Assembly (NCBI RefSeq): GCF_036898465.1 | Contig: NZ_JARUMJ010000001.1 | Span: 3,658,001-3,722,000 of the forward strand | Origin: Streptomyces sp. B21-105 | GTDB taxonomy: Bacteria > Actinomycetota > Actinomycetes > Streptomycetales > Streptomycetaceae | DNA: 64,000 nucleotides | Direction of reading: 5' to 3' | Part shown: positions 1 through 64,000 of the stretch, in pieces | Numbering within the stretch: position 1 is the stretch's first letter | Layout of the letters: the number at the start of each line of letters is the position of its first letter | Program-made: the position numbers and the translations under genes | The notes under the pieces: generated by a model | What the model was told of the DNA's origin: nothing | The model's input: only the letters and a program-made list of their open reading frames with translations | Databases searched by the model: none

Positions 1-1654
1 GGGCACAGAGGAGTTCTCCGTCGGCATGTGGGTGGGCCGTTCGGCCACCCCCAACACGCTGGCCAAGGCAGACGAGAAGCTTGTAGAGCTGCGGCGGAAC
101 CTCGGCAGGAGCCTCGCCAAGGAGAACCCCGTCCAGTTGCACGCATGTCCCTGGTGCGGCGAGCGACTCGACGCGCGCCACTACGAGGCCGACGTCGAAG
201 CCCGACGGATGTTCGTCCGCTGCCCCGCCGAAGACTGCGACTTCGCCGACGGACTGCCCGTCCACCTGGTCGACGAAGCGGTGTACGCGGCACGGCCGAC
301 GCTGGTGATCGCCACCGTCGACAAGTTCGCGTCGATGCCGTGGCGTCCCGCCACCGCGGCGCTGTTCAACCGGAACGACACCGACGACCCCACTCCGCCG
401 CCCGAGTTGATCGTCCAGGACGAACTCCACCTGATCTCAGGCCCGCTGGGAACCCTGACCGGCCTCTACGAGACGGCGGTGGACGCCCTCGCGAACAAGC
501 CCAAGGTCATCGCCTCCACCGCGACCATCCGTCGCGCCGCCGATCAGGGCAAGCACCTCTTCGCCCGCGGCGTACGCCAGTTTCCGCCCGCCGGCCTGGA
601 CGCGCGCGACTCGTGGTTCGCGGTGGAGACCCCTCGCGAGGAGAAGGCGAGTCGCCGCTACATCGGCCTCCTGGCCCCCGGCACCAGCCAGTCCACGCTG
701 CTGATCCGCACGTACGCCACGCTGCTGCACCGGGCGATGCACGCGGACACCGAGGACGACAGGGTGAAGGACACGTACTGGAGCCTTGTCGGCTACTTCA
801 ACAGCCTGCGGCTGCTCTCGGCCGCCGAACTTCAGGTCCACGACGACGTGGTGGCGTATCTGGAACTGCTCGCCGAGCGCGAGGGGAAAGAGGTCCGACC
901 GATCCCCAACTACTCGGAGCTGACGAGTCGTGTCGACGCCAGCGAGATCCCGACCCGTCTCAAGCGCATCGAGAAGTGTTACCCCGACGAGGACGCCGTT
1001 GATGTCCTCCTCGCGACTAACATGATCGCGGTCGGCGTGGACGTCGACCGCCTCGGTCTCATGGCCGTGATGGGCCAGCCGCAGACCACGGCGGAGTACA
1101 TCCAGGCCACCAGCCGCGTCGGTCGCGCGCACCCGGGGTTGGTAGCGGTCATGCTCAACTCCTCCCGCTCACGCGACCGTTCACACTACGAGAGCTTCCA
1201 GCACTTCCATTCGGCTCTCTACCGGGAGGTCGAGTCGACCTCGGTCACCCCGTTCTCCGCGCGCGCCCGCGACCGGGGTCTGCACGCGGTGATCGTGGCC
1301 CTGGCCCGCATCCTGATCCCGGCTGCCCGCCCCAACGACGGTGCCGCCAAGGTCGAGTCGTACGTGGAAGTACTCGAGAGCACGGTGAAGGACGTCATCC
1401 TCGACCGTGTCGGAGCAGTCGACAGCAAGGAGAGCACTGCCGTGTCCCGGGCGTTCGACGAGTTCCTGAACTGGTGGCGTGACGAGGCCGACAACCACAG
1501 CGGCCTGCTCTTCGAACCTCAGCGAGGCAACCGCTCCCCCTCGATCCTGAAGTCGTACGACGACGAGACGGACGGCCCCGAGGCATGGCCCACGCTGTGG
1601 AGCCTGCGCGACGTCGACGCCGAGTCCGCACTGTTCCTGGAGGGAAGCCGATGA
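1..1654 (+). CDS. drmA: DrmA-type DISARM helicase, C-terminal part (5' end outside window)
   Basis: This is the helicase-like protein of the DISARM phage-defence system, which acts with DrmB on incoming DNA. The frame is open from base 2, ahead of the first ATG at 26, so the gene enters from the left and roughly its N-terminal half is missing. Counting from ATG 26, a zinc ribbon is seen (C41, C44, C66, C71). A DExH-type Walker B segment (QDELHLISGPLG, about 131-142), an STAT motif (about 164-167) and a helicase C domain ending in QATSRVGR follow. The stop overlaps the drmB start as ATGA, implying coupled translation. The DrmA assignment rests on the QDELHLISGPLG block plus the DUF1998 partner. 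A different DUF1998-linked helicase is the main alternative. Confidence 0.82.
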   Translation, partial: GTEEFSVGMWVGRSATPNTLAKADEKLVELRRNLGRSLAKENPVQLHACPWCGERLDARHYEADVEARRMFVRCPAEDCDFADGLPVHLVDEAVYAARPTLVIATVDKFASMPWRPATAALFNRNDTDDPTPPPELIVQDELHLISGPLGTLTGLYETAVDALANKPKVIASTATIRRAADQGKHLFARGVRQFPPAGLDARDSWFAVETPREEKASRRYIGLLAPGTSQSTLLIRTYATLLHRAMHADTEDDRVKDTYWSLVGYFNSLRLLSAAELQVHDDVVAYLELLAEREGKEVRPIPNYSELTSRVDASEIPTRLKRIEKCYPDEDAVDVLLATNMIAVGVDVDRLGLMAVMGQPQTTAEYIQATSRVGRAHPGLVAVMLNSSRSRDRSHYESFQHFHSALYREVESTSVTPFSARARDRGLHAVIVALARILIPAARPNDGAAKVESYVEVLESTVKDVILDRVGAVDSKESTAVSRAFDEFLNWWRDEADNHSGLLFEPQRGNRSPSILKSYDDETDGPEAWPTLWSLRDVDAESALFLEGSR

Positions 1655-3507
1655 CCCCGCCCCCCGCCCGCCGCCGACGCACAGGCCAAAGCGGCACGCC
1701 GGCCCACAACCTGCCCCGGAGGGGCTCGGTCCGCCGCGCTCAGGCCATCACCACCTACGGCGTCGGCTCGCTCATCGCGGTCGACCAGGAATCCTTCGTC
1801 GTCTCGGGTCTGGACGACGCGGAGAAGAGCTGGCCGACGGACGAAGCTCCTCGGATCTACGAACGGCGGCTGGCTCGGCTCCTCGACGTAGGTTACTTCC
1901 GGCTGCCCCCCGCGTCCGGCGACGACAGCAAGGACGGCATGCGGGTCCGGCGCTTCCCTCAGATGCACTCCTGCCCGGAGTGCGCCGAACTCCAGCGACA
2001 TCGCGACTTCAACCCGCCGGAAGGGCGCAATGTCTGCGGCACCTGCGAGGTCGCCCTGGTCCCCTCCCGCTTCGTCGTCGCGTGCGAAGCCGGGCACCTC
2101 GACGAGTTCCCGTACTGGCACTGGATCCACCGGTCCACCGAACCGGGGGCCGTCGCCGAGCAGTGCGGTGGGAAGCTCAAGCTGCGCTCGTCCGGCCGTA
2201 CGTCCTCGCTCCGCTCGATCGTCGTCTCCTGCGACTGCACCCCGAAGCCCGAGGCCTCGATGGAGGGATCCTTCCGCAAGGCGGCACTCAAGGACCTCGG
2301 ACTCAGGTGCCAGGGCGCTCGTCCCTGGCTCGGGAATTCAGCGAAGGAGACATGCGGGCTGCCCCTGCGTACCCTCCAGCGCGGTTCCTCCACCGTATGG
2401 CAGCCGGTGTTGAAGTCGGCCCTGTCCATCCCTCCGTGGAGCGACGGCCGTTCGGACCCGCTCGCCGAACACTGGGACGCGCTGCGCGAGTGCGCCGACC
2501 GCAGTGAGGTGGCGGGGTATCTGAAGGCCGCCCTCAAGGGCAAGGCGCCCATCCCGTTGGAAGTGGTGATGACGCTCCTGGACGCGGAGCGCGAAGAGGA
2601 CCCCGACGGCGACACGGCTCCCACCTTCGACCACCGCTATCGCGCTCTGCGCAACAAGGAGTACGAGCGTCTCCGCGCCGGGAACGAGGAGAGCGAGCAC
2701 ACCCGCGGCGAGCAGTTCCTCTGCGAGCCCCCGGAGGGAGACACTGCCGTGCTGAAGCCTCTCGGCGTCGGCGACCCGATGTTGGTCAAGCGGCTTCGCG
2801 AGGTACGCGCTCTGAAGGCCTTCACCCGGCTCGCCGATCCCGACTCGTCCACCGAGGCGAGGGAGGTGCCGCTCGCCGACGGTCCTCTGCCGTGGCTCCC
2901 GGCGATGGTTGTCCATGGCGAGGGGGTGTTCCTCCGCCTGGACGAACAGCGGCTCGGCTCCTGGGAGCGGGCGGTCGGCGTGGCGACCCGCGCGGAACGT
3001 CTGCGCAATGCCCATCAGCGCATGTTGGAAGAGAGGGCGGGCGACCGTCACCAGGCCGTCCAGTCACCCGCTTCCCCCCGCATGGTGCTGCTCCACACAC
3101 TTGCCCATGTGCTCATCAACGAGTGGAGCCTGGAGGCGGGTTACCCGGCGGCGGCACTCCGCGAGCGTTTGTACGCGGACGACGACATGGCCGGAATCCT
3201 GATCTACACGGCGACGAGCGACTCGGCGGGCAGCCTCGGCGGCCTGGTCGCACAAGGCGAACCGCATCTGCTGGATCAGACGGTCCGCTCCGCCGTCCGC
3301 CGTGCCGAGTGGTGCTCCTCCGATCCGCTCTGCATGGAGAGCGGTGTGTCCGGCATCGGTGGCACGAACATGGCTGCCTGCCACGCCTGCGTGATGCTCC
3401 CGGAGACGAGTTGCGAGCACAACAACGTCCTGCTGGACCGGGCGCTGCTCGTCGGCACTCCAGAGGATCCGGACGTGGGGTTCTTCGCGAACCTCCTGGA
3501 GCGTTGA
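1651..3507 (+). CDS. drmB: DrmB, DUF1998-domain DISARM protein
   Basis: DrmB is the DUF1998 partner of DrmA and in DISARM forms the core complex with it. The start at ATG 1651 is chosen because it overlaps the drmA stop and follows GGAGGGAAG; it gives 618 aa. The N-terminus carries the RRAQAITTYGVGSLIAVD block typical of DrmB. Cys pairs follow (CPEC, then CGTC). The C-terminal DUF1998 domain shows LLHTLAHVLINEWSLEAGYP, a CSSDPLC segment and CHACVMLPETSCEHNN, probable zinc ligands. No drmC (phospholipase D-like) or methyltransferase gene follows. The next gene is on the opposite strand, so any remaining DISARM genes must lie to the left of the window. Confidence 0.85.
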   Translation: MTPPPARRRRTGQSGTPAHNLPRRGSVRRAQAITTYGVGSLIAVDQESFVVSGLDDAEKSWPTDEAPRIYERRLARLLDVGYFRLPPASGDDSKDGMRVRRFPQMHSCPECAELQRHRDFNPPEGRNVCGTCEVALVPSRFVVACEAGHLDEFPYWHWIHRSTEPGAVAEQCGGKLKLRSSGRTSSLRSIVVSCDCTPKPEASMEGSFRKAALKDLGLRCQGARPWLGNSAKETCGLPLRTLQRGSSTVWQPVLKSALSIPPWSDGRSDPLAEHWDALRECADRSEVAGYLKAALKGKAPIPLEVVMTLLDAEREEDPDGDTAPTFDHRYRALRNKEYERLRAGNEESEHTRGEQFLCEPPEGDTAVLKPLGVGDPMLVKRLREVRALKAFTRLADPDSSTEAREVPLADGPLPWLPAMVVHGEGVFLRLDEQRLGSWERAVGVATRAERLRNAHQRMLEERAGDRHQAVQSPASPRMVLLHTLAHVLINEWSLEAGYPAAALRERLYADDDMAGILIYTATSDSAGSLGGLVAQGEPHLLDQTVRSAVRRAEWCSSDPLCMESGVSGIGGTNMAACHACVMLPETSCEHNNVLLDRALLVGTPEDPDVGFFANLLER

Positions 3508-3649
3508 CACGACCCTTCACGGTGATGTGGCGAGCAGTGGCTTGTCGCCCTGATGCAGACCCGCCCTCCCAGGGCAGGGATGTCGGGTGGCCTGCACGAT
3601 GCACTTCTGCTCGCCGCGCACGTTGCGGATGTTTTCGGCGGGGCCGCCG

Positions 3650-4312
3650 TCAGACGGTCGATGCGCGTGAGACCCCGTCGCCGCGGTTGCCCAGTTCGAC
3701 GTCGTAGCGCATCTGAGCACGGTCCAGGGCTTCATCAACGTCGCAACCGTGGACGCGAAGCCAGTGCAGGAAGTCCGCGATGGCCGTGATCACCGAATCC
3801 TCGCTCATGGCCCTCCCGAGTCTCCCCGGTCCGGATCGGAGCGGCGATCTCCCATCCGCGTAGGACGCCAGAAGGGCCTCGGCCCGGCGAACTCCGGGGC
3901 CTTCGACATGGCCGTTCGGCGACGTGAGACCGGTCGCCAGCTCACACCAGGTGACTTTCCGATCGAGCTGGAGCCGTACACCCCAGCGTGCGGCGACAGC
4001 GTCGACGAGGGCCATGCCTCGGCCACCCTCCGATTCCGAGTTCGCGTCGAGGAGGGTGGGCAGGGCTCGGGTGTCGGGGTCGTGGACCTCGATGCGCAGA
4101 TGCACCCCGTTCATCGACACCGCGAGTGTGGCCGGCGTGCCGGGGCCGACGTGCGTGATGACGTTGGCCGCCAACTCGCTGACGCACAACTGCGCTTCGT
4201 CCGTGACCTCGTGCAGGCCCCAGATGCCGAGGTGCAGACGCATGACCCGGCGCAGCGCTGCGACCTCGGCCGGCTCGGCGCAGAAGGCCAGATCCCACGG
4301 TTTGCGCGTCAT
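3650..4312 (-). CDS. Anti-sigma-factor-like HATPase (WhiJ-module ATPase)
   Basis: A 220-aa protein of the RsbW/SpoIIAB-like GHKL ATPase type used in Streptomyces regulatory modules. The N box is seen as ELAANVITHVG and the G1/G2 region as DANSESEGGRGMALVDAVA. The start at ATG 4312 (MTRKPWDLAF) is preceded by GGGAGAGGA and is preferred over an upstream in-frame ATG. The last ~50 residues (from MSEDSVITAI) look like a separate small helical domain appended to the kinase fold. It is divergent from the XRE gene at 4528. ATPase, XRE/DUF5753 regulator and DUF397 protein are the usual partners in whiJ-like clusters, so a role in developmental gene control is inferred, not shown. Confidence 0.75.
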   Translation of the reverse strand: MTRKPWDLAFCAEPAEVAALRRVMRLHLGIWGLHEVTDEAQLCVSELAANVITHVGPGTPATLAVSMNGVHLRIEVHDPDTRALPTLLDANSESEGGRGMALVDAVAARWGVRLQLDRKVTWCELATGLTSPNGHVEGPGVRRAEALLASYADGRSPLRSGPGRLGRAMSEDSVITAIADFLHWLRVHGCDVDEALDRAQMRYDVELGNRGDGVSRASTV

Positions 4313-4411
4313 GCACGCGTCCTCTCCCACGAAAACCCCTGTCGTCGCAGGTGACACCCCGTGGAGCACGCACTGTCACGGGGAATCACGATGAGTTGCT
4401 CTGTCTTCAGA

Positions 4412-4445
4412 GTGCAGCCGGCGCATCCCCTTGTGCAATGTGCAC
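4412..4445. promoter_or_regulatory. GTGCA-repeat putative operator in divergent promoter
   Basis: The gap between the divergent ATPase and XRE genes carries GTGCA at 4412, 4433 and 4440, the last extended to GTGCAC. The second XRE module has GTGCAC repeats in its promoter too (8421, 8492, 8502). The shared word in front of two WhiJ-type regulators suggests autoregulatory binding sites; this is inference from position and repetition only. Confidence 0.35.
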
Positions 4446-4527
4446 GGCGGGATTCCCACTTCCGAGTGATTGGCAAGCACACCCCTTGGCGCCAGACTGA
4501 ACACCCGCTACCAGGAACGGGGTTGAT

Positions 4528-5376
4528 ATGGCCGGATCACCCACCGCACGCCGTCGCCGTCTGTCGATCGAGCTGAAGAAGCTCCGTGAGCAGTCCACTC
4601 TGACCTGTGCCCAGGTCGGCGCGGCCCTTGACTGGAGCGGCTCGAAGGTGAACCGCATGGAGACGGGCAGCGGCCGGGTCCAGCCGTCGGACATCGACGC
4701 CCTGTGCCGGTTCTACGTGACCAGCGAAGAGCTGCGCGAGTTCCTCAAGTCGCTCGCCCGGCAGGCCAGGATGCGCGGCTGGTGGCAGGTCCACGGCTCG
4801 GGTGTGCCGGAATGGTTCAACATCTACATCGGCCTGGAGCAGGAGGCTTCAGCTTTCCGCCAGTACCAGTGCGAGGTGGTGCCCGGTCTCATGCAGACCA
4901 GCGCCTACGCGTCCGAGCTCCACAAGACCGGCGCGCACATGTCCGCCGAGGACATCGCCAGGGCCGTTCAGGTGCGCATGGAGCGTCAGGCCCTGCTGAA
5001 CGGGCCCGACGCTCCGGAGGCCTGGTTCATCGTGAACGAAGGCGCTCTGCGCAACGTCATCGGGGACCGCGCGCTGATGCGTGATCAGCTCGAACGGGTT
5101 CTGGATGCCGGCCGACTGCCCTCCGTGACCCTTCAGGTCCTCCCCTTCGACTCCGGCACCTATCCGGCCACGGGCTCATTCACCATGCTGGGCTTCCCCG
5201 CGCCGGAGGACCCCGACATCGTCTACCGGGACGGGATCACCGATGCGGTCTACCTGGAGGGCGAGCATCATGTCCGTGAGTACACCCGAGCGTTCGACGG
5301 CCTACGGGCCGCAGCCCTGAGCCCTCAGCGTTCGGCCCACCTGATCGAAACCGTCCTGAAGGAATACGCAAGGTGA
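4528..5376 (+). CDS. XRE-family regulator with DUF5753 (WhiJ type)
   Basis: A 282-aa helix-turn-helix protein. The N-terminal HTH covers about residues 10-65 (LREQSTLTCAQVGAALDWSGS). It is followed by the DUF5753 domain, recognised from WWQVHGSGVPEWFNIYIGLE, YQCEVVPGLMQTSAYA, and the C-terminal EYTRAFDGLRAAALSP. This is the architecture of WhiJ-like regulators, which are usually encoded beside a DUF397 protein. The stop overlaps the DUF397 start by GTGA, so the two are translated as a unit. It is probably autoregulated through the repeats at 4412-4445 (inference). Confidence 0.88.
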   Translation: MAGSPTARRRRLSIELKKLREQSTLTCAQVGAALDWSGSKVNRMETGSGRVQPSDIDALCRFYVTSEELREFLKSLARQARMRGWWQVHGSGVPEWFNIYIGLEQEASAFRQYQCEVVPGLMQTSAYASELHKTGAHMSAEDIARAVQVRMERQALLNGPDAPEAWFIVNEGALRNVIGDRALMRDQLERVLDAGRLPSVTLQVLPFDSGTYPATGSFTMLGFPAPEDPDIVYRDGITDAVYLEGEHHVREYTRAFDGLRAAALSPQRSAHLIETVLKEYAR

Positions 5377-5585
5377 GCATTGCAGCGCCCAGCGAGAACG
5401 GTCGTCCGACGTGGTTCACGTCGTCGTACAGCAACGGTGCGGGAGGCGAGTGCGTCGAGTGCGCGCTGATGGACGACCGCGCCCTGGTTCGTGACTCGAA
5501 GAGGGCAAGAGGGGTTGAGATCGTTGTGCACAGCGAGGCTTGGTTCGCCTTCATATGTGCTGTGCAGCGGGATGCCGAGGACTGA
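5373..5585 (+). CDS. DUF397 small protein (WhiJ partner)
   Basis: A 70-aa DUF397 protein beginning at GTG 5373, overlapping the XRE stop. The family signature is visible: WFTSSYSNGAGGECVECA, then ALVRDSKRARG and a C-terminal SEAWFAFICAV. DUF397 proteins are small cytosolic partners of DUF5753/XRE regulators. The mechanism is not established from sequence. Length and spacing are typical for the family. Confidence 0.85.
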   Translation: MSIAAPSENGRPTWFTSSYSNGAGGECVECALMDDRALVRDSKRARGVEIVVHSEAWFAFICAVQRDAED

Positions 5586-5620
5586 GGGATCCTCAGACCG
5601 TATCGCAGAGCCCTCTCCCA

Positions 5621-6604
5621 TCACCAAGTCGCCACGGTCGACTCGTAGTGCTCTGCCAGAGCGCTCCGGTCGATCAGGTCCGTGTCCGCGATTCGCAGCG
5701 AGGCGCCTTCCAGTTCGCTGTACGTGGGGTAGCCGCTGAGACTCGGGGCGACTTGGACGATAAAGTCTTCAGGCCTGATGGCCAGAAGCCCGCTGTCGAA
5801 GAGGTGATGGATGTCCGAGCGTAGGAGAAGACCTTCCTCCGCTCTGTGCTGTTCCGTGATCGCGAAAGCTCGGAGATGGGCGGCTTGGAGCACTTCCGCG
5901 GGAGCTGGCCCCGTTACCGCGCAGATCATCCCGTATCGACGGACCAGCGCCCGACGGAACGCATCCTGTCCCCGTCGTACTGCCACCGTCGTGCGCCGAC
6001 GCCCGCCGGGCAACGCAAAGGGACGAAGCCGGACGCCGGCGGATGCCGGTCTCCTGCGGGGAAGCCGGACGCCTCTGAAGGCCACGGCCGCAAGGACGCC
6101 GGAGTAGTCCAAGGCTTTGATCGACTGCTGGTCGGAATTGGTCAGGCTGAGTTCGGAGAGCAGGGCCTTTTCGAGGCAGCCCTCGAGAGCCTGCCAGGTG
6201 CCTCCGTAGTGGGCCCGGTAGGAGGTCACCTTTATCGTCTCGGTCGAAGGGTCGTCGAAAGATTCTCCGCACGGACTGCACCTGAACCTGGGAAGCACAG
6301 AGCTCCGCTCCTTGAAGCCGGTGCTCCCGCAACCAGGGCATCTGCTCCGGAGCTTCTCTTGATTCGGGAAAATCTCCAACTGCTCGACGTAGCCGATGCC
6401 AAGTGCCTCGCCTCCGCTCCGGACCACCACCAGGTCATCCAGCGCAACCCGTCGATGATTGCCCACCGTGGAGTCGTAGCTGTAGGACTCCTCGATGATG
6501 TCCTCGTAGCCGGCGTTCCCCTGGAACTGTCGATCCTCCCCCGCGATCAGGAACGACCAAGCTCTGCCGACCGATTCCCCCGTGACTATCCCTGCCTCGT
6601 CCAT
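5621..6604 (-). CDS. Zinc-ribbon HNH endonuclease (candidate restriction-type nuclease)
   Basis: A 327-aa protein with a C-terminal HNH_2-type nuclease: FRRALVRRYGMICAVTG with C228, AAHL with H243, and DIHHLFDSGLLAIRPED (264-280). A central four-Cys zinc ribbon is present (C89/C92 and C109/C112, spacing CPGC-16-CSPC). The first ~80 residues (RAWSFLIAGEDRQFQGN, then DLVVVRSGGEALGIGYVEQL) resemble a small beta-barrel reader of the PUA/EVE/SRA kind, a tentative reading. The base composition looks less GC-rich than its neighbours, hinting at transfer. With DISARM genes 2 kb away, a role in restriction of foreign or modified DNA is a reasonable inference. No methyltransferase is adjacent. Confidence 0.72.
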   Translation of the reverse strand: MDEAGIVTGESVGRAWSFLIAGEDRQFQGNAGYEDIIEESYSYDSTVGNHRRVALDDLVVVRSGGEALGIGYVEQLEIFPNQEKLRSRCPGCGSTGFKERSSVLPRFRCSPCGESFDDPSTETIKVTSYRAHYGGTWQALEGCLEKALLSELSLTNSDQQSIKALDYSGVLAAVAFRGVRLPRRRPASAGVRLRPFALPGGRRRTTVAVRRGQDAFRRALVRRYGMICAVTGPAPAEVLQAAHLRAFAITEQHRAEEGLLLRSDIHHLFDSGLLAIRPEDFIVQVAPSLSGYPTYSELEGASLRIADTDLIDRSALAEHYESTVATW

Positions 6605-6744
6605 GACACGAGCTTATGAGCCGACACTGACATCACCCGCCGGGCCGGGGTGTCCCAACGTTTCTCCGGCCTGTCATGCAGCAACCAGATGACCGGGCCT
6701 TCCTTGGACAGGTCGGGTCTGACCGCCAAGTCGGTGATGGGTCG

Positions 6745-7596
6745 CTACTGCAGCGCCTCGATCGCCTTCAGTATCAAGTTCCGGGCCTCAGCTCCGTAGA
6801 CGGCCATGCTGCGCAGCCGCTCGAAAGCCCTGATGTACAAGCCGATCTCCGAAGGTTGGGTGATGTTCACCTCGGCGGAGATCAGCTCGACGGATACCAG
6901 GGTGTCGTCGTGGACGTCGAACGTCTCCTGTGGCCAAAGAGTCCGTTCGCGCGTCGACATCGGGATGACTCCGAGGGACACCGTCGGGAGTGCCCCGGCG
7001 GTCAGCAGGTAGCCGAGCTGCGCCGCCATCGCGTCCGCGTTGCCCAACTGGTAGTACAAAACGGCCTCTTCGACGACCATCACGAAGCGATGGCCGGACT
7101 CGTGGATGATCTGGGAGCGCTGGAGGCGTGCGGTCGCTGCTTCGGCCGCGTCGTCGGGGACGCCGAGGAGGCGTGCGTTGGTGCTCAACAACGCCCGTGC
7201 GTATCCCTCTGTCTGCAACAGCCCGGGCACCAGCACCGGGGAGTAGGTTCGCAGCAGGTCGGTGGACCGGTAGAGCTCCACGTAGCTGTCCTGCAGCTTG
7301 CGAAGGCCTGCCCGTACGCGTCGGCGCCACTCACGGTAGAGGGATTCGGCGTCCTGAGAGGCTGCGATCAGGTCCTCGGCCTGGTCATCCGCGCCGGTCC
7401 CGTGGCACCAGACGCGGATGTCCGCGGGGGACGCCGGCGTCCTGGCGTTCTCGATGCGGGAGGTCTTCGAATGGTGCCAGTGGCATCGCGAGGCCAGCTC
7501 GGTGACCGTGAGGCCGGCATTCCTTCTCAGATCGCGCAGCCGTCGCGCCACGTTCTCGCGAGCGGCCTGGGCGGAGGAGGACGGGGAAGTGGACAT
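6745..7596 (-). CDS. Second XRE-family regulator with DUF5753
   Basis: A 283-aa WhiJ-type regulator. The start at ATG 7596 (MSTSPSSSAQAARENVARRL) is 24 bp past the stop of the preceding gene and gives the usual family length. A longer in-frame reading would overlap that gene by more than 60 bp. The HTH is seen at NAGLTVTELASRCHWHHSKTS and the DUF5753 part at YSPVLVPGLLQTEGYARALL and EIGLYIRAFERLRSMAVYG. It is last in a three-gene minus-strand operon with the DUF6879 protein and an 85-aa protein, and has no DUF397 partner, unlike the first module. Confidence 0.85.
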   Translation of the reverse strand: MSTSPSSSAQAARENVARRLRDLRRNAGLTVTELASRCHWHHSKTSRIENARTPASPADIRVWCHGTGADDQAEDLIAASQDAESLYREWRRRVRAGLRKLQDSYVELYRSTDLLRTYSPVLVPGLLQTEGYARALLSTNARLLGVPDDAAEAATARLQRSQIIHESGHRFVMVVEEAVLYYQLGNADAMAAQLGYLLTAGALPTVSLGVIPMSTRERTLWPQETFDVHDDTLVSVELISAEVNITQPSEIGLYIRAFERLRSMAVYGAEARNLILKAIEALQ

Positions 7597-7619
7597 GACC
7601 TGGCCGAAGTTGCTTTCTG

Positions 7620-8156
7620 TCAGTGGATCTCGTAGTCGTCGTGCGGGACGGCGCGCTCCCATACTGCCTCGAAGGCGTCCGAGCACTGCTTGACGGTAGT
7701 CGGCTCGGTGCGTAGCTCCATGGGAACGTCACCGCTCCAGTCGCCGTCGCCCGAGAAGTGGTTGAAGAGAACCTGTGTGTCGTCGAAGATCCACAGGTCG
7801 GCACCGGGCAGCATCAGGTCCGCCGCCCCTCTACGGGGCAGCCAGCGAACGAGTTCGCCTGCGTGCAGATTGACGACGGTTCCGGCGTGCTCGTAGCGGA
7901 CGTAGTCGGTGACCGGTTCGGACACGATGCGAGCACGTCGTACCACCACTCCACGGGCAACCGCTCGGGAGATCAGGGCGACCCACGGAGCCCAGTACCG
8001 GGAAGTGGGATCCGTGTCCCGCAGGCCGGTGCGCAGCCAGGTGTCGTAGTCGTCGGCCTCGTCGCCGACCGCGTACTGATCGCGCATCTCCAGGTGCACG
8101 GCGGAGAGCTGCGCGGCGTCCATCAGCTCGTCAAAGCTGGGTACGTTCTGCGACAT
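7620..8156 (-). CDS. DUF6879 family protein
   Basis: A 178-aa protein with the features of DUF6879: FDELMDAAQLSAVHLEMRD at the N-terminus, then RYWAPWVALISRAVARGVVV, SEPVTDYVRYEH, and LWIFDDTQVLFNHFSGDGDW. The start at ATG 8156 has GGGAGG 7-8 nt upstream. The family is commonly found beside XRE/DUF5753 regulators in Streptomyces and its biochemical role is unknown. The start overlaps the upstream 85-aa gene by 26 bp and the XRE gene follows after 23 bp, so the three form one operon. Confidence 0.8.
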   Translation of the reverse strand: MSQNVPSFDELMDAAQLSAVHLEMRDQYAVGDEADDYDTWLRTGLRDTDPTSRYWAPWVALISRAVARGVVVRRARIVSEPVTDYVRYEHAGTVVNLHAGELVRWLPRRGAADLMLPGADLWIFDDTQVLFNHFSGDGDWSGDVPMELRTEPTTVKQCSDAFEAVWERAVPHDDYEIH

Positions 8157-8388
8157 CGCAGGCCTCCCGCAGGATCGGCACCAGGCGAGCCGGAATGCGC
8201 ACCACCGTCTCGTGGTCGGGGATGCCCTTCACATGTCCGGGAGCCGGGTTGTCCACGCATTGAGCTCGTGTCGGCTCGTCCGCCGTGTAGCTCTGGATCA
8301 CGATGTCCGCCGTCTCCAGATCCACCCATGCTGTCGGCGACCCGTTCTTTCCCGTATCCGGGTCGATCCCGATGAACCGTAAGCGCAT
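8131..8388 (-). CDS. Small conserved protein upstream of DUF6879
   Basis: An 85-aa protein starting MRLRFIGIDPDTGKNGSPTA. ATG 8388 is chosen because GGAGG lies 7 nt upstream; the longer frame has no ribosome site and an unlike composition. The type (MRLRFIGxDPxTxxxGSPT...) is a frequent first gene of DUF6879/XRE operons in Streptomyces, function unknown. Acidic residues and the VWVD-like strand before an EPTRAQCVDNP segment are all that can be said about its structure. The downstream overlap of 26 bp suggests translational coupling. Confidence 0.7.
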   Translation of the reverse strand: MRLRFIGIDPDTGKNGSPTAWVDLETADIVIQSYTADEPTRAQCVDNPAPGHVKGIPDHETVVRIPARLVPILREACDVAERTQL

Positions 8389-8420
8389 GGTCGCCTCCGT
8401 TGTCGATGCTGTGCGCCGAT

Positions 8421-8507
8421 GTGCACCAACTTCTCGGATACACGCTGTTCCGTCAAGGTGGCAAAGCATCCGACGGGGCATTTTAAGTGAAGTGCACATT
8501 CGTGCAC
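8421..8507. promoter_or_regulatory. GTGCAC repeats upstream of the DUF6879/XRE operon
   Basis: GTGCAC occurs at 8421-8426, 8492-8497 and 8502-8507. The last two form a 10-bp direct repeat (GTGCACAT N2), one helical turn apart. They lie just upstream of the minus-strand operon starting at 8388. A similar GTGCA cluster precedes the other XRE gene. Possible operator; inference only. Confidence 0.35.
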
Positions 8508-8549
8508 ATCACTGGTGGTGGAGCACACCGCACCCCTAGCTTCGGCACG

Positions 8550-8828
8550 GTGACGGACACGAGAAGGCGGGCTCCGCGTCCCGCCGAACCAGAACCGGGG
8601 ATCTTCATCCACTCACGCGCCGACCGCGAGTCGGCCGCCGCCCATTGGCTCCTGTCGGCTCACCCCATACCCAGCCGGGCGGCCACGGAGTGGACGGAAT
8701 GCGGCATCGCACTGCTACCTCTCGGGACTCTCATGCCAGCAGTACGGCTACCCCAGGACCTTGTACGCGCCGTTGCCAATACTCCAACCGCGGAAGCAAA
8801 GTATTTCCGCTGCAAAGGAGCCCATCTC
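8550..8828 (+). pseudogene. Truncated reading frame fused to the start of the next gene
   Basis: From GTG 8550 the frame reads a plausible protein start: IFIHSRADRESAAAHWLLSA, then IPSRAATEWTECGIALLPLG, and PAVRLPQDLVRAVAN. It then runs without a stop into the 8829 gene, which has its own strong ribosome site. The segment is shaped like the N-terminus of a longer Streptomyces protein of unknown function whose remainder is absent. It is best read as a 5' remnant left by a deletion. A genuine 238-aa fusion gene starting at 8550 is the alternative. Confidence 0.4.
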
Positions 8829-9266
8829 ATGGCCCTCACCGTCGCCACCAAGCCCCGCACCGGCCGTTCCCTGGTCACCGACACGGAGTTCGAGACGCTC
8901 GCCGCGTTCTGCGCCGACGAGTACGGCCTGGAACGCTGTGTCGCCGACCGGGTCATCGACCAGGCCCTCGCCCTCGTCTTCGTCATGGGGAGCAGCGGCG
9001 ACGGGGCGAGGATGGCTCCGTCGCGGCTGGTCGATCCCGGCTGGCACACCCTCATCCTGCACACCGGCTGGTACGCCGACTGGTGCCAGCGCAGCTTCGG
9101 CTACTTCCTGCACCACCAGCCCAACGCCAAGGTCCGCACGCGTGGGCTGATGATCGACGTCGTGGGCCGGTTGCGTACCGCCGGGTTCGAGGTCGACGAG
9201 CGGTTGTGGGGCACCGCCGCCGAGTGCAACCCGCCCACCTGCTGCGGGGACGGCGACGGCTGCTGA
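8829..9266 (+). CDS. GRDP-like domain protein with Cys-rich C-terminus
   Basis: A 145-aa protein from ATG 8829, supported by AAAGGAG at 8814-8820. The central segment PSRLVDPGWHTLILHTGWYA then FGYFLHHQP has the D-x-x-WH...Y...HH pattern seen in glycine-rich-domain (GRDP-like) proteins of Streptomyces; the match is by eye and tentative. The tail AAECNPPTCCGDGDGC holds four Cys in 14 residues and could bind a metal. It lies first in a plus-strand run leading to the 122-aa gene and serS. Function unknown. Confidence 0.6.
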   Translation: MALTVATKPRTGRSLVTDTEFETLAAFCADEYGLERCVADRVIDQALALVFVMGSSGDGARMAPSRLVDPGWHTLILHTGWYADWCQRSFGYFLHHQPNAKVRTRGLMIDVVGRLRTAGFEVDERLWGTAAECNPPTCCGDGDGC

Positions 9267-9291
9267 CCACTCCCTCTCCGTCACAGCGGGT

Positions 9292-9311
9292 CGGCCGTCC
9301 TCCCACGGCCG
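9292..9311 (+). terminator. Short intergenic hairpin
   Basis: A 7-bp stem (CGGCCGT / ACGGCCG, 6-nt loop) sits between the Cys-tailed gene and the 122-aa gene. It has no T-run, so it could be a weak terminator or simply an mRNA hairpin. Confidence 0.3.
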
Positions 9312-9351
9312 GCCGTCCCGCCCCTCCACGCGCCAGAACGGACCCACCTTC

Positions 9352-9720
9352 GTGTCCCTGACCGAGCTGACCGCGACCAGCCGCGTCACCGTGTTCTCCC
9401 TCGACCACCTCACCGTCGCCTACACCACCCACTCCAGTGACTCACGCGGCCTCGGCGACATCGGACTCGTCGCCGTCGTCGACGAGCAGTCCGACGGCGA
9501 GGAGCTGTGGCGGCTCGCCCGCGACCTCGGCGGCCGACCTCAGAGCCCGGACCAGGCCCGATGGATCCTCACGCAGGCAAGCCGCGCGCGCGTGGTCACC
9601 GCGTACGCGAATCTGCCGGACGCCAAGTGGACGGCGTACATCCGTCGGCGATTCGAGCTCGACGCGCTCTTCGCCAACCACGAGGTGCTCATGACGGGCC
9701 GGATCGCTCTCACCACCTGA
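9352..9720 (+). CDS. 122-aa hypothetical protein upstream of serS
   Basis: Not recognised. The GTG 9352 start gives 122 aa, but no clear ribosome site precedes it. The protein begins with a beta-rich stretch (SRVTVFSLDHLTVAYTTHSS) and has LGDIGLVAVVDEQSDGEELW in the middle. It ends with DAKWTAYIRRRFELDALFAN, an amphipathic helix. Codon usage is that of a real Streptomyces gene (GC at third positions). It lies 86 bp after the Cys-tailed gene and 175 bp before serS on the same strand, so it may belong functionally with the synthetase genes. No function can be assigned. Confidence 0.55.
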   Translation: MSLTELTATSRVTVFSLDHLTVAYTTHSSDSRGLGDIGLVAVVDEQSDGEELWRLARDLGGRPQSPDQARWILTQASRARVVTAYANLPDAKWTAYIRRRFELDALFANHEVLMTGRIALTT

Positions 9721-9895
9721 TCGCAATGACTTCAGGCGTCTCCAGCAGATGGGTGCGCACCCGAGAGTGACGCGCAGTCGCGACGCCGCTCGCACGCCGG
9801 TGCCGCGAAATTGGGGATCGGGCCAGGTACCGCAGTTGCTACCTTCGACGCGATCGGCCACTTGCCGGGGAAACCGGAGAAAGAGGAAGCCCCTC

Positions 9896-11188
9896 ATGCA
9901 TGATGCCCGCGCCCTTCTCGAAATGGGTGCCGAAGCGGTTCGTCGCCTCGCTCGCCGCGGATACTCGCTGGACCTGTTCGCGCTGGAGAGTCTCCAGTCC
10001 CGGCGAAACCAGAACATCCGCTCGGCCGACGAGCTGCGGGCAGAGTCCAAGCGGGTGGCCAGCGAGGTCCAGCAGACCGCGAGGCAGGGCGGGGACATCT
10101 CCAAGCTGAAGGAGCACGCCCGCGAGGTCAAGGAACAGGTCCGCGAGATCGAGGCCGAGCAGGAGCGGGTGCAGGAGAAACTCCGCACGCTCCTCCTCAC
10201 CATCCCGAACCTCCCGGACGACAGGACACCCGATGGCGACTCCGAGGAGTTCGCGGTCGAGGTCCGCCGGGTCGGTACCCCGCCGTCGTTCTCGTTCACC
10301 CCAAAGGACCATGTCGATCTCGGCGAGGCCACCGGCATCCTCGACTTCGCTCGGGCCACGAAGCTGTCGGGCCCTCGCTTCGCCGTGTCGCGAGGAGCCG
10401 GGGCAGCCCTTGAACGGGCGCTCGCCACGCTCTTCCTCGACCTCCACACCCGCCGGCACGACTACGTCGAGCATTCGGTGCCGTTCCTGGTCACGCGCAA
10501 GACAATGACGGGCACGGGCCAGCTGCCCAAGTTCGAGGAGGACCTGTTCAAGACCGGCGTCGCAGACCGTGAACTGTTCCTGGTCCCGACGGCCGAGGTC
10601 CCGCTCACCAATCTCTACGCCGACGAGATCATTCCGCCCTCCGACCTCCCGGTCGCGATCACCGCGCAGACTCCGTGCTTCCGCTCGGAGGCCGGCTCGT
10701 ACGGCCGCGACACCCGGGGCCTGATCCGTCAGCATCAGTTCACCAAGGTGGAGATGGTGCGGATCTGCGATCCCGAGGAGGCCGACGCCGAGCTGGAGAA
10801 ATTGCTCGGCCACGCCGAAGCCTGCCTGAAGGAGCTGGGCCTCGCCTACCGCGTCGTCACCCTCGCCGCAGGTGACACGGGCTTCTCCGCCCAGCTCACC
10901 TACGACTTGGAGGTCTGGTTCCCCAGCCAGAGCACCTACCGCGAGATTTCGTCGGTCTCGAACTTCGGCACCTTCCAAGGACGGCGCGCGAATATCCGCA
11001 CCCGCGGTGCGGACGGAAAACCCAAGCCGGTCGCCACGCTCAACGGCTCGGGCCTCCCGGTCGGCCGCACCCTGGCCGCGCTCCTCGAACAGGGCCAGCA
11101 AGAGGACGGCTCGATCGTCCTGCCCGAATCACTCGTCCCGTACCTCGGCTTCCGCCGTATCTCGGCGGACGGAACACCGGAGGCATAG
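9896..11188 (+). CDS. serS: Seryl-tRNA synthetase, probable second copy
   Basis: A 430-aa class II synthetase that charges tRNA-Ser. ATG 9896 is chosen for AGAGGAAG at 9882-9889; an upstream in-frame ATG lies in non-coding DNA. The N-terminal coiled-coil arm spans about residues 45-100. Motif 2 is seen as TPCFRSEAGSYGRDTRGLIR (about 259 on) and motif 3 as LNGSGLPVGRTLAALLEQ (about 382 on), so the active site looks intact. The usual ISSCSN...DFQARR segment reads ISSVSNFGTFQGRR, a small divergence near the serine pocket. It lies in an accessory region beside a non-bacterial-type AspRS, so a paralogue of the housekeeping serS is likely; the rest of the genome would show this. Confidence 0.93.
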   Translation: MHDARALLEMGAEAVRRLARRGYSLDLFALESLQSRRNQNIRSADELRAESKRVASEVQQTARQGGDISKLKEHAREVKEQVREIEAEQERVQEKLRTLLLTIPNLPDDRTPDGDSEEFAVEVRRVGTPPSFSFTPKDHVDLGEATGILDFARATKLSGPRFAVSRGAGAALERALATLFLDLHTRRHDYVEHSVPFLVTRKTMTGTGQLPKFEEDLFKTGVADRELFLVPTAEVPLTNLYADEIIPPSDLPVAITAQTPCFRSEAGSYGRDTRGLIRQHQFTKVEMVRICDPEEADAELEKLLGHAEACLKELGLAYRVVTLAAGDTGFSAQLTYDLEVWFPSQSTYREISSVSNFGTFQGRRANIRTRGADGKPKPVATLNGSGLPVGRTLAALLEQGQQEDGSIVLPESLVPYLGFRRISADGTPEA

Positions 11189-11363
11189 TGTTCGTCGGCG
11201 TCTGCGACTTTCCCGGTGGCTACGCTTTCCGCCTGCCGGATACGGCTGGATCGAACGATGGCGGTGGGCGGTCGCAGGAGACGCCCGAGCCGCAGGCGCC
11301 GACGTACACCTCCTGGGTCCGGGCCGACTCTCGGATCTGGAACCCGAATGGTTCCGCAAGCCG
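11188..11363 (+). pseudogene. Frameshifted N-terminal remnant of a GT-B glycosyltransferase
   Basis: GTG 11188 overlaps the last base of the serS stop. One frame begins FVGVCDFPGGYAF. The reading then continues sensibly only in another frame: PPAGYGWIERWRWAVAG, then ARAAGADVHLLGPGRLSDLE and PEWFRKP. That is the N-terminal pattern of family-4 (GT-B) glycosyltransferases (a PPPGYGGIER-like loop, then HxVHLLGPG-like strand). The protein ends there; the rest is gone and T-box DNA follows. The translational overlap suggests a former serS-glycosyltransferase operon that decayed. Confidence 0.5.
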
Positions 11364-11486
11364 ATCCGCTCTCGGCATCGGCGACCACTTCCCGTCGCAT
11401 GGCCGCGCTCACGGCAGGTTGGCCCATTGCGAGCGGGTTTTTGATTGGCACCGCCGCCGCACGCTCCGTATCCTGCTGGGCAACGC

Positions 11487-11752
11487 GTCGATGGAGACGA
11501 GTAGCCAGGGATCACGCGAGCGGAGAGAGTCGCCGGAAGCTGGGAAGGTGGTCTCGCGTCCCGAGGTGAAGACCCTCCTGAGCGCGGGGAGGAACGACCC
11601 CGCCTGGGGGTCCAATGCCCCGCCGGCCGGCCCCCGTCACCGGGCCTGAATGAGGCCGCCGCTCTGTGGCGGCGAAAGTGCGGTGGCACCGCGAGTTGCC
11701 CTTCTCGCCCGCACTCCCAAGGGATCATGACGAAGTCCCTCGGAGGACCCGA
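11487..11752 (+). promoter_or_regulatory. T-box riboswitch (Asp specifier) upstream of aspS
   Basis: This leader has the parts of a T-box that senses uncharged tRNA. The Stem I basal strand has GATGGAGACGAGTAG (11489-11503). The AG-bulge region is GGAGAGAGTCG (11522-11532), and the distal loop lies near GGAAGCTGGGAAGG. The 3' side GAAGACCCTCC places the specifier at GAC 11571-11573, an Asp codon. Stem III is a 6-bp hairpin (11655-11673). The antiterminator-type helix pairs AGTGCGG (11677-11683) with CCGCACT (11709-11715) and GCGAG (11691-11695) with CTCGC (11704-11708), around the bulge TGGCACC (11684-11690). TGGC would pair with a GCCA acceptor end, as in tRNA-Asp (G73). No T-run follows and the ribosome site GGAGGA (11742-11747) is 27 nt downstream, so translational control is inferred. 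Confidence 0.85.
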
Positions 11753-13063
11753 ATGATCCACAGCCGCGTACACGTCTCCGACCTGCGAGAACACGTCGGC
11801 CGTACCGTTTCCGTCTGCGGGTGGGTGAACACCCTCCGCCTGCAGCGCAAGATGCAGTTCGTCATCGTGCGCGACCACACCGGCATGGTGCAGGTGACCC
11901 ACAAGCGTGACGACGGGCCACTGGAGGCCCGGCTCGAAGGCCTCACATCCGAGTCCGCCGTCAGGATCACCGGCCGCGTAGTCGACGCGGCCCAGGTCAA
12001 GCTCGGCGGCCTGGAGATCGTCCCCGAAGCGGTCGAGGTCCTGAACCCGGCCGCCACGCCTCTGCCGATCGACGAGCACACCGGCCTGGAGCAGCGCATG
12101 GACTGGCGCTTCCTTGACGTGCGCCGCCGTCCCGCCCCCCAGCTGATGTTCGCCGTGCAGACCACCCTGGAACAGGGCACGCGCGAGTACGCATACGCGC
12201 AGGGTGCCACCGAGATGCACACCCCCAAGCTCATGGGCACCGCCTCCGAGTCCGGCGCGGAGGTCTTCAAGCTCGGCTACTTCGGCCGCAACGCCTATCT
12301 GGCTCAGTCGCCGCAGTTCTTCAAGCAGATGGCGATCGCGGCCGGCATCGGCAAGGTCTTCGAGATCGGGCCGGTCTTCCGCGCCGAGCCGTCGTTCACC
12401 TCCCGGCACGCCACCGAGTTCACAGGCGTCGACGTGGAGTTGGCCTGGATCGACGGCGTCGAGGACGTGATGGCGTTCGAGGAGCAGATGCTCGCCCACG
12501 CGATCGCCAAGGTCGCCGACGCGCACGGCGAGGCGATCGCCGAGCACTTCGGCGTCGAGGTCACCGTGCCCACGACGCCCTTTCCCCGGATCACGATGTC
12601 CGAGGCGCACGAGATCCTGCGCCAGGGCGGCTGGGACCCGGCAGGGGTCAAGGAGGACCTGGACCCGGAGGGCGAGCGGGGCATCTCGGCTCACATCAGG
12701 AAGACCACCGGACACGAGTTCGTGTTCATCACGCACTACCCGGTCGGCATCCGGCCCTTCTACCACATGCGGCCTGCCGACGACCCGAGCGTGACCTTGA
12801 GCTTCGACCTGCTGTGGCAGGGCCTGGAAGTGACCACGGGCGCTCAGCGTGAGCACCGGCACGACGTGCTGCTGAAGCAGGCCGACGAGAAGGGCATGAG
12901 CACCGAGCCGATGCAGGACTACATGAACGCGTTCCGGTACGGGTGCCCGCCGCACGGAGGCCTCGGCATGGGCCTCGGGCGGGTGCTGATGGTCATGCTC
13001 GGCCTGGACTCCATCCGTGAGGCCACGTTCCTCTTCCGCGGGCCGAACCGGCTCACGCCGTAG
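11753..13063 (+). CDS. aspS: Archaeal/eukaryal-type aspartyl-tRNA synthetase, probable second copy
   Basis: A 436-aa class IIb synthetase. Length and layout are those of the archaeal-type AspRS, not of the ~590-aa bacterial enzyme with its GAD insertion. The anticodon-binding OB domain covers about 1-100 (GWVNTLRLQRKMQFVIVRDH). Motif 2 is FEIGPVFRAEPSFTSRH (203-219), with AYLAQSPQFFKQM before it. The C-terminal HGGLGMGLGRVLMVMLGL segment is motif 3. Residue 26, Trp in archaeal discriminating enzymes as I recall, is Asn here, while the Lys of the KLG motif (83) is kept. Whether it also charges tRNA-Asn is therefore open. It is preceded by GGAGGA and the Asp T-box. Probably a reserve or resistant AspRS (inference). 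Confidence 0.92.
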   Translation: MIHSRVHVSDLREHVGRTVSVCGWVNTLRLQRKMQFVIVRDHTGMVQVTHKRDDGPLEARLEGLTSESAVRITGRVVDAAQVKLGGLEIVPEAVEVLNPAATPLPIDEHTGLEQRMDWRFLDVRRRPAPQLMFAVQTTLEQGTREYAYAQGATEMHTPKLMGTASESGAEVFKLGYFGRNAYLAQSPQFFKQMAIAAGIGKVFEIGPVFRAEPSFTSRHATEFTGVDVELAWIDGVEDVMAFEEQMLAHAIAKVADAHGEAIAEHFGVEVTVPTTPFPRITMSEAHEILRQGGWDPAGVKEDLDPEGERGISAHIRKTTGHEFVFITHYPVGIRPFYHMRPADDPSVTLSFDLLWQGLEVTTGAQREHRHDVLLKQADEKGMSTEPMQDYMNAFRYGCPPHGGLGMGLGRVLMVMLGLDSIREATFLFRGPNRLTP

Positions 13064-13075
13064 CCGGTCCTGGTC

Positions 13076-13116
13076 GCGGCCCACGACACGGGCGAGCGCC
13101 TCGTGTCGTGGGCCGC
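13076..13116 (+). terminator. Terminator after aspS
   Basis: A perfect 15-bp stem (13076-13090 with 13102-13116, 11-nt loop) begins 13 bp after the aspS stop. It is GC-rich and lacks a T-run, as is usual in Streptomyces. Confidence 0.8.
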
Positions 13117-13552
13117 GCTCCGGGGTCTGCGGTCCGTGGTCCGCGCAGACCGCCTACGCCCAACGGGCTCGCCTCGCCTCGCCATGGCGTCGGCCTGGGC
13201 GGTGATCACCCGGTCCGGCGCGTGGCGGCCATGGCCGTCCGTTGGGTGATGGCGACCCGGCCGGTCCGGGCCCGGCAGGAGGGAAAAGCGCAGCTGACCG
13301 GGTCGGGGCGCTGCGTGGGGCGTGGGGTGTTGGGCGGGGGCGAGGGGGTCAGCAGGGCGGGGTGGGGCGACCGCCGTCACCGGCGCGTGCTCGGTGCCGG
13401 GAGTCTCGATGCGGGCGAGGCACAGCTCGCTGACGAACAGCGCGCGCTGGCCGCTTTCCGGGTGCGTGCGCACCAGGGGGTGGCACCACAAGAAGGGAAT
13501 CAAGCCCCGCCGAACCCGAGAGGCGAGCACCGACCGCCCATACGCTGCCACG
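13117..13552. other. Gene-free stretch between aspS terminator and GNAT gene
   Basis: About 435 bp with no convincing complete gene on either strand. It is G-rich in the middle (runs of GGGGCG and GGGG near 13310-13370) and contains a short minus-strand stretch resembling a dioxygenase gene fragment, listed separately. No terminator for the minus strand and no clear promoter were found. Confidence 0.6.
13405..13482 (-). pseudogene. Fragment of a TauD/TfdA-type dioxygenase gene
   Basis: Read on the minus strand, 13482-13405 gives HPLVRTHPESGQRALFVSEL followed by CLARIE. The HPxxRTHPxSGxRALFV block is a hallmark of TauD/TfdA Fe(II)/2-oxoglutarate dioxygenases. Flanking sequence in the same frame does not look like the family and neither the second iron ligand nor a start is present. 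It is interpreted as a small relic of a degraded gene; chance similarity cannot be fully excluded. Confidence 0.45.
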
Positions 13553-14038
13553 ATGCATCCCATGGACGTCGAGAAGCTCAGCGGGCTTCAGGTGGGCCGC
13601 GCCGATTCATCGGACTGGCCCTCGTTGGCCGAGATCGATTCCGTCGCGGCAGCAGGCGATCACACACGACGGGACAACATCCGGCGCTGGTGCGAACAGG
13701 GTGTGGTCCTCATGGCCCGAGACTCATCCGGACCTTTGGGTTACAGCGTGCTGGAGTACACCTTCTTCGAGCAGGGCTTCGTCACCATGCTGATGGTCGC
13801 CCCCAGCGCCCGCCGACGAGGTGTGGGCGCACGTCTCCTCACGGCCGTCGAGACCGTATGCACCACCACGAAGCTGTTCACCTCGACGAACGTCTCCAAC
13901 CACCCCATGCAGCAGCTACTACAACGCGCCAGCTGGCACCCGGCCGGTCTGCTCCACGGCCTGGACGAGGGAGATCCCGAACTCTTCTACCTCTGCCCGA
14001 GCACTCGACTCCGCGACGCCACAAGCACCGGAGGTTGA
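13553..14038 (+). CDS. GNAT-family N-acetyltransferase
   Basis: A 161-aa GCN5-related acetyltransferase. The acetyl-CoA-binding motif A is seen as MLMVAPSARRRGVGARLLTA, with an R-R-x-G-V-G loop. It is preceded by a GYSVLEYTFFEQGFVT strand pair. The C-terminal segment (WHPAGLLHGLDEGDPELFYL) fits the family's last strands. ATG 13553 is used; ATG 13562 is an alternative and neither has a strong ribosome site. The substrate is unknown. It is a single gene, and the ~270 bp behind it carry GGCGACCGG repeats (about 14077-14130) and nothing else recognised except the promoter region of the next gene. Confidence 0.8.
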   Translation: MHPMDVEKLSGLQVGRADSSDWPSLAEIDSVAAAGDHTRRDNIRRWCEQGVVLMARDSSGPLGYSVLEYTFFEQGFVTMLMVAPSARRRGVGARLLTAVETVCTTTKLFTSTNVSNHPMQQLLQRASWHPAGLLHGLDEGDPELFYLCPSTRLRDATSTGG

Positions 14039-14310
14039 GCAACGAGCCACACATTCATGACCACCAGGGGCGGCCGGTCGGCGACCGGACGGCGACCGGG
14101 GACGGCGACCGGGCGGCGACCGGGCGGAGTCGGCAGCGCGCCCGCCCTCACCTGCGCGCACGGTTCGCGGGCGTTCGGTTGCGTTTCAACTCGGCCAATC
14201 GGGCCGCCAGTTATGACCGAAAATGCCGGTCACCCCGGCACAACCAGCCGAAGGCCACACCCGTCACTTAAGGCAGGAGTAACCGACTTCTAAGCACACA
14301 CGGGGGAAAT

Positions 14311-14760
14311 ATGCGCTTCACGCACTCCATGCTCGGCACCGCCGCGCTGGCCACTGTGGCCCTGGCGGCCACCACCGCTCTCGCGGGACCCGCCTCCGCC
14401 GCACCCAACACCACCCCGCAGAAAGTCTGCGGAAGCGGCTACAAGACGGTGAACTCCGCCGCCGTCGGCACGCTGGGCACCGTCTACCTCGCCTACAACG
14501 CCGGCAACGGCAACAACTGCGTCGTGACGATCCGCAACAACCCCGGCACCGCCATGGACATGGCCGCCTGGATCTACGTCCCCGAGACCAACGAAGGCGA
14601 CAGCGACTCCGGTCGCTACACCTCGTTCGCCGGCCCCTCCTACGTCATCGGCAAGAACCTCTGCGTCGACTGGGGCGGCAGCATCGGCAACACCACGGTG
14701 GCGGTGACGGGCTCCAACTGCGGCTCCCTCAAGGAGCACCGGACCACGACCACCCGCTGA
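14311..14760 (+). CDS. Small secreted protein, spore-associated protein A type
   Basis: A 149-aa exported protein. The signal peptide is residues 1-30 (hydrophobic core AALATVALAATTALA, cleavage after ASA). The mature part has four Cys, probably two disulfides. Recognisable segments are KVCGSGYKTVNSAAVG, TVYLAYNAGNGNNCVVTIRN, and SFAGPSYVIGKNLCVDWGG, as in the small secreted proteins annotated in Streptomyces as spore-associated protein A. ATG 14311 follows GGGGGAA. It is a single gene with its own terminator. A role at the spore or aerial-hypha surface is suggested by the family name only. Confidence 0.72.
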   Translation: MRFTHSMLGTAALATVALAATTALAGPASAAPNTTPQKVCGSGYKTVNSAAVGTLGTVYLAYNAGNGNNCVVTIRNNPGTAMDMAAWIYVPETNEGDSDSGRYTSFAGPSYVIGKNLCVDWGGSIGNTTVAVTGSNCGSLKEHRTTTTR

Positions 14761-14804
14761 CCCACCGCTGCCCCGCCGCTGACCCACCGCACGGGCAGAT
14801 CACC

Positions 14805-14845
14805 GGCCCCCGCCTCCCGACGTGACCGGTCGGGCGGCGGGGGCC
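14805..14845 (+). terminator. Terminator after secreted-protein gene
   Basis: A 17-bp stem with one mismatch (14805-14821 with 14829-14845, 7-nt loop), 44 bp after the stop codon. Confidence 0.75.
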
Positions 14846-15135
14846 GCGCCGTGCCTCGCCGTGCCGCCTCGCGACGCCGGCGGCCCGTCAGGAGGTGGGT
14901 GCCTCGGTCCCTGGTCCACCACTGCCCCGGGGTTGAGTACGCCGGTAACCAGTGCGCCCAAGACCGTCCGGGGCGTGCGGCTGAGCAGGACTCACTTCTG
15001 CTCAGTCCACAGGAACGGTTTCTCGTCGGCGTACGCGAGGGTCGTGCCGTCGGGTGTGGTGAGGGTGGTGAGGGCGGTCAACTCGGGTCCGTTCTCGCTG
15101 GGGCGAAGTCTGGGGCGAAGTCTGGGGCGTCTGTG
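14846..15135. other. Intergenic stretch with 12-bp direct repeats
   Basis: This is DNA between two convergent genes. It holds two and a half copies of CTGGGGCGAAGT (15098-15129) directly behind the MFS stop. In the frame of the MFS gene, reading past its stop codon, the DNA stays open to 14992 and encodes ENGPELTALTTLTTPDGTT, which looks protein-like. It could be a relic of a further minus-strand gene. No complete gene is supported. Confidence 0.4.
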
Positions 15136-16392
15136 TCAGGCGAGGTCCCGGCGGCGGCCGACCGGGACCGCGAGCAGGTACAGCGGCGGCAGGAGCGCGG
15201 CCGTGCACACCGTCCACAGAGCCGCGTGCGTCCCCGCGTACGTGGCGAGCAGGCCTGCGGTGAGGGCGCCGAGCGGCTGGGCGCCCCAGGAGACGAAGCG
15301 GACGGTGGCCATGACACGGGAGAGGAGCTCGGGCGGGGACTCGGTCTGGCGATGGGTGCGGGTGGCGATCGACCCGATGACGACGCCGAAGGCGAAGCCG
15401 GCGTTGCCCAGGGCGAACCAGTACGCGTCGGCCGCGGACGTGGTCAGCGGGATCAGCAGGGCGGCGGCGCCGCCGGCCAGCGCGGCCCCGACGAGCCCCC
15501 GGGCGGTGCCGAACCGCCGGGTCAGTCGGACCGCCACGGCGGATCCGGCGAGCGCGCCGACTCCCTCCATGGCGAGCACCACGCCGAGTTGTACGGGCGT
15601 CAGTCCGGCCTCACGGACCAGGTAGAGGGGTGTGAGGGCGAGAAGGGCGGCGCAGACGAAGTTGGTGGCGGTGGCCCAGAGCATGCAGGGCAGCATCACC
15701 CGGTGCCGCGTCACGTACGTCCAGCCCTCGCGGATCAGCCGGAGGGCGCCGTCGCCGGTGCGGGCGGCGGGACGGCGTTCGGGGAGAGTGCGCAGCAGCA
15801 CGGCTGAGAGCAGGTAGCTGGCCGCGTCCACGAGGAGCGCGCCGACCGGGCCCGCGGCGTGCACGAGGAGGCCGCCCCCGGAGGGTCCTCCGGTCTCGGT
15901 GACGGCGTGCGTGCCGGACATCAGGCTGTTTCGGGCGGCGAGTTGCCGGTCCGGGACGATGGCGGGCAGAAACGTCGAGTTGCCGATGTCGAAGAGTACG
16001 GTCGCGGCGCCGGTGACCAGAGCGGCGAGCAACAGGTGCGGGTAGGTGAGCCCGTCGAGCCACCAGGCGAGCGGGAGGGATCCGACGGCTGCGAACCGTA
16101 CGAGATCGAGGGTGACCTGGAAGCGGCGGAGCGGGACGCGCTGGGCGATCACTCCGGCCGGCAGGCTGAGCAGCAGCCAGGAGATCTGTCCGGCTGCGGC
16201 GAGCAAGGCGGCCTGGAGCGCGGTGACGTCGAGGACCGTGAGGGCGACCAGGGGCAGAGCGAGGGCGGTGACGGCGGTGCCCGCGTCACTGACGGTGGCG
16301 GCAGCCCAGTAGCGCCAGAAGACGGCCGGTGGGGATGTCGCGTGGTGGGTACTGCGGCGATCCTGCTCCGGGACCGTCGGTGTCTCGGTCAT
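15136..16392 (-). CDS. MFS exporter (EntS-like, 12 TM)
   Basis: A 418-aa major facilitator of the drug/siderophore-exporter (MFS_3) type in the cytoplasmic membrane. It has about twelve hydrophobic segments. Visible markers are FWRYWAAATVSDAGTAVTAL in TM1, GVIAQRVPLRRFQVTLDLVR in the 2-3 loop, FDIGNSTFLPAIVP and AVTETGGPSGGGLLV. The substrate is not predictable. ATG 16392 begins the frame, with GGGGGAGAG just upstream. No regulator gene adjoins it, but its promoter region has a clear palindrome (16444-16460), so an unlinked repressor is likely. Confidence 0.85.
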   Translation of the reverse strand: MTETPTVPEQDRRSTHHATSPPAVFWRYWAAATVSDAGTAVTALALPLVALTVLDVTALQAALLAAAGQISWLLLSLPAGVIAQRVPLRRFQVTLDLVRFAAVGSLPLAWWLDGLTYPHLLLAALVTGAATVLFDIGNSTFLPAIVPDRQLAARNSLMSGTHAVTETGGPSGGGLLVHAAGPVGALLVDAASYLLSAVLLRTLPERRPAARTGDGALRLIREGWTYVTRHRVMLPCMLWATATNFVCAALLALTPLYLVREAGLTPVQLGVVLAMEGVGALAGSAVAVRLTRRFGTARGLVGAALAGGAAALLIPLTTSAADAYWFALGNAGFAFGVVIGSIATRTHRQTESPPELLSRVMATVRFVSWGAQPLGALTAGLLATYAGTHAALWTVCTAALLPPLYLLAVPVGRRRDLA

Positions 16393-16443
16393 ACTGCGCT
16401 CTCCCCCGTGAGTCTCTTATGGGAACTTACTTGCCCGCAACTG

Positions 16444-16460
16444 AGTTCCTATCGGGAACT
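16444..16460. promoter_or_regulatory. Palindromic operator upstream of MFS gene
   Basis: AGTTCC-TATCG-GGAACT is a perfect 6-5-6 palindrome 52 bp upstream of the MFS start. Another half-site GGGAAC is at 16421-16426, and a GTTCGAAC palindrome is at 16480-16487. The cluster looks like a repressor-binding region. It might also serve the divergent lyase gene starting at 16551. Confidence 0.5.
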
Positions 16461-16550
16461 AACCGCATGGCGCAAGGTAGTTCGAACCTGTTCCTGTCGT
16501 GACGGGGTCCGGTTTTCGTTATCGGGGGCAGTCCCGTCCGTCTCCCGTGC

Positions 16551-18122
16551 ATGCATCTGAACCGACCTCGACAGGACGGTGGCGTCAGCCGCCGGAGCAT
16601 GCTGAAGGCCGCGGGTGTGGTCGCCGGGGCGGCCGCCGTCGGTGTCACCGCGGCCCCGTCGGCGACCGCGGCCGGGTACGCCCACCCCGGGCTCCTGCAC
16701 ACCGGCGCGGACCTGGCCCGGATGGCCGCCAAGGTGAAGGCGGGCGCCGCGCCCTACGCGGCCGGATACGCCAGACTCACCGCCAACCGGCATGCGAACA
16801 GCGGCTGGACGGCCAACCCGCAGACGATCGTGTACCGCGGCGGCGGCTCACCCCAGAACTACGCGACCCTGTACCACGACCTGCACGCCGCCTACCAGAA
16901 CGGTCTGCGGTTCCACGTCAGCGGTGAGCGCGCCCACGCCGACACCGCCGTCGCGATCCTCAACGCCTGGTCGGCGAAACTGACTTCGCTCGCGGGCTCC
17001 GCCGACCGGTTCCTCGCCGCCGGGCTCTACGGCTACCAGGCCGCCAACGCCGCCGAACTCGTACGCGACCACGCCGGCTTCGAACTCGAGCGCTTCCAGA
17101 AGACGCTGACCACCGTCTTCTCCCCGCTCAGCGAGAGCTTCCTCGTCAACCACAACGGCGCCGTGGTCACCAACTACTGGCCCAACTGGGACCTCGCCGC
17201 CATGACCTGCGTCCTCGCCACCGGCATCTTCTGCGACGACAGCGCCCGGGTGGAACAGGCCGTCGAGTACTTCAAGAACGGCTCCGGGCTCGGCGCCGTC
17301 CGCAAGGCCATCCCGGTGGTGCACGACGACGGCCTCGGCGAGTGGCTGGAGGCCGGGCGCGACCAGGGCCACGCGCTGCTCGGCGTCGGCCTGATGGGCA
17401 CGTTCTGCGAGATGGCCTGGAACCAGGGCATCGACCTGTACGGCTACGACGACAACCGCTTCCTCAAGGGCGCCCAGTACGTGGCCAGATGGAGCCTCGG
17501 CGGCGATGTCGCCTACACCGCCAACACCCGCCGCAAGGGCGCGATCGGCGGCTGGTCGGGGACGGAGACCGCGTCCGACGCGGCCCGCACGGACCCGGCG
17601 ATGACCCGGCCGATCTGGGCGATGATCGCCAACCACTACACCCGGCGCCGGGGGCTCTCCGCCACCTACCTCACCCGTGCCGCCGCCAAGTCCGCGCCCG
17701 AGGGCGGCGGCGGGGACTACGGCCCCAACAGCGGCGGCTACGACCAACTCGGCTTCGGCACCCTGACGTTCACCCGCGACCGGGACCCGAACGGGGGCGG
17801 GGACGGGGGCCGAGGCCTGTCGGCGGCGGCCGGGGCGTCCGGTTCAGGTTCCGGTTCCGGCGGCTCTGGCCGGGCCGCGGCCCCGGCGGCGGGCTCGTCC
17901 GCGTCGACGTCGCCGGCGGACGCGGCGGGCCGGGGGGCGCAGGCGTCCCCGGACGGCCACGCCTCCGCCGCCGACACCGCCGCCGCAGGGCGTGGGGGCG
18001 GTCTCGCCACCACGGGCGCCGCCGACCTCGCCGCCTGGAGCGCCGCCACCGGGATCACCGCCGTGGCCGGCGGCCTGCTGCTCCTGCGCCGCCGGGGACG
18101 CACCCGGGGGACGGTCGAATAG
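16551..18122 (+). CDS. Tat-exported alginate-lyase-family protein with LATTG wall-anchor signal
   Basis: A 523-aa exported polysaccharide-lyase-like protein. The Tat signal is SRRSMLKAAGVVAGAAA (13-29) with cleavage near residue 41. The alpha-toroid alginate_lyase domain follows, with NYWPNWDLAAMTCVLATGI and DQGHALLGVGLMGTFCEMAW (an invariant-looking DQGH). After a Gly/Ser/Ala-rich linker (about 410-480) the C-terminus has LATTG (485-489), a hydrophobic segment and RRRGRTRG. That is the LAxTG sorting signal used by class E sortases, so the enzyme is probably displayed on the wall. No sortase gene is in the window. The substrate is unknown; uronic-acid polymers are the family norm. Confidence 0.8.
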   Translation: MHLNRPRQDGGVSRRSMLKAAGVVAGAAAVGVTAAPSATAAGYAHPGLLHTGADLARMAAKVKAGAAPYAAGYARLTANRHANSGWTANPQTIVYRGGGSPQNYATLYHDLHAAYQNGLRFHVSGERAHADTAVAILNAWSAKLTSLAGSADRFLAAGLYGYQAANAAELVRDHAGFELERFQKTLTTVFSPLSESFLVNHNGAVVTNYWPNWDLAAMTCVLATGIFCDDSARVEQAVEYFKNGSGLGAVRKAIPVVHDDGLGEWLEAGRDQGHALLGVGLMGTFCEMAWNQGIDLYGYDDNRFLKGAQYVARWSLGGDVAYTANTRRKGAIGGWSGTETASDAARTDPAMTRPIWAMIANHYTRRRGLSATYLTRAAAKSAPEGGGGDYGPNSGGYDQLGFGTLTFTRDRDPNGGGDGGRGLSAAAGASGSGSGSGGSGRAAAPAAGSSASTSPADAAGRGAQASPDGHASAADTAAAGRGGGLATTGAADLAAWSAATGITAVAGGLLLLRRRGRTRGTVE

Positions 18123-18196
18123 CTCGCGGGACCGGGCCAGGAACCCGCAGGTCAGCGGTCACGAGGCCGAACGCACGGTGGGCGACCGGACGGCGG

Positions 18197-18275
18197 GCGG
18201 CCGGGCAGCCGGACGGCGGGCGGCCGGGCAGCCGGACGGCCGGGCAGCCGGACGGCCGGACGGCGGGCGGCCGCA
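18197..18275. repeat. 23-bp GC-rich tandem repeat with degenerate copies
   Basis: A unit close to CGGACGGCGGGCGGCCGGGC is repeated about three times, with shorter copies (CCGGGCAGCCGGACGG) interleaved. The repeats lie between the convergent lyase and MFS genes. A C-rich block (18283-18320) follows. No gene is seen in 18123-18383. Confidence 0.6.
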
Positions 18276-18383
18276 GCTCGGGCCGCCCCCGCCCCCGCCC
18301 GGCCCCGCCCCGCCCCGCCCGCCGAGCTTCACCCGGTCGCAGCGCGGTGCAGCTCCGTCGGAACGCTCTTGACCACGGACGGA

Positions 18384-19916
18384 TCAGGCGGTCGCCTTTC
18401 GCGCGCCGCCGTCGCCCGGCTTCGTGGCCTCGCGGGCCTTCGTCGCCGCCGCCGTCAGGGGCTTGGCGATGTCCTCCAGGGAGCGTCGCTCGGCCTTGAC
18501 CGCGAGGAACGCCGCGACCAGCCCTGCCAGGCACATCAGGGTCGCGCCGATGGAGAACGCGAGGACCGTGTCGCCGACCTTGCCCGTGTCGGTGAGCCTG
18601 GCGAACAGCAGGGGGCCGCTGATGCCGCCCGCGGCGGTGCCGAGGGCGTAGAAGAACGCGATGGACATCGCGCGGGTCTCCATCGGGAACACCTCGGACA
18701 CCGTCAGGTAGGCGCTCGACGCGCCCGCCGACGCGAAGAACAGCACCGCGCACCAGCAGGCCGTCATCGTCGTCGCGTTGAGCGAGCCCTGGTCGAACAG
18801 CCACGCCGTGCCGAACAGCAGCACACCGGACAGCAGATACGTCGAGGAGATCATCACCCGCCGGCCGACCGTGTCGAACAGCTTGCCCAGCAGCAGCGGG
18901 CCGCAGAAGTTGCCGATCGCGATGACGGCGAAGTAGTAGCCGGTGTTGCCGCTCGGCACGTCGAAGAACTTGGTGAGGATCGCGCCGAAGCCGAAGGTGA
19001 TCGCGTTGTACAGGAACGCCTGCCCGATGAAGAGGGAGAAGCCGAGGAACGAACGGCGCCGATAGTCGGAGAACACCGTGCGGCCGATCTCGACGAAGGA
19101 GACGCTGCGACGCTGGTGGATGGTGAGCTCGCCCTCGGCCCGCGGCAGCCGCTTCCCCCGTTCCGACTCGATCTGCCGCTCGATCGAACCGACGATGTCC
19201 TCGGCCTCCCGGTCCCTGCCGTGGATCAGCAGCCAGCGCGGACTCTCCGGAACGTGCCGCCGTACGAGCAGGATCACCAGAGCGAGGACGGCGCCCAGCG
19301 CGAACGTCAGCCGCCAGCCCACGTCCGCCGCGAAGAGGTCCGTGTCCAACGCGACGATCGACAGCAGCGAACCGCCGACCGCGCCCAGCCAGAAGCTGCC
19401 GTTGATGATCAGGTCGACGCGTCCCCGGTACAGCGCCGGGATCAGCTCGTCGATCGCCGAGTTGATCGCCGCGTACTCACCGCCGATGCCGAAGCCGGTG
19501 AGGAACCGGAACAGCAGGAACCACCAGGTGTCGAAGGAGATCGCGGTCAGGGCGGTGGCCGCCAGATACACCGCGAGGGTGATCATGAACAGCTTCTTGC
19601 GGCCCCACTTGTCGGTCAGCCGGCCCCAGAACAGTGCGCCCAGGCAGGCACCGGCCACATACAGCGCGGCCGCGATGCCGGTGACCTGACCGGAGGTGAT
19701 GGGCAGGCCGCTGCCCGGCTCGGACAGCCGGGCGGCGATGTTCCCGACGACCGTGACCTCCAGGCCGTCCAGGATCCACACCGTGCCGAGCCCGAAGACG
19801 ATGGTCCAGTGCCAGCGCGACCACGGCAGCCGGTCGAGACGGGCAGGGATGTCGGTGGTGATCGTGCGGCCTCTCCCGGCCGGCACTGCGGCTTCCGCGG
19901 CTTCTGCGCTGGTCAT
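18384..19916 (-). CDS. MFS sugar/metabolite:H+ transporter
   Basis: A 510-aa transporter of the sugar-porter type. It has twelve predicted TM segments. Signature motifs are GRLTDKWGRKKLFMIT between TM2 and TM3, RFLTGFGIGGEYAAINSAID in TM4-5, and PESPRWLLIHGRDREA after TM6. The central cytosolic loop is long, as in this group. ATG 19916 (MTSAEAAEAA) follows GAGGAGGGAG; nine further upstream codons in frame are less likely. The substrate cannot be read from the sequence. It is a single gene between a repeat region and the DUF445 gene. Confidence 0.85.
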   Translation of the reverse strand: MTSAEAAEAAVPAGRGRTITTDIPARLDRLPWSRWHWTIVFGLGTVWILDGLEVTVVGNIAARLSEPGSGLPITSGQVTGIAAALYVAGACLGALFWGRLTDKWGRKKLFMITLAVYLAATALTAISFDTWWFLLFRFLTGFGIGGEYAAINSAIDELIPALYRGRVDLIINGSFWLGAVGGSLLSIVALDTDLFAADVGWRLTFALGAVLALVILLVRRHVPESPRWLLIHGRDREAEDIVGSIERQIESERGKRLPRAEGELTIHQRRSVSFVEIGRTVFSDYRRRSFLGFSLFIGQAFLYNAITFGFGAILTKFFDVPSGNTGYYFAVIAIGNFCGPLLLGKLFDTVGRRVMISSTYLLSGVLLFGTAWLFDQGSLNATTMTACWCAVLFFASAGASSAYLTVSEVFPMETRAMSIAFFYALGTAAGGISGPLLFARLTDTGKVGDTVLAFSIGATLMCLAGLVAAFLAVKAERRSLEDIAKPLTAAATKAREATKPGDGGARKATA

Positions 19917-20044
19917 GGGCTCCCTCCTCGGCACGCTCCACATCGAGCGGAACGCCGGTCGGGTTCCCGCCGCCGCGGCCTTTACGCCCCGAGCCCTTCA
20001 CGCCCCGAGCGAGCGCGCGACCACGCCCCGGGGCGAGCGCGCCG

Positions 20045-21427
20045 CTACGCCCCCAGCGAGCGCGCCACCGTGTAGATGAGCAGCCCGGCCAGCGAACCCA
20101 CCACCGTGCCGTTGATCCGGATGAACTGCAGGTCACGACCGATGTTGGCCTCGATCTTGCGCGTCGTGTGCTCCGCGTCCCAGCCCGCCACGGTGTCGGT
20201 GATCAGCGAGGTGATCTCCTTGCGGTACGTCGTCACGACGTGCACCGCCGCACCCTCCACCCAGCTGTCGACCTTCTCCTGCACCTTGGGCTCGGTCGCC
20301 ATCCGCGCCCCCAGCGACAGCAGCGAGGCCCGCACCCGCAGCCGCAGCTCACTGCGCTCGTCCTCCGCGGCCGCCACGATCATGGAGCGGACGGCCGTCC
20401 AGGCCGACGCGATCAGATCCTGCACCTCGCCCCGGCCCAGCACCTCGCCCTTCAGCCGCTCCACCCGCGCGCGCGTCTCCGTGTCGGACTGCAGGTCGGT
20501 GGCGAAGTCACGAAGGAAACGGTCGAGGGCGCCCCGGGCCGGATGGGACGGCATGTCCCGCATCTCCGCGCAGAACCGCAGCAGCTCCTTGTAGACGCGT
20601 TCACCGATCCGCCGGTCCACGAACCGGGGCGTCCAGCCGGGCGCGCCGCCCTCCACCGCGCCCATCACCGAGTCGCCGTGCAGCACCAGCCAGTCGTAGG
20701 CCCGCGACACCACCAGGTCCACGGCCCGCCGGTGGCCGCCGTCCCGGACGATCCGCTCCAGCAGCTTCCCGATGCCCGGCGCGATCTCCTGCGCGTCGGC
20801 ACGCCGGGTGATCGCCTCGCCGACCACCGCCTGCACGTCCGCGTCGCGCAGCACCGTCAGCGCGCCGCGCAGGGCCGTCGCCAGCTCCGCCGTCACCCGG
20901 TCGGCGTGCTCGGGCTCCGCCAGCCAGGCGCCCAGCCGGGTGCCGATGCCCACCGACCGCAGCCGCTGCCGCACCACGTCCTCGGAGAGGAAGTTCTCCC
21001 CGACGAACTCACCCAGCGACACGCCCAGCTGGTCCTTCTTGTTCGGGATGATCGCCGTGTGCGGGATGGGCAGGCCGAGCGGGTGCCGGAACAGCGCCGT
21101 CACCGCGAACCAGTCGGCGAGCGCGCCGACCATGCCCGCCTCCGCGGCCGCCGCGACATACGACGCCCACGGGCCCGCCCCCCGGTGCGCGGCCCACTCG
21201 GCGAGGACGTACACCACCGCCACGAACAGCAGCAGCCCCGCCGCGGTGAGCTTCATCCGGCGCACCCCGCGCCGCTTCTCCTCGTCCGCGGCGCTGAACA
21301 CGGTCATCGCCCGCGCCGCCCCGGTGCCCGCCGGTGTCGTGCCTGCGGCCCCGGGGTCCGCCGCTCCGGCACGGGTCGCCCCGGCACGGGCCGCTCCGGC
21401 GCCCGTCGGTTCCTCCGTACGATCCAT
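20045..21427 (-). CDS. DUF445 membrane protein
   Basis: A 460-aa DUF445 protein. The N-terminus is Ala/Gly/Thr-rich and disordered (MDRTEEPTGAGAARAGATRA). A TM segment follows (LTAAGLLLFVAVVYVLAEWA) and then the family block AEAGMVGALADWFAVTALFR HP. The middle is helical and charged. The end NGTVVGSLAGLLIYTVARSL is a second membrane segment, so the long middle part is likely all on one side of the membrane. ATG 21427 is chosen for GGTGGAG upstream. Function unknown in the family. Confidence 0.85.
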   Translation of the reverse strand: MDRTEEPTGAGAARAGATRAGAADPGAAGTTPAGTGAARAMTVFSAADEEKRRGVRRMKLTAAGLLLFVAVVYVLAEWAAHRGAGPWASYVAAAAEAGMVGALADWFAVTALFRHPLGLPIPHTAIIPNKKDQLGVSLGEFVGENFLSEDVVRQRLRSVGIGTRLGAWLAEPEHADRVTAELATALRGALTVLRDADVQAVVGEAITRRADAQEIAPGIGKLLERIVRDGGHRRAVDLVVSRAYDWLVLHGDSVMGAVEGGAPGWTPRFVDRRIGERVYKELLRFCAEMRDMPSHPARGALDRFLRDFATDLQSDTETRARVERLKGEVLGRGEVQDLIASAWTAVRSMIVAAAEDERSELRLRVRASLLSLGARMATEPKVQEKVDSWVEGAAVHVVTTYRKEITSLITDTVAGWDAEHTTRKIEANIGRDLQFIRINGTVVGSLAGLLIYTVARSLGA

Positions 21428-21643
21428 CCGCTCCACCCGTTCCGATCGGCCGCGCACCGCCGGCGTCCCGCACGCTGATAATGGTCCCTGCCTGACCGAC
21501 TCCCGGAACGGAACAAGAGTTCCCGTCGTCTGTCAGACGGGGGAGCTCAACGGTGAACTCCTGCATGAAACACGTGCCCCGTCGGTGCACGCACGCATCA
21601 TCCGGAGCAGCACCGCTCCCCGCACGAGGAGAACCACACCCGC

Positions 21644-22990
21644 ATGACCGCCAAGCATCATGGTTATGCCCTGCTGGCAGCGATCGTCGCCCTCGTCGTG
21701 GGCGTGTCCGCCGCCATATACGTCAGCGTCACCTCCATCGACGGCTCCCGCGACGGCATCGGCTCCGGCTCCGGCTCCGGGGGCCGCTCCGCCGGGAACG
21801 CCGTCCCCACCGGCGTGTGGGTCGGGGCCTGGGCTGCCGCACCGGCCGGCGGGGAACCCGGCACCGAGACCGGCGGCACGGCAGGCCGCACCGTACGCAA
21901 CGTCGTGCACACCGGTGTCGGCGGCACCGGCGCCCGGGTCGCCCTCTCCAACCTCTACGGCAGCGGACCGCTGACCGTCACCCACGCCACGCTCGCCGTC
22001 GCGGACGACGACGGCAGCGCCGCCGCGGACCCCGCCACCCTGCGCCGGCTCACCTTCGGCGGATCCACCACCGTCGTCGTCCCGGCGGGCGGGCAGGCCG
22101 TCAGCGACGCCGTCGCCGTCGTCGTCCCGCACGACACGGACATCCTCGTCAGCACCTACACCCCCTCCTCCGCGGGCCCGGTCACCTACCACCCGCGCGC
22201 CCGGCAGACCAGCTACATCGCCACAGGCGAGTCCACCGAGGACGTCACCGGGGCCACGTTCACCACAACCAGCGCCCACTGGCGCTACCTGACCGCGCTG
22301 GACGTGCTCAGCAACGAGGCCGACGGCACCGTCGTCGCCTTCGGCGACTCCATCACCGACGGCGTCACCTCCACCGCCGACGAGAACCGCCGCTGGCCCG
22401 ACGTCCTCGCCGACCGCCTGCGCACCGCGCTCACGGCGACGGGCAGGCCCGCCGACGGCGACACCCCCCGCTACGGCGTCGTCAACGCGGGCATCAGCGG
22501 CAACCGCGTCCTCGCCGACGACCCAGAGCGCGGCGCCAGCGGCCTCAACCGCTTCGACCGGGACGTCCTCGACCGGACGAACGTGAAAGCCGTCGTCGTC
22601 GACCTCGGCATCAACGACATCCTGCGCGACCCGAACCCCACCGGCCCGCAGGCGATCCTGGACGGCCTGCGCACCCTCGTCGACCGCGCCCACGCCCACG
22701 GCGTCCGGGCCGTCGGCGCCACCCTCACCCCGTTCCGCGGCCACGGCGGCTACACCGACGCCCGCGAGCGCGTCCGGCAGCAGGTCAACGCGGCGATCCG
22801 CGTGGGCGGCCTGTTCGACGAGGTCGTCGACTTCGACAAGGCGCTGCGCGACCCCTACGACCCGCGCAGCATGCGCTCCGAGTACGACTCCGGCGACCAT
22901 CTGCACCCCAGCGACCGCGGCTACCGGGCGATGGCGCGCACCGTCGACCTGAGCGACCTCGCCGGCCCTGCCGCCCCCGCACGCCTCTGA
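21644..22990 (+). CDS. Secreted SGNH/GDSL hydrolase
   Basis: A 448-aa exported esterase/lipase-like enzyme. A signal anchor lies at about residues 8-28. The N-terminal beta domain is PTGVWVGAWAAAP...VRNVVHTG. The SGNH catalytic domain has block I AFGDSITDG (Ser236), block II NAGISGNR with Gly, block III GINDI with Asn, and block V SGDHLHPSDRG with Asp and His. The start at ATG 21644 has GAGGAGAA 11 nt upstream. Such two-domain SGNH enzymes are common in Streptomyces secretomes; the natural substrate is unknown. The Gly-Ser repeat after the anchor (GSGSGSGG) is a linker. Confidence 0.88.
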   Translation: MTAKHHGYALLAAIVALVVGVSAAIYVSVTSIDGSRDGIGSGSGSGGRSAGNAVPTGVWVGAWAAAPAGGEPGTETGGTAGRTVRNVVHTGVGGTGARVALSNLYGSGPLTVTHATLAVADDDGSAAADPATLRRLTFGGSTTVVVPAGGQAVSDAVAVVVPHDTDILVSTYTPSSAGPVTYHPRARQTSYIATGESTEDVTGATFTTTSAHWRYLTALDVLSNEADGTVVAFGDSITDGVTSTADENRRWPDVLADRLRTALTATGRPADGDTPRYGVVNAGISGNRVLADDPERGASGLNRFDRDVLDRTNVKAVVVDLGINDILRDPNPTGPQAILDGLRTLVDRAHAHGVRAVGATLTPFRGHGGYTDARERVRQQVNAAIRVGGLFDEVVDFDKALRDPYDPRSMRSEYDSGDHLHPSDRGYRAMARTVDLSDLAGPAAPARL

Positions 22991-23022
22991 CGACGACCGC
23001 CCCGCCCACGACCCCGCCTCGC

Positions 23023-23916
23023 CTAATCCTCGTGGCGGCGCTGCCGCCGCTCCTCCCGGCGCCCGTACTCCTCCCGCCGCTCCACTCGCCGCTGCTCCCG
23101 CCGTTCCTCGCGGCGCCCGCGCTCCTCCCCGAGAGCGTGCCCGAGCCCCTGCCCGGGCCCGTGTCCTCGCAGCAGGTCCTTGTGGCCCTCCAGCATCCGC
23201 TGGTGCGCCTCCTGCACGTCGTCCCGGAAGGCGGCGCGCGACTCGCGCCGCGCCGCCTTGCGGTCCAGCTTCTCCTGCCGCCGCGCGGCCCGCGTCTTCT
23301 TGCGCTCCACACCGACGCCGCCCCAGAACGCGAACCCGGTCACCACCACCCGCGGCGCCCCTGGCTCGCCCACCGCACCGCTCTCCCGCTGGTCGAAGCC
23401 GCCCATCACGCCGATGCCGCGCACGACGACCTCCACCCCCGGCGGCACCGTGATCTGCACCCCGCCCATGACGGCGAAACAGCTGATCTCGACCTCCCCC
23501 GCCGCAAAGTCCGCCTCCCGCAGGTCGATCTCCCCGCCGCCCCAGAAGGCGACGCAGGTGAACCGCCGCGGCACCGTCCAGCGGCCCTTGCGCTGGAACC
23601 CCGACAGCACCGCCACCGCCCACGTCGACGAACCCTCGCCGCCCACGATCCGCCCGGCCCAACTCCCGTCCGGCACCGGCTCCTTGTGCAACGACACCAC
23701 CGGCGGAGCCACGACCCCCGGTGCCGGCAGATCACGGGTGATCGGTGCCAACTCCCGGTACGTGCGCGCCTGGTAGGTCTGCTCCAGCCGCTCCTCGAAC
23801 TCCGCCATGTCCAGCCGGCCTTCGGCTACCGCGTCGCGCAACACCTCGGCGACCCGCTCACGATCGGCGTCGGAGGCACGGAGGTCAGAACGGTCCGGGG
23901 CTGCGTCGTCGGTCAT
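23023..23916 (-). CDS. DUF1707 protein with LiaF-like domain
   Basis: A 297-aa protein. It starts with DUF1707 (DLRASDADRERVAEVLRDAV and GRLDMAEFEERLEQTYQA). A beta-repeat segment like the C-terminal domain of LiaF/YvqF follows (FTCVAFWGGGEIDLREADF, CFAVMGGVQITVPPGVEVVV, GIGVMGGFDQRE). The last ~90 residues are a highly charged Arg/Glu helix (RREERREQRRVERREEYGR). No TM segment is obvious. Related proteins are linked to cell-envelope stress. It follows the ABC exporter operon by 9 bp and probably is its last gene. Confidence 0.8.
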   Translation of the reverse strand: MTDDAAPDRSDLRASDADRERVAEVLRDAVAEGRLDMAEFEERLEQTYQARTYRELAPITRDLPAPGVVAPPVVSLHKEPVPDGSWAGRIVGGEGSSTWAVAVLSGFQRKGRWTVPRRFTCVAFWGGGEIDLREADFAAGEVEISCFAVMGGVQITVPPGVEVVVRGIGVMGGFDQRESGAVGEPGAPRVVVTGFAFWGGVGVERKKTRAARRQEKLDRKAARRESRAAFRDDVQEAHQRMLEGHKDLLRGHGPGQGLGHALGEERGRREERREQRRVERREEYGRREERRQRRHED

Positions 23917-23925
23917 ACCGGCAGC

Positions 23926-25020
23926 CTACGAGCTCCCGGGCCCCGGCACTACGGTCTCCCGCCCCCCGGAGGCCCCGCCGCCGCCCCCGTCCCCCTCCTC
24001 GGCGCCGTCCCCGGCGACCACCCCACCGCCGTCCCCGGTCTCCACCCCACCGCCGCCCCCGACCCCGTACAGCATCTTGGCGATCACCGCCTCGATGTCC
24101 GGCTCCCGCACCGACAGGTCCACCAGTGGATACTCCGCCGCGATCCGCGCCACCAGCGCCGCCGCCGACCCCGACGCCGGAAACGCCAGCCACTGACGCG
24201 GACCCTCGACCCTGACCACCCGCGCCGCGTCCCCGGCGTCGATCGGCGGCGACTCCCGCTCCAGATCCACCACCAGAGTCCGCTCGCTCTCACCCACCTC
24301 GTGCAGCCCCGCCAGCGCACCGTCGTACACCAGACGCCCGTGATCGATGACCATCACCCGCGAACACAACTGCTCGATGTCCTGCAGATCATGAGTGGTC
24401 AGCAACACCGTCGTACCCCGCTCGGCGTTCAACTCGCGCAGGAACTCCCGCACCCGCGCCTTCGACACCACGTCCAGACCGATCGTCGGCTCGTCCAGAT
24501 ACAGCACCTCCGGATCGTGCAGCAACGCCGCCGCGATGTCACCGCGCATCCGCTGCCCCAACGACAACTGCCGCACCGGCACCTCCAACAGGGCCGACAG
24601 GTCCAGCAGTTCCACCAGCCGGTCGAGGTTCTCGCGGTAACGCCCGTCCGGGATGCGGTACATGCGGTGCATCAGCCGGTACGAATCGATCAGCGGCAGA
24701 TCCCACCACAGCGTCGTCCGCTGCCCGAACACCACCCCTATCCGATGCGCCAGCCGCCTCCGCTCCCGCGACGGATCGATCCCCGCCACCCGCAGCCGCC
24801 CACCGCTCGGCGTCAGGATCCCCGTCAGCATCTTGATCGTCGTCGACTTGCCCGCGCCGTTCGGCCCGATGTAACCGACCATCTCCCCCCGCGCCACCGA
24901 GAACGACAGCCCGTCCACCGCCCGCACCTGCCGCAGCTCACGCCTGAGGAGCCCCGCCCTCCTGCGCACGTCGAAAACCTTCTCGACCCGGTCCACCTCG
25001 ATGAAAGCGTCCTCGGTCAC
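23926..25020 (-). CDS. ABC-2-type exporter ATP-binding protein
   Basis: A 364-aa ATPase powering the two permeases encoded just upstream. Walker A is GPNGAGKST, the signature LSLGQRMRGD, Walker B VLYLDEPTIGLD, and the switch His is in LLTTHDLQD. The VVFGQRTTLWWDLPLIDSYR stretch after Walker A is typical of this exporter subgroup. GTG 25020 is chosen because GGGGAG precedes it and it lies 2 bp past the permease stop; the longer frame is antisense-like. The C-terminal tail is Gly/Asp-rich and dispensable-looking. The substrate is unknown; drug or lipid export is possible. Confidence 0.87.
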   Translation of the reverse strand: MTEDAFIEVDRVEKVFDVRRRAGLLRRELRQVRAVDGLSFSVARGEMVGYIGPNGAGKSTTIKMLTGILTPSGGRLRVAGIDPSRERRRLAHRIGVVFGQRTTLWWDLPLIDSYRLMHRMYRIPDGRYRENLDRLVELLDLSALLEVPVRQLSLGQRMRGDIAAALLHDPEVLYLDEPTIGLDVVSKARVREFLRELNAERGTTVLLTTHDLQDIEQLCSRVMVIDHGRLVYDGALAGLHEVGESERTLVVDLERESPPIDAGDAARVVRVEGPRQWLAFPASGSAAALVARIAAEYPLVDLSVREPDIEAVIAKMLYGVGGGGGVETGDGGGVVAGDGAEEGDGGGGGASGGRETVVPGPGSS

Positions 25021-25022
25021 AC

Positions 25023-25952
25023 TCAACTCCCCGTACTCCGATACGACCTCAGTCCCACCCGCCACGCCAGCCCCGCCGCCGCCGCGCACACCAGCGCCGC
25101 CACCGGCGAGGCGAACGCCGCCCACCCCGGCAGCCCCAACGGATACGGCCGCCCCAGCACATACGCCGCCGGCACCCAGTTGACGAACGCCAGCGGCAGC
25201 AAGAACGTCACCGAACGCACCAACTCCTTGCCGAACACCGTCGGCGGATACTGCAACAACGTCTGCCCGCCGTACGTGAACGCGTGCTGCACCTCCGCCG
25301 CGTCCTGCGCCACGAACTGGAACGCCGCACCCGCCACGAACACCGCCGAGAAGATCACCCCACCGCACACCAGCGTCACCGGCACCAGCACCACCTTCAC
25401 CGGCGTCCACGCCACATCCAGCGACACCAGCGCCCACCCCAGCACCAGACCGCCCTGCACGATCCGCGCCACCCTGCGCAACGCGAAACGATCCGCCGCC
25501 GCCTGCGCCAACACCGGAGCCGGCCGCACCAGCAACATGTCCAGCGTCCCGTCACGCACCCGCGTACCCAACCGCCCCGCCGAACCGATCGCCAGATCCG
25601 CCACCCCGAACGACGTCGCCGACAACCCGTACAAAAACGCGATCTCCGGCAACGTGTAACCGCCCAGCACATCCACCCGCGAGAACATCAACAAGATCGC
25701 GACAAAGTCCAGCCCCGTCACCAGCAGACCACCCAGCACCGCCACCGCGAACGACACCCGGTACGTCAACGTCGAACGCACCCACATCCCCGCGATCAAC
25801 CGGTACGCCCGCACCCCCTCCACCAGCCCGCCCCTCTCTGCCGGCCGGCCCCTCTCCGCCGGTCGGCCGCCCTTTGCCGGCCGGCCGCCCTCCGTCGACG
25901 TGCCGTCCTGCGCCGGCCATCCGCGCCCCGCTACACCGCCGCCCTCACCCAC
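25023..25952 (-). CDS. ABC-2-type permease subunit with repetitive N-terminus
   Basis: A 309-aa membrane protein with about six TM segments. Recognisable are FAVAVLGGLLVTGLDFVAIL, the conserved LGTRVRDGTLDMLLVRPAPV loop, and EVQHAFTYGGQTLLQYPPTV. It pairs with the 25945-26745 permease as a heterodimer. The GTG 25952 start overlaps the upstream stop by 8 bp, but residues 20-40 are GGRPA(E/K)RG repeats with a poor ribosome site. The true start may be the internal GTG before EGVRAYRLIA, about 43 codons on. Confidence 0.8.
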   Translation of the reverse strand: MGEGGGVAGRGWPAQDGTSTEGGRPAKGGRPAERGRPAERGGLVEGVRAYRLIAGMWVRSTLTYRVSFAVAVLGGLLVTGLDFVAILLMFSRVDVLGGYTLPEIAFLYGLSATSFGVADLAIGSAGRLGTRVRDGTLDMLLVRPAPVLAQAAADRFALRRVARIVQGGLVLGWALVSLDVAWTPVKVVLVPVTLVCGGVIFSAVFVAGAAFQFVAQDAAEVQHAFTYGGQTLLQYPPTVFGKELVRSVTFLLPLAFVNWVPAAYVLGRPYPLGLPGWAAFASPVAALVCAAAAGLAWRVGLRSYRSTGS

Positions 25953-26745
25953 CCTGCACCACCACCCGCCGCGTCGCCGCCCCCTGCACCCACCGGCCCA
26001 CCGCCAACAGCACCACCGCCCACCCCGCCTGGAACGCGAACGCCGACCACACCTCCACCCGCCCCATCAGCACATCCGCCGGCGTCTGCAACAACGCCGA
26101 CCACGGCAACAGCATCACGATGTCCCCCAACGGCTGCGGAAACGCGTTCAACGGCAACGCCATCCCCGAACAGAACAACCCCAAGATCATCAACAACTGC
26201 AACGCCCCCGTCCCGTCCAGCAGCCAGAAACCGCTCAACGCCACCAGGAAACGGATCGCGAAACTCACCACCATCGCCAGCGCCACCGCCACCAGGAACG
26301 CCAGCCACACCCCCACCTCGTCCGGCAACGCCGTCGGAAAGAACAACGCCCCGAACACGAACGGAACCACCCCCCGCCCCAACAACTGGAACACCGCCCG
26401 CCCCACATCCGTCGCCAGCCACCACACCTGAAGATCAGCCGGCCGATACAGATCGACCGCCACCTCACCCGTGCGAACGCGCTCCATCAGATCCGTCTCG
26501 AAACCGCCGCCCTGGATCGCCAACGTCGCGAACAACGCCTGCCCCAGCCACACATACGTCACCGCCTGCGCCTGGTCATAACCCCCCAAGTGCGGCCGCT
26601 CATCCCACAACGCCACATATGTGTAGGCAAGGATCAGGCCGAAAACAGTGTTCGTGAACACCCCCGCAGCCGTCGCCACCCGATACGTCGCGTACCTTCG
26701 AAAACCCCCCGCCGCGACGGCCGCGTACAACCGCGCCGATCCCAA
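25945..26745 (-). CDS. ABC-2-type permease subunit
   Basis: A 266-aa membrane protein with six hydrophobic segments, first in the exporter operon. Recognised by FTNTVFGLILAYTYVALWDE, the conserved coupling-region segment DLMERVRTGEVAVDLYRPAD, and GFWLLDGTGALQLLMILGLF. The start is the rare codon TTG at 26745 with GGGGGAGGG 6 nt ahead; no ATG or GTG fits as well. The stop overlaps the next permease. The operon order is permease, permease, ATPase, then DUF1707. Confidence 0.82.
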   Translation of the reverse strand: MGSARLYAAVAAGGFRRYATYRVATAAGVFTNTVFGLILAYTYVALWDERPHLGGYDQAQAVTYVWLGQALFATLAIQGGGFETDLMERVRTGEVAVDLYRPADLQVWWLATDVGRAVFQLLGRGVVPFVFGALFFPTALPDEVGVWLAFLVAVALAMVVSFAIRFLVALSGFWLLDGTGALQLLMILGLFCSGMALPLNAFPQPLGDIVMLLPWSALLQTPADVLMGRVEVWSAFAFQAGWAVVLLAVGRWVQGAATRRVVVQGG

Positions 26746-26983
26746 GGCAACCCTCCCCCTCGCTCAGTAGTCACCTGGGTGCCCCCTGCGACACCGAAGC
26801 GCAGGAGCCTAGTGCGCCGCCCCCACCGCAAGCCACACCTTTTCCCGCACAACACGCGTGGATTGTCGGGAACGGAACGCCCGGTGCGAGAGTCTTCAAC
26901 AGGGGGCACAGAAGAAGAACGAGGCGTACGAGACGTACAAGGCGTACGGGCACGTACGACGCGAACCAGGAGTCCTGCAACAC

Positions 26984-29422
26984 ATGAGCGACGAGCCGCA
27001 GCCGCAACAGCCGACCGAGGGCACCGCCCCCGGAGAGCCCCAGGCGGGTGACGGAGGGAGCAGCAACAAGGTGAAGCGACCCAAGCGCACCGGCTGGCGC
27101 CGCCTGCTGCCCACCTGGCGAATGATCCTCGCCACCTTCGTCCTCGGCGTCCTGCTCCTCGCCGGCCTCTTCTTCCTCGGCTACTCCATGGTCAAGATCC
27201 CACCGGCCAACGCCCTCGCCACCAAACAGTCCAACGTCTACCTCTACGCCGACGGCACCGAGATCGCCCGCGACGGCAAGGTCAACCGCGAGAACGTCAA
27301 ACTCGCCCAGATCTCCAAGGACGCCCAGCACGCCATCCTCGCCGCCGAGGACCGCGACTTCTACACCGAGTCCGCCATCGACCCCAAGGCGATGCTGCGC
27401 GCCGGCTGGAACACCGCCACCGGCAAGGGCAAGCAGTCCGGCTCCACGATCACCCAGCAGTACGTGAAGAACTACTACCTCGCGCAGGAACAGACCGCCA
27501 CGCGCAAGGTGAAGGAGTTCTTCATCGCGATCAAACTCGACCGCGAGACCTCCAAGGACGACATCCTCGAGGGCTACCTCAACACCAGCTACTTCGGCCG
27601 CAACGCCTACGGCATCCAAGCCGCCGCCAAGGCCTACTACGGCGTCGACGCCCTCAAGCTCACCCCCGCCCAGGGCGCCTACCTCGCCGCCCTCGTCAAC
27701 GCCCCCAGCGAATACGACGTCATCGCCCACCCCGAGAACCGCAAAGCCGCCGAAGCCCGCTGGAACTACGTCCTCGACGGCATGGTCACCAAGAACTGGC
27801 TCACCGAGACCCAGCGCACCGGCATGAAGTTCCCCAGCCCCAAGGAGACCTCCGGCGCCGACAACGGCATGTCCGGACAGCGCGGCTACCTCGTCAACGC
27901 CATCAAGGACTACCTGCGCGACAACAAGATCGTCACCCAGGAAGAACTCGACGCCGGCGGCTACCGCATCACCACCACCCTCGACAAGAAGAAGCAGAAC
28001 GCCTTCGTCGACGCCGTCAACGACCAGCTGATGAAGAAGCTCGACCAGAAGAACCGCAAGGTCGACACCTACGTCCGCGCCGGCGGAGCCGCCGTCGAAC
28101 CCAAGACCGGCAAGATCCTCGCCCTGTACGGCGGCATCGACTACGTCAAGCAGTACACCAACAACGCCACCCGCCAGGACTTCCAGGTCGGCTCCACCTT
28201 CAAGCCGTTCGTCTTCACCTCCGCCGTCCAGAACGACTCCACCACCCAGGACAACCGCAGGATCACCCCCAACACCATCTACGACGGAACCAACAAACGC
28301 CCCGTCCAGGGCTGGAGCGGCCCCGTCTACGACCCCGAGAACGAGGACTACGTCAACTACGGCGACATCAACGTACGCACCGCCACCGACAAATCCGTCA
28401 ACTCGGTGTACGCACAGATGGCCGTCGACGTCGGCCCCGCCAAGGTCAAGCAGACCGCCATCGCCCTCGGCCTGCCCACCGACACCCCCGACCTCCAGCC
28501 CTACCCCTCCATCGCCCTCGGCACCGCCAACGCCAGCGTCCTCGACATGGCGCAGGCCTACGCCACCCTCGCCAACCACGGCAAGCACGGCGTCTACACG
28601 ATGATCAGCAAGGTCACCAAGGACGGCTCCGACGTCGTCGAACTCCCCCCTTACAAGGCCTCCCAGGTCGTCAGCCGCGAAGCCGCCGACACCACCACCG
28701 CCGTCCTGCGCAGCGTCGTCCAGAACGGCACCGCCAGGAAGGCCCAGGCCGTCGGCCGCCCCGCCGCCGGCAAGACCGGCACCGCCGAAGACGACCAGGC
28801 CGCCTGGTTCGCCGGCTACACCCCCGACCTCGCCACCGTCGTCGCCGTCATGGGCCAAGACCCCGTCACCGCCCACCACAAGTCCCTCAAGGGCGCCCTC
28901 GGCCTGCCCCGCATCAACGGCGGCGACGCCCCCACCCAGATCTGGGCCCAGTTCACCGAAGAAGCCCTCAAGGGCAGCCCCGCCAAGGACTTCGACCTCA
29001 CCCTCCAAGAAGGCGGCGGCGACACCGCCACCCCCACCGACCCCGCCGACGACCCCGACGAACCCTCCGACGACAACACCGGCGGCAGCACCCCCAGCGC
29101 CGGCACCAGGGGCCAGACACAGGGACAGACCCAGGGCCAGACCCAGGGACAGACCGGCGGCGGCAGCACGACCAACGGCAACACCACCGGAGACACCACC
29201 ACCGGCACCACCGGCGGCACCACCAACGGCGGCACCTCCACCGGCACCACCAACGGCGGCACAACGACCAACGGCACCACCGACGGCACCAGCTCCGGCA
29301 CCACCGACGGCGGCACATCGAACGGCGGCGGCGCCGACGGCGGCGGGGGCGCAGGCGGAGACACCGGCAACTCGACCGGCACGACCGTCGGCCCCCAGCT
29401 CACGCCCACCCGCCGCGAATAA
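26984..29422 (+). CDS. Class A penicillin-binding protein (transglycosylase/transpeptidase)
   Basis: An 812-aa bifunctional peptidoglycan synthase. The cytoplasmic N-terminus is basic (30-45), with a TM helix at about 47-67. The glycosyltransferase domain has AAEDRDFY with catalytic Glu122, GSTITQQYVKN (153-163), and EGYLNTSYFGRNAYGIQAAA. The transpeptidase has STFK (Ser404), a SVN triad in KSVNSVY and KTGTAED. The C-terminal ~110 residues are low complexity: Asp/Pro, then TQGQ repeats, then Gly/Thr/Asn repeats, presumably spanning the wall. ATG 26984 is chosen over an upstream frame; AGGAG is 13 nt away. It is a single gene with a strong terminator. It acts in cell-wall growth or septation. 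Confidence 0.92.
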   Translation: MSDEPQPQQPTEGTAPGEPQAGDGGSSNKVKRPKRTGWRRLLPTWRMILATFVLGVLLLAGLFFLGYSMVKIPPANALATKQSNVYLYADGTEIARDGKVNRENVKLAQISKDAQHAILAAEDRDFYTESAIDPKAMLRAGWNTATGKGKQSGSTITQQYVKNYYLAQEQTATRKVKEFFIAIKLDRETSKDDILEGYLNTSYFGRNAYGIQAAAKAYYGVDALKLTPAQGAYLAALVNAPSEYDVIAHPENRKAAEARWNYVLDGMVTKNWLTETQRTGMKFPSPKETSGADNGMSGQRGYLVNAIKDYLRDNKIVTQEELDAGGYRITTTLDKKKQNAFVDAVNDQLMKKLDQKNRKVDTYVRAGGAAVEPKTGKILALYGGIDYVKQYTNNATRQDFQVGSTFKPFVFTSAVQNDSTTQDNRRITPNTIYDGTNKRPVQGWSGPVYDPENEDYVNYGDINVRTATDKSVNSVYAQMAVDVGPAKVKQTAIALGLPTDTPDLQPYPSIALGTANASVLDMAQAYATLANHGKHGVYTMISKVTKDGSDVVELPPYKASQVVSREAADTTTAVLRSVVQNGTARKAQAVGRPAAGKTGTAEDDQAAWFAGYTPDLATVVAVMGQDPVTAHHKSLKGALGLPRINGGDAPTQIWAQFTEEALKGSPAKDFDLTLQEGGGDTATPTDPADDPDEPSDDNTGGSTPSAGTRGQTQGQTQGQTQGQTGGGSTTNGNTTGDTTTGTTGGTTNGGTSTGTTNGGTTTNGTTDGTSSGTTDGGTSNGGGADGGGGAGGDTGNSTGTTVGPQLTPTRRE

Positions 29423-29465
29423 CCGCTCGGGCGGTCGGTGACCACCGCGACAAAGACACAGCACA

Positions 29466-29495
29466 AAGGGCTGGTGACCGTCGTCACCAGCCCTT
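29466..29495. terminator. Bidirectional terminator between PBP and GroES-like genes
   Basis: A perfect 13-bp stem (AAGGGCTGGTGAC, 29466-29478, with 29483-29495) and a 4-nt loop, placed between convergent genes. Confidence 0.85.
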
Positions 29496-29520
29496 CCAGC
29501 AGCCCGTTTCGGCCACGCAA

Positions 29521-29877
29521 TCAGAGATACAACCCCGTGGAGTCCTCCGACCCCTCGAACCGGTCCGCGGCCACCGCATGCAGATCACGCTCCCGCATCA
29601 GCACATACGCCACGCCCCGCACCTCCACCTCCGCACGGTCCTCCGGGTCGTACAGCACACGATCACCCGGCTCCACCGTCCGCACGTTCTGCCCCACCGC
29701 CACCACCTGCGCCCACGCCAGCCGGCGACCGACGGCCGCAGTAGCGGGAATCAGAATCCCGCCACCCGAACGCCGCTCACCCTCACCGGCCTCCTGCCGC
29801 ACGAGCACACGGTCGTGCAGCATCCGGATGGGCAGCTTGTCGTGCTGCGGATCGAGGTCGTCTCTCTTGGCGCTCAC
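29521..29877 (-). CDS. GroES-like (Cpn10-fold) protein
   Basis: A 118-aa protein with the Cpn10 fold. The family pattern is visible: IRMLHDRVLVRQEAGEGERR, then SGGGILIPATA in the mobile-loop region, and VEPGDRVLYDPEDRAEVEV with an end VLMRERDLHAV. GTG 29877 is taken as start; the ribosome site is weak. It is not next to a groEL gene and its mobile loop differs from the housekeeping GroES, so it is probably the paralogue conserved at this locus in Streptomyces. Its partner is unknown. Confidence 0.8.
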   Translation of the reverse strand: MSAKRDDLDPQHDKLPIRMLHDRVLVRQEAGEGERRSGGGILIPATAAVGRRLAWAQVVAVGQNVRTVEPGDRVLYDPEDRAEVEVRGVAYVLMRERDLHAVAADRFEGSEDSTGLYL

Positions 29878-29950
29878 ACCACTGAACCTACCTGCCCACG
29901 ACACATCCGTGAGCGAGCGGGGTTGCGAAGGCGCCGAACACGGGCCCGAG

Positions 29951-30006
29951 CGGATCAACCCTTGCGGATCGGCCCTCGCGCATCGGCCCTCGCGGATCAG
30001 CCCTTG
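29951..30006. repeat. 14-bp tandem repeat, four copies
   Basis: Four imperfect copies of CGGATC(A/G)(A/G)CCCT(T/C)G lie head to tail between the GroES-like and DUF3618 genes. The last copy overlaps the DUF3618 stop codon (29997-29999). Confidence 0.7.
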
Positions 30007-30326
30007 CGACGACGCGGACCGAACGCCAGCAGGCCCACGACCCCGACGACCACCAGCGCCACCGGCACCACCCGCTCCAGCCTCGGCGCGCCCTCCTCGT
30101 CCACGAACTGCGCCTTCACATCACTCACCACCCGGTTCACCTGCACATACGCCCGGCCGAGGGTGTGATCGACGTTGGCGACGACCTTGGCCTTGACGTC
30201 CCCGACAATGGTCTTCGGGTGCACCCGCACCCCGATCTCGTCCAGCGTCTCCGCCAGCACCTCGCGACGGGCCCTGATGTCCGCCTCGATCTGCGCCGGG
30301 GTCCTGGTGTCCGACGTCTCCGCCAC
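29997..30326 (-). CDS. DUF3618 membrane-associated protein
   Basis: A 109-aa DUF3618 protein. The signature is at the N-terminus: RTPAQIEADIRARREVLAET and LDEIGVRVHPKTIVGDVKA. A single TM helix is near the C-terminus (VVPVALVVVGVVGLLAFG), followed by RRRKG. GTG 30326 has GGAGG at the right distance. Function unknown; family members are small membrane proteins. It is divergent from bcp. Confidence 0.87.
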   Translation of the reverse strand: MAETSDTRTPAQIEADIRARREVLAETLDEIGVRVHPKTIVGDVKAKVVANVDHTLGRAYVQVNRVVSDVKAQFVDEEGAPRLERVVPVALVVVGVVGLLAFGPRRRKG

Positions 30327-30418
30327 AGTCAGCCTCCGAAGTCACCTGGTCCTGTTCCGGACAGTCTGTCAGCTCGACCCTCGCCCGCACCGCCGGGACC
30401 CCCGGTTACGCTGGACCG

Positions 30419-30886
30419 ATGAGCGAGCGACTGCAGCCCGGGGACGTGGCCCCCGCCTTCACCCTCTCCGACGCCGACGGCAACCAGGTGTCCCTGTCGG
30501 ACCACAAGGGCCGCAAGGTCATCGTCTACTTCTACCCGGCCGCCCTGACCCCCGGCTGCACGAAGCAGGCCTGCGACTTCACCGACAACCTCGACCTCCT
30601 GACCGCCGCCGGCTACGACGTCCTCGGCATCTCCCCGGACAGCCCCGAGAAGCTGGGCAAGTTCCGCGACAAGGAGTCCCTGAAGGTCACCCTCCTGGCC
30701 GACCCCGACAAGACCGCCCTCGACGCGTACGGCGCGTTCGGCGAGAAGAAGAACTACGGCAAGACGTACATGGGCGTCATCCGCTCCACGATCGTGGTGG
30801 ACGAGGAGGGCAAGGTCGAACACGCCCTCTACAACGTCCGCGCCACCGGCCACGTCGCCAAGATCATCAAGGACCTGGGCATCTGA
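30419..30886 (+). CDS. bcp: Bcp-type thiol peroxidase (peroxiredoxin)
   Basis: A 155-aa peroxiredoxin that reduces hydrogen peroxide and organic hydroperoxides with thioredoxin as donor, in the cytosol. The active site YPAALTPGCTKQACDF has the peroxidatic Cys47 and, five residues on, Cys52 as the likely resolving Cys (CTxxxC), the alpha-type Bcp pattern. The end FGEKKNYGKTYMGVIRSTIV matches the family. The start at ATG 30419 gives the normal length. It is a single gene followed by a strong terminator. Confidence 0.93.
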   Translation: MSERLQPGDVAPAFTLSDADGNQVSLSDHKGRKVIVYFYPAALTPGCTKQACDFTDNLDLLTAAGYDVLGISPDSPEKLGKFRDKESLKVTLLADPDKTALDAYGAFGEKKNYGKTYMGVIRSTIVVDEEGKVEHALYNVRATGHVAKIIKDLGI

Positions 30887-30947
30887 GATCCCCTCCCCCG
30901 CAGCCAGGCGGCGCAGACAGACGGCGCAAGCAGACGGCACAGACAGA

Positions 30948-30978
30948 CGGCCCGCGTCGGACACCCCGACGCGGGCCG
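30948..30978 (+). terminator. Terminator after bcp
   Basis: A 13-bp perfect stem (30948-30960 with 30966-30978). The 40 bp ahead of it contain a GCAGACAGACGG-type short repeat. Confidence 0.8.
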
Positions 30979-31166
30979 CTTCACGTTTCGCGCGTGACGG
31001 CGGACCGACGGGAATGGACTGCACGAGAAGAACCTCGGGTATCTGTCCCCGAACTGCCACGCCTTGACGGCTTCGTGGTGCCGTCGCAAGGGCAGTGCCA
31101 CTCGCCGGGTGAGACGCGAGACCCGTACACTGATGGCCGCCGGTCGAGCACGATGACCGTTTTTGA

Positions 31167-31255
31167 GCGGCCGTGATGGAATTTGGTCAGACATGCTGGG
31201 TTTAGGTCCCAGTGGGTTAATCATACCCGTGTGGGTTCGAGTCCCACCGGCCGCA
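31167..31255 (+). tRNA. tRNA-Leu (anticodon UAG)
   Basis: The acceptor stem GCGGCCG/CGGCCGC (31167-31173 with 31248-31254) and discriminator A at 31255 are seen. The anticodon stem CTGGG/CCCAG encloses the loop TTTAGGT with anticodon TAG. There is a long variable arm (GGGTTAATCATACCC) and a T-arm GTGGGTTCGAGTCCCAC, all typical of class II tRNA-Leu. CCA is not encoded. A TACACT at 31126-31131 is a candidate -10 box. Confidence 0.95.
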
Positions 31256-31261
31256 CACCTC

Positions 31262-31291
31262 AGAGGGGCCGCCAGACCTGGCGGCCCCTCT
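31262..31291. terminator. Terminator after tRNA-Leu
   Basis: A 14-bp perfect stem (31262-31275 with 31278-31291). It can serve the tRNA and the convergent rdgB gene. Confidence 0.85.
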
Positions 31292-31309
31292 GCTCGCTCA
31301 GCTGCTCGC

Positions 31310-31912
31310 TCAGCCCAGCAACTCCCGTACCACCGGTACCAGCCCTCGGAACGCCTTGCCTCGGTGGCTGATCGCGTTCTTCTCCTCCGCCGTCAGTTGC
31401 GCGCAGGTGCGCGTCTCGCCGTCGGGCTGGAGGATCGGGTCGTAGCCGAAGCCGTTCGTGCCCTCGGGCGTGTGGCGCAGGACGCCCGTCAGGCGGCCCT
31501 CGACGACGCGTTCCGTGCCGTCCGGGAGGGCCAGGGCCGCCGCGCAGGCGAAGTGGGCGCCGCGGTGTTCGTCCGCGATGTCGGACAGTTGGGCCAGGAG
31601 GAGTTCGAGGTTGGCCTTGTCGTCGCCGTGGCGGCCGGACCAGCGGGCGGAGAAGATGCCGGGGGCGCCGTTGAGGACGTCCACGCAGAGGCCGGAGTCG
31701 TCGGCGACGGCCGGGTGGCCGGTGGCCTGGGCGAGGGCGTGGGCCTTGAGGAGGGCGTTCTCGGCGAAGGTGACGCCGGTTTCCTTGACGTCGGGGATGT
31801 CGGGGTAGGCGTCCGCGCCGACGAGGTCGTGGGGCAGGCCTGCGTCGGCGAGGATCGACCTGAGTTCGGTGATCTTTCCGGCGTTGCGGGTGGCGAGGAT
31901 CAGGCGGGTCAT
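31310..31912 (-). CDS. rdgB: XTP/dITP pyrophosphatase (RdgB/HAM1)
   Basis: A 200-aa house-cleaning enzyme hydrolysing dITP and XTP to the monophosphates. Motifs seen: LILATRNAGKITEL at the N-terminus, TFAENALLKAHALA, VADDSGLCVDVLNGAPGIFS, and GTNGFGYDPIL with EEKNAISHRG near the end. ATG 31912 is preferred (GGTGG ahead) over GTG 31918. It lies on the same strand as rph, separated by a small lipoprotein gene, the usual linkage of these two genes in actinomycetes. Confidence 0.95.
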   Translation of the reverse strand: MTRLILATRNAGKITELRSILADAGLPHDLVGADAYPDIPDVKETGVTFAENALLKAHALAQATGHPAVADDSGLCVDVLNGAPGIFSARWSGRHGDDKANLELLLAQLSDIADEHRGAHFACAAALALPDGTERVVEGRLTGVLRHTPEGTNGFGYDPILQPDGETRTCAQLTAEEKNAISHRGKAFRGLVPVVRELLG

Positions 31913-31958
31913 GTCCACCAGTATCCCGGCCGCCCCGTGAGGCCGGGTGGGCCCGGTC

Positions 31959-32375
31959 CTACGGGGTGCAGACCTTGGTCAGTTCGCCGGCTGCGTCGGT
32001 GACGGGGCTGACGTCGGGGGTGTTGTCGCCGTTCTTGATGGCGGTGCGGACGTTCGCAACGGCTTTCTGCAGGTTGTCGACGGCTTTGTTGACGTCGGCG
32101 TTGTCCGTCTTGTCGCCTATCTTGTCGAGGTTGTTCTCGATGGAGGTCAGCGATTCCTGCGTCTGGGTCGGGTCGTTCGCGGCGTTCTCCACGGCCTGCT
32201 GGAGGTCGGTGACGCTGTCGGCGATCGAGTCGGCGGTCTGGACGCAGTCGAGGGCCTTGTTGACCGCGTCGCAGCCGGTGGCCGTCAGTCCCAGGGTGAG
32301 GGCGACGGCCGCCGTGGTGGCGGCGATGACGGTTCGGCGACGCCGGAGTGGGCGTCGGCTCGCGGCCGTGGACAT
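31959..32375 (-). CDS. Small putative lipoprotein
   Basis: A 138-aa exported protein. The signal peptide has a basic start (RRPLRRRR), a hydrophobic core (TVIAATTAAVALTLGL) and a lipobox-like LTATGC with Cys35. Position -3 is Ala instead of the usual Leu, so lipidation is likely but not certain. The mature part is helical with Asn/Asp-rich heptad-like segments (SIADSVTDLQQAVENAAND, AVDNLQKAVANVRTAI), suggesting a coiled coil. No function is recognised. Confidence 0.72.
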   Translation of the reverse strand: MSTAASRRPLRRRRTVIAATTAAVALTLGLTATGCDAVNKALDCVQTADSIADSVTDLQQAVENAANDPTQTQESLTSIENNLDKIGDKTDNADVNKAVDNLQKAVANVRTAIKNGDNTPDVSPVTDAAGELTKVCTP

Positions 32376-32486
32376 AACTGTGTTCCTCCCCTTGTCAGGC
32401 CCAGGAGGCCCCCGTCGGTGTACTGGCCTAGACGCGACGGCGGGCGGACCGGTTGCCCGCGTCCGCCGCCGTTCTTGGTGTGCTCT

Positions 32487-33224
<738 letters not shown>

Positions 33225-33251
33225 GGCGTTGAGCCTAGTGGTAGCGGGGTG

Positions 33252-33280
33252 GGGGCTCCGCCCGTGGTGGGTGGAGCCCC
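33252..33280 (-). terminator. Terminator downstream of nagF
   Basis: GGGGCTCC (33252-33259) pairs with GGAGCCCC (33273-33280), about 60 bp after the nagF stop. Confidence 0.6.
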
Positions 33281-33341
33281 GTGGGAGCCGCTGGGTGTGG
33301 GCGCGGGGTGTGGGCGCGGGGCTCACATCATGTCGCGGGGC

Positions 33342-33575
33342 TCAGAACATGTCTTCGATCTCCGCTGCGATGGGGTCGGCGTCGGTGCCGATGACGACCT
33401 GGATGGCGGTGCCCATCTTGACGACGCCGTGGGCGCCTGCGGCTTTCAGGGCGGCTTCGTCGACGAGTGAGGCGTCGTGGACCTCGGTGCGCAGGCGGGT
33501 GATGCAGCCTTCGATTTCTTCGATGTTGTCGAGGCCGCCGAGTCCGGCGACGATCTTCTCAGCCTTGGTGGCCAT
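33342..33575 (-). CDS. nagF: PTS EIIB component, GlcNAc/glucose type
   Basis: A 77-aa cytosolic phosphocarrier of the GlcNAc phosphotransferase system. It takes phosphate from EIIA onto Cys24 in IEGCITRLRTEV and passes it to sugar bound by the EIIC proteins. ATG 33575 follows GGGAGAC. It is separate from the EIIC proteins, as in S. coelicolor where NagF serves NagE1/NagE2. Divergent from nagE1 with a dre operator in between, so DasR control is expected. Confidence 0.9.
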   Translation of the reverse strand: MATKAEKIVAGLGGLDNIEEIEGCITRLRTEVHDASLVDEAALKAAGAHGVVKMGTAIQVVIGTDADPIAAEIEDMF

Positions 33576-33620
33576 GGTGGGTCTCCCTGAGTTCCCTGGT
33601 GCAGCGGCGTCTGTGTGGTG

Positions 33621-33680
33621 TCGGGCCGGGTGGTGCCGGGCCGGGTGGTGCCGGGCCGGGTGGTGTCGGGCCGTTCGGTG
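33621..33680. repeat. 15-bp tandem repeat, four copies, in nagF leader
   Basis: Four head-to-tail copies of (T/C)CGGGCCGGGTGGTG, the last with changes. They lie between the nagF start and the dre site and may be transcribed as part of the nagF 5' region. Confidence 0.8.
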
Positions 33681-33765
33681 GCAGTAACCCACAGTCGGCC
33701 CAGCTTCGCGAGCGGTTGTGGGGTGTGTGCCGAAGGATGGCGTCACAGTATCCCCAGTCGTCCGT

Positions 33766-33783
33766 AGCTGGTCTACACCACCT
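33766..33783. promoter_or_regulatory. DasR operator (dre) between nagF and nagE1
   Basis: CTGGTCTACACCACCT (33768-33783) fits the dre consensus A(G/C)TGGTCTAGACCA(G/C)T with few changes. It lies 20 bp before the nagE1 ATG and in the divergent promoter region of nagF. Confidence 0.8.
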
Positions 33784-33802
33784 GACAGGCGGTCGCCAAA
33801 CG

Positions 33803-35101
33803 ATGAGTGCCGAGAGCGCCGGGTCCGAGGTCAGTCCTGCGCACAGGCGCTGGCAGGGTGCGTTCCAGGGTCTGCAGAAGATGGGTCGGAGTCTGCAGTT
33901 GCCGATCGCGGTGCTGCCGGCCGCGGGCATCCTCAACCGGCTGGGTCAGCCTGATGTGTTCGGGGACGACGGGCTGGGCTGGACGGACGTGGCGAGGGTG
34001 ATGGCGGGTGCGGGCGCGGCGCTGCTCGACGGTTCGCTCGGGCTTCCCTTGTTGTTCTGTGTCGGTGTGGCGATCGGGATGGCGAAGAAGTCGGACGGTT
34101 CGACGGCGCTGGCGGCGGTGGCGGGTTTCCTCGTTTATTACAACGTGTTGCGGCAGTTTCCGGAGGACTGTGGGCCGGGTTCGAAGGTGATTGTGAACAT
34201 CGGTTGTCAGGCGACGGACAACACGGTGGGGGCGTTCACGTATCAGAATCCGGGGGTGTTCGGCGGGATCGTGATGGGGTTGCTGACGGCGTTCTTCTGG
34301 CAGCGGTACCACCGGACGAAGCTGGTGGACTGGCTGGGTTTCTTCAATGGGCGTCGGTTGGTGCCGATCATCATGGCGTTCGTGGCGATCGCGTTCGCAG
34401 CGTTGTGTCTGTGGGTGTGGCCGCCGATCGGTGACGCTCTGGAGAGTTTCAGCGACTGGTTGGACGGGCTGGACGCGTGGGGTGCGGGGATCTTCGGTGT
34501 GGCGAACCGGGCGTTGCTGGTGATCGGGTTGCATCAGTTCCTGAACGTGCCCATCTGGTTCCAGTTCGGGAGTTTCACGAAGCCGGACGGTTCGGTGGTG
34601 CACGGTGACATCAACATGTTCCTGGCGGGCGACCCGGACGCGGGGCAGTTCACCTCGGGTTTCTTTCCGATCATGATGTTCGCGTTGCCGGCGGCGGCGC
34701 TGGCGATCACGCATTGTGCGAGGCCGGACCGCCGTAAGGAGGTCGGGGGGTTGATGTTGTCGGTGGCGTTGACGTCGTTCGTGACGGGCATCACCGAGCC
34801 GATCGAGTACTCGTTCCTGTTCGTCGCGCCGTTGTTGTTTGCGGTGCATGCGGTGTTGACGGGTGTGTCGATGGCGGTGACGTGGGGGTTGGGTGTGCAT
34901 GACGGGTTCAGTTTCTCGGCGGGGTTGATCGATTACGTCATCAACTGGAACCTGGCTACGCGGCCGTGGGGGATCGTCCCGATCGGGCTGTGTTTCGCGG
35001 TCGTCTATTACGTGATCTTCCGGTTCGCGATCACGAGGTTCGATCTGAAGACGCCGGGGCGGGAGCCGGAGGAGGAGCGGGAGGATGTCACGAAGGCCTG
35101 A
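33803..35101 (+). CDS. nagE1: PTS EIIC component, GlcNAc permease 1
   Basis: A 432-aa membrane transporter of the glucose/GlcNAc EIIC family with about ten TM segments. Seen: LQLPIAVLPAAGILNRLGQ, LVDWLGFFNGRRLVPIIMAF, and the sugar-site motif GITEPIEYSFLFVAP. No EIIB domain is fused. ATG 33803 is the best start (the frame upstream is repeat DNA); the dre site sits just ahead. It works with the separate NagF EIIB. Similar along its length to the next EIIC gene, so the pair arose by duplication. Confidence 0.9.
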   Translation: MSAESAGSEVSPAHRRWQGAFQGLQKMGRSLQLPIAVLPAAGILNRLGQPDVFGDDGLGWTDVARVMAGAGAALLDGSLGLPLLFCVGVAIGMAKKSDGSTALAAVAGFLVYYNVLRQFPEDCGPGSKVIVNIGCQATDNTVGAFTYQNPGVFGGIVMGLLTAFFWQRYHRTKLVDWLGFFNGRRLVPIIMAFVAIAFAALCLWVWPPIGDALESFSDWLDGLDAWGAGIFGVANRALLVIGLHQFLNVPIWFQFGSFTKPDGSVVHGDINMFLAGDPDAGQFTSGFFPIMMFALPAAALAITHCARPDRRKEVGGLMLSVALTSFVTGITEPIEYSFLFVAPLLFAVHAVLTGVSMAVTWGLGVHDGFSFSAGLIDYVINWNLATRPWGIVPIGLCFAVVYYVIFRFAITRFDLKTPGREPEEEREDVTKA

Positions 35102-35148
35102 GGGAGGTCCGGCGGACGCTGTTCGTCCGTCGCGTAGTGGTCGCAGGG

Positions 35149-35177
35149 CCCTCGGAACTCGGTTCCGGGGGTCTTTT
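35149..35177 (+). terminator. Terminator after nagE1
   Basis: CCCTCGGAAC pairs with GTTCCGGGGG (35149-35158 with 35162-35171; one C-G run offset), followed by TCTTTT. Confidence 0.7.
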
Positions 35178-35283
35178 CGTGTGCTCGGCGGGTGTCGGGG
35201 GAAGGTCCGGGATCGGGCACGGGGCGTAGTTCGTCGGTTGCTGGTTTGACGGGTTCCTTATCTCGCCTTCACCGTGCTACAAC

Positions 35284-35314
35284 ATGGTCTACACCACTGA
35301 GTGGTGTAGACCAT
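35284..35314. promoter_or_regulatory. Double DasR operator (perfect 31-bp palindrome) upstream of nagE2
   Basis: ATGGTCTACACCACT (35284-35298), a central G, and its exact reverse complement (35300-35314). Each arm contains a dre-like TGGTCTACACCA core. TACAAC at 35278-35283 is a candidate -10 box, so a bound repressor would block initiation. The palindrome ends 18 bp before the ATG. Confidence 0.88.
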
Positions 35315-35332
35315 CACCGATGGAGGACGTCT

Positions 35333-36586
35333 ATGAGCACCGCCACCGCGCCCACGGCGGCCCCCGCGAAGAAGTGGGGATCCGGCCTGTTCCAAGGCCT
35401 GCAGAAGGTCGGCCGCAGCCTGCAGCTGCCCATCGCCGTGCTGCCGGCGGCGGGCATCATGGTCCGGCTCGGCCAGGATGACATCTTCGGCAAGGACGGC
35501 CTCGGCTGGGACAAGGTCGCCTCCGTCTTCAACGCCGCGGGCGGAGCCATCACGGGCAGCCTGCCGATGCTGTTCTGTATAGGCGTGGCCATCGGCTTCG
35601 CCAAGAAGTCGGACGGCTCCACGGCGCTGGCGGCGCTGGTCGGCTTCCTGGTCTACAGCAAGGTGCTCGAGGCGTTCCCCCTCACCGAGGAGCACATCGA
35701 GAAAGGCCAGATCGTCGCGGCCTCGTACAACAACCCCGGTGTTCTGGGCGGCATCATCATGGGGCTGCTGTCGGCCCTGATGTGGCAGCGTTTCCACCGC
35801 ACGAAGCTCGTGGACTGGCTCGGCTTCTTCAACGGCCGCCGTCTGGTGCCGATCCTGATGGCCTTCGTCGGGGCCCTGGTCGGTGTCTTCTTCTCGCTGG
35901 TGTGGGAGCCCATCGGTGACGGCATCACCCACTTCGGCGAGTGGATGACGGGCCTCGGAGCCGTCGGCTCGGCCCTGTTCGGCCTGGTCAACCGCGCCCT
36001 CATTCCGATCGGCATGCACCAGTTCGTGAACACCGTCGCGTGGTTCCAGCTCGGTGACTTCACGGACGCGGCCGGTCAGGTCTTCACTGGCGACTACAAC
36101 CGCTTCCTGCACGGCGACCCGTCGGCCGGTATGTTCATGTCCGGCTTCTTCCCGATCATGATGTTCGGTCTTCCGGCGGCGGCCATCGCGATGGCGCACT
36201 GTGCCCGCCCCGAGCGCCGCAAGGCCGTGATGGGCATGATGATCTCGCTGGCGCTGACGTCCTTCGTCACGGGTGTGACCGAGCCGATCGAGTTCTCGTT
36301 CATGTTCATCGCCCCGCTCCTGTACGTCATCCACGCGGTGCTGACCGCGATCTCGATGGCCGTCACGTGGGGACTGGGGGTCCACGCCGGCTTCAACTTC
36401 TCGGCCGGCTTCCTCGACTACGCGCTGAACTGGAATCTCGCCACCAAACCGTGGCTCATCATCCCGATCGGCCTGGTCTTCGGGGCGATCTACTACTCGG
36501 TCTTCCGCTTCGCCATCATCAAGTGGAACCTCCCCACCCCGGGCCGGGAGCCCGAGGAGGAGGTCGAGGACCTCACGAAGGCGTAG
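35333..36586 (+). CDS. nagE2: PTS EIIC component, GlcNAc permease 2
   Basis: A 417-aa EIIC permease that brings GlcNAc in as GlcNAc-6-phosphate together with EIIA and NagF. Motifs: SLQLPIAVLPAAGIMVRLGQ, KLVDWLGFFNGRRLVPILMA, and GVTEPIEFSFMFIAPLLYVI. The C-terminal PTPGREPEEEVEDLTKA resembles the nagE1 end. The start at ATG 35333 has GGAGGA at 35322-35327. Codon choice is more GC-biased than in nagE1, as for a well-expressed gene. Controlled by the double dre site. Confidence 0.93.
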   Translation: MSTATAPTAAPAKKWGSGLFQGLQKVGRSLQLPIAVLPAAGIMVRLGQDDIFGKDGLGWDKVASVFNAAGGAITGSLPMLFCIGVAIGFAKKSDGSTALAALVGFLVYSKVLEAFPLTEEHIEKGQIVAASYNNPGVLGGIIMGLLSALMWQRFHRTKLVDWLGFFNGRRLVPILMAFVGALVGVFFSLVWEPIGDGITHFGEWMTGLGAVGSALFGLVNRALIPIGMHQFVNTVAWFQLGDFTDAAGQVFTGDYNRFLHGDPSAGMFMSGFFPIMMFGLPAAAIAMAHCARPERRKAVMGMMISLALTSFVTGVTEPIEFSFMFIAPLLYVIHAVLTAISMAVTWGLGVHAGFNFSAGFLDYALNWNLATKPWLIIPIGLVFGAIYYSVFRFAIIKWNLPTPGREPEEEVEDLTKA

Positions 36587-36628
36587 GCGGAGACCCCGTC
36601 CACGGACACGGATACGGACACGCGCACG

Positions 36629-36668
36629 CGAAGACCCCCGGAGCCCTGAACTGCTCCGGGGGTCTTCG
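36629..36668. terminator. Terminator between nagE2 and MBL gene
   Basis: A 15-bp perfect stem (36629-36643 with 36654-36668, 10-nt loop) between convergent genes. Confidence 0.88.
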
Positions 36669-36683
36669 TCTGCGTGCGGGGTC

Positions 36684-37436
36684 TCAGATCTGGTACGTCT
36701 GGCGCGGTGCGGCCAGTGCCACCGGGCCGTCGAAGACCGCGCGGGCGTCCTCGAGGTTGACCTGGGGGTCGGTCCACGGCGGGATGTGGGTCAGCACGAG
36801 CTTGCGCGCGCCCGCCCGGGCTGCCGTCTCGCCGGCCTCGCGGCCGTTGAGGTGCAGGTCGGGGATGTTCTCCTTGCCGTGGGTGAAGGCGGCCTCGCAG
36901 AGGAACAGGTCCGTGTCGCGGGCGAGTTCCAGCAGGGCGGGGCTGACGCCGGTGTCGCCGGAGTACGTCAGTGATCTGCCGCCGTGTTCGATGCGGATGC
37001 CGTACGCCTCCACGGGGTGGGCGACGCGTTCCGTGTGCACGGTGAAGGGGCCGATGTCGAAGGTGGACGGCTTGACCGTGTGGAAGTCGAAGACCTCGCT
37101 CATGGAGGAGGCCGAGGGGGTGTCGGCGTAGGCGGTGGTCAGGCGGTGCTCGGTGCCTTCGGGGCCGTAGACCGGGATGGGGTCGCAGCGCCCGCCGTCG
37201 TGACGGTAGTAGCGTGCGACGAAGTACGCGCACATGTCGATGCAGTGGTCGGCGTGCAGGTGGCTCAGGAAGATCGCGTCGAGGTCGTAGAGACCGCAGT
37301 GGCGCTGCAGCTCGCCCAGGGCGCCGTTGCCCATGTCGAGAAGCAGCCGGAAGCCGTCGGCCTCGACGAGGTAGCTCGAGCAGGCCGATTCCACGGAAGG
37401 GAACGACCCCGAGCAGCCGACGACGGTGAGCTTCAT
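36684..37436 (-). CDS. Metallo-beta-lactamase-fold hydrolase (RNase Z/PhnP-like)
   Basis: A 250-aa cytosolic metalloenzyme. The metal motif is SHLHADHC (His59, His61, Asp63, His64), with further ligands in TYSGDTG and in LTHIPPW near the C-terminus. The start MKLTVVGCSGSFPSVESACS is the classic MBL beta strand and loop of phosphodiesterase-type members. The substrate is unknown; cyclic or linear phosphodiesters are usual for this branch. ATG 37436; the 260 bp upstream hold only promoter DNA. Confidence 0.87.
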   Translation of the reverse strand: MKLTVVGCSGSFPSVESACSSYLVEADGFRLLLDMGNGALGELQRHCGLYDLDAIFLSHLHADHCIDMCAYFVARYYRHDGGRCDPIPVYGPEGTEHRLTTAYADTPSASSMSEVFDFHTVKPSTFDIGPFTVHTERVAHPVEAYGIRIEHGGRSLTYSGDTGVSPALLELARDTDLFLCEAAFTHGKENIPDLHLNGREAGETAARAGARKLVLTHIPPWTDPQVNLEDARAVFDGPVALAAPRQTYQI

Positions 37437-37697
37437 AAAGCAGAAACCTCCGCTGGCGGGTAACCGGGAAGGGTCCGGGAGGGGACCGTGAACGAATGAT
37501 CGTCACATGGGGCGACGGGGGTCGTGCGGTTCGTCGAGCGTAAGGCGCAAAACCCCGGGTCGCTCCTCCGCCAGGGGCCGTTGTGGGCGAACTCACCTGT
37601 GCTGTCACCGGTTCGGCTGGACCGGGGGCGTGCGGGGTGTCGGAGGGAGCTTGCGATGGTGGTCGCGCGCTGGTGGGGCCGCCGGTAACGTCGTCGC

Positions 37698-38216
37698 ATG
37701 GACACGTCCTGGTGGCTCGCGCTCGCGGCGGTGGTACTGCTGGCGCTCGTCGCCGCGCTCGTGGACGGCTGGGGTCGCGGGCGGCGTCCGCGGGGCGGCG
37801 GGAGGCGGCCGCCCGGTCGGCCGAAGCGTCCGGTGGCGGGACGGCCGGCGCGGGGGCGTGATCGGGCGGGGCGGCCGCAGCCGGCGGAGATCTGGTGGGC
37901 GAACGTGCCGTTCGAGGACGCGCAGCGGTCGCGGGCGGGCGGGGGCGCTGCGCGCGACGGACGGGCCAAGGACCGGCCGTGTCTGGTGCTGGCGGTGCGC
38001 GGTGACCGGGTGACCGTCGCGAAGATCACCAGTAAGTACCGGGACGATCGGCCCGGGGTGATCCGGTTGCCGCCGGGGGCCGTCGGGGACGCGCAGGGGC
38101 GGCCGAGTTTTCTGGAGACGGAGGAGTTGCGTCAGGTCCCGGTGCGGGAGTTCCGGCGCCGGGTGGGGGTGGTGGACCCGGCCCTGTGGGACCAGGTCCG
38201 TCATCTGACCGCCTGA
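37698..38216 (+). CDS. Membrane-anchored PemK/MazF-like protein
   Basis: A 172-aa protein. An N-terminal TM helix (about 5-24, WWLALAAVVLLALVAALVDG) is followed by a very Arg/Gly/Pro-rich linker (25-60). A PemK/MazF-like beta-barrel then shows AEIWWANVPFED, KDRPCLVLAVRGDRVTVAKI, TSKYRDDRPGVI and ELRQVPVREFRRRVG. Soluble MazF toxins are mRNA interferases with an adjacent antitoxin. Here there is no antitoxin gene and the protein is membrane-tethered, so toxin activity is doubtful. It is a single gene. Confidence 0.78.
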   Translation: MDTSWWLALAAVVLLALVAALVDGWGRGRRPRGGGRRPPGRPKRPVAGRPARGRDRAGRPQPAEIWWANVPFEDAQRSRAGGGAARDGRAKDRPCLVLAVRGDRVTVAKITSKYRDDRPGVIRLPPGAVGDAQGRPSFLETEELRQVPVREFRRRVGVVDPALWDQVRHLTA

Positions 38217-38297
38217 GGCCTGCCCACCGTCCGGATCCGGCTACCTCGTCCTCTGGCTGTCCGGGTCCCCTTCTGCGTCCGGGTCCCGGTCCGCGGG

Positions 38298-39543
<1,246 letters not shown>

Positions 39544-39634
39544 GGCTGAGGGCTCCTGTCGGAAGGTGTGGGCAGCGCGGATGCGTACGTGCGAGTAGGA
39601 CGCCGCGGCTCACGGCCGGGCGGCAGGGCCGGCG

Positions 39635-39730
39635 TCAACAGATGGCGCTGGCGAGCCTGCACAGGTCGACGTGCAGCCGCGCCACGAGCAGTGTGCCCGG
39701 CGTCTTGTCGCTCACGTCGTTCAGAACCAT
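39635..39730 (-). CDS. 31-aa cysteine leader peptide upstream of cysO
   Basis: The reading frame from ATG 39730 encodes a 31-aa peptide ending LVARLHVDLCRLASAIC, with Cys24 and a terminal Cys31 before TGA. This is the actinobacterial leader-peptide type found before sulfur-assimilation genes, thought to sense cysteinyl-tRNA supply through translation of the Cys codons. It lies 91 bp ahead of cysO. A TACGAT on the minus strand (39743-39748) is a candidate -10 box. Confidence 0.85.
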   Translation of the reverse strand: MVLNDVSDKTPGTLLVARLHVDLCRLASAIC

Positions 39731-39854
39731 GGGCTCATCGTATCGATTCCCGGTCCGCCTCCTGGAAGGTGATCCCACATGATGGACGAGTTGTGGCCGC
39801 TGGCTGAGATGCACTGCTCAGGGGGCGGTGGCAGCGGCAGTGGCAGCGGTGCGG

Positions 39855-40889
39855 CTAGGCGGAGGCGCGGCGTACCAGGCGGGTGGGGACGATGGCCGAC
39901 CGGGGGCGGGGGGATCCCGCTTCGCTGCGTATGAGCAGTCGGGCGAGGAGTGCGCCCATTCCGGGGACGTCCTGGTGGACGGTGGTGAGGGGTGGGTCGG
40001 TGGCCTCGGCGATGGCGGTGAGGTCGTCGAAGCCGACGACGGCGACGTCTGCGGGGACGCGGCGTCCGCGTTCGCGCAGGGTGGTGAGGGCGCCGGCGGC
40101 CATGAGGTCGGAGGCGACGAAGACGGCGTCCAGGTCGGGGTGGCGGTCGAGCAGCGCGGCCATGGCGTCGGCGCCGCCCTGGCGGGTGTAGTCGGCGCGT
40201 TCGACGAGGGTGGCGGGGGCGTGGGGCAGTACGTCGTGGTAGCCGGCGAGGCGGTCGGCGGCGGAGGTCTCCTGGTCGTGGGGACCGGCGACGGTGGCGA
40301 TCCGTTCGCGTCCGAGGGCGGTGAGGTGTCGTACGGCCAGGCGGGCGCCGCCGCGGTTGTCGCCGTCGACGTAGGCGTGGCTGCGCACGGTGTCGCCCTC
40401 GTGCAGGAGTGGGCGGCCGCCGAAGACGGCGGGCAGGCCGAGGCGGGCGGTCATCTCGTGCAGGCGGTCGCCGGGGCGCAGGGAGAACAGGATGGCGCCG
40501 TCGACATGGCCGCCGCCGAGGTAGTCGGCGACGCGTGGGTAGTCGTCGGGTTCGTCGACGAACAGCAGGACGGCCTGGGCGCCGTGCTGGGCGAGCTCGC
40601 GGCGGACGCCGCGCAGCAGGAGGTCGAAGAAGGGGTCGAGGAAGAGGCGGTTCTCGGGTTGGGCGGCGACCACGGCGATGGTGCCGGTGCGGTGGGTGAC
40701 GAGTTGCCGGGCGGCCTGGTTGGGGATGTAGCCCAGTTCGGTGACGACGCGCCGGACCCGGTCGACGACCTCCGCCCGCACCGGGGTCTGCCCGTTGATC
40801 ACCCGTGAGACGGTCGACCTCGAGACTCCTGACTGTCGGGCGACGTCTTCGAGTGTGGGGCGCCTTACGTGCGTGGGTTGCGTCAACAC
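39855..40889 (-). CDS. LacI-family transcriptional regulator
   Basis: A 344-aa sugar-responsive repressor type. The N-terminal HTH with hinge is TLEDVARQSGVSRSTVSRVI and ELGYIPNQAARQLV. The periplasmic-binding-like effector domain shows HVDGAILFSLRPGD, AYVDGDNRGGARLAVRHL, and FVASDLMAAGALTTLRERG. GTG 40889 has GAGGAGAC upstream. The effector is unknown because no sugar operon adjoins it. A palindromic AAACGTTAAC 36-48 bp upstream is a likely autoregulatory site. Confidence 0.9.
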   Translation of the reverse strand: MLTQPTHVRRPTLEDVARQSGVSRSTVSRVINGQTPVRAEVVDRVRRVVTELGYIPNQAARQLVTHRTGTIAVVAAQPENRLFLDPFFDLLLRGVRRELAQHGAQAVLLFVDEPDDYPRVADYLGGGHVDGAILFSLRPGDRLHEMTARLGLPAVFGGRPLLHEGDTVRSHAYVDGDNRGGARLAVRHLTALGRERIATVAGPHDQETSAADRLAGYHDVLPHAPATLVERADYTRQGGADAMAALLDRHPDLDAVFVASDLMAAGALTTLRERGRRVPADVAVVGFDDLTAIAEATDPPLTTVHQDVPGMGALLARLLIRSEAGSPRPRSAIVPTRLVRRASA

Positions 40890-40924
40890 CGTCTCCTCGG
40901 GGGCAAGTTGGGTGCACCTTGCGG

Positions 40925-40937
40925 AAACGTTAACCGG
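40925..40937. promoter_or_regulatory. Putative LacI operator
   Basis: AAACGTTAACC with the central palindrome AACGTT (40926-40931) lies between the LacI start and the pncA stop. CG-centred AACGTT cores are usual for LacI-family operators. Confidence 0.45.
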
Positions 40938-40949
40938 CTTGCGGGCGGA

Positions 40950-41534
40950 TCAGACGACAGGTTTTCCGGTCAGCTCCACGCCTGCGGCGCGCATTTCCGC
41001 CAGGGCGCGGTCGGTGGTGTCCTCGGCCACGCCGGCGGTGAGGGAGAGCAGGACCTGGGTGCGGAAGCCCGCGCGGGCGGCGTCCAGGGCGGTGGCCCGC
41101 ACGCAGTGGTCGGTGGCGATGCCGACGACGTCGACTTCGTCGATCTGGCGGTCGCGCAGCCAGTCGCCGAGGCTGACGCCGTTCTCGTCGGTGCCCTCGA
41201 AGCCGCTGTAGGCGGCGGCGTAGTCGCCTTTGGAGAAGACGGCGTCGACGGCGCCGGAGGCGACGGCGGGGGCGAAGTTGGGGTGGAAGCCGACGCCTTC
41301 GGTGCCGGCGACGCAGTGTGCGGGCCAGGAGTGGACGTAGTCGGGGTTGTCGGCGAAGTGGCCGCCCGGTGCGATGTGGTGGTCGCGGGTGGCGATGACG
41401 TGGCGGTATCCGGCGGGGGCCTGGCCGATGAGTTCGGTGATGGCGGCGGCCACGTCGGCGCCGCCGGTCACCGCGAGGCTGCCTCCTTCGCAGAAGTCGT
41501 TCTGCACGTCTACGACGATCAAGGCGCGGCGCAT
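40950..41534 (-). CDS. pncA: Nicotinamidase
   Basis: A 194-aa enzyme converting nicotinamide to nicotinate for NAD salvage. Catalytic triad: Asp9 (VVDVQNDF), Lys102 (FSKGDY) and Cys144 (GIATDHCVRATALDA). Metal ligands: Asp51, His53 and His59 (RDHHIAPGGHF) and His73. ATG 41534 is the natural start. It lies on the same strand as pncB, the next enzyme of the pathway, about 210 bp downstream of it. Confidence 0.94.
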   Translation of the reverse strand: MRRALIVVDVQNDFCEGGSLAVTGGADVAAAITELIGQAPAGYRHVIATRDHHIAPGGHFADNPDYVHSWPAHCVAGTEGVGFHPNFAPAVASGAVDAVFSKGDYAAAYSGFEGTDENGVSLGDWLRDRQIDEVDVVGIATDHCVRATALDAARAGFRTQVLLSLTAGVAEDTTDRALAEMRAAGVELTGKPVV

Positions 41535-41674
41535 GGGCGGTGTCCTTCGGTGGGGGTCCTCCGGTTCTTGCGAGCCGGGGAGGGTGAAGTAATTGAGCCT
41601 AGAGACTTTGCCGGCGGTACGGGAGGGGGGCGGGCCGGGGGCGACGGGGTCGTGGGCAGGGTCGGGCGGGACCC

Positions 41675-41734
41675 GGTGGGCTCGGGCCCGGTGGGCTCGG
41701 GCCCGGTGGGCTCGGGCCCGGTGGGCTCGCGTCC
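41675..41734. repeat. 15-bp tandem repeat, four copies
   Basis: GGTGGGCTCGGGCCC x3 plus a degenerate fourth copy, immediately past the pncB stop (41749) in the pncB-pncA gap. Confidence 0.85.
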
Positions 41735-41748
41735 GTCGGGCTCAGGCC

Positions 41749-43095
41749 CTAGTTACCCGACGGGGCGTGTACATACTCCGTGGGGATGACGGGTTCGCCG
41801 CGGGAGAGCTGGGTGGCGGACAGGGGCAGTCCGGCGCGGGCGGCCGTGTGGCGGTCGCGGACGGTGTCGAGGGGCTCGCGGGTGAGGACCTCGCCGGCCC
41901 TGACGAGGTCGACGAGGAGCTGTCGTCCGGCCAGCTCGGCGGGGACGTCTCCGGTGCCGATGACCTCGGCTTCGGCGACGCCATGCGGGTCGAGGCGGCG
42001 GGCGGCCCACTTGCGGCCGCCGATGGAGGTCTTTCCGCCGGTCGTTTTCTTCGCGACGGGGACCAGCGGTGCGGCCGGGTCGTCGGACTCGGCGCGGGCG
42101 ACGAGCTTGTAGACCATGGAGGCCGTGGGGTGTCCGGAGCCGGTGACGAGCTGGGTGCCGACCCCGTAGGCGTCGACGGGGGCGGCGGCGAGGGAGGCGA
42201 TGGCGTATTCGTCGAGGTCGGAGGTGACGATGATGCGGGTGTGGGTGGCGCCGAGGTCGTCGAGCTGCCGGCGTACCCGGTGGGCGACGAGGAGGAGGTC
42301 GCCGGAGTCGATGCGGACGGCGCCGAGCTCGGGTCCGGCGATCTCGACGGCGGTGCGGACGGCTTCGGCGACGTCGTAGGTGTCCACGAGGAGGGTGGTG
42401 CCGCGGCCGAGGGAGTCGATCTGGGCCTGGAATGCGTCCCGCTCGGTGTCGTGCAGGAGGGTGAAGGCGTGGGCGCTGGTGCCGACGGTGGGGATGCCGT
42501 AGCGGAAGCCGGCGGCGAGGTCGGAGGTGGTGGTGAAGCCGCCGATGTAGGCGGAGCGGGCGGCGGCGACGGCGGCGAGTTCGTGGGTGCGGCGGGCGCC
42601 CATCTCGACGAGGGGGCGCTCGCCCGCGGCGGAGGACATACGGGAGGCCGCGGCGGCGATCGCGGAGTCGTGGTTGAGGATGGAGAGGATGACGGTCTCG
42701 AGGAGGACGCATTCGGCGAAGGTGCCCTCGACGCGCAGGATCGGCGAGCCGGGGAAGTAGACCTCGCCCTCGGGGTAGCCGCTGATGTCACCCGAGAAGC
42801 GGTATCCGGCGAGCCGGTCGAGGGTCGCCGCGTCGACGATGTCGCGTTCGCTCAGGAAGCCGAGGACGTCGTCGTCGAAGCGGAAGTTCTCCACCGCGTC
42901 CAGGACGCGGCCGGTGCCGGCGACGACGCCGTAGCGTCGGCCTTCGGGCAGGCGGCGGGTGAATACCTCGAACACGCTGCGGCGTTCGGCGGTGCCCGCC
43001 TTCAACGCGGCCTGCAGCATCGTCAGCTCGTACTGGTCCGTGAAGAGCGCCGTCGACGGGACTCGCACCGGCAGCCCAAGGTCCGCTGTGTTCAT
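41749..43095 (-). CDS. pncB: Nicotinate phosphoribosyltransferase
   Basis: A 448-aa enzyme forming nicotinate mononucleotide from nicotinate and PRPP. Seen: ALFTDQYELTMLQAALKAGT at the start, FEVFTRRLPEGRRYGVVAGT, DTYDVAEAVRTAVEIAG, and VRIDSGDLLLVAHRVR in the phosphate-binding region. ATG 43095 fits the family; the longer frame overlaps the clpS promoter and start. Together with pncA it makes an NAD salvage pair. Confidence 0.94.
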   Translation of the reverse strand: MNTADLGLPVRVPSTALFTDQYELTMLQAALKAGTAERRSVFEVFTRRLPEGRRYGVVAGTGRVLDAVENFRFDDDVLGFLSERDIVDAATLDRLAGYRFSGDISGYPEGEVYFPGSPILRVEGTFAECVLLETVILSILNHDSAIAAAASRMSSAAGERPLVEMGARRTHELAAVAAARSAYIGGFTTTSDLAAGFRYGIPTVGTSAHAFTLLHDTERDAFQAQIDSLGRGTTLLVDTYDVAEAVRTAVEIAGPELGAVRIDSGDLLLVAHRVRRQLDDLGATHTRIIVTSDLDEYAIASLAAAPVDAYGVGTQLVTGSGHPTASMVYKLVARAESDDPAAPLVPVAKKTTGGKTSIGGRKWAARRLDPHGVAEAEVIGTGDVPAELAGRQLLVDLVRAGEVLTREPLDTVRDRHTAARAGLPLSATQLSRGEPVIPTEYVHAPSGN

Positions 43096-43151
43096 GACGA
43101 GGATGCTACCCCCTTTTCGTCGGTGTGACGATTTCGGTGCGGCGTGGCAGC

Positions 43152-43469
43152 ATGGGCCTTGTGACGTCACCCGCTCCCCTTGAGATCGAACGCACCGAGT
43201 CGGCGGAGGAGGTCTTCGCCGTACCCGAGCCGGACGTCCCCTGGGTCACGATCGTGCACAACGACCCGGTCAACCTCATGAGCTATGTGACGTACGTCTT
43301 CCAGGCGTACTTCGGCTACTCGAAGGACAAGGCCACCAAGCTCATGCTCGACGTCCACCACAAGGGCCGGGCGGTCGTCTCCAGCGGTTCCCGCGAGGAG
43401 ATGGAACGCGACGTGCAGGCCATGCACGGGTACGGCCTGTGGGCCACCCTCCAGCAGGACCGGAAGTAG
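43152..43469 (+). CDS. clpS: ClpS adaptor for Clp protease
   Basis: A 105-aa N-end-rule adaptor delivering substrates to ClpAP/ClpCP. The core is [20 protein letters not shown] (binding-pocket Asn/Asp), then [17 protein letters not shown] and [20 protein letters not shown]. The start is ATG 43152 or GTG 43161, neither with a strong ribosome site. Divergent from pncB; the DUF2017 gene follows by 11 bp, the usual actinobacterial pairing. Confidence 0.95.
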
Positions 43470-43480
43470 CCTCCCCTCAT

Positions 43481-44089
43481 ATGCCTGGACACTTCGAACC
43501 GCTCCCCGGCGGCGGCGCGGCCGTCGCGCTCGACGACGTCGAGATCTCCATCATCCGGTCGCTGGCCGTGCAGCTCCTGGAGCTGATCGGCCCGGGCCCC
43601 GCCGAGGACGCCCCCGACGACCCGCTCGCCGAGCTCTTCGCCGAGGGGCCGAGCGAGCCGCCCGCCGATCCCGTGCTCCGGCGGCTGTTCCCGGACGCCT
43701 ACACCGACCCGGAGGCGACACCGGGCCCCCGGGAGGCGGACGAGCAGAAGGCGCACTCCGCCGAGTTCCGCCGCTACACGGAGAACGACCTGCGGGCCGG
43801 CAAGCGGGAGAACGCCCTCACCGTGATCCGCTCGCTGGACGCGCTGGCCTCCGAGGCGGCCGCCGGGGGCGGGGCGGTGCTGAAGCTGACGCCGCAGGAG
43901 TCCCAGCAGTGGCTGCGGGCGCTCAACGACCTGCGGCTGGCGATCGGCTCCCGGCTGGAGATCACCGCCGAGGAGGACACCGACCTTCTCTACCGGCTGC
44001 CGGACGAGGACCCGCGCAAGCCGATGGTGATGGCGTACCTGTGGCTGGGCGGGCTCCAGGAGACCCTGGTGACCACCCTGATGCCGTAA
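43481..44089 (+). CDS. DUF2017 protein
   Basis: A 202-aa helical protein of the DUF2017 family. Segments seen: MPGHFEPLPGGGAAVALDDV, EISIIRSLAVQLLELIG, LRRLFPDAYTDPE, and TPQESQQWLRALNDLRLAIG near the C-terminus. It always sits beside clpS in actinomycetes, so a role with the Clp adaptor is plausible but unproven. Clear ATG 43481. Confidence 0.88.
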   Translation: MPGHFEPLPGGGAAVALDDVEISIIRSLAVQLLELIGPGPAEDAPDDPLAELFAEGPSEPPADPVLRRLFPDAYTDPEATPGPREADEQKAHSAEFRRYTENDLRAGKRENALTVIRSLDALASEAAAGGGAVLKLTPQESQQWLRALNDLRLAIGSRLEITAEEDTDLLYRLPDEDPRKPMVMAYLWLGGLQETLVTTLMP

Positions 44090-44128
44090 CCGTTTCGCGT
44101 CGGTTCGCCCGTGTTTCCCGTTCACTCA

Positions 44129-44184
44129 GAGGACGCTCAAATCCGGATAACGATCGCGTCAACGTGACGGCCGGGAGTGTCCTC
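44129..44184 (+). terminator. Possible terminator after DUF2017 gene
   Basis: GAGGACGCTC (44129-44138) pairs with GAGTGTCCTC (44175-44184), one G-U pair, followed by TTTGTG. The 36-nt loop lowers confidence. Confidence 0.45.
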
Positions 44185-44186
44185 TT

Positions 44187-44423
44187 TGTGTCACGTTCAT
44201 CCGCTTCTTCTGGTGTCGTGCGCCACACGGCCCTCCGCTGATCGATATTGCGGGCGTGATAGATCTTCACGACCGCCCGGCGAACACCACCCGTATGTTC
44301 CGCCGGGTGCGCCACCGAGCCGGTTGACCGCCGGCCAGGCACCGCTCCATCAGTCCGGGGGGATCGAAACCGATCCGAGGCCGACGAGAGGCCCGGATCG
44401 GCATGGAGAAAGGCGCACCACAC
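44187..44423. other. Upstream region of the amino-acid permease gene
   Basis: About 240 bp with no gene. It contains AT-richer words (TGATCGATATTG and GTGATAGATCTTCACGACCG near 44241-44275) that could be promoter or operator. No named site is recognised. Confidence 0.4.
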
Positions 44424-45857
44424 ATGTCCTCCGAGAAGGTCACTGACACCGCCGTCACTGACACTCCCGAAGAGGGGTACGAACGCGGACTCGGCAGCCG
44501 CCAGGTCCAGATGATCGCCATCGGCGGCGCCATCGGCGTCGGCCTCTTCCTGACCGCCGGGGCGAACATCGCCAAGGCCGGTCCCAGTCTCATCGTGATG
44601 TACGCCCTCGCCGGCGTGATCGTCTTCTTCATCATGCGGGCGCTCGGCGAGCTGCTGCTGTACCGCCCGGTGTCGGGCTCGTTCGCGGAGTACTCCCGCG
44701 AGTTCATCGGCCCGTTCTTCGGGTACTTCACCGGCTGGACGTACTGGCTGATGTGGGTCGTCACCGGCATGGCCGAGCTGACCGCCGCCGCGATCTACGT
44801 CCAGTTCTGGTTCCCGGCCGTCCCCCGGTGGGTCACGGCCCTGGTCTTCCTGGTGATCCTCTTCGGCGTGAACCTGATCTCCGTGAAGGTGTTCGGAGAG
44901 CTCGAGTTCTGGTTCTCGATGGTCAAGGTCACCGCGCTGATCGGGATGATCGTCATCGGTCTGGGCGTCCTCACCTTCGGCTTCAGCTCGGCCGGCGACA
45001 CCGCCGCCGTCTCCAACCTGTGGGCCTTCGACGGCTTCTTCCCCAAGGGCGTCGGCTCGTCCCTGATGACCCTCCAGGGCGTCATGTTCGCCTACCTCGC
45101 GGTCGAGCTGGTCGGCGTGACCGCCGGTGAGTCGGAGAACCCGGAGAAGACCCTCCCGAAGGCGATCAACACGCTGCCGTGGCGGATCGCGCTGTTCTAC
45201 GTCGGCGCGCTCACCGTCATCCTGTGCGTGGTGAAGTGGACCGAGTTCACCGCCGGGGCCTCCCCGTTCGTCGTGGCCTTCGCGAAGATCGGCATCCCGG
45301 CGGGCGCGGGCATCGTCAACTTCGTCGTGCTGACGGCCGCGCTGTCCTCCTGCAACTCCGGCATGTACTCGACCGGGCGGATGCTGCGCAACCTGGCCGA
45401 CAGCGGCGAGGCCCCGGTGGTCTTCCGCAAGCTGTCCGCGTCCAAGGCGCCGGCCTTCGGCATCACGGTCTCGGTGCTCTTCATGGGCATCGGCGTGATC
45501 CTGAACTACGTCGTGCCGGAGAAGGCCTTCGGCTACGTCACCTCCGTCGCCACCGCGGCCGGCATCTGGACCTGGCTGATGATCCTGATCAGCCACGTCC
45601 GGTACCGCCGCGCGGTGGTCGCGGGCCGGCTGCCCGCGTCCAGCTTCCCGGCCCCGGGCGGCTCCGCGTTCAGCTGGGTGGCCATCGTGTTCCTGCTCTT
45701 CGTCACCGGCCTGATCGCGTACGACGCCGACTCGCGCGTCTGTCTGTACGTGATGGCGGGCTGGGCGGCCGCCCTCGGCCTCGGCTGGGCGGTCCTGAAG
45801 AACCGCAACCCGCAGATCACCGACCGCCGCGAGCCGGAGTTCGAGAAGGTCGGCTGA
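44424..45857 (+). CDS. Amino-acid permease (APC superfamily)
   Basis: A 477-aa transporter with twelve TM segments of the amino-acid/GABA-permease family. Seen: GSRQVQMIAIGGAIGVGLFL in TM1, RPVSGSFAEYSREFIGPFFG, AVELVGVTAGESENPEKTLP in the TM6-7 loop, and SSCNSGMYSTGRMLRNLADS. The subtype resembles CycA/AnsP-like permeases (D-Ala/D-Ser/Gly or Asn); the substrate is not certain. ATG 44424 is preferred because GGAGAAAGG lies 10 nt ahead; ATG 44403 is the alternative. Single gene. Confidence 0.88.
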   Translation: MSSEKVTDTAVTDTPEEGYERGLGSRQVQMIAIGGAIGVGLFLTAGANIAKAGPSLIVMYALAGVIVFFIMRALGELLLYRPVSGSFAEYSREFIGPFFGYFTGWTYWLMWVVTGMAELTAAAIYVQFWFPAVPRWVTALVFLVILFGVNLISVKVFGELEFWFSMVKVTALIGMIVIGLGVLTFGFSSAGDTAAVSNLWAFDGFFPKGVGSSLMTLQGVMFAYLAVELVGVTAGESENPEKTLPKAINTLPWRIALFYVGALTVILCVVKWTEFTAGASPFVVAFAKIGIPAGAGIVNFVVLTAALSSCNSGMYSTGRMLRNLADSGEAPVVFRKLSASKAPAFGITVSVLFMGIGVILNYVVPEKAFGYVTSVATAAGIWTWLMILISHVRYRRAVVAGRLPASSFPAPGGSAFSWVAIVFLLFVTGLIAYDADSRVCLYVMAGWAAALGLGWAVLKNRNPQITDRREPEFEKVG

Positions 45858-45860
45858 CCG

Positions 45861-45904
45861 CCGGACGGACGCCGGACGGACGCCGGACGGACGCCGGACG
45901 GGCG
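45861..45904. repeat. 11-bp tandem repeat, four copies
   Basis: CCGGACGGACG x3 and a fourth copy CCGGACGGGCG, starting 4 bp after the permease stop. Confidence 0.85.
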
Positions 45905-45966
45905 TTGCGCCGCAGGGAGCTCTCGTGGCGTCCCCTGCGGCGGGACGCCCGGGCGGTCCGCGATGT

Positions 45967-46003
45967 GGGCCGTTCCGTACCACTCCTCGGTACGGAACGG
46001 CCC
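45967..46003 (+). terminator. Terminator after permease gene
   Basis: A perfect 14-bp stem (45967-45980 with 45990-46003) followed by CTTTGC. A second 10-bp stem lies just ahead (45908-45917 with 45933-45942). Confidence 0.85.
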
Positions 46004-46023
46004 CTTTGCTTATCCTGGCGACC

Positions 46024-46446
46024 ATGCTGACCATCACCCAGGACCTGCACGACCGGATCGTCGCCCACGCGCGCAAGGACCACCCCGACGAGGCGTGCGG
46101 CGTGGTCGCGGGCCCGGCGGGCACGGACCGCCCCGAGCGCTTCGTCCCGATGCTGAACGCGGCCATGTCCCCCACGTTCTACGAGTTCGACTCGGGCGAC
46201 CTGCTCAAGCTGTACCGCGAGATGGACGACCGCGACGAGGAGCCGGTGGTCATCTACCACTCGCACACCGCGACCGAGGCCCACCCCTCCCGCACCGACA
46301 TCTCCTACGCCAACGAGCCCGGCGCGCACTACGTCCTGGTCTCCACCGCCGACACCGACGGCCTCGGCGAGTTCCAGTTCCGCTCGTTCCGCATCGTGGA
46401 CGGCGTGGTCACGGAAGAGGACGTGCGGGTGGTGGAGGCGTACTGA
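46024..46446 (+). CDS. mec: Mec-type JAMM metallopeptidase
   Basis: A 140-aa Zn-dependent peptidase of the JAMM/M67 fold. The motif is complete: Glu23 (PDEACGVV), then YHSHTATEAHPSRTD with His79, His81, Ser89 and Asp92. In M. tuberculosis the homologue Mec cuts cysteine off the CysO-cysteine adduct. CysO and CysM are encoded at 39265 and 38298, so the same role is likely. ATG 46024 lies 20 bp after a terminator; the upstream frame is spurious. Confidence 0.9.
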   Translation: MLTITQDLHDRIVAHARKDHPDEACGVVAGPAGTDRPERFVPMLNAAMSPTFYEFDSGDLLKLYREMDDRDEEPVVIYHSHTATEAHPSRTDISYANEPGAHYVLVSTADTDGLGEFQFRSFRIVDGVVTEEDVRVVEAY

Positions 46447-46473
46447 TCCGCTCCGGGAGCGCCGGCCGGGGCC

Positions 46474-46833
46474 CTACGCCGCCGCGGAGTCGCGCAGGGC
46501 GCGGACGGGGCGCCACAGCTGGGGGCCCGCGGGGCCGCCGCCGGCGACGGGGACACCGTTGTCAGGGGTGGTGCGCCAGACCAGGCCGTCGGGGTGGTGC
46601 AGGACGGCCGTGATCTCGTCCGGGGTGGGGGGCGCCGCGTTGCCGCGCAGGTAGACCGCCCGCAGACCCAGGTTGCGGAGCCGGGTCAGAGCCCGTGCGC
46701 GGTTGTGGGCGTGGACGAGGAAGCGGACGTCCGTGGAGGGGCCCGGGAGGCCCTCCCGGGCGGCGGGGCGGGGCAGGTTCAAGGCCACCACGACCATGCC
46801 GTCGGGCAGCTTGCAGAAGCCTCCTGCGGCCAT
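46474..46833 (-). CDS. Hypothetical protein (119 aa)
   Basis: Not recognised as a named family. The start is MAAGGFCKLPDGMVVVALNL (ATG 46833, GGGGGTG ahead). A central segment RFLVHAHNRARALTRLRNLG looks like a helix-strand unit, and GNAAPPTPDEITAVLHHPDG follows. No signal or TM segment is seen. Coding quality by third-position GC is good. Convergent with mec. Confidence 0.6.
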   Translation of the reverse strand: MAAGGFCKLPDGMVVVALNLPRPAAREGLPGPSTDVRFLVHAHNRARALTRLRNLGLRAVYLRGNAAPPTPDEITAVLHHPDGLVWRTTPDNGVPVAGGGPAGPQLWRPVRALRDSAAA

Positions 46834-46954
46834 GCGGTCACACCCCCGTGCGCGTCGTTATCGGCATGGGCGCCGGAGGCGGCGCCGATGCGCTGGTCAG
46901 AGTCGGTGTCGGTACCGGTGTCAATAAGAGAAGCACAGGAGGCACCTAAACACG

Positions 46955-46988
46955 ATCGGCGGCAACCCGCCAGGGGGTTGCCGCCGAT
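46955..46988. terminator. Terminator downstream of the M6 protease gene
   Basis: A 14-bp perfect stem (46955-46968 with 46975-46988), 27 bp beyond the minus-strand protease stop. Confidence 0.82.
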
Positions 46989-47014
46989 ACGCGTCTGACC
47001 TGCGAAGACGTCGA

Positions 47015-49363
47015 CTACTTCGCCGAGGGTCCGACCTGCAGGCTGATCGTCGAGCCGTCCGACGGCTCCTTGACGATCTTGATGCGGGTGTTGGTGTCAG
47101 TGATCTTCACGCCCGCGAGCGGGGTCTTCGCGTCCCAGTACGTGGACGTGCCGTCGTCGAAGACCGGGATGCCGATCCGCGACTTGACCTTGGTCGCGAC
47201 GCCCGCCTTGTGCAGCGTGAACGCGTCGGTCGCGGCGCGGGTGAAGGTCGAGTCGAAGGACTGGATCCTGCTGTTCATGTACGTGCCGTCGGCCCACTTC
47301 ATCGGCGTCGGGTGCGAGTCGACGGGCAGGATCAGGCCCGTGCCGTTGTGCTGGCTGGTGTTGTCGTCCACCTGCGAGGTGTCCCACTTCCAGATCAGCA
47401 GACCGTTCTGGTACGGGTAGTGCTCGACCCAGGACGGACGGGACGTCGTGAAGCCGAAGTTGTACGGGCCGACCTTGAGGGTCTTGTCGTACGACGTGTA
47501 CTGGCGGTTCTCCGCGATGTAGTACTGCGGGTAGTCGTCCGTGATGGACGCGCCGATGCGGGAGAACCCGTTCGCCGTCCACGCGGTGTCCTCGGACTCG
47601 GCGTCGTCGGAGAAGACGGTCGCGCCGTCCGCGGTCACCGTGATCCCGTCGGCCGCGAAGCCCTTGAGGGCCACGCCGCCGTCGCTCTGGTAGCGGAAGC
47701 GCAGGTCGACCTTCTTGCCCGCGTAGGCGTCCAGCGAGTACGTCAGCTTCTGGTAGGCCGCGACCGAGCCGGTGAGGGCGGGCTTGCCGCTGCCGTCACG
47801 GGTGATGGCGCTGCCGTCGGCCAGCTTGCCGTCGATCGGCGTCCAGTTGGCGCCGCCGTCGGTGGACACCTCGGTGTAGAGGTAGTCGTAGTCGGCCTCG
47901 ATGTCCCACCAGCCGTCGAGGGTGAGGCTCGCGGCGGACCTGCCGGTCAGGTCGACCGGACGGGACAGGGAGTTGCGCAGGTCGTTGCCGCTGCCGCTCC
48001 ACCACTGGGACTTGCCCTGCGCCGGGGCGACCACCTCGGTGGTGACGGTCTTGTCCGGCAGCTGGACGATGAGGGCCTGCGGGTTCTTGGTGTTGTACTC
48101 CGCGACGCCCAGCGTGTGGTTGGACTTCTTGCCGGCCGTGGCGACGTCGTAGTCGAGCCAGCCCAGCTGCAGCTTGTCCCAGGCGTTCATGTCGCCGGGC
48201 AGGTCGCCGATGGTGTCCTTGCCGGTGCCCAGCCAGGAACCGGAGGACATCAGCGTCCAGAAGCCGGTGGAGTTCTCGCCGCCGCCGGAGGTGTCGTACT
48301 CGTCCGGCAGGCCGAGGTCGTGGCCGTACTCGTGCGCGTAGACGCCGAGGCCGCCGTTCTCCGGCTGGATGGTGTAGTCGCCGACCCAGATGCCGGTGTC
48401 GCCGACCTGGGCGCCGCCGAGCTTGTTGGTGTCCGGGCCGGTGGAGCCGGCGTCGGTGCCGAAGGCGTACCAGCGGTGGGCCCAGATGGCGTCCTCGCCC
48501 TGCGCGCCGCCGCCCGCGGACTCGTCCTCGCCGGCGTGCACGATCTGGAAGTGGTCGATGTAGCCGTCGGGCTCGTTGAAGTCGCCGTCGCCGTCGAAGT
48601 CGTAGCGGTCCCACTGGTCGAACTCGGCCAGCTCCGCCTTGATCTGGGCGGCGGAGGCGCCTGCCGCCTCGCGCTCGGCGACCCAGGCGTTGACGCCGTC
48701 CTGGACCGCGTACCAGGCGCCGGTCGTGGCGTCGTTGTGGCCGTACCGGGCCTCGTTGTAGGGGACCTTGACCCAGTCGGTCACCTCGCCCTCGACCGAG
48801 TAGCGGCCCGAGGACTGCTTCTCGTAGTACTTCTTGAGCGACTCGGTGTTCTTGCCTTCGCCGAAGTACAGGTCCTGGAAGTGCTTCTGGTCGTAGTCCG
48901 CCTGCCAGGCGGTGGAGTTGTCCTGCTTGCGGTCCGGCTTGGCTATCTGGTTGTGCAGCGGGCCGGGCGTGCCGCCGTAGCGGCTGTCGACCTGGTCGCC
49001 GAACTCGACGAGGATCGTGAAGATCTTGTCGGTCTTCTCGCGGCCGAGTTCGACGAACTTGCTGTCGCCCTTCTTGCTCTTGAGCTGGACGACCTTCGAA
49101 CCGTCGCGGTTCTTGACCGACGTCCGGCCGGCTATGACCTCCTTGAGCGCCTCCTCGCGCTGTGCCTCCTGCGTCTTGCTGAGCGGCCCGTCGAAGTCGT
49201 GCGTACGGGCCTTGGCCGGTTGCGGGTCGTGCCGGCCCGCTGCCGGGGACTGCGCCGGGTTCTCGGCTGCCTGTGCCACGGCGAACGTCGTGAACGTCGC
49301 CGTGGCCGCCGCGAGTGCGACGACCGTGGCGGCCGTGCGGAACGTCCAGGATCTACTGGTCAC
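47015..49363 (-). CDS. Secreted M6-family metalloprotease (immune inhibitor A type)
   Basis: A 782-aa exported zinc protease. GTG 49363 has GGGAGGA 8-9 nt ahead. The signal peptide is RTAATVVALAAATATFTTFA with cleavage near VAQA-AE. The pro-region is charged (residues 35-110). The catalytic motif HEYGHDLGLPDEYDT (about 344-358) has the HExxH with the distal Asp/Glu of M6 enzymes. The C-terminal part (PVDLTGRSAASLTLDGWWDI and SDGGVALKGFAADGITVTAD) is the beta-rich MAM/CBM-like region of InhA proteins. Likely an extracellular nutrient or developmental protease. Confidence 0.92.
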   Translation of the reverse strand: MTSRSWTFRTAATVVALAAATATFTTFAVAQAAENPAQSPAAGRHDPQPAKARTHDFDGPLSKTQEAQREEALKEVIAGRTSVKNRDGSKVVQLKSKKGDSKFVELGREKTDKIFTILVEFGDQVDSRYGGTPGPLHNQIAKPDRKQDNSTAWQADYDQKHFQDLYFGEGKNTESLKKYYEKQSSGRYSVEGEVTDWVKVPYNEARYGHNDATTGAWYAVQDGVNAWVAEREAAGASAAQIKAELAEFDQWDRYDFDGDGDFNEPDGYIDHFQIVHAGEDESAGGGAQGEDAIWAHRWYAFGTDAGSTGPDTNKLGGAQVGDTGIWVGDYTIQPENGGLGVYAHEYGHDLGLPDEYDTSGGGENSTGFWTLMSSGSWLGTGKDTIGDLPGDMNAWDKLQLGWLDYDVATAGKKSNHTLGVAEYNTKNPQALIVQLPDKTVTTEVVAPAQGKSQWWSGSGNDLRNSLSRPVDLTGRSAASLTLDGWWDIEADYDYLYTEVSTDGGANWTPIDGKLADGSAITRDGSGKPALTGSVAAYQKLTYSLDAYAGKKVDLRFRYQSDGGVALKGFAADGITVTADGATVFSDDAESEDTAWTANGFSRIGASITDDYPQYYIAENRQYTSYDKTLKVGPYNFGFTTSRPSWVEHYPYQNGLLIWKWDTSQVDDNTSQHNGTGLILPVDSHPTPMKWADGTYMNSRIQSFDSTFTRAATDAFTLHKAGVATKVKSRIGIPVFDDGTSTYWDAKTPLAGVKITDTNTRIKIVKEPSDGSTISLQVGPSAK

Positions 49364-49743
49364 TTGATGTCCTCCCACGCACGCGTCCGCGCGCGGTACG
49401 GGGGATTCCTGTCAAGGAAAGTCCGCGCGCTGTTATACGCGTGTAGTCAAGTGACGCCATTTGACTACTGGTTAAGAAGAAAAGACAGACCTTGACTTGG
49501 ACAGGTCAAGTGCACTATCAGGAGCCGCTGTTCGCATTGCGGACATGTGACGGTTTCTCGGCACACTCCCCGCAAGGAGCGGGCCGGTCCGGGCGCGCGG
49601 GACAGTCCACCTGGTGGACGTCATGACTCCGTGCGCCCCCTGTGCTCCGGCACCGTGGGTTAGGTCACGCTTACCGCTCGTTCCGCTCGGGCATGCAGCC
49701 GAATAGAGTCGAGACCGCCCCCGCTCCCGAGGACACGATTGCC

Positions 49744-50073
49744 ATGCCTCGTCCGACAGTCGCACAGCTCACGTACGGTTCCTGCACCGTCATCCTCTCG
49801 ACGCTCGCCATGCTGCTGCTGTCGCAGACCAGTTCGGGCCCCGGGATCGCCGTCGTCGTCGTCGCCGCGGTCGCCCTCGGCGTGCTCGTCGCCATGACGG
49901 TGCCGACGGCGAAGCCCCGGCGGGCCCCCGTCGCCCGCTCCACGGCGAACCGGCCCGCGCCCGTCATGGTCTCCGCGCCCACGCCCACGCCCGGTACCAG
50001 GCCGGCGACGCTGCCCGTCCCGGCCTCGGTCGCCTCGACACCCGAGCCCGTCCGGGAGCCCACCGCCCCCTGA
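49744..50073 (+). CDS. Small membrane protein with Pro/Thr-rich tail
   Basis: A 109-aa protein from ATG 49744. Two TM helices (about 10-28, CTVILSTLAMLLLS; and 33-52, GIAVVVVAAVALGVLVAMTV) are followed by a Pro/Ala/Thr-rich tail. Not recognised beyond that. Convergent with the RDD gene, sharing a bidirectional terminator. Confidence 0.65.
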   Translation: MPRPTVAQLTYGSCTVILSTLAMLLLSQTSSGPGIAVVVVAAVALGVLVAMTVPTAKPRRAPVARSTANRPAPVMVSAPTPTPGTRPATLPVPASVASTPEPVREPTAP

Positions 50074-50086
50074 CCCGCACACACCA

Positions 50087-50132
50087 GCACGACGAAGGGC
50101 CCGCGTTCCGACTGCGGGTCCTTTCGTCGTGC
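50087..50132. terminator. Bidirectional terminator
   Basis: GCACGACGAA pairs with TTTCGTCGTGC and the inner GGGCCCGC with GCGGGTCC, giving a stem of about 18 bp with two mismatches, between convergent genes. Confidence 0.75.
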
Positions 50133-50170
50133 CGTCGTGCCGCCTGCGGTCGCTGCCCGGTGGCTGCGCG

Positions 50171-50941
50171 TCAACCGGTGGCGACCACCACCGTCTTGGC
50201 CGCCTTGTCGTGCAGACCCTGCTTGTAGGGCTTGTCGAAGTAGCTCCAGCCGCCGCAGACCGCCGTCCACAGACAGGCGCAGCAGAACGCGAACGGCACC
50301 CACAGCACCAGGGCGCGCACCAGGGACGTCTGTGCGGAGGGCGTCGAGCCGTTGTCGAGGTTGGCCACCCGCATGCCGAGCCACCTCTTGCCGAGCGTCT
50401 GCCCCGTCCTGGCGGTGAGGACCGTGTCGTACGCGACGTACAGGATCGCGGCGACGAGCTCCCGTCCGAAGGTCTTGCCGAACTCGATCCGGTCCGCGTC
50501 CACGGTGTACTGCGCCACCCCGAAGGCCCACGCCAGCAGCGACACCACGGCGAAGACGAGGATCATGTCGATGATCCGGGCCAACGTGCGCCGGCCGCTG
50601 TCCGCGAGCGGGGGCATCCCGGCGAGCGGGTCCGCGGGGTAGCCGCCGTAGGGGTCGCCCCCGGCACCGCCGTAGGGGCCTCCGCCGGCACCCCCGTAAG
50701 GGCCTCCGCCGAAAGGACCGCCGCCGTGGGGACCGCTGCCGTAGGGGCCGCCGTCGTGGGAGCCGCCGTCGCCGGGCGTGCCCGAGTGCGGGTCCTGCGG
50801 GGCGTCGTACGGCGAGCCCTGGCCCTGGCCGTACGGGGGCAGCCCCTGATCGTGCGGGGGCTGCTGCGGCGGCCGCTTCCTGAGCGGGTCGTCCTCCGGC
50901 GGCTCGCCGCCGCCGGGGCCGGGAGGCGGTTCGTTGGTCAT
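50171..50941 (-). CDS. RDD-family membrane protein with Gly/Pro-rich N-terminus
   Basis: A 256-aa protein. The N-terminal ~110 residues are low complexity (Pro, then GGGPYGGAGGGPYGG repeats). The RDD domain follows with its Arg-Asp signature at RRTLARIIDMILVFAVVSLL, further TM helices, and GQTLGKRWLGMRVANLDNG. The end HDKAAKTVVVATG is shared with the neighbouring RDD protein. ATG 50941. RDD proteins are membrane proteins of mostly unknown transport role. Confidence 0.85.
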   Translation of the reverse strand: MTNEPPPGPGGGEPPEDDPLRKRPPQQPPHDQGLPPYGQGQGSPYDAPQDPHSGTPGDGGSHDGGPYGSGPHGGGPFGGGPYGGAGGGPYGGAGGDPYGGYPADPLAGMPPLADSGRRTLARIIDMILVFAVVSLLAWAFGVAQYTVDADRIEFGKTFGRELVAAILYVAYDTVLTARTGQTLGKRWLGMRVANLDNGSTPSAQTSLVRALVLWVPFAFCCACLWTAVCGGWSYFDKPYKQGLHDKAAKTVVVATG

Positions 50942-51010
50942 GCCCCCGAGTCGACCGCGAACCCCCCGGCTCCGCATCCGGCGAGCGGCCGTCCGGGGGT
51001 ACGGTCCACC

Positions 51011-51090
51011 GGGGTGCCGGGGTGCCGGGGTGCCGGGGTGCCGGGGTGCCGGGGTGCCGGGGTGCCGGGGTGCCGGGGTGCCGGGGTGCC
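51011..51090. repeat. Ten perfect copies of an 8-bp tandem repeat
   Basis: GGGGTGCC repeated ten times without error (80 bp), starting 69 bp before the downstream RDD gene and ending 2 bp past the stop of the upstream RDD gene. Perfect conservation of all units suggests recent expansion by slippage. Confidence 0.97.
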
Positions 51091-51092
51091 GG

Positions 51093-52691
51093 TCAGCCGG
51101 CGACGAACGTGTGTGCCGCCTTGTCGTGCCAGCACTGGCGCCACGGCCTGTCGAACAGCCCCCACAGGACGCCCACCACGCCGACGGCGAGCAGGCCGGG
51201 CACGCTGTAGACCAGCCAGCGGCGCAGGGCCGCCCCGTAGGACGGGGGCTCGCCGCCCTCGATGTCGCGCACCTGGAGACCGAACAGCTTTTTGCCCAGC
51301 GTGCGGCCCCACTTGGCGGTCGGCAGCGCCTCGTAGAGAATCCCGAACACCAGCAGGACGGCGAGGACGATCCCCAGGTACACCGACGTCGTGCCGTCCA
51401 GCAGCCAGACGGTGACGGTCTCTCCGCTCAGCTTGGCCGCGTCGATCTTCTCGTCGACGTGGTCGAGGGCGCGCACGCCGAGCGGCAGGGCGGCGCCGGC
51501 GGTGACGGCCGCGAGGACGAGCGTGTCCAGGAGGCGGGCGGCCAGCCGCTTGCCCAGGCCCGCGGGACGAGCCTCGGCCTGACGCCGGGCGGCGGCCTGG
51601 AAGACGTCGTCGACCGGCGGCCTCCAGGGTGTGACGGGGCCGTCCTCGGCGCCGGTGAGCCGGTGCACCTGCTGCGCCCAGGAGGGCTGGCCGCCCCCGG
51701 ACCCCGCGGCCATCGGGGCGGCGGGGCCGCCCGGGCCGGCGGCCTGGTGAGGCACGCCCGACGCGGGCTGCTGGGCAGGGGCGGGGGCGGGCATCCGTGC
51801 GACGGGTGAACCGGCGGGCTGAGCCGCGGAGGACGCCGAGGGGGCGGACGGGAAACCGGGGTTCTGCGCGGGCGGGATCTGCGCGGGCCCCTGCGGAGCC
51901 TGGACGCCCGGTCCCTGCGGAGCCTGGACGCCCGCTCCCGGTGCGGCCGACGCCCGGTCGGCCGCCGCCTTGCCCGCCCCGAATCCGGGGGGCGCGGGGG
52001 CGTTGGCGGCGGGCGCGGTCGTCGGGCCCTGGGCGGCGGGCGGGTACTGACCGTCGGGGACGCCCGTGCGCTGGGCCGGCGGGCCGAAGGTGACGGTGCC
52101 CCGGTCGGGGGTGTGGCCGGCGGGAGCGGAGGGGGCAGGGACGGCCGGCCCCGCTCCCCCGCCGCCCGCGGTCGGCCGGCGAAAGACGAACGTGCCTCCG
52201 GAGACCACGTCCCCGGCGCCCGCGCCAGCGCCCTCACCGGACTCCGGCTGCGCGGGCGGGATCGTCGTCATACCGTCGGTGCTCGTCGCGGCGCCCTCGG
52301 GCTGTGCCTGAGCGGGCGAGGGCACCCTCGGGTCGGCGGCCGGCGGGGCGCCCCAGGAGACCCGGCGGTCCTGGTCGCCGCCGAAGCCGGACTGGTGGGA
52401 GCGGTCGGCGCCCCACGCGGAGGCCGGCTCGGGGTGGCCGCCGTACGGGTTCACCGGGGCGGGACCGGCCGGCGCGGGGTCCTCGTCGAAGAAGTGCGGG
52501 CCGGTCTCCTCGACCGGGGCGGGCGCGCCGGACGGAGCCGTGAGCGGGCGGCCGTCGGACGGCGCCGGCCGGCTGGTGCCCGGTACCCACGCGGAACCGT
52601 TCCAGTACCGGACGTATCCAGGGATGGAGGGGTCCGGGTAATACCCCTCGCGGGGCCTGTCGTCGCCGGGTGCCGGGGTTGGGGCGCTCAT
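51093..52691 (-). CDS. DUF2510/RDD membrane protein with long Pro/Ala linker
   Basis: A 532-aa protein. DUF2510 is at the N-terminus (EGYYPDPSIPGYVRYWNGSA). Then ~330 residues are disordered Pro/Ala/Gln/Gly (with GVQAPQGP repeats). The RDD domain is at the C-terminus (GLGKRLAARLLDTLVLAAVT and GRTLGKKLFGLQVRDIEGGE) and ends HDKAAHTFVAG. ATG 52691. The two RDD genes are tandem paralogues, probably co-transcribed, with the 8-bp repeat between them. Confidence 0.87.
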   Translation of the reverse strand: MSAPTPAPGDDRPREGYYPDPSIPGYVRYWNGSAWVPGTSRPAPSDGRPLTAPSGAPAPVEETGPHFFDEDPAPAGPAPVNPYGGHPEPASAWGADRSHQSGFGGDQDRRVSWGAPPAADPRVPSPAQAQPEGAATSTDGMTTIPPAQPESGEGAGAGAGDVVSGGTFVFRRPTAGGGGAGPAVPAPSAPAGHTPDRGTVTFGPPAQRTGVPDGQYPPAAQGPTTAPAANAPAPPGFGAGKAAADRASAAPGAGVQAPQGPGVQAPQGPAQIPPAQNPGFPSAPSASSAAQPAGSPVARMPAPAPAQQPASGVPHQAAGPGGPAAPMAAGSGGGQPSWAQQVHRLTGAEDGPVTPWRPPVDDVFQAAARRQAEARPAGLGKRLAARLLDTLVLAAVTAGAALPLGVRALDHVDEKIDAAKLSGETVTVWLLDGTTSVYLGIVLAVLLVFGILYEALPTAKWGRTLGKKLFGLQVRDIEGGEPPSYGAALRRWLVYSVPGLLAVGVVGVLWGLFDRPWRQCWHDKAAHTFVAG

Positions 52692-53001
52692 GTCCGTCGT
52701 CCCGTATCTGCTCGGGGGTGGGTTGGGGGGCTCCACATCTATCAGACGGACGCAAGCCCCACCGCCAGTCCTGTCGGACCCGCCCCTTTCCGGGCAACCC
52801 CGTGCACGCTCTTCACACGTTCGGAACCGTGCGCAGAGGACTCTGAGGGTCCAGGGACCGGGCCGGTCCGGGAAATCCGCCGAAAGAATTTCCGCAGACC
52901 CGCGTAATGGTTGCGGCGCTGTCCGCTCTCCACTCGTACGAGCCCGCTCACGGGCACGCCCACGGGCCGCGAACGGGGTCCGTCGACGAGAGGAGAACGA
53001 C

Positions 53002-53478
53002 ATGCAGCACACCGTGGTGGAGCGCGAGCTGGAACTCAGACTTATCCTGTCGCCGGAGCGCGCCGTGCGGGTGCCGGCCCGGCTCGTCTACCGCAGCGAC
53101 GACCCGTTCGCCGTGCACGTGACCTTCCACACCGACTCCGCGCACCCGGTGGGCTGGACGTTCGCCCGCGAGCTGCTGGTGGAGGGCGTGTTCCGGCCGT
53201 GCGGGTACGGGGACGTACGGGTGTGGCCGACGAAGTCGGCAGGGCGCGCCGTGGTGCTGATGGCGCTGAGCTCGCCCGACGGGGATGCCCTGCTGGAGGC
53301 GTCGGCGGCGCAGGTCTCGGCCTGGCTGGAGCGGACACTGCGGGTGGTGCCCCCGGGTACCGAGGGCGACCGGCTCGGCATCGACGACGGGCTGGCCGAG
53401 CTGCTCGCCCCGACGCCCGCGGACGATCTGTGGCTGAGCGACCCGTGGCCGTCGGACGAGTCCCGGGACGGTGAGTGA
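53002..53478 (+). CDS. ssgG: SsgA-like sporulation/cell-division protein, probably SsgG
   Basis: A 158-aa SsgA-like protein controlling septum placement or wall remodelling in sporulating hyphae. Family marks: VPARLVYRSDDPFAVHVTFH, GWTFARELLVEGVFRPCG, GDVRVWPTKSAGRAVVLMAL, and a C-terminal SAWLERTLRVVP. ATG 53002 with AGGAG ahead. The symbol is inferred from the neighbourhood (secreted protease before, FAD oxidase, TPR gene and hpd after), which recalls the S. coelicolor ssgG locus, not from subfamily alignment. Confidence 0.82.
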   Translation: MQHTVVERELELRLILSPERAVRVPARLVYRSDDPFAVHVTFHTDSAHPVGWTFARELLVEGVFRPCGYGDVRVWPTKSAGRAVVLMALSSPDGDALLEASAAQVSAWLERTLRVVPPGTEGDRLGIDDGLAELLAPTPADDLWLSDPWPSDESRDGE

Positions 53479-53523
53479 GCCGCCCCGGCGGGAGCCGGGG
53501 CGCTCGCCACAGCGTGCCCGGTC

Positions 53524-54987
53524 TCAGAACAGCTTGCCCGGGTTGAGGATGCCCAGGGGGTCGAAGGCCGCTTTGACGGCGCGCTGCATCTCGACGCCCA
53601 CCGGGCCGATCTCGCGGGCCAGCCACTCCTTCTTGAGCACGCCGACGCCGTGCTCGCCGGTGATGGTGCCGCCGAGTTCGAGGCCGAGGCCCATGATCTC
53701 GTCGAAGGACGCGCGGGCGCGCCGGCACTCGTCGGGGTCCGCCGCGTCGAAGCAGACCGTGGGGTGGGTGTTGCCGTCTCCGGCGTGGGCGACGACCCCG
53801 ATGGTCAGCCCGTGTCCGCGCGCGATGCGTTCGACGCCCTCGATCAGCTCGCCGAGTCTGGAGCGGGGCACGCACACGTCGTCGATCATCGTCGTGCCCT
53901 TGACGGCCTCCAGCGCGACGAGCGAGGACCGCCGTGCCTGGAGCAGGAGTTCTGACTCGGCGGCGTCGTCGGCGGGGACCACCCGGACGGCGCCGGCCGT
54001 CTCACAGAGCGCGCCGACGGCGGCGAGGTCGGCGGCCGGGTCGGGGGTGTCGAAGGCCGCGAGCAGCAGGGCCTCGGTGGTCTCCGGCAGGCCCATGCGG
54101 GTCAGGGCGTTGACGGCGCGGACGGTTGTGCGGTCCATCAGTTCGAGGAGGGACGGCACGTGTCCGCCCGCCATGATCCGGCACACCGCGTCGCAGGCGG
54201 CGGCGCCCGAGTCGAACTCGGCCGCCAGCACCAGCTGCTGCGGCGGCCGCGGCCGCAGCGCCAGGACGGCCCGCACGACGACGCCCAGCGAGCCCTCGGA
54301 GCCGACGAACAGGCGGGTGAGGTCGTACCCGGCGACGCCCTTCGCGGTGCGGCGGCCGGTGGACATCAGCCGTCCGTCGGCGAGCACCACGTCGAGTCCG
54401 AGGACGTACTCGGCCGTCACCCCGTACTTCACACAGCACAGGCCGCCCGAGGCAGTCCCGATGTTGCCGCCGATCGTGCACGTCTCCCAGCTGGACGGGT
54501 CGGGCGGGTAGTACAGGCCGTGCTCGCCCACGGCACGGGAGAGGGCCGCGTTGACGACGCCGGGTTCGACGACGGCGATCCGGTCGACCGGGTTGATCTC
54601 GAGGATGCGGTCCATCCGGATCAGGGAGAGGACGATGCAGCCGTCGGAGGCGTTGGCGCCCCCGGACAGGCCGGTGCGGGCGCCCTGTGGGACGACCGGG
54701 ACGCGCAGTTCGCTCGCCGTGCGCAGCACGTGCTGCACCTCTTCGACGGTGCGCGGCAGCACGACCACGGCCGGGGCGCCGGCCGGGCAGAAGCTCGCCA
54801 TGTCGTTGGCGTAGGAGGCCGTGACGTCGGGATCGGTGAGAACGGACTCGGCGGGCAGGCCGTCACGCAGCCGGTCGAGCAGGTCGCCGGTCGGTGCGGT
54901 GTCGTGCGCCGGTGCGGTGTTCCGCGTGGGTGCGGTGTTGCGCGAGGGTGCGGTGTCGTCTTCGGGTGGTGTTTCCCAACGGCCCAT
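53524..54987 (-). CDS. FAD-linked oxidase (GlcD/D-lactate dehydrogenase type)
   Basis: A 487-aa flavoenzyme oxidising a 2-hydroxy acid. The FAD-binding PCMH domain has VPQGARTGLSGGANASDGC and IGGNIGTASGGLCCVKYGVT. The cap domain and the C-terminal GDGNTHPTVCFDAADP, GEHGVGVLKKEWL and the end DPLGILNPGKLF are characteristic. ATG 54987 is used. The first ~30 residues contain four TAP-type repeats (NTAPTRNTAPAHDTAP) from 18-bp DNA repeats and are probably disordered. The open frame continues far upstream only as antisense of the TPR gene. Confidence 0.9.
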   Translation of the reverse strand: MGRWETPPEDDTAPSRNTAPTRNTAPAHDTAPTGDLLDRLRDGLPAESVLTDPDVTASYANDMASFCPAGAPAVVVLPRTVEEVQHVLRTASELRVPVVPQGARTGLSGGANASDGCIVLSLIRMDRILEINPVDRIAVVEPGVVNAALSRAVGEHGLYYPPDPSSWETCTIGGNIGTASGGLCCVKYGVTAEYVLGLDVVLADGRLMSTGRRTAKGVAGYDLTRLFVGSEGSLGVVVRAVLALRPRPPQQLVLAAEFDSGAAACDAVCRIMAGGHVPSLLELMDRTTVRAVNALTRMGLPETTEALLLAAFDTPDPAADLAAVGALCETAGAVRVVPADDAAESELLLQARRSSLVALEAVKGTTMIDDVCVPRSRLGELIEGVERIARGHGLTIGVVAHAGDGNTHPTVCFDAADPDECRRARASFDEIMGLGLELGGTITGEHGVGVLKKEWLAREIGPVGVEMQRAVKAAFDPLGILNPGKLF

Positions 54988-55077
54988 GATCACAGGTTCG
55001 CACCCGGGGGCCATCGGTGTGAACCCCCGTCCGGGGAGCCTCAGGCTGACGTCGCACGGTCGTCGTACTGACGCACA

Positions 55078-56679
55078 GTGAGCGCCATGGAGAACGAGGA
55101 GCGCGCCGCCGAAGAGCGCACCGCCCCCGACGGGACTCCTGCGGGGGCCGTCGCGCAGACCGTCGCGGGGGCCGTCGCGGGGGCCGTCGCGGGGGCCTCT
55201 GCGGCAGCCGCCGCAGAACCCGCCGCAGAGGCCGCCGCAGAGGCCGCCGACGTAGCCGCGAGGGAGGGCGCCGAGGCCCCGGGGGACGTCTCCCGGGCGG
55301 GTCGGTGGCGGCGGCTGTCCGTCGGCTCGCTGGTGGGTTGTCTGATGGTGGGCGGCGGGGTGCTGATGTGCCTGCCCGGCGAGGAGCCTGCGGAACGCGG
55401 CGCGCCGGTGCCGGCTCCCGGGGCGCAGGCGGGCTCGGCGGTCCGGGCGGGGGTGGCGGCCGCGCTGTCCGATCTGGCGGTGCTGGTCGAGGAGCGGGAG
55501 CGTGCGGTGCGGGAGCGTCCCCGGGACGCGCGGTCCTGGGCGGTGCTCGGCACGGCGTACCTCGAGCAGGGCCGGCGGACCGCCGACGTCGCCGTCCTGT
55601 ATCCGAAGGCCGAACGGGCGTTGCGGACCTCGCTGAAGGCCCGCCCCCGGGGCAACGCAGACGCCGTCGTCGGTCTGGCCGCGCTGGCCAACGCCCGCCG
55701 GGACTTCCCCGCCGCGCTGCGCTGGGGCGAGGCCGCGCGCAAGGCAGCCCCGAAGCGCTGGACGACGTATCCGCAGCTCATCGACGCGTACACCGGCATG
55801 GGGGACTACAAGAAGGCGCTGAAGGCCCTGGACGCGCTGACGGCGCTGCACTCCGGTCCCGCGGTGCGGGGACGGGCGGCGGGCGTCTACTGGGACCGGG
55901 GCCGGCGTGAGGACGCCCAGGCCGCGCTGGCGGACGCGGCGGCCGCCGCCGTCTCCCCCGCCGAGCAGGCAGCGTGGCTGGAGCGGGCCGGACAGCTCGC
56001 CTGGGAGCGCGGTGAGCGGGAGGACGCGCTGCGGCACTTCCAGGAGGCGGTCCGGCTCGACCCCGACCAGCGGGCGGCGCAGGCCGGGCAGGGCAGGGCG
56101 CTGGCGGCGCTGGGGCGGACGACGGAGGCGCTGAGCGCGTACCGGGTGGCGCTGGAACGGCAGCCGCTGCCGCAGTACGCGCTGGAGCTGGGCGAGCTGT
56201 ACGAGTCGCTGGGGCTGGCGCAGGCGGCGCGGGTGCAGTACGACCGGCTGCGGGCGCTGGTCCGGCAGGGGGCGGCGGGCGGCGTCGACGGGGAGCTGAC
56301 GCTCGGCCGGTTCGAGGCGGACCACGGGGACCCGGCGTCGGCGGTGCTGCGGCTGCGGGCCGAGTGGCGGCGGCAGCCGGGCGTCGCCGTCGCGGACGCG
56401 CTGGGCTGGGCGCTGCACCGGGCCGGGGACGACGAGGAGGCGCTGAGGTTCGCCTCGATCGCCACCGACCGGGTGCACGGGGGCGCGGTGCACAGCGCGC
56501 CGTACCTGCACCATCTGGCGGTGATCGAGCGCCGGCTGGGGAAGGACGGTCCGGCGCGGCGGCACCTTCAGGAGGCGTTGCGGCTCAACCCGTACTTCTC
56601 GCCCCTGTTCGGTCCGGCGGCCCGGGCCGCCCTCGCCGACCTCGGCGAGGAGCCGCCCCCGGCCGACCTGCCGGACTAG
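55078..56679 (+). CDS. Membrane-anchored TPR protein
   Basis: A 533-aa protein. The N-terminus is Ala-rich and built from 12-bp DNA repeats (AGAVAGAVAGAS, then AAEAAAEAA). One TM helix (SVGSLVGCLMVGGGVLMCL, about 80-98) follows. The rest is tetratricopeptide-like helical repeats (SWAVLGTAYLEQGR, RDFPAALRWGEAARKAAPKR, EREDALRHFQEAVRLDPDQR, GRTTEALSAYRVALERQP). It serves as a scaffold for protein contacts, partner unknown. GTG 55078 or ATG 55087 as start. Conserved next to the FAD oxidase and hpd in Streptomyces, as I recall. Confidence 0.8.
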   Translation: MSAMENEERAAEERTAPDGTPAGAVAQTVAGAVAGAVAGASAAAAAEPAAEAAAEAADVAAREGAEAPGDVSRAGRWRRLSVGSLVGCLMVGGGVLMCLPGEEPAERGAPVPAPGAQAGSAVRAGVAAALSDLAVLVEERERAVRERPRDARSWAVLGTAYLEQGRRTADVAVLYPKAERALRTSLKARPRGNADAVVGLAALANARRDFPAALRWGEAARKAAPKRWTTYPQLIDAYTGMGDYKKALKALDALTALHSGPAVRGRAAGVYWDRGRREDAQAALADAAAAAVSPAEQAAWLERAGQLAWERGEREDALRHFQEAVRLDPDQRAAQAGQGRALAALGRTTEALSAYRVALERQPLPQYALELGELYESLGLAQAARVQYDRLRALVRQGAAGGVDGELTLGRFEADHGDPASAVLRLRAEWRRQPGVAVADALGWALHRAGDDEEALRFASIATDRVHGGAVHSAPYLHHLAVIERRLGKDGPARRHLQEALRLNPYFSPLFGPAARAALADLGEEPPPADLPD

Positions 56680-56716
56680 CCGGGCCGACCTGGCGTCCGG
56701 CTGCCCGGCCGGCGGG

Positions 56717-58576
<1,860 letters not shown>

Positions 58577-59368
58577 TCAGCAGCTGGGGACCGAGCCCTT
58601 GCCCTTCTCCAGCGCGACGAGCGCGCTCACCGCGCCCTTGAGCGTGGTGACCGGGACCAGCCGCAGCCCCTTCGGCAGCTCGGACTTCGCGTCGGAGCAC
58701 TCGTCCTTCGGGACGAGGAACACGGTCGCGCCGTCCCGCCGGGCGGCCTGGGTCTTCAGGGCCACCCCGCCGACCGCGCCGACCTTGCCGCCGGCGTCGA
58801 TGGTGCCCGTGCCCGCGATCGTGCGGCCACCCGTGAGGTCGCCGCCCTCGCCGTCGCCGTCCAGCTTGTCGACGATGCCGAGCGAGAACAGCAGTCCGGC
58901 GCTGGGTCCGCCCACGTCGGCCAGTTTCAGGGTGACCTTGACGTCGTCCTCGCCCAGTTTCAGATACGCCAGCGCCGCCTGGGTCGCCGCGTCCTGGGAG
59001 TCCTCCATCTGCTCGGTGTTGTGCCGCTCGATCTCCTTGGTGCTCTCCCCGCTGGGGTACACCGCGTCGCGCGGCATGATCGCCTGGTCGGTGCGGAACC
59101 AGCCGTCGAGGACGTCACCGAGCGAGACGCGCGTGTCGGGGCCGGTCGCCTCGATCGTCGTCATGCGCAGCTGTCCGCTGGTGCCCCGCACGGGCGCGCC
59201 GGAGATCGTGATCACCGGGGTGCCCTTGTTGTCGCCGAGGACGTTCGCCGTCATGCCCGGCTGTGCCACCGAGAACGGCAGCGGCGCGAACGCGGCCGTG
59301 GCGAGCAGCACCACGAGGGGCAGGGCGCAGACGGCGAGAGCGCGCGGGCGTGAGAGGCGAGAGAGCAC
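58577..59368 (-). CDS. Membrane-anchored Lon-like (S16) serine protease
   Basis: A 263-aa protein. An N-terminal TM anchor (about 9-30, RALAVCALPLVVLLATAAFA) is followed by ~110 residues of extracytoplasmic sequence. A Lon-type S16 domain follows, with the Ser156 of DVGGPSAGLLFSLGI and the Lys195 of IDAGGKVGAVGGV. This Ser-Lys dyad is complete. YlbL-like relatives carry a PDZ domain in the middle; none is obvious here. GTG 59368 start. The C-terminal Cys263 is notable. The substrate is unknown. Confidence 0.85.
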   Translation of the reverse strand: MLSRLSRPRALAVCALPLVVLLATAAFAPLPFSVAQPGMTANVLGDNKGTPVITISGAPVRGTSGQLRMTTIEATGPDTRVSLGDVLDGWFRTDQAIMPRDAVYPSGESTKEIERHNTEQMEDSQDAATQAALAYLKLGEDDVKVTLKLADVGGPSAGLLFSLGIVDKLDGDGEGGDLTGGRTIAGTGTIDAGGKVGAVGGVALKTQAARRDGATVFLVPKDECSDAKSELPKGLRLVPVTTLKGAVSALVALEKGKGSVPSC

Positions 59369-59536
59369 GGAGTCAATCTAACGTGACGAGGTGCCGCGGC
59401 TCGCGGCCTGCTCGCCTCCTGGACGACGTCCACGCTCACTCTTCACGCCCGGCGCTCCCGCCGGGCGGGCCGCTCCAGCCGCTCCCGCCGGGCGGGCCGG
59501 CTGCGGGTGGTCCGGGTGCGGGTGGTCCGGGTGCGG

Positions 59537-60187
59537 TCAGCGCAGCGCCTCCGCCACTTCGCGTGCCGCGTCCACGACGCGCGGGCCGACCCGTTCCGGC
59601 ACGGCGTCGGCCAGCATCACCACGCCCACGCTGCCCTCGACGCCGGTCACGCCCAGCAGCGGGGCTGCCGCGCCGCTCGCGCCGGCCTCCAACTCCCCGT
59701 GCGTCAGCGTGTAGCCGGGCTCGTCCGCGCTGCGCGCCGTCTTCTGCCGGGCGGAGAGGATCGCCCGGCCGGCCGCCCCCCGGTCCAGCGGATGCCGGAA
59801 CCCGGCCCGGTACGCCACGTGGTAGTCGGTCCAGGTCGGCTCGACGACGGCGACGGCGAGCGCTTCCGTCCCGTCCACCAGCGTCAGATGCGCGGTCGCT
59901 CCGATGTCCTCGGCGAGTGAGCGCAGCGCGGGCAGCGCGGCCTCCCGCACCAGCGGGTGCACCTGGCGGCCGAGCCGCAGCACTCCGAGGCCGACCCGGG
60001 CTCGTCCGCCCAGGTCACGCCGTACGAGGGCGTGCTGCTCCAGCGTGGCGAGCAACCGGTACACAACGGTCCGGTTGACGCCCAGTTTGTTGGAAAGCTC
60101 GGTGACGGTCAGCCCGTGGTCGGTGTCGGCCAGCAGCTTGAGGACTTTCAGTCCCCGGTCGAGCGTCTGAGAGGTCTCCGCGGTCAC
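59537..60187 (-). CDS. IclR-family transcriptional regulator
   Basis: A 216-aa regulator. The winged HTH is TLDRGLKVLKLLADTDHGLT and VTELSNKLGVNRTVVYRLLA. The effector domain has GATAHLTLVDGTEALAVAVV, FRHPLDRGAAGRAIL and SGAAAPLLGVTGVEGSVGVV. GTG 60187 is chosen because AAGGAG lies 8 nt ahead; GTG 60196 has none. No catabolic operon adjoins it, so the target is unknown. Confidence 0.87.
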   Translation of the reverse strand: MTAETSQTLDRGLKVLKLLADTDHGLTVTELSNKLGVNRTVVYRLLATLEQHALVRRDLGGRARVGLGVLRLGRQVHPLVREAALPALRSLAEDIGATAHLTLVDGTEALAVAVVEPTWTDYHVAYRAGFRHPLDRGAAGRAILSARQKTARSADEPGYTLTHGELEAGASGAAAPLLGVTGVEGSVGVVMLADAVPERVGPRVVDAAREVAEALR

Positions 60188-60634
60188 GACGCCCACTCCT
60201 TAAGTGGTGAGGTCGGCTGCCTCCGTCGCGGCGGGGCGTCACCGAGTCCCGTCAGTGACGCGCCACAGAGGCCTCCGATCGACAGACGGGTCCGGCGTTC
60301 CGGGCCCGGTCGCTTCACGGCTGCGCTCCGCGGCGGCGCTGCCACGGGGCGTGTGCGTAGCGGGACAGTAGCGAAGCCGGTTCGCTGAGCGGAAGGCTCC
60401 GTCCAGAATCCGGTCAATGGCCGGTATGGACTACCTGCTTTTATCCCGATACGTACGGAGCGTGGCAGCGTCGCCCGCGCCCCAAGGTACTGATACGCCG
60501 CACGGGGCTGACGGGGCTGACTGCTGACTGGGCTGACGACACCGCGGGGTCGCGGGTCGCGGGTCGCGAGGTGGCGCCGCGGCAGTCGCGGCGGACCCCG
60601 CGGACCCCGCGGACCCGGCAGACCCGGCCGGGAG
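60188..60634. other. Intergenic stretch between IclR and helicase genes
   Basis: About 445 bp without a gene. The 60197-60440 part should hold the IclR promoter. The part near the helicase stop has short repeats: ACGGGGCTG x2 (60500-60518), GCGGGTC x2 (60551-60566), and CGGACCCCG x2 (60593-60612). No clear terminator was found. Confidence 0.5.
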
Positions 60635-62431
60635 TCACTTCATCCGGGTCGCCCACTCCTGCACCTTGGCGATGCGCTGGCGCAGCTGCCCGGCCGTCGC
60701 CTCCGCGCTCGGCGGTCCGCCGCACACCCGCCGCAGTTCGGTGTGGATCACCCCGTGCGGCTTGCCGCTCTGGTGCACGTACGCGGCGACCATGGTGTTG
60801 AGCTGCTTGCGCAGTTCCATCATCTCCTTGTGCGAGACGACCGGCCGCCGCTCGGCGGGCAGTTCCAGCAGGTCGGCCTCGGCGTCCGGCCGTTTCCTGC
60901 TGTGCGCGATCTGCTTGGCCTGCCGCTTCTGCAGCAGCAGTTGCACCTGGTCGGGCTCCAGCAGCCCCGGGATGCCGAGGTAGTCCTGCTCCTCCTCGCT
61001 GCCCGGGTGGGCCTGCATGCCGAACTCGGCCCCGTTGTACGTCACCCGGTCGAAGACGGCCTCGGACTCCAGCGCCTCGAAGGCGAACTGCTCCTGCTCG
61101 CCGGTGTCCTCGTCCTGCTCACGGTTCGCCTCGTCCATCTCCTTCTCGGACTCGGCGTACGGATCCTCCTCGCCCTGCTTCTTGGGCTTGTCGAGGACGT
61201 GGTCGCGCTCGCGCTCCATCTCCCCCGCGAAACCGAGCAGGTCGGGCACGGTCGGGAGGAAGACGGAGGCGGTCTCGCCGCGCCGCCGGGACCGCACGAA
61301 ACGTCCGACGGCCTGGGCGAAGAAGAGCGGTGTGGAGATGGTGGTGGCGTACACCCCGACCGCGAGGCGCGGCACGTCGACGCCCTCGGACACCATGCGC
61401 ACGGCGACCATCCAGCGGTCGGTGCTGCCGCTGAAGTCGTCGATGCGGCTGGACGCGCCGGTGTCGTCGGACAGGACGAGGGTCGCCTTCGAGCCGGTGA
61501 TCTCCCGGATCAGTTTGGCGTAGGCGCGGGCGGAGTCCTGGTCGGAGGCGATGACGAGCGCACCGGCGTCCGGGATGGCCTTCCTGACCTCGGTGAGGCG
61601 CTGGTCGGCGGCGCGCAGCACGCTCGGCATCCACTCGCCGCGCGGGTCGAGCGCGGTGCGCCAGGCCTGACTGATCGCGTCCTTCGTCATCGGCTCGCCG
61701 AGCCGGGCCGCGATCTCGTCGCCGGCCTTTGTCCGCCAGCGCATGTTGCCGCTGTAGGAGAGGAAGATGACGGGACGCACGACGTGGTCGGCGAGCGCCG
61801 ACCCGTACCCGTAGGTGTAGTCGGCGGCGGACCGACGGATGCCGTCGTCGCCCTCCTCGTACGTCACGAACGGAATGGGGTTGGTGTCCGACCGGAACGG
61901 CGTGCCGGTGAGCGCGAGGCGGCGGGTCGCCGGCTCGAACGCCTCGAGGCACGCCTCACCCCACGACTTGCTGTCGCCGGCATGGTGGATCTCGTCGAGG
62001 ATGACGAGGGTCTTGCGCTGCTCGCTGCGGTTGCGGTGCAGCATCGGACGCACGCCGACGCCCGCGTAGGTCACGGCGACGCCGTGGTAGTCCTTGCTGA
62101 GCGGTCCGGCGCTGTACTCGGGATCGAGCCGGATGCCTATGCGGGACGCCGCCTCCGCCCACTGCTTCTTCAGGTGTTCGGTCGGCGCGACCACGGTCAC
62201 CTGCTGCACGACGTGGTGGTGCAGCAGCCAGGAGGCGAGGGTCAGCGCGAACGTCGTCTTGCCGGCGCCGGGGGTGGCGACGGCGAGGAAGTCGCGCGGC
62301 TGCTCCTGGAGGTACTTCTCCATCGCCCCCTGCTGCCAGGCCCGCAGCTTGCCGGCGGTGCCCCAGGGGGCGCGGCCGGGGAAGGCGGGCGACAGGTGGT
62401 GGGAGGTGGAGGTGGCGGCGGTGGTAGTCAC
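60635..62431 (-). CDS. DEAD/DEAH-box (SF2) helicase
   Basis: A 598-aa superfamily-2 helicase. Walker A is ATPGAGKTT (52-60), motif II DEIHHAGD, and motif III ALTGTPFRSD. The helicase C domain has DRWMVAVRMVSEGVDVPRLA and FFAQAVGRFVRSRRRGE (motif VI). An acidic Glu/Asp-rich linker (KKQGEEDPYAESEKEMDEAN) and a helical C-terminal part (TMVAAYVHQSGKPHGVIHTE) follow. Conserved in Streptomyces as a stand-alone helicase, exact role unknown. GTG 62431, with GGAG ahead. Confidence 0.9.
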   Translation of the reverse strand: MTTTAATSTSHHLSPAFPGRAPWGTAGKLRAWQQGAMEKYLQEQPRDFLAVATPGAGKTTFALTLASWLLHHHVVQQVTVVAPTEHLKKQWAEAASRIGIRLDPEYSAGPLSKDYHGVAVTYAGVGVRPMLHRNRSEQRKTLVILDEIHHAGDSKSWGEACLEAFEPATRRLALTGTPFRSDTNPIPFVTYEEGDDGIRRSAADYTYGYGSALADHVVRPVIFLSYSGNMRWRTKAGDEIAARLGEPMTKDAISQAWRTALDPRGEWMPSVLRAADQRLTEVRKAIPDAGALVIASDQDSARAYAKLIREITGSKATLVLSDDTGASSRIDDFSGSTDRWMVAVRMVSEGVDVPRLAVGVYATTISTPLFFAQAVGRFVRSRRRGETASVFLPTVPDLLGFAGEMERERDHVLDKPKKQGEEDPYAESEKEMDEANREQDEDTGEQEQFAFEALESEAVFDRVTYNGAEFGMQAHPGSEEEQDYLGIPGLLEPDQVQLLLQKRQAKQIAHSRKRPDAEADLLELPAERRPVVSHKEMMELRKQLNTMVAAYVHQSGKPHGVIHTELRRVCGGPPSAEATAGQLRQRIAKVQEWATRMK

Positions 62432-62933
62432 GGTCTCCGGTTCGGGGGGTCGGGCTGCTCGTTACTCGGCTACGTATGACAACCGGGCCACCCTACCGGC
62501 GGCCCGGATGTCAACGCGCCGACGAGGCCGCGTCGCCCGCGGGTGGGACCCAGCTCACAACACCCGCAGCCACCGCGCGATCACGGCGGTGTCGGGTCTC
62601 CGTGCCGGGTGCCACGCGTTTCACCGGGCCGGACGCCCGATTGGCCAGCAGGCCGGGCACCAGGTCGTACGCCCGGCCGGTCACCAGCCCCCTGTCCCGT
62701 CTGTCCCGTCCATCCCGTCGACCACCGGGCCGGACGCCCCGTCAACCACCGGCCCACACACCCGATCGACCACCCGGCCGCACACCCGACGACCGCCGGG
62801 CCGACCGCCCGACCGCCCGACCGCCCGGAATCCCGTCGCGGTCTCTGGTGTGTGACCAGGGAGAACGGAAGGGCGGCACCCCTCTTGGGGTGTCGCCCTT
62901 CCGTCGGCCGGGGGTGCTGTCAGGGCCGGGGGG
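62432..62933. other. Intergenic stretch between helicase and GH43 genes
   Basis: About 500 bp without a gene. The helicase promoter should lie near 62440-62520. From about 62740 the DNA is built of CCGACCGCC and GATCGACCACCCGG-type short repeats. The GH43 terminator is at 62866-62903. Confidence 0.5.
62866..62903 (-). terminator. Terminator after the GH43 gene
   Basis: A 17-bp stem with one wobble (62866-62882 with 62887-62903, TCTT loop), about 30 bp past the minus-strand stop. Confidence 0.82.
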
Positions 62934-64000
62934 TCAGGCCCAGGGGGTCACTGCCTTGAAGGAGCTGTCGGCGCGGAAGGTGGCGGTGTTCTGGAAGGTG
63001 TCCATGCGCAGCTCGTAGTTGTAGTGGCGGAGGTAGCGGCCGGGGTAGTTGTAGGACTCCAGGCTGACCGAGCCGGCGACCGAACCGGGCCGGGCGCAGT
63101 AGGTGGCGTCCTTGGTGAAGACGGCCGTGCCGTTGTTCGCGTCGGCGCGGATCCTGAAGTCCATGTGGCGCAGATAGCGGCCGGCCGAGTCGCGGAACGA
63201 GTAGCAGGTGGGGTCGGCCAGGCCGGGGACGACGGTGAAGGTGGCGCTCTGCTTCACCGCCGGGGTGCTGGCGACGGTCACCGGGTCGACGTAGCCGAGG
63301 TTGTCGGATCGGACGGCGGCGTAGCGGCCGGGGAAGTTGACCGACTGGAGGGAACGGTCGGTGTGCGTCGGCAGGGTGGCGCCGACGGAGACCGGGTCGA
63401 CGCTGCTCAGGGTCGGGACGACCTTCTTGATCAGGCCGGCCGAGTCGAACTCCAGCTTGTCGACGGTGGTTTCGCGGTGGGTGCCGTCACCGCCGGGGAT
63501 GGCGAAGCGGTGGTAGGCGATGTACCAGTCGTCGGTGCCGGGCACCTGGACGACCGAGTGGTGGCCGGTCCCCTTGATGCCGAGGGCGAGGTCTTTCTCG
63601 AGGATCACGCCGCGCTTGGTCCAGGGCCCGGTGGGTGAGGTGCCGGTGGCGTAGGCGACGCGGTAGTTCTCGTCCCGGGTGTCGTTCTCCGACCACATGA
63701 AGTAGTAGGTGCCGTTGCGCTTGATGACGAAGGAGCCCTCGTTGTAGCCGCTCGGCGTGATGGCGGTGACCTTGGAGGCGTCGAAGGAGACCATGTCGTC
63801 GTGGAGCGGGACGACGTACGCCCGGCCGTTGCCCCAGTAGAGGTACCTCGTGCCGTCGTCGTCGGTGAAGACCGCCGGGTCGATCATCTGGCCCGTGTAG
63901 GCCCCGCGGGCGATCAGCGGCTTGCCCAGGGGGTCGGTGAACGGGCCGGTGGGCGAGTCGGAGACCGCGACGCCGATGTTGGTGTCGGCGGAGTAGTAGA
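62934..64000 (-). CDS. GH43-type glycosidase with AbfB domain, C-terminal part (5' end outside window)
   Basis: A secreted-type arabinan or xylan side-chain hydrolase. The frame is open to the window edge (YYSADTNIGVAVSDSPTGPF). The GH43 five-bladed propeller shows GQMIDPAVFTDDDGTRYLYW and GYNEGSFVIKRNGTYYFMWS with the acid Glu. GHHSVVQVPGTDDWYIAYHR follows. The C-terminal ~140 residues are an AbfB arabinose-binding domain (LQSVNFPGRYAAVRSDNLGY and ESYNYPGRYLRHYNYELRMD). The signal peptide lies outside the window. The substrate, arabinose-containing polysaccharide, is inferred from AbfB. Confidence 0.9.
   Translation of the reverse strand, partial: YYSADTNIGVAVSDSPTGPFTDPLGKPLIARGAYTGQMIDPAVFTDDDGTRYLYWGNGRAYVVPLHDDMVSFDASKVTAITPSGYNEGSFVIKRNGTYYFMWSENDTRDENYRVAYATGTSPTGPWTKRGVILEKDLALGIKGTGHHSVVQVPGTDDWYIAYHRFAIPGGDGTHRETTVDKLEFDSAGLIKKVVPTLSSVDPVSVGATLPTHTDRSLQSVNFPGRYAAVRSDNLGYVDPVTVASTPAVKQSATFTVVPGLADPTCYSFRDSAGRYLRHMDFRIRADANNGTAVFTKDATYCARPGSVAGSVSLESYNYPGRYLRHYNYELRMDTFQNTATFRADSSFKAVTPWA

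Follow-up and report, generated by a model that had tools for sequence, protein, structure and literature searches.

Does the leader in front of the spare aspartyl-tRNA synthetase (AspRS) gene of Streptomyces sp. B21-105 read tRNA-Asp, and what would an actinomycete gain from such a switch? We addressed this question in a 64,000-nt stretch of the genome (NZ_JARUMJ010000001.1, positions 3,658,001-3,722,000, forward strand), here called the window. All coordinates count its first letter as position 1, and the elements of the locus described below lie on its plus strand. We are highly confident in the overall explanation, a tRNA-Asp-reading T-box with a long Stem I that controls the spare AspRS. 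Sequence comparison supports its three parts: the identity of the leader as a T-box, its specificity for Asp and its spare AspRS target.

The leader belongs to the T-box family

The original prediction proposed a search with the Rfam T-box model, RF00230. This search bore it out: model positions 1-219, the full length, align to 11479-11715 with 61.7 bits (E 6.4e-13 when 721 bases are scanned; E 1.8e-12 over the whole 9.2-Mb genome). At E 0.001 the genome has only one other match (L002), which reads GAAGATCACC and whose specifier, judged by eye, is ATC for Ile. No further T-box was found within the window, either in the genome scan with RF00230 or with our own model R1, which covers 11485-11718 and has the window among its training rows. 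As 61.7 bits lies below the RF00230 gathering score of 93, a default Rfam scan of the window omits the leader and returns a tRNA as its sole entry. The same threshold is passed by no match in any of 394 genomes of the class, 202 of which have a match at E 0.001; the gathering score is thus unsuited to these leaders.

Stems I, II and III are present in the proper order, and the diagnostic parts that had been read from the letters, namely AGTA, the GAC specifier, Stem III and the antisequestrator arms, were found where they had been placed. The long Stem I (11493-11578) is closed by a basal helix of GGAG (11493-11496) and CTCC (11575-11578). Sequence and alignment set AGTA (11500-11503) opposite GAA (11568-11570), and the alignment marks two conserved apical words, GAGAGAG (11523-11529) and GCTGGGAAGG (11539-11548). 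The specifier GAC, an aligned column across distinct leaders, occupies 11571-11573. Stem II (11584-11623) pairs GCGGGG (11584-11589) with CCCCGC (11618-11623) and encloses an inner stem; Stem III (11655-11673) pairs GCCGCCG with TGGCGGC. The antisequestrator (11677-11715) consists of a 7-bp helix (11677-11683/11709-11715), the bulge TGGCACC (11684-11690), a 5-bp helix (11691-11695/11704-11708) and the loop TTGCCCTT; both arms are perfect, exactly as predicted.

One feature departs from published T-boxes. A purine directly 3' of the specifier has been described as conserved (PMC7583486), and the window has C at this place (11574). Most leaders share this C (84 of 91 with an Asp specifier, 9 of 14 with a Ser specifier), and a purine is found in 12. 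We treat the purine as a usual T-box trait and not as a defining one.

The leader is preceded by a promoter-like element (11445-11474), TTGGCA at 11445-11450 and TATCCT at 11469-11474 with an 18-bp spacer, that matches 9 of 12 consensus positions (mean 0.0 in 50 shuffles). Its -10 box is conserved: a TANNNT box lies 10-24 nt 5' of the leader in 107 of 110 distinct relatives, at a spacing of 15 or 16 nt in 102, and a control interval contains one in 1/110. The -35 hexamer is less well kept, with at least four of six matches to TTGACA in 34/107. Given a -10 box at fixed spacing, the transcript should begin just 5' of Stem I, probably near 11480 in the window, and the start at 11487 given originally is moved upstream accordingly.

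Covariation among related leaders

Relatives were collected in several ways. Searched at the DNA level, 246 genomes of the genus yielded matches in 39, with E below 1e-15 in 26; short weak DNA matches were not counted as T-boxes, and two of these (in G049 and G202) were still taken as loci L064 and L062. Alignment A1 holds 34 of the 36 leaders gathered. L062 was dropped for lack of a specifier and a synthetase, and L060 was likewise omitted, from A1 and from model R1, which was built from A1. Alignment A2 holds 24 AspRS leaders. A weak third match in one genome (G117, L180) was inspected and excluded from the counts.

Thermodynamic folding was rejected as evidence for the leader: plain folding of 11487-11775 gave a stability no better than that of shuffled sequences (z 0.24; 118 of 200 shuffles at least as stable). 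The case for structure therefore rests on homology and covariation, not on energy. Covariation in homologous leaders, the absence of which had been named beforehand as a refutation, was found. RNAalifold places 57 pairs on A1, and 23 of them carry a two-sided change that keeps the pair in at least one leader. Two-sided changes affect four of the seven pairs of Stem III in 3 to 12 leaders per pair, and two further pairs in a single leader. In the outer helix of the antisequestrator three of seven pairs compensate (AU/GC, CG/UA and CG/UA). Taken together, the antisequestrator and the hairpin downstream of it pair in 99.8% of cells versus 37-54% when slid, and their covariation score and paired cells exceed all 500 shuffles, though the rows are related and both measures are inflated by this. 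The count of pairs changed on both sides in these two elements, four, was reached by 83/500 shuffles.

Specifier, tRNA end and target gene agree

If the leader reads tRNA-Asp, its specifier should follow the gene behind it. The pooled 129 matches reduce to 111 distinct leaders: 90 with GAC and one with GAT before AspRS, 14 with TCC before a seryl-tRNA synthetase (SerRS), five before AspRS in which no specifier could be aligned, and one with TCC and no synthetase. Since leaders were collected by their likeness to that of the window or as neighbours of its AspRS, the Asp to Ser ratio is not a frequency. Codon and enzyme agree in all 105 distinct leaders that have both an aligned specifier and a synthetase, with no discordant case, which upholds the predicted Asp specificity through GAC. 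The GAT leader, from Streptomyces dysideae, uses the other Asp codon. Alternative frames were discarded: a specifier shifted by one base would encode Arg or Thr on one side and Ile or Pro on the other, none of them the amino acids of these enzymes, and only the frame given here yields Asp before AspRS and Ser before SerRS. The T-box reading and its Asp specificity are strongly supported because sister leaders before spare SerRS genes carry a Ser codon instead.

The switch between Asp and Ser can be seen within single loci. In four genomes (L033, L034, L035, L036) about 3 kb separates a SerRS leader from an AspRS leader, and both kinds occur in 5 of the 72 actinobacterial loci of our protein search (L236, L238, L240, L254, L262), at least two of these five being probably identical to loci of the four genomes. 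In such tandem loci TCC stands before SerRS and GAC or GAT before AspRS, and an aminoglycoside-phosphotransferase-like gene lies nearby. A quick tree of the leaders with the specifier masked splits the Ser leaders into two sets nested among the Asp leaders (a minimum of 2 changes); many of its forks are open, and a single origin of the Ser leaders is compatible with it.

The acceptor end points the same way. A tRNA-Asp gene of the genome (anticodon GTC), read from a check that covered 30 of the 69 loci matched in the tRNA scan, has discriminator G and no encoded CCA, so that UGGC can pair with GCCA, as had been proposed. At the fourth position of UGGN, 60 of 91 Asp leaders have C, 25 have U and six have A; all 14 Ser leaders have C. 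C or U thus fills this place in 85/91 Asp leaders; the six UGGA leaders, the GAT leader included, allow no pairing with discriminator G.

In our sample Asp is indeed an unusual specificity, as originally stated, actinobacterial T-boxes being mostly of the Ile type. Of the best-scoring RF00230 loci in the class, 29 were examined besides that of the window (L102-L130); 26 of them are Ile (23 called by pattern, three by eye), two Asp and one Ser.

The target is a spare enzyme with a sporadic distribution

The gene behind the leader (11753-13063, starting at ATG 11753) encodes an archaeal-type AspRS of 436 aa. Its frame, 11666-13063, matches the profiles PRK05159 (467 bits) and aspS_nondisc (374.5 bits), both over their cut-offs. 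The other AspRS of the genome is a bacterial-type aspS in a 589-aa frame; the downstream gene is a spare AspRS, as predicted. No third relative, such as an asparaginyl-tRNA synthetase, was found in the genome at E 0.001 in the synthetase search. An AspRS stand-in would therefore need to serve tRNA-Asp and, together with an amidotransferase, tRNA-Asn, and the non-discriminating type would fit this dual service. Among relatives with the T-box AspRS, 38 of the 39 genomes tested also have a bacterial-type aspS over cut-off.

The Asp leader is an accessory element, sporadic in genus and class. At E 1e-6, R1 matches 21 of 394 genomes of the class (15 of 137 genera) and 23 of 199 genomes of the genus. 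All 17 of its class matches outside the genus sit directly before an AspRS gene, in a search that is blind to genes. Of the 77 named loci obtained with a protein search, 72 are actinobacterial, and the leader stands directly before AspRS in 70 of these 72; it is missing in Thermomonospora catenispora (L264) and in L276, near the end of its contig.

Several loci depart from this pattern. In G365 (L151, C2 near 289154-289299, from another family) a weak T-box lies directly before the bacterial-type aspS, which is there the T-box gene itself. Its very short Stem I carries GAC in the loop when read by eye, as do those of L147, L149 and L150 before archaeal-type AspRS genes; these are four of the five AspRS leaders in which no specifier could be aligned. 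In the fifth, L237, no specifier was seen and no Stem I is recognisable. The TCC leader of G067 (L060/L145) has neither the UGGN part nor a synthetase, and in G252 (L144) the AspRS gene behind an intact-looking leader appears to be interrupted by about 3 kb.

How the leader may control AspRS

The region between antisequestrator and gene contains a second conserved structure, a hairpin at 11722-11759 formed by GGATCAT (11722-11728) and ATGATCC (11753-11759), with an inner helix of GTCC (11735-11738) and GGAC (11745-11748). It holds both the start codon and the Shine-Dalgarno (SD) sequence GGAGG (11742-11746), which lies 6 nt 5' of ATG and is invariant in all 24 aligned leaders. The outer arms are nearly invariant as well, and one inner pair is T-A in 12 and C-G in 12 of the 24. 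The hairpin and the antisequestrator do not overlap.

We propose the following switch. GAC on the long Stem I would pair with the anticodon GUC of tRNA-Asp. When this tRNA is uncharged, UGGC would pair with its free GCCA end and stabilise the antisequestrator, which would let the ribosome reach the SD and the AUG of the spare AspRS; with charged tRNA-Asp the SD/AUG region would stay folded. As the housekeeping AspRS is a separate gene, the spare enzyme would be turned on mainly when the main one is failing, be it through an AspRS inhibitor or a lack of Asp.

Control at the ribosome-binding site had been predicted from the lack of a T-run. It is likely: no terminator-like site was found in 11300-11900, and the conserved hairpin contains SD and AUG. 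Modelling, however, does not give a clean switch in the window, where SD accessibility is 0.58 with the antisequestrator formed and 0.55 with it blocked, and AUG is paired in both models. When the 3' part is modelled, blocking the antisequestrator makes the SD less accessible in 10 of 24 relatives (0.06-0.24, versus 0.44-0.60 when it is formed), and with the antisequestrator formed AUG is mostly paired (0.34 open in two leaders, at most 0.14 in the rest). In the MFE structure of the whole window leader, CTCC (11714-11717), which shares 2 nt with the antisequestrator, pairs with GGAG (11742-11745) of the SD and the outer helix of the antisequestrator does not form, as would be expected of an OFF state. 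This pairing is possible in 17 of 24 relatives (14 with CTCC, three with CTTC) and has one mismatch in seven. The fixed loop word CCCUU of the antisequestrator is complementary to AAGGG (11719-11723), which overlaps the hairpin arm, and their pairing is a candidate link between the two structures.

A conserved leader peptide, seen by eye in the window (from ATG 11727 to a TGA overlapping ATG 11753) and in several relatives, was rejected because its frame relation to AspRS varies, out of frame or in frame, and its ATG is missing in L055. We take the apparent peptide as a by-product of the GGATCAT/ATGATCC pairing.

The failure of a forced antisequestrator to open the window SD in models is also what would be seen if this Asp T-box acted on transcription, through a U-less or Rho-dependent terminator, and not at the ribosome site. 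U-less terminators occur in actinomycetes, and 22 of 24 leaders have the hairpin at 11722-11759 in the MFE structure of their 3' part. We nevertheless consider this mode improbable, since a T-run terminator is lacking from 11300-11900, the conserved hairpin holds SD and AUG with an inner pair kept by compensation, and actinobacterial ileS T-boxes have been described with SD-sequestering hairpins (PMC1262725; PMC7583486). It is very unlikely that the leader is a relic whose fold persists after tRNA sensing was lost, with AspRS constitutive or unexpressed. Broken copies do exist (the G067 leader and L237) and six Asp leaders have UGGA; against this, every element of the leader in the window is intact, the AspRS frame is open over 436 aa, and neither the specifier nor UGGC, the -10 box or the helices have been lost.

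Relation to known T-boxes and second synthetases

Translational T-boxes as a kind are already known, whereas the Asp and Ser members in actinomycetes are apparently unreported in the open literature that we searched. SD-sequestering hairpins in actinobacterial ileS T-boxes were described in 2005 (Seliverstov, PMC1262725), and the passages of that paper on synthetase and biosynthesis operons give T-boxes before ileS only. For Actinobacteria the corresponding passages of PMC2494555 again give ileS, and PMC7583486 and PMC7778990 treat translational T-boxes in general terms in the sections concerned. The T-box database TBDB scanned Actinobacteria with a translational (class II) model (PMC7778990), so some of our leaders may be listed there; the main text of its paper contains none of the words aspart-, serine and Streptomyces. 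Among the open-licence papers searched, none was seen to describe actinobacterial T-boxes for Asp or Ser, which is weak evidence of absence.

Like the window leader, the ileS T-boxes belong to this family and have the bulge GGUGGNACC; they sequester the SD instead of forming a terminator (PMC1262725; PMC7583486), as the window leader probably does, and by its ATC specifier, read by eye, L002 of the window genome is one of them. The window leader differs from them in its specifier (GAC, not ATC), its bulge (UGGC, not UGGU), its target (a spare AspRS, not ileS) and the 5-base loop word CCCUU matched by AAGGG downstream. Its Stem I is long, while most translational T-boxes have shorter ones (PMC7583486). 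In Firmicutes, T-boxes before aspS are mostly of the terminator type; the window leader, by contrast, is GC-rich, belongs to an actinomycete and has no terminator that we could find. One of the three aspS genes of Clostridium acetobutylicum is likewise preceded by a T-box (PMC2494555).

Antibiotic-insensitive second synthetases offer another comparison: SerRS2 for albomycin, IleRS2 for mupirocin and a TrpRS for indolmycin (PMC9437257). These too are sporadic and distantly related to the housekeeping enzyme beside which they occur. Here the putatively insensitive second enzyme is an AspRS under a T-box. Control of such genes by a T-box has a precedent in PMC2494555, where the legend of a tree includes T-boxes that belong to mupirocin-resistant tRNA ligases.

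With these leaders, the range of amino acids apparently sensed by actinobacterial T-boxes grows by Asp and Ser, and a specifier is seen to change together with its target gene inside one leader lineage. Genome searches can also use them as markers of spare AspRS and SerRS genes that are possibly inhibitor-resistant.

Possible biological role

The likely role of the AspRS is that of a replacement switched on when the main synthetase is blocked, and the joint switching of specifier and gene in relatives hints at inducible antibiotic resistance. Such a threat could resemble dealanylascamycin, a Streptomyces nucleoside from which Plasmodium AsnRS, AspRS and SerRS, among others, form tight-binding adducts (PMC12262901); an AspRS and SerRS back-up induced by the matching uncharged tRNAs would suit it.

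The spare AspRS might instead secure supply, answering plain aspartate starvation or supplying a biosynthetic enzyme that uses tRNA with Asp-tRNA. T-boxes respond to every drop in charging, and antibiotic pathways that use aminoacyl-tRNA are known, one with its own SerRS (PMC4052509). The sporadic distribution (23/199 in the genus) and the distantly related second enzyme nonetheless resemble target substitution more than housekeeping, and none of the neighbouring proteins scanned, a minority of the neighbours at most loci, was identified as a tRNA-dependent ligase. We regard this alternative as possible but rather doubtful.

Going back to replacement of a blocked synthetase, part of the relatives carry a neighbourhood that may bear on the source of the block. 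In 34 of the 72 actinobacterial loci, some of which run into a contig end, a radical-SAM cassette lies opposite AspRS, downstream on the other strand (L037, L043, L048, L204, L206 and L259 are among such loci). The cassette comprises a protein of about 118 aa without known family, two radical-SAM proteins and a cupin-like protein. The radical-SAM domains score over the Pfam cut-off and the cupin match below it; none of the four proteins passes the cut-off of a named NCBIfam family, and the first radical-SAM protein is nearest to PapB-type SPASM peptide maturases, below their cut-off. From these matches the cassette looks like a peptide-modifying biosynthetic cluster. It is absent beside the window's AspRS among the window proteins scanned.

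It is tempting to propose, as a tentative idea, that a widespread, inducible form of self-protection against undescribed natural products that block AspRS (and SerRS in the tandem loci) uses the Asp and Ser T-boxes as its sensors, with the cassette making the product and the T-box acting as a signpost in the DNA. In the same proposal, CCCUU would capture AAGGG and so break the AUG hairpin without the usual shared strand. If the cassette does make an AspRS poison, the leader would point the way to a new class of antibiotics whose target is known.

Other genes near these leaders deserve mention. An RlmN/Cfr-like radical-SAM protein, below the cut-offs of its models, is encoded upstream of eight T-box AspRS genes (L231, L233-L235, L239, L241, L268, L275) and is another possible protection gene. 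In the window a second SerRS gene lies upstream of the leader (9749-11188, plus strand; its true start is probably near 9896), before which neither RF00230 nor R1 found a T-box. A SerRS 86% identical to it is encoded about 8 kb downstream of the T-box AspRS of Streptomyces purpureus (L255). Farther upstream, 26-3507 of the window contains DISARM-type genes, namely the C-terminal part of a DrmA-like helicase (below cut-off) and DrmB (over cut-off).
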